A DNA stretch of 64,000 bases from Crambe crambe (Eukaryota; Porifera; Demospongiae; Poecilosclerida; Crambeidae), in NCBI GenBank assembly GCA_963924555.1, contig OZ004598.1, positions 1,574,501-1,638,500 of the forward strand, written 5' to 3'. Position numbers and translations under genes: made by a program. Below the pieces are notes generated by a model, which did no database searches, was not told the origin of the DNA, and worked only from the letters and a program-made list of their open reading frames with translations. The stretch's first letter is position 1. Every line of letters starts with the position of its first letter. Below, piece after piece: positions 1 through 64,000 of the stretch.

Positions 1-209
1 ATAATAATATATAATAGCTAAATTTTATATACTGTTGTTTTCTGTGTATTTCATTTATTTTAGTAATCATGTTTTAATACTCTGCCTTGGTTGGAGAAAA
101 AAAAAGAAAAAAAAAAAACCTCCCTCCCTCCCTCATGCTTTTTGACAAAAAAAAGCCTGAGAAACTACAAATTTTATTTTCCCGGCCTAACTTCTAGTTA
201 GTGTAAGCC
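1..209. other. AT-rich left edge, no gene seen
   Basis: AT-rich sequence with an A-tract and a short CCCT-type repeat around 105-135. No open frame, splice-flanked exon or recognisable repeat could be supported. It precedes the spacer motif that opens the first tandem unit. Confidence 0.5.
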
Positions 210-654
210 AACCAGATCAAACCCTATACACATAGGGCAGTGGGTTATGCCAGACTAGATCAATGAGGGAGTGTTACCTAGCTCATCAAAGGGTCTAGCC
301 TAAGACCCATTCATACGTAGCTATACAGGATCTATATTTATCCTTTCAACATACTGTTTTTAAAAAGATTACAGTCCAGTTCACAGTGGGTGGTACATCA
401 ATTTGCTGACAACGCGCGCGCCACTGTATAACTTGAACTAGCCCCACCCATCAAACACAATGCGCATGCGTAAAAAGGCACTTAGAATTGAGTTGATGGA
501 AATCATACATAATCAATTGTGCTGATGCATGATAGCTGATAGCTGTGACTGTGAGGGGTATACTACTAGTCCTCATAGTCTGCTGTGGATATCAAACTGA
601 CTATATTCTTGACTCTTAAGGGTATGTGTAGAAGAACACACTACTGTGCTGCTC

Positions 655-2809
655 TGCCATATACAGACCTCTCTCCTTGAAGATGTCAGAGAAGCATGTG
701 TCCCATAGTATGGAGCTCTATGAAAAGAAACAGAATCTAATGTACTGATACTTTGTGGAGACTAAAGTACATTGTATACTGACTTGCAAGAGAGATCGTA
801 GACAGATATGGCCTCTTCTAGATAAGATATGACATCCCTTCTTGTGGACGAAATATGGTAAGCAGTCACTGCACACATCTCCTATAATATATAGAGAAAT
901 CTGAGATAAAAATCCCTTTACCAGATTATAAGTGACTGACCACTGCTCCTCCATAGTAGAGCCATGCATTGGTTGACTGGAAGTCCTTCTTGACTTGGTG
1001 ATAGCTCTGAAAGGCAAGGTCATAGCTCTGCAGCAGGAAAGCAATGTCTGCTAACTGTCTCAGCTGCATCTCCAGAGAATTAGATGCATAGCTGGAAGAA
1101 GAAAAACATAACGTACTGCACACTTTCTGATTCCATGGAGGCTTCTACTTACTTTGTGTCATCAGATATGACATGATTTGGTCCCCCAAACATCTTTGGT
1201 ATTCCCTTAAACATGTTGCTAAAACTCCGTCAAACTGTTCGCCAACTCAGCAGCTGCAATAAGTTCATGATGTATATATCAACAGCACATGGTAGAGAGT
1301 GAATGTGTTTTGCAATCTGCACTGCTTTATGTAGTCTTGCATGTTGGTCCAACACTTTTACAATAGGTGCTTGAAATCAGACCATCAAATCAGATCTGCA
1401 CAAGTATGCAACACTTCACTTACCCATTCATTCAGGTTCTTCAAGACTTCACTGAGGTGATCCTGGTCACCAATTCCATCACAAAGTTCCTGAGTCTATG
1501 ATGGTCCTCTTCATTCAAACACTGCCCATGTAGTACCACTCCAGTCCTCCCCACACTAAGCAAGTCATCGTGATTCACAAGATTGTGATCGGCCGTGGAT
1601 TTTTGGATATGGTTGTTGGAGCTTCATCCTTAGGCACACCGGACTTTGCAGCTAGCTGTGATAGGGGGTCGTCCCCAGGTTGGACATCCATGGACACATT
1701 CATGTCAGAGTTTGAAGGATCTGGATTGATCAGTTGCGGTTCTTCTCTAATTTGATCGGGTTTCATGTTCAAGTTTTCCTCGGGGTGAGCATTATTTGGA
1801 GTTACATTGCTATTTTTCTTCTTAAGATCGCTTTCCGAAATGGAACCTCTTGAAAGGACTATCTAATCAAAATATTGCATGTATCTGTAGTGATCACCAT
1901 CATAGTTTTCCTAGTCAACCCTTTACCTACTCCCCTTGACCAGCCCAAGGGAAACAAGCTCTCGACCAACGAAATTATAGGAACTAGAAATACGCACAGG
2001 AATCCCACCCTATCCAAGCTGGTCTAACAAATCTCTTAATACAGAGTCTGGTATCTGTATGTCAGGTTTCAACAAAAACTGACCTGTCCCACACCACCAG
2101 TGTCTGCCGAGGTCTTCAAGTACTGGGACCATACATTGGGACCACCCTTGGGACGAGAGGAAGGGGAGGGGACACAGCTGTTCACATGCAACATGTAGCA
2201 GCTCCCTTCACCATACTTACCCTTCACCTGATCAAAGTTACCTCGAGCCCTGCAACAGGAAGAATGTACACATGATAGGGAGTCAAAAAATAAATTGAAA
2301 GGCAACCGTTATAACAGTTCAAGTACTAACTACTGAAGGCACTGTTACAACACAGTTAACTGGCCACTGGCTATTTTACAACATGTTGAGGAAACGACGT
2401 ACTATAGGGTACTGGATGTCAAACTGATGACCATAACTTCAATACATTAGGATTTCGTGGGGGGGGGGGGGGGGGGGGAGGGGGGAGGGGGGGAATTTTT
2501 TTTCCAGCAGTATGAACCATACAGTACTTATTTCCCCCACAACTCTACATAATTATTATGATGAAATGACAACTTCTCCAGCTCTATGAACAAATGTGTA
2601 CATACCTGACTCTTGGAAGAACTGGAGTATCTTACCTTGCCACATCAACTGCTCCATCGACGACATCATGGAGGAGGACATGGTAGTAGTAGATGTGAGG
2701 AGAGAGCCACTTGGGATATACTTGCTCTGTTCTGACTGCTTCTGTTTGGTGTACAGCTGGGAGAAGTCCTCCAGTGGGTCCTTGGACATACTAGACACCA
2801 CCAGAATCA
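655..2809 (-). pseudogene. TRAPPC8-like: TRAPPC8-like 5' half, seven exons, broken
   Basis: Seven splice-flanked exons lie in order on the minus strand: 2809-2636, 2249-2084, 1846-1424, 1253-1153, 1091-941, 881-784 and 717 down to about 660. They match, in order, the region of human TRAPPC8 that includes its YPKW, WSQYLQ and KKDF segments: here a frameshifted YPKW stretch, then GPNVWSQYLK, then MQLRQLADIAFLLQ followed by KKDFQ. TRAPPC8 is a TRAPPIII subunit for ER-Golgi and autophagy trafficking. The copy is damaged. A 2-nt insertion near 2718 shifts frame in the first exon (units B and D lack it). The third exon has two frame breaks, the fourth an in-frame TGA, and the last a roughly 10-nt deletion followed by truncation. 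Donors and acceptors are mostly intact, so it decayed after duplication of a genuine gene. This is the only unit here that keeps the second to fourth exons. Confidence 0.78.
2459..2493 (+). repeat. Poly-G tract
   Basis: About 20 consecutive G residues followed by further interrupted G runs, within an intron position of the TRAPPC8-like relic. Similar poly-G tracts occur near 24641, 43361 and 46723. Assembly length at such tracts is unreliable. Confidence 0.85.
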
Positions 2810-3594
2810 CTGCAGGAGGAGAGGGAAAATAGCTGAAGTCACCGGTCAGTTCCAACTAGCCAAATTTCAGTATTTGAAGCATTATAGGAGACTTGGGTAT
2901 GGAAGTGGAGGTGGGAGTAGGGGAGGGGAAATGGGGGGCTGGCGTAGGTGGAAGGGAAGGGGAGGAGAGTGGGGGTGGGTGTAGGAGGGAGGGGAGAGGA
3001 GAGTGGGGGTAGGATCACTGTCACTAGAAGCTGTCCTGGTGGTTAATAGAGGTCACTTCCACCACCACAGAAACTAGAGAACCTGGTGGTAGTGCAATCA
3101 TAAAGGAATGTTACAATGTCATATCAAGAGTGTACCACATGATGTAATACATTCATATAAGGCAATGTAATACCCACAACTACATGTTTGTTTATCAACA
3201 GCGAGGGGAGCCATCTGGGAAGTGAGGACAGGAGTACTTCTAAATTCCATAGACCCCATTGGGCCTATAAACACAAGTGGTCACCACATGTTTATCAACA
3301 AATATTAAACTGTGATGCCACACCCCCTTTTTCAGGAGAAATGCAATACAAAGCAAATCAGAAATCTTCATAGAGAATGCCGTCTTTCCCTTGATGCTTT
3401 GTACGCTCACAAACTGTGCAATCTCCATAAGGATCAAGGTTACATGTTGGCCAAAATAAATAAGACAACTATCACAAAGGTCAGAGGTCATGATAAAGTA
3501 CTTAGAAGGGTCCTACCCCTGTACAACCACTAAGACTAGATAAATACTATTGGGGTCAAAGGTGCTAGTATACTCTTGACTCTCAGTATAGAAG

Positions 3595-4160
3595 AACACA
3601 CACCTGTGCTGCTCTGCCATATCTGTTGCCTGCCAGAATGAGGATTGTGCACGGAGAAATCCATGTGCAGCTTGCTCCACACACATTGCACTGTGCAGAT
3701 CTACATCCTACAGGGAAGGAAGATACAGTATACAATGTTTAGTAGAGTGGACCTACCTCAGCAGTCATACGAATGCACAGCTGAGTCAGCTCCTTGTACA
3801 GACCTCTCTCTTTGAAGATGTCAATCAGCAAGAGAGAAGCACGTGTCCCATAGTATGGAGCTCTATGAAAAGGAACAGAATCTAATGTACTGATACTTTG
3901 TGGAGACTAAAGTACATTGTATACTGACTTGCAAGAGAGATTGTAGACAGATATGGCCTCTTCTAGATAAGATATGACATCCCTTCTTGTGGACCACATA
4001 AGGTAAGCAGTTACTGCACAAATCTCCTATAATATATAAGAAAATTTGAAATAAAATCCCTTGAAGAAAAAGAAAAACATAATGTGTGAGACACTTTCAA
4101 TGATTGCAGGTTTCTACTTACTTTACATCATCAGATATGACATTATTTGGTCCATTTATT
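3595..4160 (-). pseudogene. TRAPPC8-like: TRAPPC8-like middle exons, second fragment of unit A
   Basis: This fragment repeats exons otherwise seen intact in units B and D. They include the exon whose product reads VEQAAHGFLRA then KYALHLILAGNRYG, close to human TRAPPC8 around LEQAAHCF and ILAGH. Here about 28 nt are missing from that exon (near 3644), which breaks the frame. The preceding exon (ASLLLIDIFKERGLYKEL) is present at about 3750-3865. These middle exons lie upstream, in gene direction, of the more N-terminal exons at 0.65-2.8 kb, so the two fragments cannot belong to one collinear gene. Confidence 0.7.
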
Positions 4161-4349
4161 TCCTCAAGCACTTCCTATACACTTGACCTGCCAGAACAAA
4201 ATCCTATATAAAGGTCACTGGATATGAGGAGACAACCCTTATCTCCATGTCTAACTATGTAATTCACCATAAGACCATAACTCAATCACCAGATCAACCT
4301 CAGACATCCTGTTCAGACTCAACTTCCCATGATCTTTAACACACTATCC

Positions 4350-5425
4350 CTACTCACCATAATTTGAAGTAAACTTGTCAGCTCCTCCCACGCGCACACG
4401 GTCCTTGTAACCTTGCCATAGTTCCACCTCATCCATATGGAGAAAGAACTTCCATCTCAGCAAAGGAGGTGTTATTCCATAATTAAAGAGTTGAAAATTG
4501 TAAAAAGGCATTGTATAGTTACATTACACATCTCTAAGTCTCCATAGTAACAATGCATCTGGATACATATCTTGTACAGACTTCTTTCTTTCAATTAGTG
4601 TGGTAGTGCTATGTGTAAGTGGAAGGGGGAGAGTGGGAGTGGGTGTAAGGGAGCTAGGAGAGATGAGGGGCTGGCATAGGTGGAAGGGGAGGGAGGGCGC
4701 TGACATAGGTGGAAGGGGAGGGGTGGAGAGTGGGGAGAGGGGGGCTGACATAGGTGGAGGGGAGGAGAGGGGAGTGGGGGTGGGAGTAGGGGAGGGGAGA
4801 ATGAGGGGGCTGGCGTAGGTGGAGAAGAAAGTAGGGGGTAGAACAAGGGGAAAAAGGAGAGGATAGTGGGGTGGATGCAGATTAGAAAAGAATCCCTAGC
4901 ATATGGTATGATCAAACTTATCAAAAACAAATCTTGATGTTCAGTTCTAATAGGACAAGAGAGAGACAATCCCATAAACTAAAATCTTATCTTGTACAAA
5001 CCTCTTTCTTTCCTCCTGTGTGGTAGTGCTCCATGAAAATTTGTTGGGAGTTGACCATGAGTTGCTGTGGCTGCTCATAATTGCAGGTACAATGTTTTCC
5101 AACACCAGCATGATTAATGAAGGGGGAGCCCCTTGTATGGCGAGACTGACTGTGATTCCTTTATCAGATTCCAGAGGAGAATTAAAGAAGATGATGGAGT
5201 GCTGAGGACACCTAAAAAGTATGCACAACCTCATGAATGTACATATTATTGTCTTTCTAGACCTTTACTCTTGAAAGTTAGTATACTTCAAAATAGCTGA
5301 CCTCAATTATACTGTATTGCCATCTAAGACTTACTTAGTCCAGCAGGAGCTGTCACCCAAAGGAAGAAGTTAGTCTGAGACTTTAGTCCTACTGCATGTG
5401 TGAACACTTCCACACCAACATGTGT
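4350..5425 (-). pseudogene. TRAPPC8-like later exons, unit A
   Basis: Exon-like stretches with minus-strand splice signals. One ends near 5337 at a gtaag donor and encodes KVTHVGVEVFTHAVG then NFFLWVTAPAGL. A second at about 5217-5010 begins CPQHSIIFFNSPLES after a polypyrimidine acceptor. A third, near 4370-4450, resembles the DEVELWQGS-type exon of other units. The same exon set recurs at 24.2-25.4, 47.4-48.2 and 60.9-61.8 kb. Assignment to the 3' half of TRAPPC8 rests mainly on being downstream of better exons in units C and D; my own residue-level match here is weak. G-rich low-complexity sequence (4600-4860) interrupts it. Confidence 0.5.
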
Positions 5426-5699
5426 CACCTTGAAGGCCTGAAATAGCTATATAGACTAATACAAAAGTGAAAATTCTAGTTCCACCACTTAGACTTAACA
5501 AAAGCTACTGTGGATAATTATCCAGCCTACTATAAAGTGCAGACCAAGTTTCAGGACTAGGGAGTTTACCGTTGGATTCTTCTTCTTCTCTGTTGTTATT
5601 GTTATTTATTATTAGACAACCATAACTCACAAATCACTCAAGCTACAGCAAGTATATCTGGATAAATCCACCCCAAATTCTACCACTTGTCCATCCTCT

Positions 5700-6805
5700 A
5701 AAGAGTCAAAGAAAAAGGAGACACTACGAAGCACAGTACTCAACTAACTTAATTATTGGAAGCCATTTTTTAATAATACGCATGCGCATACATTTGATAT
5801 ACAATTATAATATTATTCAACTAGCTAATAGCTCTAAAATTATGTGGAAGCAAGAAATATAGCCTGGCGCACCTATTATACTTTATGACAGTGTGTGATG
5901 TCACAGCATGTAATTAAGCATATGAGCATGTGCTATAAGATACCATGAAAGCTAAATTCTCTGGAGAAGAGAAGACAAGACTGGCATTTCTAAAATTATT
6001 CATAGTGGCAAGAATTTCTATATCCAGAGGAGATGATCACAGTCTCAGCTCTGCATTATTCCCCAATGAACAATAAACGGAGAGAATTGCTTGCTGCTGC
6101 TCCTTGTTCAGTACTAGGTGGGGTTGTCCCAGCTGAGATAGGGCGTAAAACAAACACACAGTCCACGAAGAAGAACTGGAGCCATCTGCTGCAGTGCTGA
6201 TTCAGCAGTATTGTGTCATGCATCATGGAAGATTACTGAATCCCCCCAAATCACGGGGGTTTTTTTGGCGTATGCGCAAACAGTGAGTACCAGGCTCTTT
6301 TGTCCGCTTCCACAAATTTTAGAGCCTGGGGACAAGGCTAGATGTGTGCATGCTAGATCATAGACTACTCTATCAACTCAGGACACCAATTCATCTACTG
6401 GTAGACTCAATTTCAGATTTATCTGCATCCTCGACTTCCAAGTATAGCTCAACACTTCAAGCCTTGACTCACTGATATATAATTATTGGGCTGCTATGCT
6501 ATTGGAGAACTATACACATACAATCTTGTATTTATGTACTGTACATAACTACAAAGAGTGAGAAAAAAGACCAGGAACAAGTGAAGGAAATTTTTTTCCA
6601 CGAAATGAAAAAAAAAACAAAAAAAAAAAAACAGTAAGGAAACAAGAGGATGGATCAATCTTTGTTCTGTATATCCAGCTAACAATCCCTACATATAGTA
6701 CATTACTATAGTATAAATCTGAAGCTACTGAGGCTGGATCCCATTTCCATCCTTCATCCCTACCCTTGCTTCCTTACTTTTTTGAACAATGGCCATCCCT
6801 ACATT
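5700..6805. other. Conserved non-genic block shared with unit B
   Basis: This stretch parallels 25.7-26.8 kb almost base for base but carries no supported gene. A plus-strand open frame from about 6031 (ITVSALHYSPMNN) is also open in unit B (26032-26238), but in unit A it stops earlier because of a CGA to TGA change near 6199. Substitutions between copies look unconstrained, so I do not call it a gene. A short A-rich tract and a GCATGCGC palindrome (about 5780) also lie here. Confidence 0.45.
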
Positions 6806-8739
6806 TTTGCCTCGGCACCGAAGTGCCGAGGCGCAGTGCTGGGATCGACTATGCGTGGTATAATAGTACACACCGATTTGCAGGTCGGTTGTCACAAAAA
6901 GGTCGTCAATTTGTACCCATGCGTGTTGAATTCCATTTGTTTTGAATTGATACGAACGCGCATGCGTGAAATTTGACGACCTTTTTTGTGACAACATAGA
7001 TATAAGAGGTTTGGGATTGGAAACGGATCACGTGCTCTCGTTAGCAACTAACAACCGAGGCGTTGACAGCTGAATGACATAGCACTTTTGTCAAAGTTGC
7101 TGTTCTGACAAGATCCGTGAGGTAAGACTTATGCCAATGATACTATAATACACTAGGGCATAGATTTACTGTATGAAATAAATTTCAGCTCAGATTTTCA
7201 AGTTTATTCCTACAAATACTACTGTAGTGGTTAATGGGACTGTAATCCCTCTCACGCTTGATGGAATCAATTGCTGTTGCCCATTTTCTGATCAAAAGGC
7301 ATGTAAACTTTAGCTACATGGAATAGTAATGTTAGTTTTTGTATTAGCTTACGTATATTGTCTCTAGCATTTGCAAGTGGTGTTAAAACTGTAATCCCTC
7401 TCCCAAGAAATAGATTAACAATATTGAAACTGTATTAGTTATTTCAGGGAAAGGATAGAACAGTAAATGGAATTGGTGCATTCGTTTTCTATACAATAGT
7501 CATCCTATGGAGATGGCAAGCTTACTATATTTTCCCCCTAATATCCATAGGGTCCACAGGACAGCTGACTGAGCCGAATTCTTGAGGTGGATGGTGTCAA
7601 AACCCAACAGCCAAAAGCTGGAAGTATTGCAATAATGTTGATGAGGGAGAACTGAGCAGAAACTGGTGGATAACTTTGGGGCAAAATTATCTAGCTATAA
7701 TAATGATGAATTTATGTCTAATTTTAATACCAAAAGTCATTCTGGCCTTTCTTTCAAATCAATCACATAAAATTAATGTATAATGAGCAATGATAGGTAC
7801 TCATAGTTATAATTACAAGGAAAAAAGTTATGAATAATTAATAACTTCCTTCCTCAGACTCTCCAACTTCAACTCTCTGACTCTTCACTTCTTCAATACC
7901 TTCCCCTTAACTATTCTGTGAGCTGTAGGGGCAGAATATCACTTTAACTGCCTTGAAAGGAGTGAATATTGATCTCTTTTCACAACGATTAATATAATTA
8001 ATGCTGCATGCGCGTGCGCATCTGTCAACGCGCCACGGTTGTGCAGTTCATTGGGCGTTTCCAATCACGTAAACCTCTTATATCTATGGTGACAACCGAC
8101 CTGCAAATCGGTGTAGCACACTGCGCATTCATGTACACCCACGCAATACGCAATACATTGCATGCGCATGTGCAATTGAAAAATTTTTTTTTTAATAGAG
8201 TAGGCCTAGCTACTATAGATTTACACATAGAAATCTCAGTGAATCGATCGAGACAGCGAGAAAGTAACGGACAGTAACAGCAGAGACAGACAGTCCAGGC
8301 GATACATGTATGTGCATCCTACAGGCCACGCCAGACAACACTCAACAGGAAAGGCTAAGAGCATGAGAGAACACCAACTACATGCCAGAAAGTAACAGCA
8401 GAGACAACAGTCTAGTCAAAGCCAGGACTATCAGAAAGTAACAGCAGAGACAACAGTCTATATAAGAAAGCCAGGACCACTGAGAGAACCGACTACAAGC
8501 CACATGTGATCAGCTAGACATCAGGAAAGGCAAGAACAATGAAATCAAAGACTATACAGGCCTTGCATGGAAGTGAGCATTTGAGAAGGGCACTGAGACA
8601 CAAGTAAATTCATCACAGGAATTGACATTTGAATCATCTGACTTATTTAACATAGACCCTTCAAATTTGAATTTCAACAGTGTCATTGTTCCATATAGCT
8701 AGCTACCAGTGCCGAGGCATAAGTCTTTTTAAAGACTAA
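6806..8739. mobile_element. 1.9-kb foldback/TIR element inserted in unit A only
   Basis: Unit B runs straight through this point near 26810, whereas unit A carries about 1.93 kb extra. The insert begins TGCCTCGGCACCG (about 6811) and ends GTGCCGAGGCA (about 8710-8720), which are inverted repeats of each other. Inside lies a second pair of inverted arms: 6862-7019 reads acaccgatttgcaggtcggt and onward, and the reverse complement lies at about 8050-8117. No transposase frame was found, so it is probably non-autonomous. It sits 3' of the last NLR-1 exon. Short imperfect repeats of gaaagtaacagcagagac lie at about 8262-8455. Confidence 0.75.
6886..6995. mobile_element. Nested small inverted-repeat element
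   Basis: About 105 bp with ends gtcacaaaaaggtcgtcaa and ttgacgaccttttttgtgac in inverted orientation. It interrupts the left arm of the surrounding foldback element: the matching right arm (about 8055-8115) lacks it. It is therefore a later MITE-like insertion. Confidence 0.6.
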
Positions 8740-9110
8740 CTTGTTATTTAATTTCACGGAAATGTTTTTTCCCGCATTTATATATTGGCCTGGCCTATGG
8801 TAAAGGGTCACCATAATGTGGATTTCTGCGCATGCGTCACAGTATAGTAGAATACAATGTGGAAATGAAACTTTAAACTTTGTAAAGAAAACATTCATTA
8901 GCCCTCGGTGCATGCATGCGAAAATAGGGGTTGGGTTGAGTTCAACTTGCTGCAGAAGTTCTTCTAGTTTGGGTGAGGACGCCTACTCCATTGAGATTAT
9001 AAAGAGCACATTCACAAGGAAGAAGAGGACTCAAGACCTGCAATCATAGGTGAAAATGTGTAATCTGTCTGTATTGCTCACCAAGATGCACAGAAGCCCT
9101 CCCTCCCCAT

Positions 9111-9466
9111 CTAAATAGCTGGAAAAAAGACCTTATTTTTACCTGCAGTCTTGACTTTGGAAGCAACACCTCTTTGACCAATGGCTTCCAGGGCAGTGGA
9201 TAAAGAAGTTGAACAGGGAGTACCACTGGTCTGAGTCACACCATCAGCCTCATTGAGCCAAGCATTCACCATTTCATCTGGCAAGCTCTTCATTCTTGTG
9301 AGGTTGGAATAGGATAATCCAAGAGCAGTTCCCAAATCTATCAAATTTCTATCGTCCAAAACTTTCAAAATCTTACAGACGTTGAAATGACTTGCTGTAG
9401 ATAAACGATTGCGTTCTTCCCTTTTGGTATTATCCACTACTTGAGCAGGTGGCAGAGATCCATAGC
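9111..9466 (-). CDS. NLR-1 terminal exon: C-terminal Death domain
   Basis: The last exon runs from the acceptor after tatag (9468-9467) to the TAG at 9111-9113. It opens with a linker (YGSLPPAQVVDN) and then a Death domain: ILKVLDDRNLIDLGTALGLS, a WLNEADG helix and a LSTALEAIG helix. Death domains are six-helix adaptors that nucleate signalling platforms by homotypic binding. Frame and phase (AG-GC joining) follow on from the previous exon. A possible donor (GCAG then gtaaaa at 9143/9142) lies 32 bases before the stop, so a further exon is possible. However, the NLR-2 copy differs in length here by whole codons, which favours reading to the stop. Confidence 0.82.
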
Positions 9467-9613
9467 CTATATTACATGAACTTCAGTATGCAAGTATTCA
9501 ATTTTAACACATTATATATGCCAAGTGCTCAATTGCTAATTCCTTGTCAATATAATTATGTCATGACTATAGTTATATCCATGACAGAGAGAGTCAAATA
9601 CCGGCTAACTTAC

Positions 9614-10176
9614 TGGGGACATTGTAGATGTAGAAACAGGGCTCTGTGTCAGATCCAGCTACACTTAGTCCAAGTGCTATAAGTTTTATTTTATTGGAGT
9701 GTTCTGGTTGAATTGGACAATATTCAATTGAGATCATCGGAGGATAATCAGGACACTCAGAAATATCCAAACCTAACACTTCTGGAAGATGGATGATTGT
9801 TTTTGAGATCTATTATGTCAGAGAATAATGTTGTAGTGAGTCCTATTTCAATGCATAGATTTTCTAATCTTATAAGCTCAACTAACCAAAGGATGCATAT
9901 CAAAGAAAATGTCCCATCCTTCTCTATTAGCCACACTAAGAGTAACTTCTTTGCTTTTCAGCTGGACGGTGATTATACTTTGTTTCCAGTTTTCTTCTTT
10001 TTCTTTCATCACAATGTCACAATGCTACATGTGGCAATGTATAGTTAATACTTTTCATAATTTATTGTCGCATGTTAATACCTTTGTATACACTTTTTGG
10101 GACAAACAGATGCAGAATATTGCCAAGTTTTGGGATAAACTTCTGTACAGCCTTGCAGAATACAACTGTGGGTTTC
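9614..10176 (-). CDS. NLR-1 UPA-domain exons (three)
   Basis: Three small exons link ZU5 to Death: 10176-10082 (95 nt, opening NPQLYSARLYRSLSQNLAIF), 10024-9883 (142 nt, HCDIVMKEKEENW onward) and 9781-9614 (168 nt, VLGLDISECPDYPP onward). I inferred them from acceptors tcatag, atgtag and ttccag and donors gtatta, gttgag and gtaagt. The phases 1-0-1-1 join without a stop. For the middle exon an alternative donor (gttagt at 9886) is stronger in sequence but would break frame. UPA is the beta-rich domain that follows ZU5 in UNC5, ankyrins, PIDD1 and the FIIND of NLRP1. The assignment rests on position and on the ARLYRSLS-LAIFCICLSQ pattern, so it is moderately certain. Confidence 0.68.
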
Positions 10177-10234
10177 CTATGATAACACAGTAAATATATA
10201 AACACGGAATAAATAAAAATAATCAAACACTCGC

Positions 10235-10705
10235 CTTTGGATCCAGTCTTTATTATACAAAAATGCCTCAAGGTAATCTCTCCTACTTGAGATCCAGGCC
10301 TGAACATTCCCATTTCCAGTATTTTCTGGAACACATACACTGATCTAGAGCCTCTTAATTTTGGAGTGGTGCTGGCTGCCAGGAACGCCATGTTATCACA
10401 GTCCTTCTCACTCTCCAGACAAGCATAGTGCTGAATCTTGACTGCTACATTTTTTTGAAATTTCACTCTCCTGCTAGGTCTGATCAGGTATGCTGGACTT
10501 GCTGACTCGTAATCATCTGGTAAATCAAATGGTCCACTGAAGCAAGGATGGATGAACAGAGTAACAGGTTCCTCTTCGGGACTCAGCGAATTTTCAGGGA
10601 TGGTCAGGGTTATTCCTGGACCCTCTATAACTACTTCTTCAGATGTATTAACTTCATGTATGATTGGATCCTGGTAAAACACTATTCCAGGAAACTCTGA
10701 GCTAT
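10235..10705 (-). CDS. NLR-1 ZU5 exon with HFC motif
   Basis: A 471-nt exon. The acceptor follows a long T-tract (tttcacag, AG at 10707-10706) and the donor is GC rather than GT (AAAG then gcgagt at 10234). It encodes a ZU5 domain: VVIEGPGITLTIPENSLSPE is the typical opening strand and PENSL turn, and VTLFIHPC follows. The domain closes LRHFCIIKTG, with His-Phe-Cys at 10265-10257 (residue about 1873 of the spliced protein counted from 15963). In PIDD1 and in the FIIND of NLRP1 and CARD8, the matching site is HF-Ser and is where the chain cleaves itself. The exon joins the LRR exon in phase 1 (FQ-N-SSEFPG) with no stop. The partner exon in unit B has the same length and the same HFC. Confidence 0.85.
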
Positions 10706-10787
10706 CTGTGAAAAAAAAAAAAAGACCATGTATTTAACCATGAATTGACCAATCAGATTGCTTGATTGAGACAAGGTTTTAACTCAC

Positions 10788-13700
10788 TTTGAAACACAGT
10801 TCTTGCATACATTAGAGCAGACTCTCTATCATTATATTGCAGGTTCGTACAGTGTTTTAGACATTCAGCAAGAGCCTTGGCACCATCAGCACCAATAGAG
10901 TTACTACGAAGATCCAGTGTTTGCAGGTTCGTACAGTGTTTTAGACCTTCAGCAAGAGCCTTGGCACCATCAACACCAATAGAGTTACTATGAAGATCCA
11001 GTGATTGCAGGTTCGTACAGTGTTTTAGACCTTCAGCAAGAGCCTTGGCACCATCAGCACCAATAGAGTTACTATCAAGATTCAACATTTGCAGGTTCGT
11101 ACAGTGTTTTAGACCTTCAGCAAGAGCCTTGGCACCATCAGCACCAATAGAGTTACTATCAAGATTCAGCGTTTGCAGGTTCGTACAGTGTTTCAGACCT
11201 TCAGCAAGAGCCTTGGCACCATCAAATCCGATATTTCTGGATTTAAAATTCAGTAACTGCAAGTTATAGTGGCTACCACATGTATTAGAGCAGAAAATAG
11301 ACAATGCAACACCAGCACAATCTATTTGAGAGAAATCCATGGAAGAAATGTCCACATCATGTTTGATATCGAGGAGAGTGTGAGCACCTTCGTTGGTGAT
11401 TTTTTGGTTGCATAACAGGAGTTTCACATCTTTCACTGCTCTGGTGATAGCTATTGCTCCTTCATCACCTATTTTATTACATCTCAAGTCCAGTGAGTGG
11501 AGATTAGTACAGAGAATAAGGCCTTCACTAAGAGATTTTGCTCCAGAATCACCTATAGCATTGAAACTGATGTCAAGTTTTTCAAGATGTGAAAGAGGGT
11601 TCCTTGTTAATGTTTCAGCAAGAGCAATTGATCCCTCATCACCAATGTTATTCACATTCAATACAAGTTCTTTCAAACCTGTATAAATTGACAAGCCTAT
11701 TGCAAAAACCTTAGCTCCATCATCCCCAATATTACAATTAGTAAGGATCAGTCTTGTACGATGCATGTTTGCATATTGTTCAAGACATTTTGAAACAAGC
11801 TCGACATCACTATTACTGAGCTCATGATTATGATGTAAGAAACCAAGCTCATAAATACTGTTGAAAAATGTAGAGATTCCAAAAGTTCCAATAAACTGAT
11901 CAGCTGTATCATACAACAAAGACTCGAGTGATTTAGGAAGCTTTATTAACCTTAATTTAGGACTGATAAATTTTAAAGATTCCAACACAGTATAATTAAT
12001 GTCATCAACCACAAGGGATTCAAGATTAGGTAAGGTGATCTTGCTAGTCAGAGCCTTCACTTTTAATGGTCCTAATTTTGTGTCAGATATATCTAATGTT
12101 TCCAAGGCACTCATTTGACCAAGTAAAACATTAACCAATTTAAGTTGAGCCATGTTGCAATTGCCTCCATGATAACATAGGGTCTGTATTGACATCACAT
12201 GACCACCAGCCTCATTCAAGAATGCAAAGATGCCTCCTTCCCCTAATGTGCACCTGTTTAACACAAGTTTCTTCACAGGATGTGATTCAGAAGCAGTGCT
12301 GGCAATGAAACCAATGGCTGTCATGTCTGATGGTGTCAAGAAGTGGCTTTTAAGAGTGAGACTACCTTCTTCTCCAGACTGTATTACACGATCACATATG
12401 ATGGATTGCTGAGATTCAAAGGTACATTGAACTTGGAAGAGATCATCATCCTGTGATTGTGATGACTTCATGAGCTCTTCAAACTTTGTCAAGTTAATAT
12501 CAAGGCCACAGAAAAACTTCCACACCACTTGCATGTGTTTCTTCTTCCCATATGTCTTGATAACTTTAGTCTGTTCCTCTTCCTCAAGTTGACAAATGTG
12601 ATATGCTGCCAGATATTCCTGGAAAGTCAGATGGAGGAATGTGTACAAGTCCTGAAATCCACTTAACATAGAAATGCGATCTACATTGATCAACCCAAGG
12701 GACTTGCTGCTACTTTTAACGTCCTTTAAGAAGTCCTTGACTTCATTGTGCTTCATGACTTGCTTGGAAGTTTTGGTCTTTTCAAAAGCAAGTTTGCATA
12801 TTTCAAGGAATAGCTTTCTTTCTTGTGCTGGTAGATCTTTGGGTGAATCTAAGCAAGGCTCATTTTCTTCATATCGTGTCAGACTACGAAGGAGTGTAAA
12901 ATTGGTGAAATTCTTGTACATTTCTGTCTCGGTTTGTGGAAGACTGCAACCCATTTCATCAAATAAAAAACACACCATGGCAGAGTGAATGGGAAGGTAG
13001 CACATGTGATGGACGTTAGGATGTTGAGCAAGGTAAGAATGAAGATCTCCAGTTTTTTCAGTGCTTGAAAAGTTATACTTTTCTATGTACTGGAATATCT
13101 GCTCCTTTTCGAATCCGAGAACTTCCACTCGTTTAGTGGCTACTTTCTTCAACTGGGCTACAGCAGCTGGACGAGATGCAACTATGACAACTGACTTGGG
13201 AAGAATATTTCTCTTGATAAGCTGGAAAATCGTTGCTTCATTCTTCCTTGGGGGGGAATACTCATCCAGTCCATCTAATATGAAACACAGCCCTTCACCA
13301 CTGTTACTCTCAGCATGACTTATAATGGATGATACAGATGATTCATTTTCATAGTATCGTTTCATAATGTCAGTCAATTGAATATCAGGATCATTAAAGA
13401 ACCCTCGTAAGTGAACAAGAAATAAAAGCCTGATACTATCCAGTTGTAGCTCATTCTTGGCCCAATCTCGGCTGACCTTGTGGACAAGTGTGGTCTTCCC
13501 ACTGCCTGGACGGCCTTCAATAAATAATCGTGCCCCAGTCTCGAGACGTGAAAACACTTCATTATACTCGATCTTCTCCTTATCTTTCAAGATATCGTCT
13601 ATATCTCCTTGTATGGTGTTGTAGGCATACTCCCCAGCTTTGTTGATTTCACTCTGTTTGATCAGAGCTAAATTGATGAAAGTGTTATTACTTACTGGTG

Positions 13701-15963
13701 GCCAAGTGTCTTCAGGTATTTCTGGTTGAGATAAATATCTATCTATAAGAGTCCTCTTTTCAGGAGGAACTATTACAGTTAATTTAATAGGCTCACTTTG
13801 TAACTTTTTATTTGCATGAGTTTGTACTTCACAATGATAAGTTCCTTCTGATGCCATGGTTACATCATTTATGCATAGTATTTGCTTACGAGTACCACAA
13901 TAAGTGGAGTCATCACTCAAGGGAGCACGATCTTTCATCCATTGGTAGGTGATGGTGGTATCATGGCTGGTAGACAACTGTACTTCAAGAAGAGTCGACT
14001 TTTCTTCATTTACCTTTAAGTCATGTGTCCGGCGAACTATTTCCATGGGTGTGACTTGTGAACATGGTCGCTTCATTGGGGATTCATTAATAAGACATAC
14101 CTCATATAATAGAAGTGTCTCTCGCAATTCACTGCCCACACTACCTAAGCTGACAGCTTTACTGTTGAGTACCTGTTCAAGACTCTCTACTGTGGGAGGT
14201 TTGGCATATTTATAACCACCAGCTATCCACTTCCATAGTAGATGACCCAAACGATTTCTATTAGTGTTATAAATATGCAACATGTCAAGAGGCAAATTCA
14301 ACGCTATACCAATTTCTTGCCACTTGTGGGAATGATCAGCAAGTATCTCTGTCAAAACTGAGACATGTTTCTGTGTAAAGTAGAAATTAGATCCGTGAGG
14401 TCGTTTCATACCTACCATAACCTCACCACTCTCACTGACACACGATTCCTCACCACTCACTTCTCTTGTGTACCACTCATACCTCTGCCTCACTTGGCCC
14501 AATAAGGCATCAGTTACACCAAAACGAGAAAGTAAGTTCAGCCATTTCTCATAATGAATACTAGATTTATTATCAATCCTCTCGTATGCATACATAAATA
14601 AGTACCTGATCTTGAGTGAGCAGGATACATTTGAATCAAGTGAGTCAAAGCTATTCTTGATAGTTTGGGGGATTAATCCCGTCTCTAATGCCTCTTTAGC
14701 AAAATTTGTGAGATCAGCATCTTTGAGAGAAGTTACTAGTTCATCTTCATAATCCTTAAGAGATTTTACTCTTTCAGGTGAAATTATTAAAGTTAATTTA
14801 ATAGGCTCACTTTGTAACTTTTTATTTTCATAAGTTTGTACTTCACAATGATAAGTTCCTTCTGATCTCATGGTTACATCATTTATGCATAGTATTTGCT
14901 TATGAGCATCACGAGTTTTTGAATCATTACTTAAGGGGACACCATCTTTCATCCATTGGTAAGTGATACCAGTAGTATCATGGCTGGTAGTGACCTGCAC
15001 CTCAAGAAGAACAGATTTTTCTTTTATTACCTTACAATCAGAAGTTTGAGAAACAATTTGAATAGGGGTGACTTCTAAACATGGTCGCTTTGAAGCTGAT
15101 ACTTCAAGAAGAACAGACTTTTCTTCAGTTACCTTGTCATGGGCTTCTACAGGGGTGAGTTCTAAACGTGGTTGCTTTGAGGCTGATACTTCACTAGTGA
15201 GATACACCCCATGCTTTCTGAGGTTTTCTTGTAATTCATTAGCCTCACTATCAAGATCAACAGTCTTACTACAAAGTGTTTCTTCAAGACTTTTTACTGT
15301 GGGAGGTTTTGCATGTTCATGATTACCAATTATCCATTCCCGCAATACCTTTTTCAAACAGATTTTAATGCCGTCTTTATGCATCGTAGCCAATATATTG
15401 TGCAATACATCATCATCTAAGTTCAGTAAAGTGCCAATCGCATACCACTTGTGGCCGTAATTGGCAAGTATCTCTGTCAAAACTGAAACATGCTCTTCAG
15501 AAAAGTAATCACATTTGTGTGGTCTCTTCGTACCTATTACATCCCCAGCATTCGCACCACCAGATACACTATAATCACTTTCTCTTGCACAATACCCTTC
15601 ATAACTAAGTCTCACTTGCTCTAATGCTTCACTAGATGCACCATGCTCAGATAATAACTTAAGCCATCGCTCATAGAATCTAGGATTTCTCTGCAATGAC
15701 TCGTACACATGTAAAAATAAGTATCTGATCTTTGTTGACCAGTGCACATTAGGATCCATTGACTCTAAACTTTTCTTCACATCCCGAGAGATAAATCCTC
15801 TCTCTAATCCAGATCTAGTTAAACTCACAAGATCAGTGTCCTTGAGTGAAGCTACTAACTTGTCTTCATGGTCCTTAAGAGCTTTCACTGCTGCTGATAC
15901 TGGTTCAAGATGACTTCCTTTGGAGGATGAAGGCTCCAGCTCACTTTCGTCTATTGTGGCCAT
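10788..15963 (-). CDS. NLR-1 main exon: (CARD-Death-Ig)x2-NACHT-LRR
   Basis: A single uninterrupted 5.2-kb exon of a NOD-like receptor, presumably a cytosolic immune sensor (no signal peptide or membrane segment seen). From Met at 15963 the order is: CARD-like (about residues 25-108), Death (155-232), Ig (315-395), CARD-like (398-482), Death (528-605), Ig (656-731), NACHT (Walker A GRPGSGKTT near 817, Walker B LCFILDGLDE near 891) and degenerate LRRs. Then come four near-identical 28-residue LRRs (ALAEGLKHCTNLQTL type) and a truncated fifth that runs into the linker ESALMYARTVFQ. The exon ends at TTTCAAA/gtgagt (10788). The Met is the one conserved with NLR-2; an upstream in-frame Met lies at 15975. 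The frame stays open upstream to an acceptor at 16014, so coding may start earlier (see the Death exons at 17266-18159). Confidence 0.93.
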
Positions 15964-16013
15964 ATTTGTGTACATGTGATTCTGTGATTCCTCTTGATAA
16001 ACTTCAATACTAC

Positions 16014-17265
16014 CTGCAGTGTTGAATATTATGATGAAGTGACACATCATAATGGTAGACATACAACTTGTTGAACTCAATACCAACTTATTATTAAACC
16101 CAATGCTTACAACTAAAGACAAGTGTGAGTGACTGTCACATGACACAAAAATAACAGGTAAGGGATGATCATAATGTAGCAAGTTCAATGTCCGGCCACT
16201 ACAAACCGATTAAAACCAATAAGTCCATAGCTGCACATGCATTACGTATGCCATTGGTTGTTACCAATCCAAGAGAAGGAAAGGGTTTAGTAATGGACCA
16301 TATTCACAGAGGTCTAAATAATGCCCACCCCCACTTTCATCTGTATATTACCCTAGCAGCTGTATTGATTGAATAGCGTGAAATATTCTAGTATACTAAG
16401 GTGTGGGTTATTTAGACCTTTATGAATATATTCACTAGAAAGGATCATTTATAGTTCCCACTCCTTCTCCACTACTAACATTCTCAAATAGTGACTGCCA
16501 CCCACCCAGGCCTGACCCACAAAATAATCATGTAGCAAGCATACACATGAACATCACTGAGTGTACCTATGCATTTTGCAGCTACCCTGCTAAGATATGG
16601 TTAAGTCCATTTCATTAATTGAAGAAGATTTTGATGCAGATTTTAGTGGTTGGATCAAGAGACTAGTAAACAAAGGAAAAGAGAAATGGAGGGATCAATA
16701 GCACTAGACTATAGGCTAACATTTTGTCTGGCAGCAGTAACTAGCTGATTTTTATAATCCCACCCACCCATATTATTATACCCATGCACCCAGTGTTTCC
16801 CCCTAAGAGGTGTACTGGGTACTAACTGCATGGGGTCATTATATTACATACATAAATCAATACTATAACTCTGGAACCATAAATATACTCCTTTGTTATT
16901 ACGCACAACAGCAAGTTAAAATTTTGGGTGGGTATTATTTAGAATACCACTTGATAGGCCATGTAGAAATACACTTTGGAGTGAGGTAACCTTAATAACG
17001 GGAGCTAAACCAGTGAATAACCAGTGAATTAAGCTAGAAGCTGAAATAAAGTTTATAAGCAAGGTGAGTTTAACGAAGGGTAGTTAGAGAAGCAAGAAAA
17101 CCAGCATCTAACTATTTTCCATTTATAAATGATCAAGGTGTGCTTAATAATGAGTGACTATGGTAACAAGCTTGAACTTGATACCAATATCTCAAAAACT
17201 CCCTCCAAGTGGTCCCTTTTCCCAAGTAAATTTCAGATGACAGAGCTCTATTGTATATAACATAC
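16014..17265. other. No gene seen; possible intron upstream of NLR-1
   Basis: The minus strand here ends in a good acceptor (acactgcag, AG at 16015-16014) before the NLR-1 main exon. No exon was supported within it. It contains a short repeat, ctaaataatgccca (about 16314), also present near 34737. If the Death-domain exons upstream belong to NLR-1, this is a 1.25-kb intron. Confidence 0.4.
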
Positions 17266-18159
17266 CTCTGTCTCTTTCCTTGGCCACTCTCTTGGGAGAG
17301 GGAGGAGGTAGTCTTGGTTCTGGATTGGAATTTCTGGCTCGTGTGGGCACATTTGCTGAACCTATTATTAGAATCAGAAGGTGAAGGCAATTGGAAGGTG
17401 AGGTTGAATCCTTTAATTACTATGGACCAGGTTTATTTGTAACATCATGTACGTAGCCTTTAAAAAAAATTACAATAAACTGAAGACTTTTCTGCTTAAA
17501 AGTCTAGCCAGGGAATGAGACTCAAATGAATGGATTGAGGTCCTAGCCAGGGTCCCTTAAAATTATAGAGACCCTCCAAATCCAAAATATTATGTTAAGT
17601 ATACACTAACTGGATCGAAGAAATCCACTTTTAAATTATACTTCCTGCCCATGTACTGGAAGTGATTTACAGTAATCAGGAGGCCATGGGGGGAGTCCTG
17701 CTCTTGACTATGACTAGGTAACTAGCTAGCTACACTGCTCTCAACTTTGGAAATCTCCTTACATTTATACACCATCCCAGACTGACTAGATGTGGAGTAG
17801 CTACTGAGTTAGGACTCACCTTGAAAAAGCCCACAAATCTTCAAGGCATCATCTCCTCTCTCTATTTTCAAGAGAGCTTCCATCAGTTTTCTATAAGTCG
17901 CCCATACACTGTATTTTTGCGTCCATTTCTCCAAGAAGGCGATTCTCCTTTTCTCTCCCTTATTATTGTCATCTTCAATGTCCTCCACAACTTGTCGAGA
18001 GATCCCCAGGATTGGAGCCAATCTTTTCCACTCAGAGAGCGAGCAAGACACCTCATGAAAGTGATCACTAGTCACTTGTACGTCCAGAACATGCTCATCC
18101 GGTAACTGGCAATGTTGAACTAGTCTAGCAATGCTGATTCCACCAGCTGGAGAAGTCAT
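17266..18159 (-). CDS. Death-domain exons upstream of NLR-1 (probable true N-terminus)
   Basis: Two exons: 18159-17820 (ATG, 340 nt, donor AAG/gtgagt) and 17361-17266 (96 nt, acceptor taatag, donor GAG/gtatgt). The first encodes a complete Death domain: LSEWKRLAPILGISRQVVED, a conserved W before KYSVWATYRKLMEALLKI, and LKICGLF at the end. The second is a Pro/Arg-rich linker (EPRLPPPSPKRVAKE). Exon 2 ends in phase 1, and the NLR-1 main exon begins in phase 1 with an open frame (GSIEVYQEES) down to its conserved Met: 340 + 96 + 50 nt is exactly 162 codons. This suggests one gene with an extra N-terminal Death domain (about 2297 codons in all). Alternatively it is a separate small Death adaptor with unseen later exons. 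Confidence 0.72.
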
Positions 18160-20150
18160 GATGATCCTTTGTTATTCAGACGGCAGTTGAAGTTCCAAGG
18201 CTGGTGTATATTATTGGAAGGTTCAAAGGTTTAGATGCTGTGTTTAACTTGAGCCTGAATAAAATTTAAAAACAGAATAATGATTATTTTTGTACAAGTT
18301 GCAGTTAATTATCTGTATTTCAACAAGTATAATTAAAAGTTTAGGCCAGAAGTTTCATATCATGAGGTATGTTGTGAGGTATCAATTATCATATCATGTT
18401 TGACTGTACCTCTGTCTCTCTCTTCAGTCACTCTACTGGGAGTCTTGGCTCTGAATGGTTTGTGTGGGCACCTATATTAGAATCAGAAGGTGAAGGCAAT
18501 CGGAAGGTGAGATGGAATGCTTTGCTAGCTATAAATGACCAGCTTATTTGCTGTGTTTGATATCATGTAGTCTTCAATAGTAAACTGAAGACTTTCTGCT
18601 CAGGGTAAACTGCTAGCCTGGCTTCGCCAAATATAAGTTCTCCACATGTGGGGCGACCATATAGTTAAAGTATATCACTGGTCATGTCCGTCCAACCTCC
18701 TCTGTTAATCAGTTACGCTTAAGTTTATAGCAGGAAATTGACCAGAAAGTTGAAAAATAAATTATAACCACACCCTCAGTTGATTTATTAAGCATGCACA
18801 TGTAAACCTAGCAGCAGCTGGCATGCTCGATCAATAGTACATAGCAGCTGCAGTATAGATTTTGGCTCTACTTTAAGTCTCTCCCTCACTTGAAGGGGGA
18901 CCAGAGCAGCTGATAAAGCTGTAACAGAATTAGGCAATCCATATTTCACAAATTTCGCAAAAGGAGTACATTCGTGAAAATTGTAATCTTCAAATCTGTG
19001 TTGCATGACTCGTTGTAGTTGTCATGCTTTTCGGTCGTCACATTTTTATGATCATGACCAGGGTTTCATATAGGAGAAGGGAAATGATCTGAGTGCAAGG
19101 CTACAATTGACAAGGGGCTACTATTTAAGAGAGGTGAGGGCAAGACTGCACAAGTTGTAAGTCTGGATCCTTTCCTCCCATTGGGAAATATGGTAAAGGG
19201 TCGGCTATGCAAGACCACTGCATGTACTCAACTAGCTATTGCTTCTGAACTTCTCCACACAAGCAACAGGTACATAACTACCTGCTAACAAGCAGTGAAG
19301 TGGTTTGATCAGTTCACATAACCACCACCATGCCTTGCTGTCCCTCCTCAACCTGTGGACATCTCTGAATAAGGGTAACTCCAAAGACTTGCCTTCCTCT
19401 GGCAGACTAGATCCTTTATGGTTAAACTCCAACGTTCCCCACGAGCCTCACATGTGGTGGTGGTATTCCTTTGCCTCTTCCTTATGACTCCAGGCTAACA
19501 ACTAGCAATTGTAGTTCTCCCAACTTTCTTCGTTGGTTCCTCTAGCAATTGCTTCTTGAAGACACAGTCGACCACTGCCGCCACCAACTGTTAGGGTTCT
19601 TGTATTCGCTATTTCAAACTAGACTAGCAGTAGTGCATGAGTCATCAAATCAATAATTATTATTTGTCAGGGGGCTGTCCCTGTCCTGGAAGATGTACAG
19701 ACTCGGATGCGAGAAGATTCAAACCCAGAGCAGCATTTCTAAAGCTATAACTTAAGCACTGGATGTGTTGTATCAGCAATCAGTAATGGTTATTTAGCCT
19801 CATACCTATCCCAGGCCTTATAAAAATAAGGGCCTACTTACATGTGCACTGGTTTTTCGCACTTTTCCATGAATTCGCGCAGTTTTGACAGCTAGATGGT
19901 AGTAAACAATGTGCTTCTCCAGCTTCAGCTTCAGCCACCAACATTACTTGTTTCTCTGATGCTGTTACTTTTACCTTGGAGGTGTTGGGCTTGCCTCATG
20001 TGACTTCGAAGGAGGAATAGAGCTTGGCCATCAGGTCTGTCTACAAAGGGTGAGACATATTTGTCTGTCTGCCAACTGGTTTTGGAAAGAGCCTCTGTTA
20101 TCAAGCTGTGCCGTTCGTGGACCATCAGAACTTAAAGAGGTGGCTGAATC
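18160..20150. other. Mostly featureless stretch between unit A genes
   Basis: I found no supported gene apart from the decayed exon at 18410-18471. Short open frames at 18788-19006 and 19232-19432 on the minus strand lack recognisable domains and splice partners. Confidence 0.4.
18410..18471 (-). pseudogene. Decayed duplicate of the Death-gene linker exon
   Basis: Flanked by acceptor ctaatatag and donor GAG/gtacag, this 62-nt exon ends like exon 2 of the downstream Death gene (gagagacagag then donor) but is 34 nt shorter. It has a stop in the phase used by its relative. It marks a partial local duplication of the Death gene whose first exon is lost or further away. Confidence 0.5.
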
Positions 20151-20904
20151 AAATTTGCACCTACCACACTCTACAATGTCATCGTCATGCTGTGATATTC
20201 ATAGATTCCAGAGTCACACACATGAACAGTGGATACCAGGCCCTTATTTTTAATAAGGCCATGGATATGAGGCTAAGTGTGATGACCATTACTGACTGAA
20301 AAGTGTGATGCCCATTAACAAGTTACCAACTGAGTCGATGCCAATGCACAAGAGTCTGGTACAGTTTATGTATAGAGGAGGGAAAACTGATTAGCAGAGG
20401 AGGTTGGATAAACATCACATCCTAACACATACGGCCATATAATATACAGTGAGGACTAGAACAGTCTGCCATAGGCCATTTGACGGGTCAAAAGCTTTGG
20501 TCTGACATCAACCATTGGTATAGCTATTGTTCTCCTTCACAATGCTGAATACTCAATCTGAATATTCTCTCTAGTCTTACTCTGGACCATGCAAGAAACT
20601 ACTGAATGCACAGCACTACTGATCATAGTCTAGATGATAGATACTCTCACTGCACTCCTAGGTTACAGCAGTTAGGTTATTGCTGAAATAAATTAGTGAT
20701 ATATGACGCATGTCCCAACATCCTCAACTGAGTATAACACTGTAATAACTTTATAGGATTATTCTAAATAGTGCACATCTCACTATGATCACTCTTTCCA
20801 AAGTTCTCTTGGTAAATAACCACTTTAAAGGCCTTCCAAGGTAGCATCACCATGCCAGGGACACATCAGCTATAAGCAATCTGATTAGCTTCTAGAAAAA
20901 AACC
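20150..20904. repeat. Inter-unit spacer, copy 1
   Basis: Non-coding block closely repeated at about 57010-57775 and partly at 38400-38955. Shared landmarks are accaggcccttatttttaa, gattagcagaggaggttgga, a cagtctgccataggccattt segment and gacgcatgtcccaacatcct. It separates the NLR gene of one unit from the TRAPPC8-like debris of the next. Confidence 0.7.
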
Positions 20905-21879
20905 AGATCTGACCCTATACACATAGGGCAATGGGTTATGCCAGACTAGATCAATGAGGGAGTGTTACCTAGCTCATCAAAGGGTCTAGCCTAAGACCCA
21001 TACGTAGCTACAGGATCTATATTTATCCATTCAACATACTGTTTTAAAAAAGATAACAGTCCAGGTCTTCTTGTTCACAGTGGGCGGTACATCAGTTTTG
21101 ACAACGCGCGCGCTACTGTACAGCTTGACTAGCCCCACCTTTTTTTTCTTTTTTTTTTTACAGTTGATGTAAAATCATACATAATAAACTTGAGCTGATG
21201 CATGATAGTTAATAGCTGTGACTGTGAGGGGCATGCTACTAGTCCTCATAGTCTGCTGTGGATATCAAACTGACAGGATTCACTATGGGTTGCAGCAGTG
21301 ATTCCGGAATGGGCATCATCGATGAACCAGAAACTCCTACATAAACACATGAAAGTCCTCATAATGTGCAAGAAGTGTTCTTTCCTGACCCTTATGCATG
21401 CAGGACAAGCTGTAGGGGTAGCTATAACTCATCACTTGCAAACCTAAATTATAGAAACTAGAGAACCTGGTGGTAGTGCAATCACAAATGAAAGTTATGA
21501 TTGCCATGGGAAGGAGAACAAAGGGGTCAAAGTGCGAATGAATAGACAGTAGCCTCAATGAGCATACCACATGTTGTAATACATCCATATAAGGCAATGT
21601 AATACCAGGAGTAGACCCCATCAGGCACAAGTGGTCACATGTTTATCAACAAATATTAAACTGTGATGCCACACCCCCTTTTCCAATACAAAGCAAATCA
21701 GAAATCTTCATAGAGAATGCCGTCTTTCCCTTGATGCTTTGTACGCTCGTAAACTGTGCAATCTCCATAAGGATCAAGGTTACATGTAGGCCGAAATAAA
21801 TAAGACAACTATCACAAAGGTCAAAAGTCATGATGAAGCACTTATAATCAAACTCTATTAGAAGGGTCCTAACCGCTAT

Positions 21880-22860
21880 TGGGGTCAAAGGTGCTAGTAT
21901 ACTCTTGACTCTCAGTATAGAACACACACCTGTGCTGCTCTGCCATATCTGTTGCCTGCCAGAATGAGGTGGAGGGCATATTTGCGTGGCATGGAAGGTT
22001 GTGCACGGAGAAATCCATGTGCAGCTTGCTCCACACACACTGCACTGTGCAGATCTGCATCCTACAGGGAAGGAAGATACAATATACGATGTTTAATAGA
22101 GTAATTTAATTGGACCTACCTCAGCAGTCATATGAATACACAGCTGAGTCAGCTCCTTGTACAGACCTCTCTCTTTGAAGATGTCAATCAGCAAGAGAGA
22201 AGCACGTGTCCCATAGTATGGAGCTCTATGAAAAGGAGCAGAATCTAATGTACTGATACTTTGTGGAGACTAAAGTACATTGTATACTGACTTGCAAGAG
22301 AGATTGTAGACAGATATGGCCTCTTCTAGATAAGATATGACATCCCTTCTTGTGGACGACATAAGGTAAGCAGTCACTGCACACATCTCCTATAATATAT
22401 AGAGAAATCTGAGATAAAAATCCCTTTACCAGATTATAACTGACTGACCACTGCTCCTCTATAGTAGAGTCATGCGTTGGCTGACTGGAAGTCCTTCTTG
22501 ACTTGGTGATAGCTGAAAGGAGATGAAAAGGAGAAGATAGTGGGGTGGATGAGGTGGGAGGGAAGGGCAGGGGAAGAACATGCTAGACACCACCAGAATC
22601 ACTGCACTTGCCACATCAACTGCTCCATCAAAGACGTCATGGAGGAGGACATGGTAGTAGTAGATGTGAGGAGAGAGCCACTTGGGATACTTGCTCTGTT
22701 CTGACTGCTTCTGTTTGGTGTACAGCTGGGAGAAGTCCTCCAGTGGGTCCTTGGACATACTAGACACCACCACCAGAATCACTGCAGGAGGAGAGGGAAC
22801 ATAGCTGAAGTCACTGGTCAGTTCCAACTAGCCAAATTTCAGTATTTGAAGCATTATAGG
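21880..22860 (-). pseudogene. TRAPPC8-like: TRAPPC8-like fused fragments, unit B
   Basis: Minus-strand exons, from high to low: an N-terminal exon at about 22800-22610 with intact frame (VILVVSSMSKDP, then YPKWLSPHIYYYHVLLHDV, as in human TRAPPC8 YPKW and VLLHDV); a remnant of the KKDFQ exon near 22490; the EMCAVTAYLMSSTR-type exon (about 22388-22292); APYYGTRASLLLIDIFKERG (about 22226-22120); and the VEQAAHGFLRA exon (about 22064-21935). The N-terminal exon is fused to a second partial copy of its own start (near 22605) and then directly to the KKDF exon, so the exons between (still present in unit A) are deleted. Individual exons are intact but the gene is not. Confidence 0.75.
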
Positions 22861-23653
22861 ATACTTGGGTATGGGAGGGGGGAGAAGAGTGAGGGAAGAA
22901 GAGAGTGGGTGGTAGGACAGGAGGAAAAAGGAGAGGATTTTCCATAGGATCACTGTCACTAGAAGCTGTCCTGGTGGTTGATAGAGGTAATTATTCCATT
23001 ACCAAAGATCCCATGATATCAATGTATGTACTAACTTTAGGCAGAGACAATGGCCACTCACTGCACATACCTCCTATAGAATCTGGTGGTAGTGGAATCA
23101 TAAAGGAATGTTACAATGTCACATCAAGAGTGTACCACATGATGTAATACATCCATATAAGGCAATGTAATACCCACAACTACATGTTTGTTTATCAACA
23201 GTGAGGGTGTCTGAAACAAGGGAGCTAAATATGAACACAGGTAGGACCTAACCACTTGTACCCAGATCAAACTATGCAGTCTCACCACATTTTCTAACAA
23301 GGTTCTCAACAGTTATGGCATTATCAAAGTTATGGACAAACCTCTGTTGCCTTCAAACTGCATAATGGGAGTATTTGAGGATAACTAATATTGTCAGTCA
23401 TTTGAACTCAGCCCAAAATGATATTGATTCATGACTGAGGTGATGTGTACAGCCTCAAGGTAAAGGAGGCTAGGAAGCTCTGGTCATCATTTATGACCAT
23501 CCATTATTATTCAGTAGGATTCACTATGTAGGGATGGTAGGTCAAAGGTCATAAGGCTCAAAACTCTTTTCTCTTGTCTATCTTTACTACATAGGTTCTC
23601 AAGAAGCTACAGTGAGTCGATACATCTTCATACAAGAGAAAAATATGTTCAAT

Positions 23654-23796
<143 letters not shown>

Positions 23797-23799
23797 ACT

Positions 23800-25440
23800 G
23801 ACTAACCACTGCTCCTCCATAGAAGAACCATAGAGCTGACCGGAAGTCCTTTTTATAACTCTGAAAGGCAAGGTCATAGCTCTGCAGCAGGAAAGCAATG
23901 TCTGCTAACTGTCACAGCTGCATCTCCAGAGAATTAGATGCATAACTGGAAGAAGAAAAACATAATGTGTGACACACTTTCAATGATTGCAGGTTTCTAC
24001 TTACTTTACATCATCAGATATGACATTATTTGGTCCATTTATTTCCTCAAGCACTTCCTATTCACTTGACCTGCCAGAACAAAATCCTATATAAAGGTCA
24101 CTGGATATGAGGAGACAACCCTTATCTCCATGTCTAACTATGTAATTCACCATAAGACCATAACTCAATCACCTGATCAACCTGTTCAGACTCAACTTCT
24201 CATGATCTTCAACACACTATTAGTTCTCCTACTCACCATAATTTGAGGTAGACTTGCAGAATATCAGCTCCTTGGAACCTTGCCATAGTTTCATCTCATC
24301 CATACAGAGAGAGGACTGCAAAGGAGGTGCTATAGAGTTGAGAATTGTAATAGAGTAACAAATACTATGGATACATATCTTGTACAGACCTCTTTCTTTC
24401 AACCAGTGTGGTAGTGCTATATGTGGAGGGGAAAACTGGTATAAGTGGAAGGGGGAGAGTGGGGGTGGGTACTAGGGGGAATAGGGGGCTGACATAAGTG
24501 GAAGGGGAGGGAGGGCACTGACATAGGTGGAAGGGGAGGGGAGGAGAGTGGGGAGGGAGGAGGTGGAAGGGGAGGGGAGGAGAGTGGGGCTTGGAGTAGG
24601 GGAGGGGAGAATGGGGGGTGGCGTAGGTGGAGAGAAGAGTGGGGGGGGGGGGGGGGAAGGAGAGGATAGTGGGGTGGATGTGGATTAGAAATAGTATGAT
24701 CAAACTTATCAAAATGGGGAGAAAACAATTTTTAATGTTCAGTTCTAATAGGACAAGAGAGTGACAATCCCATAAACTTGTACAGACCTCTTTCTTTCCT
24801 CCTGACTGTGAGTTGCTGTGGCTCATAATTGCAGGGACTCCCTCACAAGGAGCACAAGGACACAATGACTGCAATAAGGAAGGTAAAAGTAAGATGAATC
24901 TCTGTCAATATGAATTCAGACACTCAGTAAATGTTCTGATTAGAGAGGTGTCCCTATTCAAGGGTGAACACACACCAACCATAATGAGGACTTCCACTGT
25001 ATCAAATGTTCTGCCAAACTAGATCACACATCAATCGAGTTTGCTGAAATGAGGGTGGGCTCATAATAGAACACAATGTTCTATCCAACTCCTGCATGAT
25101 TAATGAAGGGAAAGCCCCTTGTATGATGAGACTGACTGTGATCCCTTTACCAGATTCCAGAGGAGAATTAAAGAAGGGTGGGAGATGATGGACACCTAAA
25201 AAGTATGCACAACCTCATGAATGTACATATTATTGCCTTTCTAGACCTTTACTCTTGAAAGTTAGTATACTTCAAAATAGCTGACCTCAATTATACTGTA
25301 TTGCCATCTAAGACTTACTTAGTCCAGGAGGAGCTGTCACCCAAGGGAAGAAGTTAGTCTGAGACCACCTGTCCTACGTTGAACACTTACACACCAACAT
25401 GTGTCACCTCGAAGGCCTGAAATAGCTATACTTGAAATTC
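23800..25440 (-). pseudogene. TRAPPC8-like exon mosaic, unit B distal part
   Basis: A KKDF-exon remnant at about 23945-23810 has lost the part encoding the helix before it. It is followed by sequence equal to 4.07-5.4 kb of unit A: the pieces that resemble DEVELW (near 24290), the FFNSPLES exon (about 25195-25080) and the WVTAPPGL exon near 25330. Small deletions relative to unit A break several frames. G-rich low complexity (24430-24660) and a poly-G run interrupt it. No continuous coding path was found. Confidence 0.55.
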
Positions 25441-25734
25441 TAGTTCCCTCACTTAGACTTAACAAAAGCTACTGTGAGTGATTATCCAGCCTACTAGAGC
25501 CTACTACAATGTGCAGACCAAGTTTCAGGACCAGGAAGCTTACCGTTTCAGAAATACAGCAAGCAGGTAAATCGCTGGATTCTTGTTATAACTCGCAAAC
25601 CACTCAAGCTACAGCAAGTATTTCTGGATAAATCCACTCCAAACTCTACCACTTCTTGTCCATCCTCTAAAGAAGTCGAAGAATAAGGAGACACTATGGA
25701 GCATAGTACTCAACTAACGAAAGCCATTTTTTAA

Positions 25735-26805
25735 TACGCATGCACATATATTTGATATCCATAATATTATTCAACTAGCTAAGCTCTAGTTCTTAGATAT
25801 GTGCTAGCCTCGTACCCAGACTCTAAAATTATGTGGAAGCGGGAAATAGAGCCTAGTACATATTGTTTGTGCACCTATTACACTTTTATGACGGTGTGTG
25901 ATGTCACAGCATGTAACTACGTGTATGAGCATGCGTTATAAGATACCAAGAAAGCTACTCTGGAGAAGAGAAGACAAGACTGGCACTTCTAAAACTATTC
26001 ATAGTGGCAAGAATTTCCTTATCCAGAGGAGATGATCACAGCCTCAGCTCTGCATTATTCCCCAATGAACAATGAACGGAGAGAATTGCTTGCTGCTGCT
26101 CCTTGTTCAGTACTAGGTGGGGTTGTCCCAGCTGAGATAGGACATAAAATAAACACACTATCCGCGAAGAAGAACTGGAGCCATCTGCTGCAGTGCCGAT
26201 TCAGCAGTATTGTGTCATGCATCATGGAAGATTACTGAATCCCCCAAATCATGGGGTATTTTTGGCGCATGTGCAAACAGTGGGTACCAGGCTCTTTTGT
26301 CCGCTTCCACAGATTTTAGAGCCTGGGGACAAGGTTAGATGTGTGCATGCTAGATCATAGACTACTCTATCAACTCAGGACACTAATTCATCTACTGGTA
26401 GACTCAATTTCAGATTCATCTGCATCCTCGACCTCCAAGTATAGCTCAATACTTCAAGCCTTGACTCGCTGATAAATAATCATTGGGCTGCTATGCTCTA
26501 TACACATACACATAGAAAGAAGAATCTTGCATTTATGTACAAAGAGTGAGAAAAAAGACCAGGAATAAGTGAAGGAAAATTTTTTCCGAAAAAAAAGAAA
26601 GAAAAGAAGTTGAGATGATCATTGCTCAAAGCAGTAAGGAAACAAGAGGATGGATCAATCTTTGTTCTGTATATCCAGCCAACAATCCCTACATTATACT
26701 ATACTATAAATCTGAAGCTACCGACATATTGTAGGCTGGATCCCATTTCCATCCTTCATCCCTACCCTTGCTTCCTTACTTTTTTGAACAATGGCCATCC
26801 CTACA
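25735..26805. other. Shared non-genic block, unit B
   Basis: Counterpart of 5.7-6.8 kb. The palindrome near 25738 is eroded relative to unit A (cgcatgcaca versus cgcatgcgca). The plus-strand open frame 26032-26238 (ITASALHYSPMNN) is complete here but interrupted in unit A. At about 26812 the foldback element of unit A is absent, giving an empty-site comparison. Confidence 0.45.
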
Positions 26806-27181
26806 ATTTTATTTAATTTCACGGAAATGTTTTTTCCGCATTTATATATTGGCCTATGGTAAAGGGTCACCATAATGTGGATTTCTGCGCATGTGTCACA
26901 GTATAGTAGAATACAATGTGGAAATGAAACTTTAAACTTTGTAAAGAAAACATTCATTAGCCCTCAGTGCATGCATGCGAAAATAGGGGTTGAGTTCAAC
27001 TTGCTGCAAAAGTTCTTCTAGTTTGGGTGAGGACACCTACTCCATTGAGATAATACAGAGCACATTGGAATACGTCTCTCACAAGGAAGAAGAGGAGGAC
27101 TCAAGACCTGCAATCATAGGGTGAAAATGTGTAATCTGTCTGTATTGCTCACCAAGATGCACAGAAGCCCTCCCTCCTCAT

Positions 27182-27546
27182 CTAAATAGCTGGAGCATGA
27201 GCAAAAAGGACCTTATTTATACCTGCAGTCTTGACTTTGGAAGCAACACCACTTTGATCAATGGCTTCCAGGGCAGTGGATAAAGAAGTTGAACAGGGAA
27301 TACCACTGGTCCGAGTAACGTCATCAGCCTCATTGAGCCAAGCATTCACCATTTCATCTGGCAAGCTCTTCATTCTTGTGAGGTTGGAATAGGATAATCC
27401 AAGAGCAGTTCCCAAATCTATCAAACTTCTATTGTCCAAAACTTTCAAAATCTTACAGACTTTGAAATGACTTGCTGTAGATAAACGATTGCGTTCTTCC
27501 TCTTTGGTATTATCCACTACTTGAGCAGGTGGCAGAGATCCAGAGC
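27182..27546 (-). CDS. NLR-2 terminal exon: Death domain
   Basis: The exon starts after the tatag acceptor (27548-27547) and ends at the TAG at 27182-27184. The Death domain has ILKVLDNRSLIDLGTALGLS, MVNAWLNEADD and LSTALEAIDQSG, matching the NLR-1 exon with a few substitutions. The last residues read AGINKVLFAHAPAI against AGKNKVFFPAI in NLR-1. The length difference is a multiple of three, and the stop is at the same place. A candidate donor (CAG/gtataa at 27223/27222) is weaker than reading to the stop. Confidence 0.82.
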
Positions 27547-27686
27547 CTATATTACATGAACTTCAGTATGCAAGTATTCAATTTTAACACGTGCCAAGTG
27601 CTCAATTGCTAATTCCTTGTCAATATAATTATGTCATGACTATAGTTATATCCATGACAGAGCGAGTCAAATACCGGCTAACTTAC

Positions 27687-28260
27687 TGGGGACATTGTAG
27701 ATGTAGAAACAGGACTCTGTGTCAGATCCAAATACACATAGTCCAAGTGCTATAAGTTCTATTGAATCGGAGTGTTGCGGTTGAATTGGATAATATTCTA
27801 TTGAGATCGTCGGAGGATAATCAGGACACTCAGAAATATCCAAACCTAACACTTCTGGAAGATGGATGTTTTTTTTGTTTTTTTTTGAGATCTATATGTC
27901 AGAGAATAATGTTGTAGTGAGTCCTATTTCAATGCATAGATTTTCTGATCTTATAAGCTCAACTAACCAAAGGATGCATATCAAAGAAAATGTCCCATCC
28001 TTCTCTATCAGCCACACTAAGGGTAACTTCTTCGCTTTTCAGCTGGACGGGGATTGCACTTGGTTTTTTCCAGTTTTCTTCTTTTTCTTTCATCACAATG
28101 TCACAATGCTACATGTGGCAATGTATAGTTAATAATTTTCATAATTTATTGTCGCATGTTAATACCTTTGTATACACTTTTTGGGACAAACAGATGCAGA
28201 ATATTGCCAAGTTTTGGGATAAACTTCTGTACAGCCTTGCAGAATACAACGGTGAGTTTC
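27687..28260 (-). CDS. NLR-2 UPA-domain exons (three)
   Basis: Exons 28260-28166 (95 nt), 28108-27964 (145 nt) and 27854-27687 (168 nt), with the same splice signals and phases as in NLR-1. The middle exon carries one extra codon relative to NLR-1 (NWKKPSAIPVQLKS against NWKQSIITVQLKS). Indels in multiples of three within an otherwise intron-rich stretch, and differences that keep all joins in frame, support real coding exons. These beta-rich segments should form the UPA half of a ZU5-UPA pair. Confidence 0.7.
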
Positions 28261-28308
28261 CTATGATAACACAATAAATATATAAACACGAAATAAATAA
28301 ACACTCAC

Positions 28309-28779
28309 CTTTGGATCCAGTCTTTATTATACAAAAATGCCTCAAGGTAATCTCTCCTACTTGAGATCCAGGCCTGAACATTCCCATTTCCAGTATTTTC
28401 TGGAAAACATACACTGATCTAGAGCCTCTTAATTTTGGAGTGGTGCTGGCTGCCAGGAACGCCATGTTATCACAGTCCTTCTCACTCTCCAGACAAGCAT
28501 AGTGCTGGATCTTGACTGCTACATTTTTCTGGAATTTCACTCTCCTGCTATGTCTGATCAGGTATGCTGGACTTGCTGACTCGTAATCATCTGGTAAATC
28601 AAATGGTCCACTGAAGCAAGGATGGATGAAAAGAGTAACAGGTTCCTCTTCGGGACTCAGCCAATTTTCAGGGATTGTCAGGGTTATTCCTGGACCCTCG
28701 ATAACTACTTCTTCAGATGTTATAACTTCATGTACGATTGGATCCTGGTAAAACACTATCCCAGGAAACTCTGAGCTAT
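28309..28779 (-). CDS. NLR-2 ZU5 exon with HFC motif
   Basis: A 471-nt exon, the same length as in NLR-1. The donor here is canonical (AAAG/gtgagt at 28308), where NLR-1 has GC. ZU5 landmarks are GPGITLTIPENWLSPEE, then LFIHPCFSGPFDLPDD and LRHFCIIKTGSKG at the end. HFC is encoded at 28339-28331 (residue about 1994 from Met 34543). Phase-1 joins on both sides match the linker exon and the first UPA exon. Confidence 0.85.
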
Positions 28780-28876
28780 CTGTGAAAAAAAAGACAATTT
28801 ATTTAACCATGAATTGACCAATGCAGATTGCTCAATTGAAACAATTAAGGTTTTAACTGAATTAAATATGACTCAC

Positions 28877-28919
28877 TTTGAAACACAGTGTAAGTGTCAC
28901 TTGCATACGTTAGAGCAGA
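28877..28919 (-). CDS. NLR-2 linker exon between LRR and ZU5
   Basis: A 43-nt exon encoding SALTYASDTYTVFQ plus one base, with donor TTTCAAA/gtgagt identical to the end of the NLR-1 main exon. The acceptor is an AG-AG tandem (atcacagag); using the second AG gives phase 0, which fits a donor CAT/gtaaag at 29048 in the LRR exon. In NLR-1 the same residues (ESALMYARTVFQ) are fused directly to the LRR exon with no intron. This exon decides whether NLR-2 gains its ZU5-UPA-Death tail. Confidence 0.6.
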
Positions 28920-29047
28920 CTCTGTGATTTGAGGTCAATGTCCTATTTCCCATTGGTTCAGTTTCGCTTCACAACCTACATCCTGACAGGATTAATCACT
29001 ACCACATTATACAATAGTTATCAGAAGTAGTATGACAGGTTCTTTAC

Positions 29048-32000
29048 ATGCTGTAAATGATCAGCAAGAGCCTTGGCACCATCATCACCAATAGAGTTAT
29101 TCCAGAGATACAGTGTTTGCAGGTTCGTACAGTGTTTTAGACCTTCAGCAAGAGCCTTGGCACCATCATCACCAATGGAGTTATTCCAGAGATACAGTGT
29201 TTGCAGGTTCGTACAGTGTTTTAGACCTTCAGCAAGAGCCTTTGCACCATCATCACCAATAGAGTTACTACTGAGATCCAGTTTTTGCAGGTTCTTACAG
29301 TGTTTTAGACCTTCAGCAAGAGCCTTGGCACCATCATCACCAATAGAGTTACTACTGAGATCCAGTTTTTGCAGGTTCGTACAGTGTTTTAGACCTTCAG
29401 CAAGAGCCTTGGCACCATCATCACCAATAGAGTTACTACTGAGATCCAGTTTTTGCAGGTTCGTACAGTGTTTTAGACCTTCAGCAAGAGCCTTGGCACC
29501 ATCATCACCAATAGAATCACTTTGAAGATTCAGCATTTGCAGGTTTGTATAGTGTTTTAGACCTTCAGCAAGAGCCTTGGCACCATCATCACCAATAGAG
29601 TTACTATAAAGATCCAGTGTTTGCAAGTTCGTATAGTGTTTTAGACCTTCAGCAAGAGCCTTGGCACCATCAGCACCAATACGGTTCCAATTGAGATGCA
29701 GTGTTTGCAGGTTTGTACAGTGTTTTAGACCTTCAGCAAGAGCCTTGACACCATCATCACCAATAAATTTATAATTGAGATTAAGCTTCACTGACCTTAC
29801 TTTAGGACTATTAAATTTTAATGATTTCAAAAAAGCATAATCACCAACTACAAGGGTTTCAAAATTAGGTAAGGTGATATTGCTAGTCAGAGCCTGCACT
29901 TTTTTTGGTCCTAATTTTGTGTCAGATATATCTAATGTTTCCAAGGCACTCATTTTACCAAGTAAAATATTAACCAATTTAAGTTGTGCCATGTTGCAAT
30001 TGCCTCCATGGTAACTTAGGGTATGTATTGACATCACACGATCGCCAGCCTCCTGAAAAAATGCACTGATGCCTTCTTCCCCTAATGTGCACCTGTTTAA
30101 CACAAGTTTCTTCACAGGATGTGATTCAGAGGCAGTGCTGACAACGAAACCAATGGCTGTCAAGTCTGATGGTGTCAAAAAGTGGCTTTTAAGAGTGAGA
30201 CTACCTTCTTCTCCAGACCGAATCACACTGTCACATACGATGGATTTTTGAGATTCAAAGGCACACTGAATGTGAAATAGATCATCAGGTGATTCTGAGC
30301 ATTTCACAAGTTTTTCAAACTTCTTTGTATCATTTTCGAAATCAATAAGACCACAGTGAAACTTCCACACCACATGCATATGTTTCTTCTTACCATACTT
30401 CTCTATTATTTTAGTCTGTTCCTCCTCACCTAATTTAGTGATGTGATAAGCTGCAAGATATTCTTGAAAGGTGAGATGAAGAAACGTGTACAAGTCTTGG
30501 AATCCAAATTTGGCAGCAATGCAGTCTACAGTGATCAATCCCAGGGACTCTTTCCCACAACTCACATCCTTAAAGAAATGCTTAATCTCACTGCGCTTCA
30601 TCACTTGCTTGGAAGATACTGTTTTTTCAAAGGCAAGTTTACAAATCTGGAAAAAAATACCTCTTTCCACTTCAGGAAGATCGTCAGGTGACTGCAAATA
30701 TCTTTCATTTTCATCGCAGCGCATTACAGTACGAAGGAGAGTGTGGATCATGAATGATGTATACATTTCTGTCTCAGTTCTAGCAAGGGCAGTACCCATA
30801 AGGTTGAATAAATAGCACACCATGGAAGCATGGATTGGAAGGTAGCACATGTGATGCACATTAGGATGCTGCTCAAGATAAGATTCAAGATTCTGGATTT
30901 TCTCAACATTTGAAAATTTGTACTCTTTTATGTACTGAGATATTTGTTGCTTCTGGAATCCAAGAACTTCCACTCGTTTGGTGGCTACTGACTTCAAATG
31001 CACCACAGCAGCTGGACGAGAAGCTACTACTACAATTGATTTGGGAAGAAGCTCTTTATTTATAAGTTTAAATATGGTGGTATTTTTCTTCCCTTTAGGC
31101 GAGTACTCATCTAGTCCATCAAGAACAAAGCAAAGACCTTCCCCACTAAACTGCTCTGAGATTTGGTCAAGTTCAATTTGATCTTCGTAATAATATTTCA
31201 AAATATCACGCAATTGAATAGAAGGATTATTAAGAAGTACTCGCAGATGGACCAGAAATAAAAGTCGAATATTCTTCAGATTTAGTTTGCCACTGGCCCA
31301 ATCTTGGCTGAACTTGTGGACAAGTGTGGTCTTCCCACTACCTGGACGACCTTCAATAAGCAATCGTGTCCCACTAACAAGATTTGAAAATACTTCTTCG
31401 TACTCTATTCTGTCCTTGTCTTTTAAAATGTCATCCACATCTCCTTGTATGGTGTTGTATGCATACTCCCCAGCCTTGTCAATTGCACCTGGTTTGATCA
31501 GAGCTAAGTTAATGTAAGTGTTATTACTTACTGGGGGCCACGTGTCCTTAGGTACTTCAGGTTGGGATAAATACATATCAATAAGCACTTTTTTCTCAGG
31601 TGAAACTTTAACAATTAATTTAATAGGCTCACTTTGTAACTTTTCATTTTCACGAGTTTGTATCTCACAATGATAAGTTCCTTCTGATGCCATGGTTACA
31701 TCATTTATGCATAGTATTTGCTTATGAGTACCACAATAAGTGGAATTATCATTCAAGGGAGCACCATCTTTCATCCATTGGTAGGTGATGGTGGTATCAT
31801 GGCTGGTAGTAACCTGTACTTCAAGAAGAGTCGACTTTTCTTCATTTACCTTTAAGTCATGTGTCTGGCGAACTATTTTCATGGGTGTGACATGTAAACA
31901 TGGCTGCTTTATTGGGCCGTGCCTAACTTGGCCTAATAAGCCATCAGCTACACCAAACTGAGAAAGTAAGTTCAGCCACTTCTCATACTGAATACTAGAA

Positions 32001-34543
32001 TCATTATCAATTGTCTCGTATGCATTCATAAATAAGTACCTGATCTTGAGTGAGCAGGGTACATTTGAGTCAAAGCTATTCTTGATCATTTGGGGGATAA
32101 ATCCTGTCTCTAATGCCTCTTTAGCAAAACTCATGAGATCAGCATCTTTGAGAGATTTGAGAGAAGTCACTAGTTCATCTTCATAATCTTTAAGAATTTT
32201 TACTCTTTTAATTACAGTTAATTTAATAGGATCACTTACCAACTTTTTATATTTATGAGTTTGTATTTCACAATGATAAGTTCCTTCTGATGTCATGGTT
32301 ACACTGTTAATGCATAGTATTTGCTTACAAGTACCACAATAAGTGGGATTATTATTCAAGGGAGCACCACCTTTCATCCATTGGTAGGTGATGGTGGTAT
32401 CCTGGCTGGTAGACAACTGTACTTCAAGAAGAGTCGACTTTTCTTCATTTACCTTTAAGTCATGTGTCTGGCGAACTATTTCCATGGGTGTGACTTGCAA
32501 ACATGGTCGCTTCATTGGGCTGTGTCTCACTTGGCCTAATAAGTCATCAGTTGCACCAAACTGAGAAAGTAAGTTCAGCCATTTCTCATAATGAATACTA
32601 GAATTATTATCAATCCTCTCGTATGCATACATAAATAAGAACCTGATCTTGAGTGAGTAGGGTACATTTGAATCAAAGAAATCAAAGCTATTCTTGATCA
32701 TTTGGGGGATAAATCCTGTCTCTAATGCCACTTTAGCAAAACTCATGAGATCAGCATCTTTGAGAGATTTGAGAGAAGTTACTAGTTCATCTTCATAATA
32801 TCTAAGAACTTCTACTCTTTTAATTACAGTTAGTTTGATAGGATCACTTACCAACTTTTTGTAATCATGATTTTGTATTTCACAAAAATAAGTTCCTTCT
32901 GATGTCATGGTTACACTGTTAATGCATAGAATTCGCTTATGAGTACCACAATAAGTGGAATTATCATTCAAGGGAGCACCATCTTTCATCCATTGGTAGG
33001 TGATGGTGGTATCCTGGCTGGTAGATATCTGTACTTCAAGAAGAGTTGACTTTTCTTCATTTACCTTTAAGTCATATGTCTGGCGAACTATTTCCATGGG
33101 TGTGACTTCCAAACATGGTCGCTTCATTGGGCAGTGCCTCACTTGGCCTAATAAGTCATCAGTTACACCAAACTCAGAAAGTAAGTTCAGCCATTTCTCA
33201 CAAAGAATGCTAGAATTATTATCAATCCTCTCGTATGCATTCATAAATAAGTACCTGATCTTGAGTGAGCAGGATACATTTGAATCAAGCGAGTCAAAGC
33301 TATTCTTGATCATTTGGGGGATAAATCCTGTCTCTGATGCCTCTTTAGCAAAACTCATGAGATCAGCATCTTCGAGAGATTTGAGAGAAGTTGCTAGTTC
33401 ATCTTCATAATATCTAAGAACTTTTACTCTTTTAATTACAGTTAATTTAATAGGATCACTTACAAACTTTTCATTTTCATGAGTTTGGATTTCACAATGA
33501 TAAGTTCCTTCTGATGCCATGGTTACATCATTTATGCATAATATTTGCTTACGAGTACCACAATAAGTGGAATTATCATTCAAGGGAGCACTATCTTTCA
33601 TCCATTGGTAGGTAATGGTGGTATCATGGCTGGTAGTGACCTGTACTTCAAGAAGAGCTGATTTTTCCTCATTGACTTCAAAGTTACGTGTTTGGGATAA
33701 AATTTCCATGGAGGTATTATCTAAGCGTGGTCTCTTTAATGATGGTTCACCAGTGAGACACACCCCATGCTTTCTGAGGTTTTCTTGTAATTCATTAGCC
33801 TCACTACCAAGACCAACAATCTTACTACGAAGTGTTTCTTCAAGACTTTCTACTGTGGGAGGTTTCGCATGTTCATGATTACCAATTATCCATTCCTGCA
33901 AAACTTCTTTCAAAAAAATCACGAGACCAAGACCATGTAGATTCATTTTGACTACTATGTTATGTAACACGCTATCACTTAAGTTCAGTGAAGTGCCAAT
34001 CTCATTCCACTTACGGCAGTGATTGGCAAGTATCTCTGTCAAAACTGGGACATGCTCTTCAGAAAAATAATCACATTTGTGTGGTCTCTTTGTACCTACT
34101 ACAACCCCAGCATTCACACCACCAGATACACTTTCTCTTGCACAATACTCTTCAGAACTAAGTCTTGCTTGCTCTAATGCATAACTAAGTCTCACTTGCT
34201 CTAATGCTTCACTAGATGCACCATGTTTGGATAATAACTTAAGCCATCGCTCATAGAGTCTAGGATTACTCTGCAGTGACTTGTACACATGTAAAAATAA
34301 GTACCTGATCTTTGTCGGCCAGTGCACATTAGGATCCATTGACTCTAAATTTTTCTTCACATCCTGAGAGATGAATCCTCCCTCTGATCCAAATCTAGCC
34401 AATCTTACGAGGTCAGTGTCCTCGAGTAAATCTACTAACTTGTCTTCATGGTCCTTAAGAGCTTTCACTGCTGCTGATACTGGTTCAAGATGACTTCCTT
34501 TTGAGGATGAAGGCACCAGCTCACTTTCATCTTTATTGGCCAT
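29048..34543 (-). CDS. NLR-2 main exon: CARD-Death-Ig, (CARD-Ig)x3, NACHT, LRRx8
   Basis: One uninterrupted exon with conserved Met at 34543 (MANKDESE). Order by residue: CARD-like (about 20-120), Death (158-235), Ig (296-368), then three CARD-Ig modules of about 612 bp each (373-571, about 577-776, about 780-980) and NACHT (Walker A GRPGSGKTT near 1065, Walker B LCFVLDGLDE near 1137). Eight 28-residue LRRs follow (about 1592 onward), several nearly identical in DNA, with a cap ADHLQHVKNL. Relative to NLR-1 and NLR-3, the degenerate middle LRRs are missing. If unspliced, the frame ends YYF-stop at 29021; splicing at CAT/gtaaag (29048) continues into the linker and ZU5 exons. The spliced total is 2260 codons. 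The frame is open upstream to an acceptor at 34585, again phase 1. Confidence 0.93.
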
Positions 34544-34919
34544 ATTGTGTACATGTGATTCCTCCTGATAAACTTCAATACTACCTGCAGTGTTAAAGTG
34601 TGTAGCCATGAAACTACTTGCTGGCATATCCATTCTATGTAGAGGATTCATAATGGACTTAACCAATAGGGAAATAGCTGCTCATGTACGTCAATGGGAG
34701 TATGAAATAGGTATTTAACCCTTTACCAATCCGGATCTAAATAATGCCCATTTTAATACTGTACTGGTGCATTATTAGGTGCATTGCACTTATAAATGCA
34801 CATCTTTGTTAGGCGCATGGTTCTATTAGCTCAATGTTAAGTGCACCTTGACCTTTGACCCTAGATAGCCATGTGGCAATTGAAAGCAGTTGTATTATTT
34901 ATCATTTCTGTGTCTATGT

Positions 34920-35039
34920 ATGGCTGAACAAAGAATACTGAATTTTGCTGCTGAATCTACCGAGAAAAAAGGCAGGAAAAGTTACACTAGGGATGAAAAC
35001 CTAAAGATACTTTCTTTTTATAAGCCTGCAGGGATGTAG
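34920..35039 (+). pseudogene. pogo/Tigger-like transposase N-terminal fragment
   Basis: A 39-codon frame, MAEQRILNFAAEST then GRKSYTRDENLKILSFYK, ends abruptly at a stop. The KxxYTxxxKLxILxFYx pattern is typical of the first helix of the DNA-binding region of pogo/Tigger (CENP-B-like) transposases. The rest of the helix-turn-helix and the catalytic core are absent, so this is a remnant. Confidence 0.4.
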
Positions 35040-35329
35040 ATAACCTTGATGGGGTGGGGGGCTAAGGGTAATATGAGCAGCTGCAGGAGGTGGATGTGCC
35101 TCCTCCCACAGACAGAGTGAGGAGGCCAAAAAAATAATGTACGTAACTTCTAGAGGAATTCATTCATTTAGCTTCAGATATGTAGAATGTTAGCTAATGA
35201 AATCACATGAAATATGCACATTGGTCAGAAATATGTAGTAGCTATCACATGATCCTCTTGGTAGCTACACATCAAGTGTGCATCCTGAAACAAAGAGATG
35301 TCTCTAAGAAAGTGGTTTAGTACCACAAT

Positions 35330-37380
35330 ATCTTACCATCATGTAGCTACATTACTAGTCCAATCATATAATGAAGTGATGAAGCTAGCCAGTCCTTTTG
35401 AAGCAGCACCATCAACTCCACAGTGCTTTGTGGATGATCAAATTCCAGAAACACCTCATCATCAGATCATGTCCTTTCCATACCGCACAATAGGCAAGCA
35501 GAGATGCTCTTCTTGGTATCGAACCTATCCATGGATGCATTATCAAGAAGCAGTTATCTTTTACTGCCATGTAGCAGAAAGAAAATGTCTTCCAGTCACT
35601 CTGAAACTTTCTCAAAATCAGGTTTTTCAAACTGGAGCAATTGAACAAGCATGAAAAATGTGCATCACACTCTCAAGCTATTGCATTGGTTACAACTTCA
35701 TCAAAGATTGTTCCTCAAGAGTATCTTAACTACAGTACAGTTTCTTGGCAGACAAGGCATAGCACTGAGGGGACAATATTATAAAGCAGGAGAAGAATCC
35801 AGTGCTAGTGGTGAGCTTGATTCTAATTTTATTGAAGTTGAGATCAGAAGAAAATCCCTTGCTTCTTAAGTGGATGGAAAAGATGCGTGATAAGTTTATG
35901 AGTCCAGACTCCCAAAATGAAATCCTTAGCATCATGGCACATTGGATCCAATGAGAAATAACTGAAGAATTGTCTAGTAAATACTTCATCATAATGGTTG
36001 ATGAGACAACTAATACAGAGCAGATGGTATTTAGTCTAGGCTATGTAGATGACAACCTGGAAGTTCATGAGGAGTTCATCGGTTTATACAACCTAGACTC
36101 AACATCAGCTGACTTGATATTTGCTGCTATAAAGGATGTTTTTATTACTTATGAATCTAGCAATTGAAAACTGCCGTGGCCGATGCTACGATGGTGCCAG
36201 CAGTATGTCAAAATTATGGAAGCAGAACATTGGGCATTGTATACACACTGCTATGGCCATTCTTTGAATTTGGGAATTCAAGACTCAATCAAGTACATAA
36301 AAATTATGGAAGATACACTGGATACTACATACGAGATAACCAAACTCATCAAAAAATCTCCTAAAAGAGAAGTTATCTTCAAAAAATTCAAGGATGATAT
36401 TACAGCTGGACTCCTGGTATCCACACTTTATGTCCTACCCGATGGACTGTTCAGGCTGCAGTGAGGATTATAAGGAGTGCACCACCATAATCAAGTCAAG
36501 AGACTTTCATCAGCCAAGCCATTGCTAGAAGAATCAACTTTATGATAGATGGAAAAATAGAAAACATTGAATTTTTTTCTTTTTTTTTTTTCTCTCCAGT
36601 ACAAATTATTTTGTGAAATGATCTGACAAAAGTCAGACCATGGGAAGAGTTGATCGGCCATATTATGATATGGTCTTTAAATAGATACATTCCTACGTGC
36701 AATGGGATGTATTATGCCTATGATGTCAGACCAAAGTAAATCTTGATCAGACATTGGACCTTTTGACCCGGTAAATGGCCTATGGCAGACTGTTATAATC
36801 CTTACTGGGCGGCTTTAGCTTCCATTCCAGAAAATTATTCAGCACTACAGTTGACATGGGATAAAGCCAAGCAAGCAACAAAAGACACTGAAATGAGAGC
36901 TAGAATTACGGGGGTAGCTTCCCAAATGGAAAAATTTGATTACTTCTTCGGAATTTGAACTTGGACGAAAATGCCTTTCAATGGTTGCCGATATCTGCTT
37001 GTGAAGGTCAGACTATGGTCAAAAAAACTTTTCAGGCTCTTGAATCAGTACGGTCTGATCGAGATTTTGATCTCTTTTGGAAGTAAAGAACCACCTGTAT
37101 CTACTCCCATACTTTCACGCCGTAAAAAGGTTCCCAGAAGATTTGAAGTAGGTGAAGCTACTCCCGAGTATCCCACTACTGCTCAAGACCACTACAGAAG
37201 GCAATACTTTGAGGTATTTGATTTCATTATAACAGCAAAGGAGAGATTTCAGCAAAAACTAGAAGCTGTTTTAATAAAGAAAGATGTAAATGAAGTCATC
37301 TCAGAAGTCATTACATTTTATAGTAATGACCTTAATAAAGGGCGTCTTAAAACTCAACTAAACTCAGTTATGGTGTGAGA
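35330..37380 (+). pseudogene. Degenerate hAT transposase (TTF-finger/ZMYM1-like type)
   Basis: Plus-strand pieces in several frames keep the order of a hAT transposase with a TTF-type zinc finger. First comes SFPYRTIGKQRCSSWYRTYPW with a YPWMHYQEA segment (35464-35560). Next is SSKYFIIMVDETTNTEQMVF with LEVHEEFIGLYNLDST (35970-36150), the catalytic-core segment seen in ZMYM1-like proteins. NCRGRCYDGASSMS follows near 36166, and then the C-terminal FQALESVRSDRDFDLFW (about 37033) and YRRQYFEVFDF (about 37192). Many frameshifts and stops, plus a non-coding block at about 36480-36830, make it inactive. Terminal repeats were not resolved. Confidence 0.75.
36715..36790 (-). repeat. Dispersed spacer repeat inside the hAT relic
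   Basis: In reverse orientation this reads cagtctgccataggccattt followed by a ggtcaaaag stretch, matching 20463-20505 and 57320-57362 in the inter-unit spacers. Its presence inside a transposase relic shows that it is a mobile or dispersed repeat rather than only part of the segmental unit. Confidence 0.6.
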
Positions 37381-37399
37381 CCTCTTTATGAATATTGTA

Positions 37400-37664
37400 G
37401 TAACTACAATGGAACCTCATAAGGTCAGGACAAACATCTCAACAATGGAACCTCATAAGGTCAGGATAAACCTCTCAACAATGGAACCTCATAAGGTCAG
37501 GACAAACATCTCAACAATGGAACCTCATAAGGTCAGGATAAACCTCTCAACAATGGAACCTCATAAGGTCAGGATAAACCTCTCAACAATGGAACCTAAT
37601 AAGGTCAGGATAAACCTCTCAACAATGGAACCTCATAAGGTCAGGACAAACATCTCAACAATCT
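37400..37664 (+). repeat. 36-bp tandem repeat, seven copies
   Basis: Unit caatggaacctcataaggtc continuing aggataaacctctcaa, repeated about seven times with an alternation between ataaacctctc and acaaacatctc versions. It directly follows the hAT relic. The unit is a multiple of three, so it gives an open frame by chance; there is no sign of a gene. Confidence 0.9.
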
Positions 37665-37665
37665 A

Positions 37666-37805
37666 AAAGTTATAGCGCGATATTTTCGTGGATTTTGTAG
37701 TTTAATACACAAGAATAAGGGAAATTTATATGGTTCACACCAATATTTGCAAAACCACGAAAAATTTGAACCCACGAAAAAATTTTGCTATACGGTAATA
37801 TAGAC
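37666..37805. mobile_element. MITE-like element with TTTTCGTGG ends
   Basis: The left end reads agttatagcgcgatattttc then gtgg; the right end, reversed, reads taccgtatagcaaaattttt then tcgtgg. This gives imperfect inverted repeats around a short core of about 100 bp. No coding capacity. Called on structure alone. Confidence 0.45.
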
Positions 37806-38954
37806 TCTGAGGACAACCTCTACAAAGGTTGTGTCTATTTTGGAGGGTCCTCTAATATAGTGGCAAGGAGGGCTATCTATCCTCCTATTCTCCTTCTTTG
37901 GCTTCCAACCACTTTCTGTTTAAAATCTCTTCTTATACTCAGCCTATCTTAGCAATGCAGCTGAAAAATATGTGTGCTAATGGCAATACAGCCTTACTGC
38001 ATATAGACCATGCAGGTCTGCCTATTTACTCGTAGCTGTGACGATGTCTATCACTAACAGATGACTATGGAACTGGGAGTGAATTAGATTAAACATTGTC
38101 AATGTTGCAGCTTGCTACGTACACAACCCTTTACCAATCCAAGACAAGGAAACTAAGGGTTTGGTAATAAGGTATACATCTGACTGTTCTCAAGTCTGAA
38201 AATATGCCCAATGCTAGCTCAATACTTTATACAGAGGCTGTCAGCAGAGCTAAAAATAAGACATTCAATTTGGTTGGTCAAATGTTGTTATAAAGATTTG
38301 GTCAGACATCCAGTACCCTGAAATACTGACCCTTTCCAAGAAATGGAACAGTGACCATGGAGGGGTCAAAACACAGTACATTCAGTAACATGCTACAGAC
38401 CCATGTGTTGGCTGCTGGTACTGTACACACTCAGATGTGAGAAGACTCAAACCAGATCAGAAATTTCATTTCTAGAGCTATGTTGGTAATGGTCTTCACA
38501 CTCATAAGAGTATATTACAAACGTTTAAACATTATTAGAAGTGTGATGACCATTACCAACTAAAAATTGTAATGACCATTACTGACTGAGGAGTCAACAG
38601 ACACTTTTAGTAGTAAATCCAACATTGCTTTCTGCACAGGATAAACTGATTAGTAGAGGAGGTTGGACAAACATCATTACATTCTTACTCCTAAGCTGCT
38701 ATTAATTATGTCATATGTCACTTATGATGCATGTCCAAACCTCCTCAACTGAGCACAACACTGATTATTTGCACATCTTGCTACGATCACTCTATCCAAA
38801 GCTCTCTTGGTACATAACCACTCGAAAAACTTCCAGTAAGCAGTTCTTTTTCACTAGAGTGTTCAGAAAATCATAGCTATAAAGTGATAGCATCACCATG
38901 TATACTGGACACATCAACTGGATAAACAAGTTTCTGGTCACATTACATAATACC
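37806..38954. other. Non-genic flank and partial spacer
   Basis: No exon is supported. The stretch from about 38400 shares pieces with the other spacers (gtgatgaccattaccaac, gattagtagaggaggttgga, atgcatgtccaaacctcctc) but is shorter and more diverged. Confidence 0.45.
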
Positions 38955-39529
38955 AACCAGATCAGACACAGGGCCTAGGGGTGTTACAAAGGGTCTAGCT
39001 TAACATTTTAACGACTTGCTTATACGTGGATACAGTCAGTAGTCTCTCGACACTACCATACCTTAAAGATAAGATGATTTGTTTGTCGTCTTGATTACGT
39101 TTGCAATTTGACTTGCACTGATTCAGATAGCATGTGGAATATTAATAGCTAGTCGCCGCGCGCGCCAGACTCGTCTTCTGGATTAGCCGACCCTTTACCG
39201 ACATGGTCCCATTCAAAAAATATATATATATATACAGACATGTGAGGAAATAAAAACAATGGACCCTGGTAATGATAGTCAGTGGATGTGTAGTTCCTCT
39301 TGAAGTGAGCAATAGAGTGTTAGAGATCATGACAAAGATAATCATTATAGGAAATTACACCCTCCACTGCACTGTAATGTTCTCTGCCACCTCTAGACAT
39401 GGTAGCTAGGTTCCAGTTTCTTCCATCCACCACTCCAGAAGGAACTTGGTTCTGAGTGTCTATAGGGATGGATCACATACCAATTAACAATGTCATCAAA
39501 CTGTTGAGAATGTACAATACAACCTCACC

Positions 39530-40420
39530 TTTTAGACTCTTGCTGGACTCGGTCCTGTCTCTTTAGGATTTGCCAATTCAACCATTGCCTGCATAATAAA
39601 TAGAAATTCCAAAGAGAATGGTGTGATCAAACCTTTGGACTTCTAAAAAAAAGTTCACATGCATACCTTGGCAGTAGCAATTCTGGAGCATAATCTTGAC
39701 AGGCACTCGACACAGATTGTGCCACCATCATCACCACTGACATCAGACTTGACAAAACCATGATGATGATAAGTAGTGGGGTGCTCCAAGAAGAACTTCA
39801 CCAGGTCATAGGGTGAGGGAAGATGCTAGGACTGAATCAAAAGGGAGAGAATTCAATCTTTTGGTCAGTACAGACAAAATGGACTCCAACCTGCTGACAT
39901 AAACAATTCATCTCCCCAACTATAAACACACTACTAGTTTTCCTACTCACCATAACTTGAGGGGAAAGTCAGTACTTGGCTCCCTCACTTCCTCAAAGAT
40001 AGACCCTTGGAACCCTGCCATAGTCATACAGAGAGAAGAACCAAAGGAGGTTCCATTCCACAATTAAAGAGTTGAGAATTCTTATGGACAGGAAAGAATG
40101 TAATTGAATATTACACACCTCCAACACTTCTTGTCTAAAAAATTACCATGTTATGCACACACCAAATTTAAAGGTCAAAGGAGATGAGATGTCAGTGGGT
40201 TGTTTACTGTTTATGCAGCTGGAGACCATCTCTTAGCCAATGTACTTGACCTCCTCAGACATCCTGTAGAGAAAAGTATTCTTCAATGCATCACTAGTTT
40301 CAGGTAAGTCACCTCTTTCCATCATGACTCCCTCACTATCCCCTAATATTGGCCATTGGAAGAACCTGCCACATTGCACTGTGTAGTTCCCTCCACCAGT
40401 CACAGCTGCATCTCCAGAGA
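39530..40420 (-). other. Terminal exons of an unassigned gene fragment
   Basis: Two adjoining minus-strand exons look genuine. The first, about 39830-39668, begins after a tcctag acceptor with HLPSPYDLVKFFLEHPTT, continues TICVECLSRLCSRIATAK and ends at AAG/gtatgc. The second, about 39588-39532, follows atgcag and reads AMVELANPKETGPSPARV then stop. They join in phase 0. I do not recognise the family. Position downstream of TRAPPC8-like exons suggests the 3' end of that gene, but no residue match supports it. Upstream, about 40020-39950 resembles the exon ending at a tatg/gtgagt donor in other units. Confidence 0.4.
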
Positions 40421-40424
40421 ATTA

Positions 40425-43400
40425 GATGCATAACTGGAAGAAGAAAAACATGTGTGACACACTTTCAATGATTGCAGGTTTCTACTTACTTTGCATCATC
40501 AGATATGACATTATTTGGTCCATTTATTTCCTCAAGCACTTCCTATACACTTGACCTGCCAGAACAAAATCCTATATAAAGGTCACTGGATATGAGGAGA
40601 CAACCCTTAACTCTATGTCCAACTATGTAATTCACCATAAGACCATAACTCAATCACCAGATCAACCTCAGACATCCTGTTCAGACTCCACTTCCCATGA
40701 TCTTCAACACACCATTAGTTCTCCTACTCACCATAATTTGAGGTAGACTTGCAGAATGTGATAGTGAGGTTGCTCATGGAAGTTCTCCTTTCTCTGTGTA
40801 GTAACTGACCTGCTTTACAGTTGATAAGTGGTACACATTGCTGGCAGTTCTGGAGTTATATAGCTAATTCCCAGCAACCATGTGGTTAAGAGCACCCTTA
40901 AAACAGCTGTTTCAAACATTGGATTAATAGCTGCATCATGTCATGGTTGAAGACTTACTTAGTCCAGAAGAAGAGCTAGTGCCATCAAATGGGAGAAGTG
41001 CGCCTCCCCCAGACACACTCACTCAGTCAAGATAACGTACTTTAGCTCCGTGCTCAGATGGTTGGGTCACTCGTAGAGCTAGTCTGGTACCTAAGAAGCT
41101 ATCACGGATTAGTACCTCATCTCAGTCTCAGGAAATAATGCACACCACCATGCGCAGTACCAGCCAGCCCCACCCTTCGAACTCAATACGCATGCGTAAA
41201 AGGGACGATAACAAATTGTGATCGTTAATAGTTATGAGGTGCATTCTAGTCCTGATAGTCTGACATCATCCTCATCCTGCGGATTTCAATCAACTGACAG
41301 GATCCAGTACAGTAGTGATTCCAGGAATGGGAATCAGAATCATCCATAAACCAGCTCTCCACAGGAACTCCTACATAAACACATGACATATTATCGTATC
41401 ATCATTGAAATAATGTGGAAAGAAGTGTTCTCTCCTGACCCTATGCAGGAGAATGTGCATGGGGTAGCTATAACTGACACTGCCACCACTTGCATCAGAG
41501 AACCTGGTGGTAGTGCAATCATAAATGAATGCTACAATATAATTGCCATAGGAGAGGTCAAAGTGCAAAGATATACACCCACAGGTATTGTGATGCAATG
41601 TACCACATGATGTAATACATCAATGCTATACCCACAACTACATGTTTGTTTATCAACAGTGAGAGGAGGGCTGAGAACCTAGACCCCATTGAGCACTATA
41701 AACACAAGTGGTCACCACATAGTTTATCAACAAAAAAATTACTACACACCCTTTTTCAGATATCTTCATAGAGAAAGCTGTCTTTATCTTGATGCTTTGT
41801 ACAACATCCGTGACCCTTTCTCTTAATGCTTTGTATGACCTGCTTATGACCGAGTGGTTTTGTAGGACCTACACACTGAGAGGAAACTTTGTTTTGAAAC
41901 TGGTGCCAAATTTTGGTGACGGTTATGGAATTATCAAAGTTATATTATTACCACCATCTGTTGCCTTCACTCAACCCACACTCACCACATACACACTGCA
42001 CCACATTGATTGGGTAAAGGGTACACATACAACTGGAACATATCAGCACGTACATGTAGTCATTCAGGTAAGACACCATTACCAGGTTTATTGAAATAAA
42101 TAAGGGAGGGAGGTTGAGGGACCACAGTCCTTCCTTGACACACATGCACACTCTATGTACCTGTTCATTTGAATGAGTGTTCTCTGTCAGGTTGATATAT
42201 TATTTCTCGAGGGCATGGATTTGGAAACTAGTCGAAACTTTATCCTCTAAAAAAGTTCATTTCAGATTCTTGTAGAGTTGGAGGCTGTGGAATTAAGTGC
42301 AGAAGACATGATTACATAATAGACTTGATTATTAATGAATTGCCCCATGCTTTACAAATGGGAGTATTTGAGGATAACTATGCTCTCAGTCATTCAAAAT
42401 GATAGCTATTGGTCAAGCAGCTTTGACTGAAGTGATGTGTACAGCCTCAAGGTAAAGGAGGTTAGGAATGAGGGAGGACTACAGACACATGGACTCTACC
42501 TCTCTGAGTGCAGACATGGATTGGGGCAGGGGAACAGTGATGGTGTGGTGACCATAAGAGAAGGTGTGATCCAGTAGGAACCAGTGCTCATATAAAGGTC
42601 ATTGGAATGATGTTATGTTTACACAACAGGAGATTGACAGTCCTTATCTCTCCAGACTCAATTACCAACCTCACACACAATCTCAAACATCCTGTTGACA
42701 TGTTCCTGAACTAAAAACACACTACTAGTTTTCCTACTCACCATAACTTGAGGGGAAAGTCAGTACTTGGCTCCCTCACTTCTACAAAGATAGACCCTTG
42801 GAACCCTGTCATAGTTCCACTTCATCCATACAGAGAGAAGAACCAAAGGAGGTTCAATTCCATTCTACAATTAAAGAATTCTAATGGACAGGAAAAATGT
42901 CATTGCACACCTTCAACACTTCCTGTTTACATTACTAGTGTTTTGGCCCATTAAAAGACATGAAATGTTAACGGATGTCGGACCTATGAAATCACCCATG
43001 AAAGTTTTTTCATCGAGAAAAACACTGCTAAGAAAACCATGTGAAAATTTTTTCTCATATGAAAATACAGCATGGCCATTTAGGCTCATATGAAATTAGG
43101 TGGCCATGAAAAGAACATGAAAATGACATGGTAATTCATTGCCTTTTCATTCCTTTTTCACATACACCCGTGCTATGAAATATTGACATTTCATGGGGTA
43201 CAACACATGAAAAGTCAAGCAAAAAACCTTAGATTTTCATGAGTTCTCATGAGTTCCAAACTAGTAGTGAATAGTTCCACCATGGGAGACTGTCTTAGTT
43301 AGTAATTTAGTGTACAAGAGAAGGATGGCTCTTACCCCTTCACTCTGTTCCGGCTATCCGGGGGGGGGGGGGGGGGGGGGAAGAGGAGCCAGCTATGAAG

Positions 43401-46400
43401 AGAGGTAAGGTGGCATTTAGATGAGATCACAGGATATACTCAGATGGAACTGTGATCCAAAGGAACATCAGAGTGTGTTCAAGGTCACCCACAAATAATT
43501 GTCCCTCTGCACAAGAGTAAGATAGGTCAATTATGCACACACCAAATTTAAAGGTCAAAGGAGATGAGATGTCAGTGGGTTATTTACTGTTTATGTAGTT
43601 GGAGACTGATAGTCTTGACCACTGTCTGCCAAATGTAAGATATGAAAACCTCAGACATCATGTAGTTCTTCATGCATTGGCTGACTGGAAGTCCTTCTTG
43701 ACTTGGTGATAGCTCTGAAAGGCAAGGTCATAGCTCTGCAGCAGGAAAGCAATGTCTGCTAGAGAATTAGATGCATAACTGGAAGAAGAAAAACATAATG
43801 TGTGACGCACTTTCAATGATTACAGGTTTCTACTTACTTGACATCATCAGATATGACATTATTTGGTCCATTTATTTCCTCAAGCTCTTTTGACCTGCCA
43901 GAACTATAAAGGTCACTGGATATGAGGAGATGACCCTTATCTCCATGTCTAACTATGTAATTCACCATAAGACCATAACTCAATCACCAGATCAACCTCA
44001 GACAGACTCAACTTACCATGATCTTCAACACACTATACTCACCATAATTTGAGGTAGACTTGCAGAATGTGATAGTGAGGTTGCTCATGGAAGTTCTCCT
44101 TTCTCTGTGTAGTAACTGACCTGCTTTACAGTTGATAAGTGGTACACATTGCTGGCAGTTCTGGAGTTATATAGCTACTTCCCAGCAACCATGTGGTTAA
44201 GAGCACCCTTAAAACAGCTGTTTCAAACATTGGATTAGCTGCATCATGTCATGGTTGAAGACTTACTTAGTCCAGAAAAAGAGCTAGTGCCAGCAAAAAG
44301 GAGAAGTGCATGCGCCTCCCCCAGACACACTCACTCAGTCAAGATAACGTACTTTAGCTCCGTGATCAGATGGTTGGATCACTCGAAGAGCTAGTCTGGT
44401 ACCTAAGAAGCTATCACGGATACACGAGCTTTCAGCTATTAGTACCTCATCTCAGTCTCAAGAAATAATGCACACCACCATGCGCAGTACCAGCCAGCCC
44501 CACCCTTCTAACTCAATACGCATGCGTAAAAGGGACCATTGCAAATACAGAACAAATTATGCTCGTTAATAGTTATGAGGTGCATTCTAGTCCTGATAGT
44601 CTGACATCATCCTCATCCTGGGATTTCAATCAACTGACAGAATCCAGTACATGGTAGCGATTCCAGGAATGGGAATCAGAATCATCCAGTATGGGTTGCA
44701 GCAGTGATTCCAGGAATGGGAATCAGAATCATCCATGAACCAGCTCTCCACTGAAACTCCTACATAAACACATGACATATCCTCATCATTGAAATAATGC
44801 GCAAAGAAGTGATCTCTCCTGACCCTATGAACATGTATGGGGTAGCTATAACTGACACTGCCACCACTTGCATCAGAGAACCTAGTGCAATCATAAATGA
44901 ATGCTACAATATAATTGCCATAGGAGGATGAAGAGGTCAAAGTGCAAAAGTATCCACCCACAGGTATTGTGATGCAATGTACCACATGATGTAATACATC
45001 AATGCTATGCCCACAACTACATGTTTGTTTATCAACAGTGAGAGGAGGGCTGAGAACCTAGACCCCATTGAGCACTATAAACACAAGTGGTCACCGCATA
45101 GTTTATCAACAAAAAAATTAAATTATGATGCTACACACCCTTTTTCAGATAACAGCTCTAATGAAATCTTCATAGAGAAAGCTCTTTATCTTGATGCTTT
45201 GTACAACATCCATGACCCTTTCTCTTGACGCTTTGTACGACCTGCTTATGATTGAGTGGTTTTGTAGGACCTACACTGAGAGGAAACTTCGTTTTGAAAC
45301 TGGTGCCAAATTTTGGTGACGGTTATGGAATTATCAAAGTTATAATTACCACCCTCTGTTGCCTTCAGTCAACCCACACTCGCCACATACACACTGCACC
45401 ACATTGATTGGGTAAAGGGTACACATACCATATAGGAACGAACATATCAGCACATGTAGTCATTCACCATTACCAGGTTTATTGAAATAAGGGAGGGAGG
45501 TTGAGGGACCACAGTCCTTCCTTGACACACATGCACACTCTATGTACCTGTTCATTTGAATGAGTGACCTCGTCAGGTTGATATTATTTCTCGAGGGCAT
45601 GGATTTGGAAACTAGTCGAAACTCCATCCCAAAGAAAAGTTCATTTTCAGATTCTTGTAGAGTTGGAGGCTGTGGAATTAAGTGAGGAAGACACGATTAC
45701 ATAATAGACTTGATTATTAATGAATTGCCCCATGCTTTACAAATGGGAGTATTTGAGGATAACTATGCTCTCAGTCATTCAAAATGATAGCTATTGGTCA
45801 AGCAGCTTTGACTGAGGTGGTGATGTGTACAGCCTCAAGGTAAAGGAGGTTAGGAATGAGGGAGGACTACAGACACATGGACTCTACCTCTCTGAGTGCA
45901 GACATGGATTGGGGCAGGGGAACAGTGATGGTGTGGTGAGAAGAAGGTGTGTGATCCAGTAGGAACCAGTGCTCATATAAAGGTCATTGGAATGATGTTA
46001 TGTTTACACAACAGGAGATTGACAGTCTCAAGACTCCATTACCAACCTCAAACATCCTGTTGACATGAACAATTCCTCTCCTGAACTAAAAACAGGCTAC
46101 TAGTTTTCCTACTCACCATAACTTGAGGGGAAAGTCAGTACTTGGCTCCCTCACTTCCCCAAAGATAGACCCTTGGAACCCTGCCATAGTTCCACTTCAT
46201 CCATACAGAGAGAAGAATCAAAGGAGGTTCCATTCCATTCCACAATTAAAGAATTCTAATGGCAGGAAAAATGTCATTGCACACCTTCAACACTTCTTGT
46301 CTACATAGTAACAATACATTACTAGTTTTTTGGCTCATTAAAAAGACATGAAATGTTAACGGACGTCGGACCTATGAAATCACCCATGAAAATTTTTTCA

Positions 46401-47455
46401 TGGAGAAAAACACTGCTAAGAAAACCATGTGAAATTTTTTCTCATATGAAAATAGCATGGCCATTTAGGCTCATACGAAATTGAAAATATGAAAATGACA
46501 TGGTAATTTTCATTCCTTTTTCACATACACTCGTGCTATGAAATATTGACGTTTCATGGGGTACAACACATGAAAAGTCAAGCAAAATATCTTAGATTTT
46601 CATGAGTTCTCATGAGTTCCAAACTAGTAGTGAATAGTTCCACCATGGGAGACTGTCTTAGTTAGTAATTTAGTGTACAAGAGAAGGATGGCTCTTACCC
46701 CTTCACTCTGTTCCGGCTATCCGGGGGGGGGGGGGGGGGAAGAGGAGCCAGCTATGAAGAGAGGTAAGTGTGGCATTTAGATGAGATCACAGGATATACT
46801 CAGATGGAACTGTGATCCAAAGGAACATCAGAGTGTGTTCAAGGTCACCCACAAATAATTGTCCCTCTGCACAAGAGTAAGATAGGTCAATTATCCACAC
46901 ACCAAATTTAAAGGTCAAAGGAGATGAGATGTCAGTGGGTTATTTACTGTTTATGTAGTTGGAGACTGATAGTCTTGACCACTGTCTGCCAAATGTAAGA
47001 TATGAAAACCTCAGACATCATGTAGTTCTTCATGCATTGGCTGACTGGAAGTCCTTCTTGACTTGGTGATTGCTCTGAAAGGCAAGGTCATAGCTCTGCA
47101 GCAGGAAAGCAATGTCTGCTAGAGAATTAGATGCATAACTGGAAGAAGAAAAACATAATGTGTGACACACTTTCAATGATTGCAGGTTTCTACTTACTTT
47201 ACATCATCAGATATGACATTATTTGGTCCATTTATTTCCTCAAGCACTTCCTATACATTTGACCTGCCAGAACAAAATCCTATATAAAGGTCACTGGATA
47301 TGAGGAGACAACCCTTATCTCCATGTCTAACTATGTAATTCACCATAAGACCATAACTCAATCACCATATCAACCTCAGACATCCTGTTCAGACTCAACT
47401 TCCCATGATCTTCAACACACTATTAGTTCTCCTATACTCACCATAATTTGAGGTA
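40425..47455. repeat. 3.35-kb internal tandem duplication
   Basis: The motif gaattagatgcataactgga recurs at 40418, 43762 and 47124, and everything between repeats in order. Shared landmarks are ccagccagccccacccttc (41160 and 44493), gtttatcaacagtgagagga (41648 and 45028), catggatttggaaactagtc (42213 and 45598) and the poly-G run (43361 and 46723). The result is two full copies plus a partial third that diverges near 47455. The content is TRAPPC8-like debris, such as a DEVEL exon with a premature stop at about 42805 (TGA for TGG). No intact gene lies inside. Confidence 0.85.
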
Positions 47456-49110
47456 CTTGCGGACTGTCAGCTCCTCCCAAAGATAGGTCCTTGGAACCTT
47501 GCCATAGTTCCACCTCATCCATATAGAGAGAGAACTTCCATCTCAGCAAAGGAGGTGCTATTCCATAATTAAAGAGTTGAGAATTGTAATAGACAGGAAA
47601 TGCATTGTATAGTTACATTACATATCTCCAAGTCTCCATAGTAACAATGCATCCAAATAGTATGGATGTCTTGTACAGACCTCTTTCTTTCATCTTGTGT
47701 GGTAGTGCTACATGAAGTTGGGAGTTGACTGTGAGTTGCTGTGGCTCATAATTGCAGGGACTCCCTCACAAGGACACAAAGACTGCAATAAGGAAGGTAA
47801 AAGTAAGATGAATCTCTGTCAATATGAATTCAGACACTCAGTAAATGTTCTGATTAGAGAGGTGTCCCTATTCAAGGGTGAACACACACCAACCATAATG
47901 AGGACTTCCACTGTATCAAATGCTCTGCTAAACTAGATCACACATCAATCGAGTTTACTGAAATGAGGGTGGGCTCATAATAGAACACAATGTTCCATGA
48001 TTTCTCTCCAACTCCTGCATGATTAATGAAGGGAAAGCCCCTTGTATGACGAGACTGACTGTGATCCCTTTACCAGATTCCAGAGGAGAATTAAAGAAGG
48101 GTGGGAGATGATGGAGTGCTGAGGACACCTAAAATGTATGCACAACCTCATGAATGTACCTTTCTAGACCTTTACTCTTGAAAGTTAAAATAGCTGACCT
48201 CAATTATAATGTATTGCCATCAGTCCAGGAGGAGCCGTCACCCGAGGGAAGAAGTTAGTCTGAGACTGTTTAAGGCCATCTGTCCTACTGTGAATAAATC
48301 CACACCAACATGTATCACCTCTCCAGTGAGCATGGAGCTAGGAAGGCCTGAAATAGCTGCCTGCATGCATGCAAGGAGAGAGAAAGAATCACCTATTTTG
48401 TAGAAGTGGAGGGGCAGGAGGCTTAATTGCTATATGGATTAATTTAAAACTTACAATAATTTTAGGCATGGGAGCAGTGACCCTCCAGTGGAGTCTGCAT
48501 GTGGTCCTTCCTATATGTCTTGTAGTGATTGAGTCGTGGTCCCCTCACTTCAAGTACAACTTTCCTCTGGACCCCTTCAGAGAGGAGCTTGACGGACCTA
48601 GAGTGAAAAAGCACTAAGTACAGTGAAATGGACCACAAAAAAAAAAGAGGTGGTCTCTTTACAGAGGTCAAAATCAATGGTACAAACACTATTGGGACAT
48701 AACCAAGTGGTCTTTAAACAGAGGTGGTCTTTGAATAGGGTGGTCTCATATTACAGGTTTCACTGTACCTAGCTTTTCTATTCATTGCACACGTAAAGGA
48801 TATCTCTGAGAGCGAATGAGAGCTTGCCTTAGAGCCTGAGAGGTCTCTGAAGTTTAGTGAGAGAGTATGGAAGTTTTGCTTGGAGCTTGAGGGAAGTTGG
48901 AGCCACTTGATTCAATCCTTTGATCACAAGTTCCCCTTCCTTCAAGGGAGTGATGTGGAGAGTAACCTACAGTACAAAACAAAGTGAAACACCTAGTGTG
49001 TCCATCATCTCCACTTACCATCTTTTCTTCTTCTCTTGACCACTTCACACACAGCAGCTGCACTAGTGGGTGGTGGAGAGCTGGGGATGGGGGTAATGAG
49101 GGAGTGATGA
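47456..49110 (-). pseudogene. TRAPPC8-like: TRAPPC8-like 3' exons, unit C
   Basis: From high to low on the minus strand: an exon ending GATG/gtaagt at 49019 (AVCEVVKR), GELVIKGLNQVAPTS (about 48935-48890), and the exon around 48600-48465 with VVLEVRGPRLNHYKTYRK, close to human TRAPPC8 around LEIQGPRLN. Then come pieces shared with units A, B and D at 48.2, 48.0 and 47.5 kb. Against unit D, a 17-nt deletion in the first exon and 10-nt and 4-nt indels in the third destroy the frame, so this copy is a pseudogene even though several splice sites remain. A TA-flanked MITE lies in one intron. Confidence 0.7.
48619..48767. mobile_element. Tc1/mariner-type MITE, copy 1
   Basis: A 145-bp element with inverted ends CAGTGAAA and TTTCACTG, flanked by TA on both sides (48619-48620 and 48766-48767). 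TA target duplication with CAGTGAAA-type termini fits the mariner/Tc1 group. It carries ggtggtct repeats and no frame. The same insertion is present in unit D, so it predates that duplication. Confidence 0.75.
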
Positions 49111-49378
49111 TGACCACATAAGGGATGTTATTTAAGAACTGGATTCAACTCAACTGCCCAATTCGATATCTTTCTGGTTTCTAGTTTTGATGTTTTCTTG
49201 AACTCCTCCGAACTCCATTGTGTTCATCAACATACTCTACGATTGCTTGTTCTTTCAACGAGATAACGAGTTCAGGGATTTGAGGTCGATGTCCTTATTT
49301 CCCATTGGAATACATAGTTCAGTTTCACCTCACAACCTACATCCTGACAGGATTAATTACTACCACATTATACAATAG

Positions 49379-49990
49379 TTATCTGTAGTAGTACAGGTTT
49401 TTTACGTGCTGTAAACAATCAGCAAGAGCCTTGGCACCATCAGCACAGATAGAATTATGAGAGAGATCCAGTGTTTGCAGACTCGTACAGTGTTTTAGAC
49501 CTTCAGCAAGAGCCTTGGCACCATCGGCACCAATAGAGTTAGATATGACATTCAGTGTGCGCAGGTTCGTACAGTGTTTTAGACCTTCAGCAAGAGCCTT
49601 GGCACCATCAGTACCAAAATGCAATACTGGGGAGGCATAAACTAGTATAATGTTCAAAGCTCTGAAAGGACTTCAATTTCATCACTGGCAATAGTGACAT
49701 TAAGAAAGCGAGGAAGAAAAACTGAAAAAGGAAATGCACCTAACAACTCCTGAATACAATTTAGATTTTCGAAATCGGATACTTCAAGTTTTTAAAGATT
49801 TGTCAGGTGTATACCACTAGTGAGAGCCTTCACCTTTTGGGGTCCTAATGAAGTGTCAGAAATATCCAATGTTATTAGGGAAGTCAATTCCTTCAATAAT
49901 ACATTGATAACTTTAAGCTCTCTTATTGTGCAGTTCCCTCCGTGAAAACAAAAGGTTGTGATTGACAACACTTTATCACCTGCTTCTTTC
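49379..49990 (-). pseudogene. NLR LRR-region relic
   Basis: The minus strand reads AGDKVLSITTFCFHGGN, then LDISDTSLGPQKVKALTSG as in NLR-1 to NLR-3 but clearly more diverged. It breaks at a stop (near 49795) and another near 49660, and ends with three 28-residue LRRs and a cap ADCLQHVKNLYYY-stop at 49379. The NACHT and N-terminal parts are missing: at about 49995 the sequence jumps into TRAPPC8-like repeat sequence (ataactcaatcaccagatca). It is a truncated member of another NLR subgroup, or one partly overwritten by conversion in its LRR end. Confidence 0.75.
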
Positions 49991-49995
49991 AGGAA

Positions 49996-50150
49996 TATAA
50001 CTCAATCACCAGATCAACCTCAGACATCCTGTTCAGACTCAACTTCCCATCATCTTCAACACACTACTAGTTCTCCTACTCACCATAATTTGAGGTAAAC
50101 TTGCAGACTGTCAGCTCCTCCCAAAGATAGGTCCTTGTCACTTGTCATTC
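49996..50150. repeat. Insert of TRAPPC8-like repeat between NLR relic and NLR-3
   Basis: About 150 bp equals sequence at 47345-47500 and 60850-61000 (catcctgttcagactcaact, ccataatttgaggtaaactt). It separates two LRR ends that in a simple array would abut NLR tail exons. A breakpoint at both sides marks recombination between units. Confidence 0.6.
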
Positions 50151-50221
50151 TGTTGTGCTGTATTCTAATAGTATGCATGTCTTGTACATGCATACTATTC
50201 TTTCATCTTGTGTGGTAGTTA

Positions 50222-53200
50222 TCAGTATGACAGGTTTTTTACATGCTGTAAACAATTAGCAAGAGCCTTGGCACCATCAGCACCAATAGAGTTAAGTCCG
50301 AGATCCAGTGTTTGCAGATTCGTACAGTGTTTTAGACTTTCAGCAAGAGCCTTGGCACCATCAGCACCAATAGAGTTATTATGGAGATCCAGTGTTTGCA
50401 GGTTCATAGAGTGTTTTAGACCTTCAGCAAGAGCCTTGGCACCATCATCACCAATAGAGTTAAGAAAGAGATTCAGCGTTTGCAGGTTCGTACAGTGTTT
50501 TAGACCTTCAGCAAGAGCCTTGGCACCATCAGCACTAATAGAGTTACATTCAAGATCCAGTGTTTGCAGGCTTGTACAGTGTTTTAGACCTTCAGCAAGA
50601 GCCTTGGCACCATCAGCACCAATAGAGTTGAAAGAGAGATTCAGTGTTTGCAGGTTCGTACAGTGTTTTAGACCTTCAGCAAGAGCCTTGGCACCATCAG
50701 CACCAATAGAGTTACTGTAAAGATCCAGTGTTTGCAGGCTTGTACAGTGTTTTAGACCTTCAGCAAGAGCCTTGGCACCATCAGCACCAATAGAGTTACT
50801 GTAAAGATCCAGTGTTTGCAGGTTCGTACAGTGTTTTAGACCTTCAGCAAGAGCCTTGGCACCATCATCACCAATAGAGTTACTGTAAAGATTCAGTGTT
50901 TGCAGATTCGTACAGTGTTTTAGACATTCAGCTAGAGACTTGGCACTATCAGATCTGATCTCCTTAGATTTAAAATTCAGTAACTGCAAGTTATAGTGGC
51001 TACCACATGTATTAGAGCAGAAAACAGACAATGCAGCACCAGCACGATCTATTTGAGAGAAATCCATGGAAGAAATGTCCACATCATGTTTGATATTGAG
51101 GAGAGCGATACCACCTTCTTTGGTGATTTTTTGGTTGCATAACAGGAGTTCCACATCTTTCACTGCTCTGGTGATAGCTATTGCTCCTTCATCACCTATT
51201 TTATTACATCTCAAGTCCAGTGAGTGGAGATTAGTACAGAGAATAAGGCCTTCACTAAGAGATTTTGCTCCAGAATTACCTATAGCATTGAAACTGATGT
51301 CAAGTTTTTCAAGATGTGAAAGAGGGTTCTTTGTTAATGTTTCAGCAAGAGCAATTGATCCCTCATCACCAATGTTATTCATATTCAACACAAGTTCTTT
51401 CAAACCAGCACAATGTGACAAGCCTACTGCACAAGTCTTAGCTCCATCATCACCAACATTACAATTAGTAAGGATCAATCTTGTACAATGTGAGTGCTGT
51501 TCAAGACATTTTGAAACAAGTTTGACATCACTATAACTGAGCTCATGATTATGAAGATCTAAGAAATCAACTATTGATAGCTCACAAATACTGTTGAGAA
51601 AAGTACTAAGCCCAAAAATACTGATAAAACGATCAGTTGAATCGAACGACAAATGCAGTTCAGGAAGCTTCACTAACCTTACTTTAGGAGTATTAAATTT
51701 TAATGATTCCAAAAAAGCAGAATCACCAACTACAAGGGTTTCAAGATTAGGTAAGGTGATCTTGCTAGTCAGAGCCTGCACTTTTTTTGGTCCTAATCCT
51801 GTGTTAGATATATCTAATGTTTCCAAGGTACTCATTTTACCAAGTAAATTATTAACCAACTCAAGTTGAGCCATGATGCAATTGCCTCCATGGTAACATA
51901 GGGTCTGTATTGACACCACACGATCACCAGCCTCTTTCAAGAATGCACTGATGCCTTCTTCCGCTAATGTGCACCTGTTTAACACAAGTTTCTTAACAGG
52001 ATGTGATTCAGAGGCAGTTCTGACAACGAAACCAATGGCTGTCATGTCTGATGGTGTCAAGAAGTGGCTTTTAAGAGTGAGACTACCTTCTTCTCCAGAC
52101 CAAATCACACTGTCACATATGGTGGATTGCTGAGATTCAAAGGCACACTGAATGTGAAATAGATCATCAGGTGATTTTGACCATTTCACAAGTTTTTCAA
52201 ACTTCTTCGTATCATTTTTGAAATTGATAAGACCACAGTAAAACTTCCACACCACACGCATATGTTTCTTCTTACCATACTTCTCTATTATTTTAGTCTG
52301 TTCCTCCTCACCTAATTTAGTGATGTGATAAGCTGCAAGATATTCTTGAAAGGTGAGATGAAGAAACGTGTACAAGTCTTGGAATCCAAATTTGGCAGCA
52401 ATGCAGTCTACAGTGATCAATCCCAGGGACTCTTTCCCACAACTCACCTCCTTAAAGAAATGCTTAATCTCACTGCGCTTCATCACTTGCTTGGAAGATA
52501 CTGTTTTTTCAAAGGCAAGTTTACAAATCTGGAAAAAAATACCTCTTTCCACTTCAGGAAGATCGTCAGGTGACTGCAAATATCTTTCATTTTCATCGCA
52601 GCGCATTACAGTACGAAGGAGAGTGTGGATCATGAATGATGTATACATTTCTGTCTCAGTTCTAGCAAGGGCAGTACCCTTAAGGTTGAATAAATAGCAC
52701 ACCATGGAAGCATGGATTGGAAGGTAGCACATGTGATGCACATTAGGATGCTGCTCAAGATAAGATTGAAGATTCTGGATTTTCTCAGCATTTGAAAATT
52801 TGTACTCTTTTATGTACTGAGATATTTGTTGCTTCTGGAATCCAAGAACTTCCACTCGTTTGGTGGCTACTGACTTCCAATGCACCACAGCAGCTGGACG
52901 AGAAGCTACTACTACAATTGATTTGGGAAGAAGCTCTTTATTTATAAGTTTAAATATGGTGGTATTTTTCTTCCCTTTAGGTGAGTACTCATCTAGTCCA
53001 TCCAGAACAAAGCAAAGACCTTCCCCACTAAACTGCTCTGAGATTTGGTCAAGTACAATTTGATCATCGTAATAATATTTCAAAATATCATGCAATTTAA
53101 TAGAAGGATCGTTAAGAAGTACTCGCAGATGGATCAGAAATAAAAATCTAACATTTTTCAGATTTAGCTTGCCACTGGCCCAATCTTGGCTGAACTTGTG

Positions 53201-55171
53201 GACAAGTGTGGTCTTCCCACTACCTGGACGACCTTCAATAAGCAATCGTGTCCCACTAACAAGATTTGAAAATACTTCTTCGTACTCTATTCTGTCCTTG
53301 TCTTTTAAAATGTCATCCGCATCTCCTTGTATGGTGTTGTATGCATACTCCCCAGCCTTGTCAATTGCACCTGGTTTGATCAGAGCTAAGTTAATGTAAG
53401 TGTTATTACTTACTGGGGGCCACGTGTCTTCAGGTACTTCAGGTTGGGATAAATACATATCAATAAGCACTTTTTTCTCAGGTGAAACTTTAACAATTAA
53501 TTTAATAGGCTCACTTTGTAAATTTCCATTTTCATGGGTTTGTACCACACAATGATAAGTTCCTTCTGATGCCATGGTTACATCATTTATGCATAGTATT
53601 TGCTTACGAGTACCACAATAAGTGGAGTCATCACTCAAGGGAGCACCATCTTTCATCCATTGGTAGGTGATGTTGGTATCATGGCTGGTAGATACCTGTA
53701 CTTCAAGAAGAGTCGACTTTTCTTCATTTACCTTTAAGTCACGTGTCTGGCGAACTATTTCCATGGGTGTGACTTGCAAACATGGCCGCTTCATTGGGCT
53801 GTGCCTCACTTGGCCTAATAAGTCATCAGTTACACCAAACTCAGAAAGTAAGTTCAGCCATTTCTCACAAAGAATGCTAGAATTATTATCAATCCTCTCG
53901 TACGCATACATAAATAAGTACCTGATCTTGAGTGAGCAGGGTACATTTGAATCAAGCAGGTCAAAGCTATTCTTGATAGTTTGGGGGGTAAATCCTATTT
54001 CTGATGCCTCTTTAGCAAAACTCATGAAATCAGCATTTTTGAGAGATTTGAGAGAAGTCACTAGTTCATCTTCATAATATTTAAGAACTTCTACTCTTTT
54101 AATTACAGTTAGTTTGATAGGATCACTTACAAACTTTTTGTATTCATGATTTTGTATTTCACAAAAATAATTTCCTTCTGATGTCATGGTTACACTGTTA
54201 ATGCATAGAATTCGCTTATGAGTACCACAATAAGTGGAATTATCACTCAAGGGAGTACCATCTTTCATCCATTGGTAGGTGATGGTGGTATCATGGCTGG
54301 TAGTGACCTGTACTTCAAAAACAGTTGACTTTTCTTCGTTTACGCTTAAATCACGTGTCTGGTGAATTATTTCCATGGGTGTTACTTGTAAACATGGTCG
54401 CTTTATTGGGGACGCATAAATGAGACATACCCCATGTAATTGAAGGGTCTTTCGCAATTTACTTCCCACACTACCTAAGCCAACAGTTTTACTGTTGAGT
54501 GCCTGTTCAAGACTCTCTATTGTGGGAGGTTTGGCATACTCATGACCACCAGCTATCCACTCCGACAGTAGTCGACCCAAACAACTTCCACCAGTTTGAA
54601 AAATATGCAACATAGCCATTATATTTTGAAGTATATCAAAAGGCAAACTCAACGCTATACCAATATCGTACCACTTGTGGGAATGACCAGCAAGTATCTC
54701 TGTCAAAACTGAGACATGTTTCTGTGTAAAGTAGAAATTAGATCTGTGAGGTCGTTTCATACCTACCACCACCTCACCACTCTCACTGACACACGATTCC
54801 TCACCACTCACTTCTCTTGTGTACCAGTCATACCTCTGCCTCACTTGGCCTAATAAGGCATCAGTTACACCAAAACGAGAAAGTAAGTTCAGCCATTTCT
54901 CATAATGAATACTAGAATTATTATCAATCCTCTCGTATGCATTCATAAATAAGTACCTGATCTTGAGTGAGCAGGATACATTTGAATCAAGCGAGTCAAA
55001 GCTATTCTTGATCATTTGGGGGATAAATCCTGTCTCTAATGCCTCTTTAGCAAAACTCGTGAGATCAGCATCTTTGAGAGAAGTTACTAGTTCATCTTCA
55101 TAATCTTTAAGAGCTTTTATTTCTTCTGACACTTGTTCAGAAAGGACAGATGAAGGTGTGGATGTGGCCAT
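50222..55171 (-). CDS. NLR-3: CARD-Death-Ig-CARD-Ig-NACHT-LRR
   Basis: A single uninterrupted exon from MATSTPSS (Met at 55171; an upstream in-frame MHA lies just before) to NLSY-stop at 50222. Order: CARD-like (55110-54870), Death (54730-54490), Ig (54330-54105), CARD-like (54090-53850), Ig (53715-53500), NACHT with Walker A GRPGSGKTT (near residue 644) and Walker B LCFVLDGLDE, degenerate LRRs, then eight 28-residue LRRs and a cap ANCLQHVKNL. Its NACHT follows NLR-2 closely, while its middle LRRs (NIGDEGSIALAETL) follow NLR-1, so it is a mosaic. No ZU5, UPA or Death exon follows. The upstream sequence has an acceptor (agtttcag near 55222) that would not keep frame, so the start is probably in this exon. 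A cytosolic receptor without the self-cleaving tail is implied. Confidence 0.93.
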   Translation of the reverse strand: MATSTPSSVLSEQVSEEIKALKDYEDELVTSLKDADLTSFAKEALETGFIPQMIKNSFDSLDSNVSCSLKIRYLFMNAYERIDNNSSIHYEKWLNLLSRFGVTDALLGQVRQRYDWYTREVSGEESCVSESGEVVVGMKRPHRSNFYFTQKHVSVLTEILAGHSHKWYDIGIALSLPFDILQNIMAMLHIFQTGGSCLGRLLSEWIAGGHEYAKPPTIESLEQALNSKTVGLGSVGSKLRKTLQLHGVCLIYASPIKRPCLQVTPMEIIHQTRDLSVNEEKSTVFEVQVTTSHDTTITYQWMKDGTPLSDNSTYCGTHKRILCINSVTMTSEGNYFCEIQNHEYKKFVSDPIKLTVIKRVEVLKYYEDELVTSLKSLKNADFMSFAKEASEIGFTPQTIKNSFDLLDSNVPCSLKIRYLFMYAYERIDNNSSILCEKWLNLLSEFGVTDDLLGQVRHSPMKRPCLQVTPMEIVRQTRDLKVNEEKSTLLEVQVSTSHDTNITYQWMKDGAPLSDDSTYCGTRKQILCINDVTMASEGTYHCVVQTHENGNLQSEPIKLIVKVSPEKKVLIDMYLSQPEVPEDTWPPVSNNTYINLALIKPGAIDKAGEYAYNTIQGDADDILKDKDRIEYEEVFSNLVSGTRLLIEGRPGSGKTTLVHKFSQDWASGKLNLKNVRFLFLIHLRVLLNDPSIKLHDILKYYYDDQIVLDQISEQFSGEGLCFVLDGLDEYSPKGKKNTTIFKLINKELLPKSIVVVASRPAAVVHWKSVATKRVEVLGFQKQQISQYIKEYKFSNAEKIQNLQSYLEQHPNVHHMCYLPIHASMVCYLFNLKGTALARTETEMYTSFMIHTLLRTVMRCDENERYLQSPDDLPEVERGIFFQICKLAFEKTVSSKQVMKRSEIKHFFKEVSCGKESLGLITVDCIAAKFGFQDLYTFLHLTFQEYLAAYHITKLGEEEQTKIIEKYGKKKHMRVVWKFYCGLINFKNDTKKFEKLVKWSKSPDDLFHIQCAFESQQSTICDSVIWSGEEGSLTLKSHFLTPSDMTAIGFVVRTASESHPVKKLVLNRCTLAEEGISAFLKEAGDRVVSIQTLCYHGGNCIMAQLELVNNLLGKMSTLETLDISNTGLGPKKVQALTSKITLPNLETLVVGDSAFLESLKFNTPKVRLVKLPELHLSFDSTDRFISIFGLSTFLNSICELSIVDFLDLHNHELSYSDVKLVSKCLEQHSHCTRLILTNCNVGDDGAKTCAVGLSHCAGLKELVLNMNNIGDEGSIALAETLTKNPLSHLEKLDISFNAIGNSGAKSLSEGLILCTNLHSLDLRCNKIGDEGAIAITRAVKDVELLLCNQKITKEGGIALLNIKHDVDISSMDFSQIDRAGAALSVFCSNTCGSHYNLQLLNFKSKEIRSDSAKSLAECLKHCTNLQTLNLYSNSIGDDGAKALAEGLKHCTNLQTLDLYSNSIGADGAKALAEGLKHCTSLQTLDLYSNSIGADGAKALAEGLKHCTNLQTLNLSFNSIGADGAKALAEGLKHCTSLQTLDLECNSISADGAKALAEGLKHCTNLQTLNLFLNSIGDDGAKALAEGLKHSMNLQTLDLHNNSIGADGAKALAESLKHCTNLQTLDLGLNSIGADGAKALANCLQHVKNLSY

Positions 55172-55224
55172 TGCATGCATGCACAGTTGTGGATTCTTTC
55201 TGACCAACAATCACAAGTCTGAAA

Positions 55225-56610
55225 CTAAAGTGAATATACAAGTCAGAGTGATTCGTTACAATGGAAATACTAAATTACATACAAGACTGAACGTTTCTGC
55301 TCTTAGAGTTTTATTCTTTCCATCTTAGTATGTACTTACTACAATCATAAAAGAGCCAAAATGCCCAACCATTGCTCAGAGAAAAAAACAGATGCTGTAT
55401 GGCCAGTAGTATCGAATATGACACTTTTGCAGTATAGGAATGATTATATCATCAAAATTAAAATGTGCAAAATGCACTACACTGTTATTGGTTGTGCATG
55501 CATGTCATTATTAATCTTAGCTAGCTGGCTGGATCTGACTCCAGACCTGATCCACATCAGCAAAATAAACTGAAACACAACAAGAACAGCACCATCCCTC
55601 TCAAGCCAAGCTTATGGTCAAAAGGTAAGACATGATACTTTGATAGCAGTAACTCTTCTCATCTAACCAGTAAGTTGGTAGCGACAAGGGCAGAAAAAGC
55701 AAAAAGCAGTCTCTAGCTAGAGCTGCTGACTCAGCTCTCAAAATTATGGTGATATAATGTTTATTATGATTTGTGCATGAAAATATATTGATTACTTGGA
55801 TGGGATGTATGCGCATGCAACTGATACCAGGCCCTCTCACTTTTCCACCACCCTGCAAAAAAAAGCAGGGCCTGGGTACGAGGTAATCTACGTATGTGCA
55901 TAAATTTTTTTTGCCAGCCGCATGCATCAAGGAGAACTCAAAGGCATATATCTTTTAGCATTATAATAGATTAGCCTCAGCCCAGGCACTCTTTCATGAC
56001 CTGTCTAAAAGATAGCCTGGTATCAGTTGTTCGTGTTAGCCTCGGAATCCTGAGACTTCTGTAAAAAAACTTCAGCAACAAGGGAGTGAACTTCAGTTAA
56101 GTAACCATCATCAATATTACCAAACTACGAGCTAACTATTCCTACTTCACTCCTATGATAGGCCAAAATGGTATAAAGGGAGTGAAGTAGCTCGTAGTTT
56201 GGTAATATTGGTGATGGGTAAGGGGTTACTTGACTGAAGTTCACCTGAGTGCACACAGCCATCCCTACTTCTCCTTTTTATTTAGAATAAAATATTTTTT
56301 TCCTTTACTTGTTCATCACCTTTATTGATGTAATACAGATAGCCATAATGAAACTATGGTGCATGTATCTAGAGCCGTGTCTACACATAGGTTGAGATTC
56401 AATCTGGATTTGATATGGGTTGGACTACCCGGATTGGAGTCTGGGTTGGTACCGTTCACACGCGAAGCGAATCCGGGTTGAATCCGGGTTAGAACCCCCA
56501 TGTAAACGGGGCTTAGGGTAATTATAGTCTCAGAGATACTCATTACTATTGTTTATTTTATTAGAGGCAACTGAATGCTGTGATCCTCCTATCCATCCCA
56601 GACATGTATT
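55225..56610. other. Non-genic region with foldback repeats
   Basis: No exon was recognised upstream of NLR-3. The region holds a foldback repeat (56060-56245) and an element with partly inverted ends near 56370-56515 (gccgtgtctacacat at one end, atgtaaacggggc at the other). The latter looks like a MITE but is not well resolved. Confidence 0.45.
56062..56248. repeat. Long imperfect hairpin (foldback)
   Basis: The left arm (gtgaacttcagttaagtaac ... accaaactacgagct ... acttcactcc) pairs with the right arm (gggagtgaagt ... agctcgtagtttggtaatat ... gttacttgactgaagttcac). The arms are about 75-80 nt with a short loop near 56160. It is probably a foldback or MITE element. Confidence 0.75.
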
Positions 56611-56613
56611 TTA

Positions 56614-57030
56614 ACAATGTCATCGTCACACTACCTTAAGGTAACTATTATTAATGGGACCCTACTATTATACAACTCTACAATGTCATCGTCACACTAC
56701 CTTAAGGTAACTATTATTAATGGGACCCTACTATTGTACAACTCTACAATGTCATCATCACACTACCTTAAGGTAACTATTATTAATGGGACCCTACTAT
56801 TATACAACTCTACAATGTCATTGTCGCACTACCTTAAGGTAACTATTATTAATGGGACCCTACTATTATACAACTCTACAATGTCATCGTCACACTACCT
56901 TAAGGTAACTATTATTAATGGGACCCCACTATTATACAACTCTACAATGTCATCGTCACACTACCTTAAGGTAACTATTATTAATGGGACTCTACTATTA
57001 TACAACTCTACAATGTCATCATCGCACTAT
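56614..57030 (+). repeat. 66-bp minisatellite, six copies
   Basis: Unit begins aatgtcatcgtcacactacc and continues ttaaggtaactattattaat to tacaactctac. Six nearly identical copies end in the spacer sequence, where the same atgtcatcatcgcactatga motif leads on, as at 20177. Because 66 is a multiple of three it makes a 157-codon open frame, which I do not consider a gene. Confidence 0.93.
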
Positions 57031-57774
57031 GACATTCATAGATTCCGGGGTCGCGTGTGCAAACAGTGGACACCAGGCCCTTATTTTTAATAAAGCCTGG
57101 GTACAATCATTGTAAGTGTGATGACCATTACCGACTGAAAAGTGTGATGCCCATTGAGTCTATGCCAGTGCATATAGTAATCTGACATCACTTTCTGCAC
57201 AAGTGTCTGGTATAGTTTAGCATTTAAGTATAGAGGAGGGAAAGCTGATTAGCAGAGGAGGTTGGATAAACATCACATCCTAACACATATGGCCATATAA
57301 TATACTGTGAGGACTAGAACAGTCTGCCATAGGCCATTTGAAGGGTCAAAAGCTTTGGTCTGACATCAAACAATGGTATAGCTATTGTTCTCCTTCACAA
57401 TGCTGAATATTCTATCTGAATATTCTCTCTAGTCTTACTCTGGACCATGCAAGAAACCACTGAACACAGCATTTCATCATCTAGAACAGGAACACTGATT
57501 ATAGTCTAGATGATAGATACTCTCACTGCACTCCTAGGTTACAGCAGTTAGGTTATTGCTGAAATAAATTAGTGATATATGACGCATGTCCCAACATCCT
57601 CAACTGAGTATAACACTGTAATAACTTTATAGGATTATTCTAAATAGTGCACATCTCACTATGATCACTCTTTCCAAAGCTTTCTTGGTAAATAACCACT
57701 CTAAAAGACTCCCAAGTAAGCATCACCATGCCAGGGACACATCAGTTGAGCAATCTGATTAGCTTCTAGCGAAG
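57030..57774. repeat. Inter-unit spacer, copy at C/D border
   Basis: Matches 20180-20904 in order: ggcccttatttttaataaag, gattagcagaggaggttgga, cagtctgccataggccattt, ctctagtcttactctggacc and gacgcatgtcccaacatcct. No gene. Confidence 0.75.
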
Positions 57775-58849
57775 CCAACCAGATCAGACCCATGCCAGAC
57801 TAGATCAATGAGGGAGTTTACCTAGCTCATCAAAGGGTCTAGCCTTAAGACCCATTCATACGTAGCTACAGGATCTATATTTATCCTTTTAACATACTGT
57901 TTTAAAAAAGATGACAGTCCAGGTCTTCTTGTTCAAAGTGGATGGTCCATGGTACATCAGTTTTGACAACGCGCGCGCTACTGTACAACTTGAGCCAATC
58001 CTTCAAAATGCGCATGCGAAAAAGGCACTTGGAATTGAGGAGAGTTGATATAAAGTCATACATAATAAACTGTGCTGATGCATGATAGCTAATAGCTGTG
58101 ACTGTGAGGGGCATGCTACTAGTCCTGATAGTCTGCTGTGGATATCAAACTGACAGGATCCACTATGGGTTGCAGCAGTGATTCCATGAATGGGAATCAT
58201 CGATGAACCAGGAACTCCTACATAAACACATGAAAGTCCTCATATCATATCATAATGTGCAAGAAGTGTTCTCTCCTGACCCTTATGCATGCAGGACAAG
58301 CTGTATGGGTAGCTATAACTGACACTTTCCACCACTTGCAAACCTGAATTATAGAAACTAGAGAACCTGGTGGTAGTGCAATGAGTGTATAGACAAGAGC
58401 CTGCATGTGTGTACCACATGATGTAATACATCCATATAAGGAAATGTAATACCCACAACTACATGTTTGTTTATCAACAGTGTCTACAATCTGGGAAGGG
58501 GGAAGAGGCTGAGGACATGAGTGCTTCTCCGACCCCATCGGACAAGTGGTCACCACATGTTTATCAACAAATATTAAACTATGATGCCACACCCCCTTTT
58601 CCAGAAGAAATGCAAATCAGAAATCTTCATAGAGAATGCTGTCTTTCCCTTGATGCTTTGTACGCTCACAAACTGTGCAAAAAATCTCCATAAGGATCAA
58701 GGTTACATGTAGGCCAAAATAAATAAGACAACTATCACACAGGTCAGAGGTCATGATGAAGTAGTCATCCACTTATAATCGAACCCTATTAGAAGGGTCC
58801 TACCCCTGTACAACCACTAGATAAATACTATTGGGGTCAAAGGTGCTAG

Positions 58850-59800
58850 TATACTCTTGACTCTCAGTATAGAACACACACCTGTGCTGCTCTGCCATAT
58901 CTGTTGCCTGCCAGAATGAGGTGGAGGGCATATTTGCATGGCATGGAAGGTTGTGCACGGAGAAATCCATGTGCAGCTTGCTCCACACACACTGCACTGT
59001 GCAGATCTGCATCCTACAGGGAAGGAAGATACAATATACGATGTTTAATAGAGTAATTTGATTTGGACCTACCTCAGCAGTCATACGAATACACAGCTGA
59101 GTCAGCTCCTTGTACAGACCTCTCTCTTTGATGTCAATCAGCAAGAGAGAAGCAAGTGTCCCATAGTATGGAGCTCTATGAAAAGGACAGGATGATATTT
59201 TGTGGAGACTAAAGTACATTGTATACTGACTTGCAAGAGAGATTGTAGACAGATATGGCCTCTTCTAGATAAGATATGACATCCCTTCTTGTGGACGACA
59301 TAAGGTAAGCAGTCACTGCACACATCTCCTATAATATACAGAGAAATCTGAGATAAAAATCCCTTTACCAGATTATAACTGACTGACCACTGCTCCTCTA
59401 TAGTAGAGTCATGCATTGGCTGACTGGAAGTCCTTCTTGACTTGGTGATAGCTGAAAGGAGATGAAAAGGAGAAGATAGTGGGGTGGATGAGGTGGGAGG
59501 GAAGGGCAGGGGAAGGACATACTAGACACCACCAGAATCACTGCACTTGCTACATCAACTGCTCCATCAAAGACGTCATGGAGGAGGACATGGTAGTAGT
59601 AGATGTGAGGAGAGAGCCACTTGGGATACTTGCTCTGTTCTGACTGCTTCTGTTTGGTGTACAGCTGGGAGAAGTCCTCCAGTGGGTCCTTGGACATACT
59701 AGACACCACTAGAATCACTGCAGGAGGAGAGGGAGCATAGCTGAAGTCACGGGTCAGTTCCAATAAATGGCCAGCCAAACTCAATGTTTAAAACATTATA
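58850..59800 (-). pseudogene. TRAPPC8-like: TRAPPC8-like fused fragments, unit D
   Basis: Nearly the same as the unit B fragment: the N-terminal exon with intact YPKWLSPHIYYYHVLLHDV (about 59746-59560), direct fusion to the KKDFQ exon end at about 59455, then the CAVTAYLMSSTR exon (about 59326-59230), the APYYG exon (about 59178-59072) and the VEQAAHGFLRA / KYALHLILAGNRYG exon (59015-58882). The fusion point (gtgatagctgaaaggagatg) is identical to unit B. The APYYG exon lost 6 nt relative to unit B (near 59130), which keeps frame. Confidence 0.75.
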
Positions 59801-59889
59801 GGTATCAGTGCTGTTTATGCAGCTGGAGACTGATAGTCCTCATCATGACAATTACTCAATAGGACAATAATTTCCCACAAGTTAAAATA

Positions 59890-60012
59890 AATAAATAAAT
59901 TAGTTCCCTTACTTTAGCATGACTTCCTCACTATTCAACTCTTCCCACCATTGGAAGAACCTGCCACATTGCACTGTGTAGTTCCCTCCACCATACAGAG
60001 AGAGTAAGGAGA
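59890..60012 (-). other. Exon-like piece GRFFQWWEEL
   Basis: The minus strand reads YGGGNYTVQCGRFFQWWEELN followed by SEEVMLK at a gtaagg donor (about 59912). A partial version lies near 40340-40395. I do not recognise the domain. Its place beside TRAPPC8-like exons suggests that it belongs to the same host gene. Confidence 0.35.
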
Positions 60013-60274
60013 GCAGAGGAAGTTCTCTCAGACTATCCATCAGAAATGTTACATCACTCAAAGAACACTTACTGCTACATTGAAAGAATAGACAATAGGA
60101 CAAGATTACAAACAATAATATAGGACTAACTATAGGACATAATACTCAGTATTCTCCACTAAACATAGGGACCCACTATGCCTTCAAGTACATCTTCTCT
60201 TTGATGTGGTCAATAGAATGCTGATGAACAACTCACACTCCAACAAATACCATTTGATGTGAGAAACCACCCTT

Positions 60275-60416
60275 AAGGAATAGGACATAATTACTAACAA
60301 TAGGACATAATTATTAACAATAGGACATGATTACTAACAGTAGGACATAATTATTAACAATAGGACATGATTACTAACAATAGGACATAATTATAAACAA
60401 TAGGACATAATCACTA
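60275..60416 (+). repeat. 20-bp tandem repeat, about seven copies
   Basis: Unit taggacataattactaacaa with small variations (atgattac, attatta), about seven copies, AT-rich. Related single units lie upstream near 60090-60150. Confidence 0.88.
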
Positions 60417-60879
60417 GAGAACCTGGTGGTAGTGGAATCATAAAGGAATGTTACAATGATGTAATACATCCATATAAGGCAATGTAATACCCACAACTAC
60501 ACGTTTGTTTATCAACAGTGAGGGTGTCTGAAATGAGGGAGTCATCTGGGGACCAGTGCTTCTAAATTGCATAGACACTATAAACACAAGTCATCACCAT
60601 ATTATGACATGTTTGTTTATCAACAGAAAAGTGCTGCTCTAATGTAATACAAACTCTTGACGCTTTGTATCTCCATGACTGGCTTATACCCCAAGTGATT
60701 TTGTAGGACCTACAAGATCAAACCATGCAAATTTTCTAACAAGGTTCTCAACAGTTATGGCCTTCATGAAATTACAAGTGGGAGTGAACTGCATAAAATA
60801 AAGGTCACTGGATATGAGGAGACAACCCTTATCTCAATGTCTAACCATAAGACCATAACTCAATTACCAGATCAACCTC

Positions 60880-62570
60880 AGGCATCCTGTTCAGACTCAA
60901 CTTCCCATGATCTTCAACACACTATTAGTTCTCCTACTCACCATAATTTGAGGTAAACTTGCAGAATGTCAGCTCCTCGCAAAGACAGGTCCTTGGAACC
61001 TTGCCATAGTTCCACCTCATCCATATAGAGAGAGAACTTCCATCTCAGCAAAGGAGGTGCTATTCCATAATTAAAGAGTTGAGAATTGTAATAGACTGGA
61101 AAGGCATTGTATAGTTACATTACACATCTCCAAGTCTCCATAGTAACAATGCATCTAAATAGTATGGATGTGTTGTATAGACCTCTTTCTTTTGTCCTAT
61201 GACTCATAATTGCAGGGACTCCCTCATAAGGAGCACAAGGACACAATGACTGCAATAAGGAAGGTAAAAATAAGATGAATCTCTGTCAATATGAATTCAG
61301 ACACTCAGTAAATGTTCTGATTAGAGAGGTGTCCCTATTCCAACCATAACGAGGACTTCTACTCTATCAAATGCTCTGCTAAACTAGATCACACATCAAT
61401 TGAGTTTGCTGAAATGAGGGTGTGCTCAAATTAGAACACAATATTCCATGATTTCTTTCCTCCTGCATGATTAATGAAGGGGAAACCCCTTGTATGACGA
61501 GACTGACTGTGATCCCTTTACCAGATTCCAGAGGAAAATTAAAGAAGGGTGGGAGATGATGGAGTGCTGAGGACACCTAAAAAGCATGCACAACCTCATG
61601 AATGTACATATTATTGCCTTTCTAGACCTTTACTCTTGAAAGTTAGTATACTTCAAAATAGCTGACCTCAATTATACTGTATTGCCATCTAAGACTTACT
61701 TAGTCCAGGAAGAGCTGTCACCTGAGGGTAGAGGTTAGTCTGAGACTATTTAAGGCCATCTGTCCTACTGTGAATACTTCCACACCAACATGTATCGCCT
61801 CTCCAGGAAGGACTGAAATAGATGCCTGCATGCATGTAAGGAGAGAGAAAAGAATCACCTATTTTGTAGAAGTGGAGGGGCAGGAGGTTTAATTGCTAGG
61901 TTACCACATAGGGATTAATCTTACAATAATTTTGGGCATGGGAGCAGTGACCCTCCAGTGGAGTTTGTAGTCCTTCCTATATGTCTTGTAGTGATTGAGT
62001 CGTGGTCCTCTCACTTCAAATACAACTTTCCTCTGGACCCCTTCAGAGAGGAGCTTTTGGAACCTTGATGGACCTAGAGTGAAAAAGCACTTTTAAGTAC
62101 AGTGAAACTAACCAACTCTGGACCACAAAAAAGTGAGGTTGTCTCTTGATAGAGGTCAAAATCAATGGTACAAGCACTATTGGGACATAACCAAGTGGTC
62201 TTTAAACAGAGGTGGTCTTTGAATAGGGTGGTCTCATATTACAGGTTTCACTGTACCTAGCTTTTCTATTCATTGCACACCAAAATCTTAAAGGATGCGT
62301 CTGGAATTTAGTGAGAGAGTATGAGAGTTTTGCTTGGAGCCTGAGGGGTTCAGTGGAGAGTTGGAGCCACTTGATTCAATCCTTTGACCACAAGTTCCCC
62401 TTCCTTCAAGGGAGAGTAACTTACAGTACAAAAATGAACTACTAAGCAACTGTGGATGTACTAATGTCTCCATCATCTCCACTTATCATCTTTTCTTCCT
62501 CTGGTTGTAGCAGTACTCTCTTGACCACTTTACACACAGCAGGTGCACTAGTGGGTGGTGCAGACAAAAA
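60880..62570 (-). pseudogene. TRAPPC8-like: TRAPPC8-like 3' exons, unit D
   Basis: From high to low: an exon encoding AVCKVVKRVLLQPEEEKM (about 62553-62487) with a damaged donor (ATAAGT where unit C has GTAAGT); GELVVKGLNQVAPT (about 62400-62345) with an early stop; and a 149-nt exon 62073-61925, intact, reading KLLSEGVQRKVVFEVRGPRL then HWRVTAPMPKII. This last aligns with human TRAPPC8 around LEIQGPRLN and the following MPLLEV. Next come the FTVGQ / WVTALPGL-type exon near 61700 with a TGA, the PLESGKGITVSLVIQG exon (about 61580-61450) and the DEVELWQGSKDLSL exon (about 61020-60945). Intact and broken exons are mixed, so the copy is probably non-functional. Confidence 0.68.
62098..62255. mobile_element. 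Tc1/mariner-type MITE, copy 2
   Basis: Ends CAGTGAAAC and GGTTTCACTG with TA on both sides (62098-62099 and 62254-62255). It occupies the same intron position as the copy at 48619-48767 and is inherited through the segmental duplication. Confidence 0.75.
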
Positions 62571-62660
62571 AGGTGGAGGGATGAGGGAATGTTCTTGAAC
62601 TCCTCCTAACTGTTCATGACATACTCTACCATTGCTTGTTCTTTCAACAAGATAATGAGT

Positions 62661-64000
62661 TCAAGGATTTGAGGTATAGTCCCATATAGTTGAGTATAAT
62701 AGGTTCTTTACGTGCTGTAAACAATCAGCAAGAGCCTTGGCACCATCAGCACCAATAGAGTTATGATAAAGATCCAGTGTTTGCAGGTTCGTACAGTGTT
62801 TTAGACCTTCAGCAAGAGCCTTGGCACAATCATCACCAATAGAGTTATTATCGAGACCAAGTGTTCGTAGGTTTGTACAGTGTTTTAGACCTTCAGCAAG
62901 AGCCTTGGTACTATCAACACCAATAGAGTTATGACCGAGATCCAGTTTTAGCAGGTTAGTACAGTGTTTTAGATTTTCAGCAAGAACCTTGGCACCATCA
63001 GCACCAATAGAGTTATTCCAGAGATACAGTGTTTGCAGATTTGTACAGTGTTTTAGACCTTCAGCAAGAGCCTTGGCACCATCATCACCAATAGAGTTAC
63101 TATCGAGACCAAGTGTTTGTAAGTTCGTACAGTGTTTTAGACATTCAGAAAGAGCCTTGGCACCATTAGCACCAATAGAGTTAGTATGGAGATCCAGTGT
63201 TTGCATGTTAATACAGTATTTTAGATCTTCAGCAAGAGCCTTGGCACCATCATCACCAATAGAATTATTATCGAGACCAAGTGTTCGTAGGTTTGTACAG
63301 TGTTTTAGACCTTCAGCAAGAGCCTTGGCACCATCATCACCAATAGAGTTACTATCGAGACCAAGTGTTTGCATGTTTGTACAGTGTTTTAGACTTTCAG
63401 TAAGAGCCTTGGCACCATCAGCACCAATAGAGTTAGTATGGAGATCCAGTGTTTGCAGGTTCGTACAGTGTTTTAGACCTTCAGCAAGAGCCTTGGCACC
63501 ATCATCATCTATAGAGTTACCACTGAGGTCCAGTGTTTGCAGGTACATACAGAATTTTAGACCTTTATTAAGAGACTTGGCACCATCAGCACCAATAGAG
63601 CTACCACGAAGATCAAGCATTTTCAGGTTTGTACAGTGTTTCAGACCTTCAGCAAGAGCCTTGGCACCATCAAATCCGATATTTCTGGATTTAAAATTCA
63701 GTAACTGCAAGTTATAGTGGCTACCACATGTATTAGAGCAGAAAACAGACAATGCAACATCAGCACAATCTATTTGAGAGAAATCCATGGTAGAAATGTC
63801 CACATCATGTTTGATATCGAGGAGAGCGTGAGCACCTTCTTTGGTTATTTTTTGGTTGCATAACAGGAGTTTCAGATTAGCAACATCTTTCACTGCTCTG
63901 GTGATATCTATTGCTCCTTCATCACCTATTTTATTACATCTCAAGTCCAATGAGTGGAGATTAGTACAGAGAATAAGGCCTTCACTAAGAGATTTTGCTC
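62661..64000 (-). CDS. NLR-4 LRR region, partial at right edge
   Basis: An open frame from the window edge (KSLSEGLILCTNLHSL) to SNP-stop at 62661. It carries the degenerate middle LRRs (LDLRCNKIGDEGAI) shared with NLR-1 and NLR-3, then eleven 28-residue LRRs and a cap ADCLQHVKNL with a short extra tail YSTIWDYTSNP. Some LRRs have lost consensus residues (KSLNKGLKFCMYLQTL, GVDSTKALAEG), so they are older or more diverged than those of NLR-2. NACHT and N-terminal domains must lie beyond 64000. No ZU5 exon follows; TRAPPC8-like exons begin about 100 bp on. Confidence 0.92.
   Translation of the reverse strand, partial: AKSLSEGLILCTNLHSLDLRCNKIGDEGAIDITRAVKDVANLKLLLCNQKITKEGAHALLDIKHDVDISTMDFSQIDCADVALSVFCSNTCGSHYNLQLLNFKSRNIGFDGAKALAEGLKHCTNLKMLDLRGSSIGADGAKSLNKGLKFCMYLQTLDLSGNSIDDDGAKALAEGLKHCTNLQTLDLHTNSIGADGAKALTESLKHCTNMQTLGLDSNSIGDDGAKALAEGLKHCTNLRTLGLDNNSIGDDGAKALAEDLKYCINMQTLDLHTNSIGANGAKALSECLKHCTNLQTLGLDSNSIGDDGAKALAEGLKHCTNLQTLYLWNNSIGADGAKVLAENLKHCTNLLKLDLGHNSIGVDSTKALAEGLKHCTNLRTLGLDNNSIGDDCAKALAEGLKHCTNLQTLDLYHNSIGADGAKALADCLQHVKNLLYSTIWDYTSNP

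Follow-up and report, generated by a model that had tools for sequence, protein, structure and literature searches.

Within the 64,000-nucleotide stretch of the Crambe crambe genome analyzed here (the window), three paralogous NLR genes lie on the minus strand, two of which are followed by exons encoding ZU5, UPA-like, and Death-like domains, referred to below as the tail. The features are as follows, all on the minus strand (-):

10788..15963 (-), gene 1 exon 1: two death-fold-like/Ig units, NACHT, LRRs, and an ankyrin-repeat remnant; 5176 nt
10788..10824 (-), ankyrin-repeat remnant ESALMYARTVFQ with a phase-1 donor, at the end of gene 1 exon 1
10235..10705 (-), gene 1 exon 2: ZU5 domain by Pfam, AF2, and Foldseek; 471 nt
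10257..10265 (-), HFC codons, predicted cut between F and C: kink before the last ZU5 strand, conserved
10082..10176 (-), gene 1 exon 3: UPA-like part 1 (LYSARLYRSLSQNLAIFCICL), in-phase join, named by resemblance
9887..10024 (-), gene 1 exon 4: UPA-like part 2, in-phase join, named by resemblance
9614..9809 (-), gene 1 exon 5: UPA-like part 3, in-phase join, named by resemblance
9111..9466 (-), gene 1 exon 6: Death-like (9466-9143 when spliced to exon 7)
9012..9037 (-), gene 1 exon 7: likely last coding exon (GLESSSSL-stop), in phase
29021..34543 (-), gene 2: paralogous NLR exon with its own stop (ADHLQHVKNLSYYF-TGA), unjoined to the tail
28877..28921 (-), gene 2 ankyrin remnant exon (SALTYASDTYTVFQ), from CAG acceptor to GTGAGT donor
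28309..28779 (-), gene 2 ZU5 exon, followed by UPA-like and Death-like exons to 27185
50225..55138 (-), gene 3: NLR paralogue with the natural end LQHVKNLSY-stop, for comparison

The first exon of gene 1 has an intact frame of 1,725 codons, beginning with an ATG at 15963 and ending in phase 1. Pfam identifies I-set (5.6e-14), NACHT (3.3e-25), and LRR_6 (1.2e-40) matches, and with NACHT preceding the LRRs and both above the Pfam cut-off, gene 1 is an NLR; its N-terminal 252 residues and two further death-fold-like pieces have no Pfam match and are helical in appearance. The donor that closes the exon (10788/10787, AAA/GTGAGT) is the top-scoring of 47 donor-like sites listed for it by our own simple consensus score, and intron 1 holds a stop at 10755-10753. 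The donor of intron 2 is of the GC type (AAG/GCGAGT), with GT at the same place in gene 2. As the first-pass annotation described, the LRR exon, the ZU5 exon, three UPA-like exons, and the Death-like exon join in phase, and a transcript crossing the NLR–ZU5 join is predicted from these sites. The exon sum of 6408 nt given there needs correction, a recount yielding 6432 nt (2144 codons including the stop), 24 nt more. The Death-like exon stops at 9111 only if the donor at 9143/9142 is read through; with exon 7, the sum is 6426 nt. This last exon is in phase in gene 1, gene 2, and cluster copy L014, a 3-nt indel leaving the frame intact, and its GLESSSSL-stop pattern was not found when looked for in L009, L010, and L013.

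Exon 2 of gene 1 is a ZU5 domain as judged by its predicted fold, with a Pfam score (20.2 bits) slightly below the 21-bit cut-off; the joined ZU5-UPA sequences of the relatives L036 and L019 score 21.2 and 17 bits. The AF2 model is confident (pLDDT 93.6), and Foldseek places ankyrin ZU5 and GAIN structures, the latter from CD97 and BAI3, among its best 50 of 275 matches with a probability of 1.00; FIIND and UNC5B structures are absent among those best 50. No ZU5 relative emerged from PDB sequence searches, whether the query was the gene 1 tail or the ZU5 alignment, and Pfam detects one ZU5 stretch in gene 1. Exons 3 to 5 have no Pfam UPA match and are called UPA by sequence resemblance; across the whole genome, Pfam UPA gave one sub-threshold match elsewhere (C9, E 0.197), in a search in which no control matched. 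The Death-like exon has a weak Pfam Death match (13.2 bits against a cut-off of 22.6) and an all-helical AF2 model of low confidence (52.5), and the Death exon of a relative, L025, passes Pfam at 3.3e-6. Pfam shows no C-terminal CARD in gene 1, just the weak Death match. It also finds no FIIND in gene 1, nor any in the whole genome at E ≤ 10, the latter result being weak alone since no control genome matched.

The sequence LRHFCIIKTG, claimed for both copies, is present in gene 1 (HFC at 10265-10257) and gene 2 (HFC at 28339-28331). The NLR of gene 2 stops at 29023-29021, ~100 nt upstream of the ankyrin remnant exon. The proposed NLRP1/PIDD1-like layout stands for gene 1, as a NACHT-LRR-ZU5-UPA-Death frame with UPA and Death named by resemblance, but not for the second copy, which lacks the LRR–ZU5 join. 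Our consensus score lists 50 donor-like sites in the gene 2 NLR exon, and a splice from within its LRR region may pass around the stop. Five tail copies occur in the cluster: gene 2, L010, and L013 have an LRR stop and a spacer ahead of the tail, with an in-frame fusion in gene 1 and L014. No ZU5 match lies downstream of gene 3 within the window.

To place the tail in its family, we searched the genome with the tail protein, obtaining 132 exon matches, 96 of them over ZU5. Among 22 ZU5 loci outside the NLR cluster and the C3 type, with about 1.5 kb of upstream sequence, 14 have ankyrin repeats upstream (at least four ankyrin motifs in one frame) and none has two or more LRR motifs there. All 10 ankyrin-linked loci checked carry a phase-1 donor after the repeats, with no in-frame stop ahead of it in nine. 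The ZU5, UPA-like, and Death-like exons of gene 1 follow the same order as in this sponge ankyrin-ZU5-UPA-Death family, and ankyrin sequence upstream of its ZU5 is limited to the remnant, ESALMYARTVFQ, which is similar to GRSALMYAS in the L009 ankyrin repeats ahead of ZU5. A GTGAGT donor follows the remnant or repeats in all six close copies (gene 1, gene 2, L009, L010, L013, and L014). In the tail tree, all five LRR-linked tails group as a single clade (0.92), whose sister is the ankyrin-linked L009 (0.999). We considered L009 as a processed retrocopy of a tail transcript and rejected this, since intervening sequence at matching places marks it as a genomic copy; its ankyrin part changes frame. 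Because gene 2 is unjoined, the tail family is ankyrin-linked, and an ankyrin remnant sits at the end of the gene 1 exon, gene 1 appears to be a derived chimera.

With an open frame, in-phase splice sites, this family origin, and an HFC whose position and conservation stand in a confident model, we propose, on evenly balanced confidence, that gene 1 is a derived chimera in a tandem NLR cluster of this siliceous sponge, with a captured tail, self-cleavage at HFC, and UPA-Death release. An ordinary NLR exon (death-fold-like/Ig, NACHT, LRR) would have lost its terminal repeat and stop, its reading frame now continuing into the final ankyrin fragment of an ankyrin-ZU5-UPA-Death gene whose other repeats are gone; it would thereby have taken over the phase-1 donor and ZU5-UPA-Death exons of that gene. 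The LRR/NACHT part would serve as sensor, or as target, with ZU5 folding over UPA-Death and holding it silent. ZU5 would cut its own chain at the Phe–Cys bond of HFC, with the His as base and the Cys as nucleophile, and the two chains would remain associated until loss of the N-terminal chain left UPA-Death free to bring in death-fold partners. In this scheme, that the join is transcribed and that ZU5 cuts itself, represses UPA-Death, and later releases it are putative steps.

In the ZU5 model, HFC (residues 147-149) falls at the break that separates strand 140-145 from strand 150-155. The earlier suggestion that HFC lies at the ZU5 active site withstood this check, the model of ZU5 alone placing it in the expected kink; self-cleavage here is plausible, and Cys would stand in place of Ser. 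The self-cutters measured in PMC3210808 have Ser as nucleophile; PMC3482391 classes the ZU5 superfamily as thiol autopeptidase, its motif being CxH, an order unlike the HFC here. Comparison of our ZU5 profile with FIIND by hhalign gave no meaningful match and a MAFFT multiple alignment misplaced the FIIND proteins, so the FIIND register was anchored by hand and is not independent proof. In that register, the second FIIND catalytic His (H1186/H270/H942) aligns to a Ser (S111) in 60 of 64 sampled ZU5 exons outside the C3 clade, and the equivalent of FIIND Glu279 is not seen, a Lys/Pro stretch occupying its place. As neither alignment was usable, we compared anchor-to-anchor distances. From the conserved strand His to P1′, these are 57 residues in gene 1, 54 in UNC5B (counting 18 unseen residues as X), 45 in both NLRP1 proteins and CARD8, and 58 in L020; from P1′ to the first UPA strand, they are 15, 17, 23, and 31, respectively.

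Somewhat below an even chance, in our estimate, gene 1 encodes one protein that is never cut, its ZU5-UPA-Death forming a rigid scaffold like that of ankyrins and UNC5 and HFC being the structural end of the ZU5 sandwich, a reading that addresses the cut only. Ankyrins are the best fold matches (among the best 50 of 275), and ankyrins are not known to cut themselves. Consistent with this scaffold, too, are the missing FIIND His and Glu equivalents in the hand-anchored register, the occurrence of HF(C/S) in L001, a probable membrane protein weakly like UNC5B and ZO-1, and the amplification of the C3 clade, which lacks HFC. Against it, HFC is present in 57 of 64 sampled ZU5 exons outside the C3 clade and HFS in one; by column, His occurs in 59, Phe in 61, and Cys in 61, with the sole Ser at P1′ in L088, a natural Ser member (HFSWW). 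All 13 sampled C3 copies have SLQ or SLR instead, and such joint replacement of His, Phe, and Cys is what a single functional site would predict. The best 50 of 275 fold matches also include GAIN domains, whose cut site is H-X-S/T.

The second alternative concerns the join and is compatible with an uncut protein. It holds, as a tentative possibility, that gene 1 and its tail are two neighbors, the NLR ending at 10755-10753 and ZU5-UPA-Death being an orphaned, decaying ankyrin-type copy that spreads with the NLR repeats. The unjoined state is exact in gene 2 and L013, the L010 tail is unjoined behind an LRR fragment, and both L010 and L014 tails lie behind such fragments with no NACHT match inside 4 kb. 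Whole-tail dN/dS is 0.61-0.87 when gene 1 is compared with the remaining copies of the cluster, the Death exon of L013 carries a frame change, and UPA part 3 and Death, where dN exceeds dS against gene 2, L010, and L014 over few differences, suggest no clear constraint among cluster copies. The compared tail codons, however, contain no stops; 118 random changes, as between gene 1 and L009, give a mean of 4.3 stops and none in 1.3% of trials, and 54 changes, as between gene 1 and gene 2, give none in 13% (a weak test). A comparison of the two genes suggests constraint on ZU5 itself (dS 0.088 and dN 0.012, from 8.5 and 4.5 differences), and the donor at 10788 is the top-scoring site of its exon.

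The first-pass annotation had called gene 1 an ancient relative or convergent form of NLRP1, of which the convergent form is the better fit. A NACHT-LRR-ZU5-UPA layout older than the sponge/vertebrate split is very improbable: the domain order is that of NLRP1, and NACHT with ZU5 appears in sponge and cnidarian surveys, but the join is local, derived, and nested within the ankyrin-linked family, three of five cluster tails are unjoined, the nearest outside relative is ankyrin-linked, the confident folds among the best 50 of 275 are not FIIND, gene 1 has no FIIND match (the genome-wide search having an uninformative control), and the P2 residue and death-fold domain differ from those of NLRP1. 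Gene 1 is a parallel to NLRP1 and PIDD1, not their ancestor.

Returning to the captured-tail chimera, we see it as a balanced proposition that gene 1 is an intracellular immune receptor that has acquired, by in-frame fusion, the tail of another, large gene family and now resembles human NLRP1, an inflammasome sensor, in layout. Provided that the joined exons are expressed and that cleavage does occur at HFC, a sponge arrived on its own at the NLRP1/PIDD1 scheme of a sensor, a ZU5 that cuts itself, and a UPA-death fold that can be released, through fusion with a signaling tail that already existed. The window would then offer a before/after pair, gene 2 unjoined and gene 1 joined, for studying sensor assembly, and the Cys (HFC), Ser (L088), and null (SLQ/SLR) forms a natural test set for what ZU5 autoproteolysis needs. 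More doubtful is the widest version, in which the sponge built an NLRP1-type receptor independently by exon capture, the tails of gene 1 and of the large ankyrin-linked family are freed by a Cys ZU5 autoprotease (HF/C), and a separate clade lost the site.

Among known systems, human and rodent NLRP1 with FIIND share the order NACHT-LRR-ZU5-UPA-death-fold, and NLRP1 and CARD8 cut directly before the last ZU5 strand, where HFC sits (PMC3210808 and PMC8081665). NLRP1 differs in having SFS where gene 1 has HFC, the FIIND SF/S motif being absent from gene 1; in its catalytic His (H1186/H942) and Glu, opposite Ser and a Lys/Pro stretch in the hand-anchored register; and in its CARD, where gene 1 has a Death-like domain. 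Gene 1, moreover, has no PYD match, has Ig domains in its N-terminal half, has ankyrin ZU5 and GAIN as its confident folds (best 50 of 275), and owes its join to a local event. PIDD1 likewise has LRRs followed by ZU5-UPA-Death; its HF/S motif has His at P2 (PMC3210808), and gene 1 carries HFC in the expected place, with Cys for Ser. PIDD1 has two ZU5 domains to the one of gene 1, which adds NACHT. TRADD-N proteins fused to FIIND or UPA-ZU5 also combine an immune protein with a ZU5 module, in architectures of other animals; their autoproteolysis is a prediction by the authors of PMC8195603, in whose available text we found no NACHT-LRR-ZU5-UPA-Death fusion described. Neither this fusion nor an HFC-cutting ZU5 was found in titles and abstract openings of the open-access literature; NACHT-Zu5 genes are tabulated in a supplement of PMC12909245. 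The GAIN domain of adhesion GPCRs shares the fold (CD97 and BAI3, best 50 of 275) and cuts at an H-X-S/T motif (PMC13062082), but is an extracellular receptor domain with a Ser/Thr nucleophile. In the GAIN descriptions available, no conserved acid-base residue is reported near the site beyond the motif, a conserved Phe is packed against the His, and farther away lies a Glu that is well conserved; BAI3 has an RLS motif and is cleavage-resistant, its wild-type full-length receptor having shown no cut. Sponges show a lineage-specific ZU5 expansion (PMC3482391). Relative to the sponge ankyrin-ZU5-UPA-Death family, gene 1 lacks a basic GKRKR-like stretch after HFC and has an NLR for the ankyrin repeats, of which a 12-residue remnant is left; the two share ZU5, UPA-like, and Death-like exons and the phase-1 donor ahead of ZU5.

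The receptor layout that the first-pass annotation proposed for gene 1 is real at the DNA level, where the following exons join in phase.

15963-10788, minus strand: exon 1, from the ATG, a single exon of 5176 nt
10788/10787, minus strand: exon 1 donor, AAA/GTGAGT, phase 1
10705-10235, minus strand: ZU5 exon, joined in phase from exon 1
10176-10082, 10024-9887, and 9809-9614, minus strand: three UPA-like exons, assigned by resemblance
from 9466, minus strand: Death-like exon, in phase
9037-9012, minus strand: candidate short last exon, in phase, with an equivalent in gene 2 and L014

Within exon 1, two I-set Ig stretches, NACHT, and LRRs are Pfam matches, and the phase 1 donor scores highest among the 47 donor-like sites listed in that exon (simple score of our own). 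The exon total comes to 6432 nt, or 2144 codons including the stop, replacing the 6408 nt summed previously, and intron 2 has a GC donor in gene 1 versus GT in gene 2, a further NLR copy. The frame is indeed open to 9111, where the gene had been thought to end, but this reading runs through a donor, and the short in-phase exon is the likelier end for gene 1, gene 2, and L014 (a tail copy in the same NLR cluster). No such exon was seen in the cluster copies L010 and L013 or in L009, an ankyrin-linked relative.

The UPA label of the three middle exons is by sequence resemblance only; Pfam UPA matches no tail exon, and its single, subthreshold match in the genome lies elsewhere. The Death-like exon alone gives a Pfam Death E value of 0.12, and the exon at the same position in another tail locus, L025, passes at 3.3e-6. 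In the N-terminal half of this cytosolic-type NLR, I-set Ig domains alternate with death-fold-like units (window 15963-13700 and 34543-31590), of which there seem to be more in gene 2 than in gene 1; the pieces tried around the gene 1 Ig domains, death-fold-like in look, match no Pfam model.

Joined and unjoined copies coexist in the cluster. The gene 2 NLR exon ends in ADHLQHVKNLSYYF-TGA at 29021, and approximately 100 nt past this stop lies a short open piece, SALTYASDTYTVFQ, flanked by a CAG acceptor and a GTGAGT donor identical to that of gene 1, with the ZU5 exon next. L010 and L013 have a stop and spacer as in gene 2, and gene 3, another NLR copy, ends similarly (LQHVKNLSY-stop) with no tail match downstream in the window. 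Gene 1 and L014 lack the terminal repeat along with the stop codon and most spacer sequence, and their LRR frame is continuous into the ankyrin-remnant piece; L014 is down to two repeats. In the 4 kb upstream of L014 and of L010, there is no NACHT match. Among the NACHT matches listed, at least three (gene 1, gene 2, and L013), read by eye, have a same-strand ZU5 exon within 5 kb downstream, and all three belong to the gene 1 cluster. The genome lists give lower bounds, the tail-protein list having scored 100 of 686 candidates and the NACHT list 103 of 232.

Two other listed NACHT matches in this genome (G000:C21:1293156-1297937), of equal open-frame length (2701 aa), possibly form a double-NACHT receptor. 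Elsewhere, CGASYAF, a silicatein-type motif, has six matches in the 143 Mb genome of 119 contigs (reversed control, 0), and the two that were translated continue in the style of the silicatein family; the host is accordingly taken to be a siliceous sponge. Three pairs of oppositely oriented silicatein-like active-site motifs are evenly spaced at ≈5.05 kb in G000:C15:872855-884857.

The tail protein has at least 132 exon matches in the genome, and 96 of those listed span ZU5 by our own row count. We examined ≈1.5 kb of upstream sequence at each of 22 ZU5 loci outside both the gene 1 cluster and the C3 type, a separate tandem ankyrin-ZU5 clade: 14 have four or more ankyrin motifs in a single frame, eight have fewer, and none has two or more LRR motifs. 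The ankyrin motif used does not pick up the C3 type (0 of 4), yet L005, of that type, has clear ankyrin repeats (Pfam Ank, 7.3e-40). A phase 1 donor follows the repeats at all 10 ankyrin-linked loci checked, nine of them without an in-frame stop ahead of it, and in L009 the ankyrin motif located 5' of ZU5, GRSALMYAS, is similar to the remnant ESALMYA. A tree of 77 ZU5 exons groups the five LRR-linked copies in a single clade (0.92) with L009 as sister (0.999); under midpoint rooting, they are nested within the portion where the ankyrin-linked copies fall. Because the tail family is ankyrin-linked, with phase 1 donors, an ankyrin remnant, and a nested tree position, gene 1 is, judged by sequence, a derived chimera. 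Of the earlier proposal of an ancient relative or convergent form of NLRP1, the evidence favors convergence, by exon capture, and not an ancient relationship; the annotation's observation was mostly right and its interpretation half right. A lineage-specific ZU5 expansion in sponges has been noted (PMC3482391), and NACHT with ZU5 is on record for sponges and cnidarians (PMC12909245, PMC8260672).

That the tail is an orphan, unjoined to the NLR, is a live alternative. Between gene 1 and gene 2, dS and dN are 0.088 and 0.012 for the ZU5 exon, 0.067 and 0.110 for UPA part 3, and 0.025 and 0.046 for Death, all from small counts, and whole-tail dN/dS is 0.61-0.87 for gene 1 comparisons inside the cluster and 0.60 against L009. 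ZU5 is thus the one part of the tail that looks clearly constrained. Against this, the compared tail codons contain no stop: 118 random changes, as for L009, gave a mean of 4.3 stops and none in 1.3% of simulated trials, but 54 changes, as for gene 2, gave none in 13%, which makes that comparison a weak test. In line with an orphan, the L013 Death exon has a frame change. Overall, the tail is mostly kept open. Alternatives concerning the join and the cut are not mutually exclusive and may both hold, so their odds do not add to one.

HFC is the candidate cut motif. The 77 aligned ZU5 exons include 64 of non-C3 type, among them gene 1 and the four close copies of its cluster; excluded before counting were three that carry stops (L027 and L034, each with HFC, and L076, with HF-stop), the truncated L094 (without HFC), the distant L004, L095, L096, L098-L101, and L103, and the unaligned L097 and L102. 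His is present in 59 of 64 and Phe and Cys in 61 each, with Ser (L088, HFSWW), Tyr (L065), or a gap (L078) otherwise at P1'; HFC is complete in 57 and HFS occurs in one. That divergent member, L088 (G000:C6:4327930-4328510, THFSWW), is of HF/S type. SLQ or SLR replaces HFC in all 13 aligned C3-type exons (L005-L008, L081, L083, L085, L086, and L089-L093; G000:C3 at about 7.49-7.83 Mb, also C5 and C12), a predicted cleavage-dead group. More distant ZU5 proteins carry HFS (L004), HFC (L001 and L100), or HLC (L102, which ends EHLCYLC, its HLC being GPS-like). L001 (G000:C15:2655925-2656191) is an ORF of a probable membrane protein whose ZU5 ends MHFCSF, with weak similarity to UNC5B (3g5b, E 0.051) and ZO-1 (2kxs, 9.4e-5). 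ZU5 matches also lie in very long open frames of 1436-4537 aa (G000:C6:5006137-5142707 and C6:4030724). A basic GKRKR-like stretch directly follows HFC in most of L016-L036, such that a released tail would start with a nuclear-signal-like patch; neither gene 1 nor the other copies of its cluster have the stretch.

The ZU5 structure modeled from an alignment of 46 sequences (mean pLDDT 93.6) places H147-F148-C149 in the break between strand 140-145 (VGEITL) and the last strand, 150-155, bearing out the proposed location near the ZU5 end. The ten Foldseek hits at probability 1.00, among the best 50 of 275, are ankyrin ZU5 structures and GAIN domains from CD97 and BAI3, with TM (by query) ≤0.63; those 50 include no FIIND or UNC5B structure. 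Ankyrins, the best fold matches, are not known to cut. In a hand comparison anchored on the shared strand His, no counterpart was seen of the FIIND His (H270, H1186, H942), which aligns to S111 (Ser in 60 of 64), or of Glu279, which aligns to a Lys/Pro stretch; by the features tested, the ZU5-UPA-like region is therefore not a FIIND. A putative cut, if any, would go the PIDD1/GAIN way, and the proposed self-cutting mechanism is plausible as a prediction.

The SF/S motif in the CARD8 model is likewise described in the loop immediately before the last strand (PMC3210808), and the rat NLRP1 cut site is given as F968/S969 (PMC8081665). TRADD-N proteins fused to FIIND or UPA-ZU5 are on record, with autoproteolysis as a prediction (PMC8195603). 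GAIN domains cut at H-X-S/T with His as base; in the passages concerned, the His is packed by a conserved Phe, a well-conserved Glu is also reported, and besides the motif no conserved acid-base residue is reported in the immediate surroundings, whereas BAI3, with RLS at the site, showed no cutting as wild type (PMC13062082). The ZU5 superfamily has been called a "thiol autopeptidase" whose CxH motif is C-terminal (PMC3482391), whereas the order in gene 1 is HxC. Compared with GAIN H-X-S/T, HFC would differ only by Cys for Ser/Thr, and Cys is described as an accepted nucleophile for such chemistry in general (PMC3210808).
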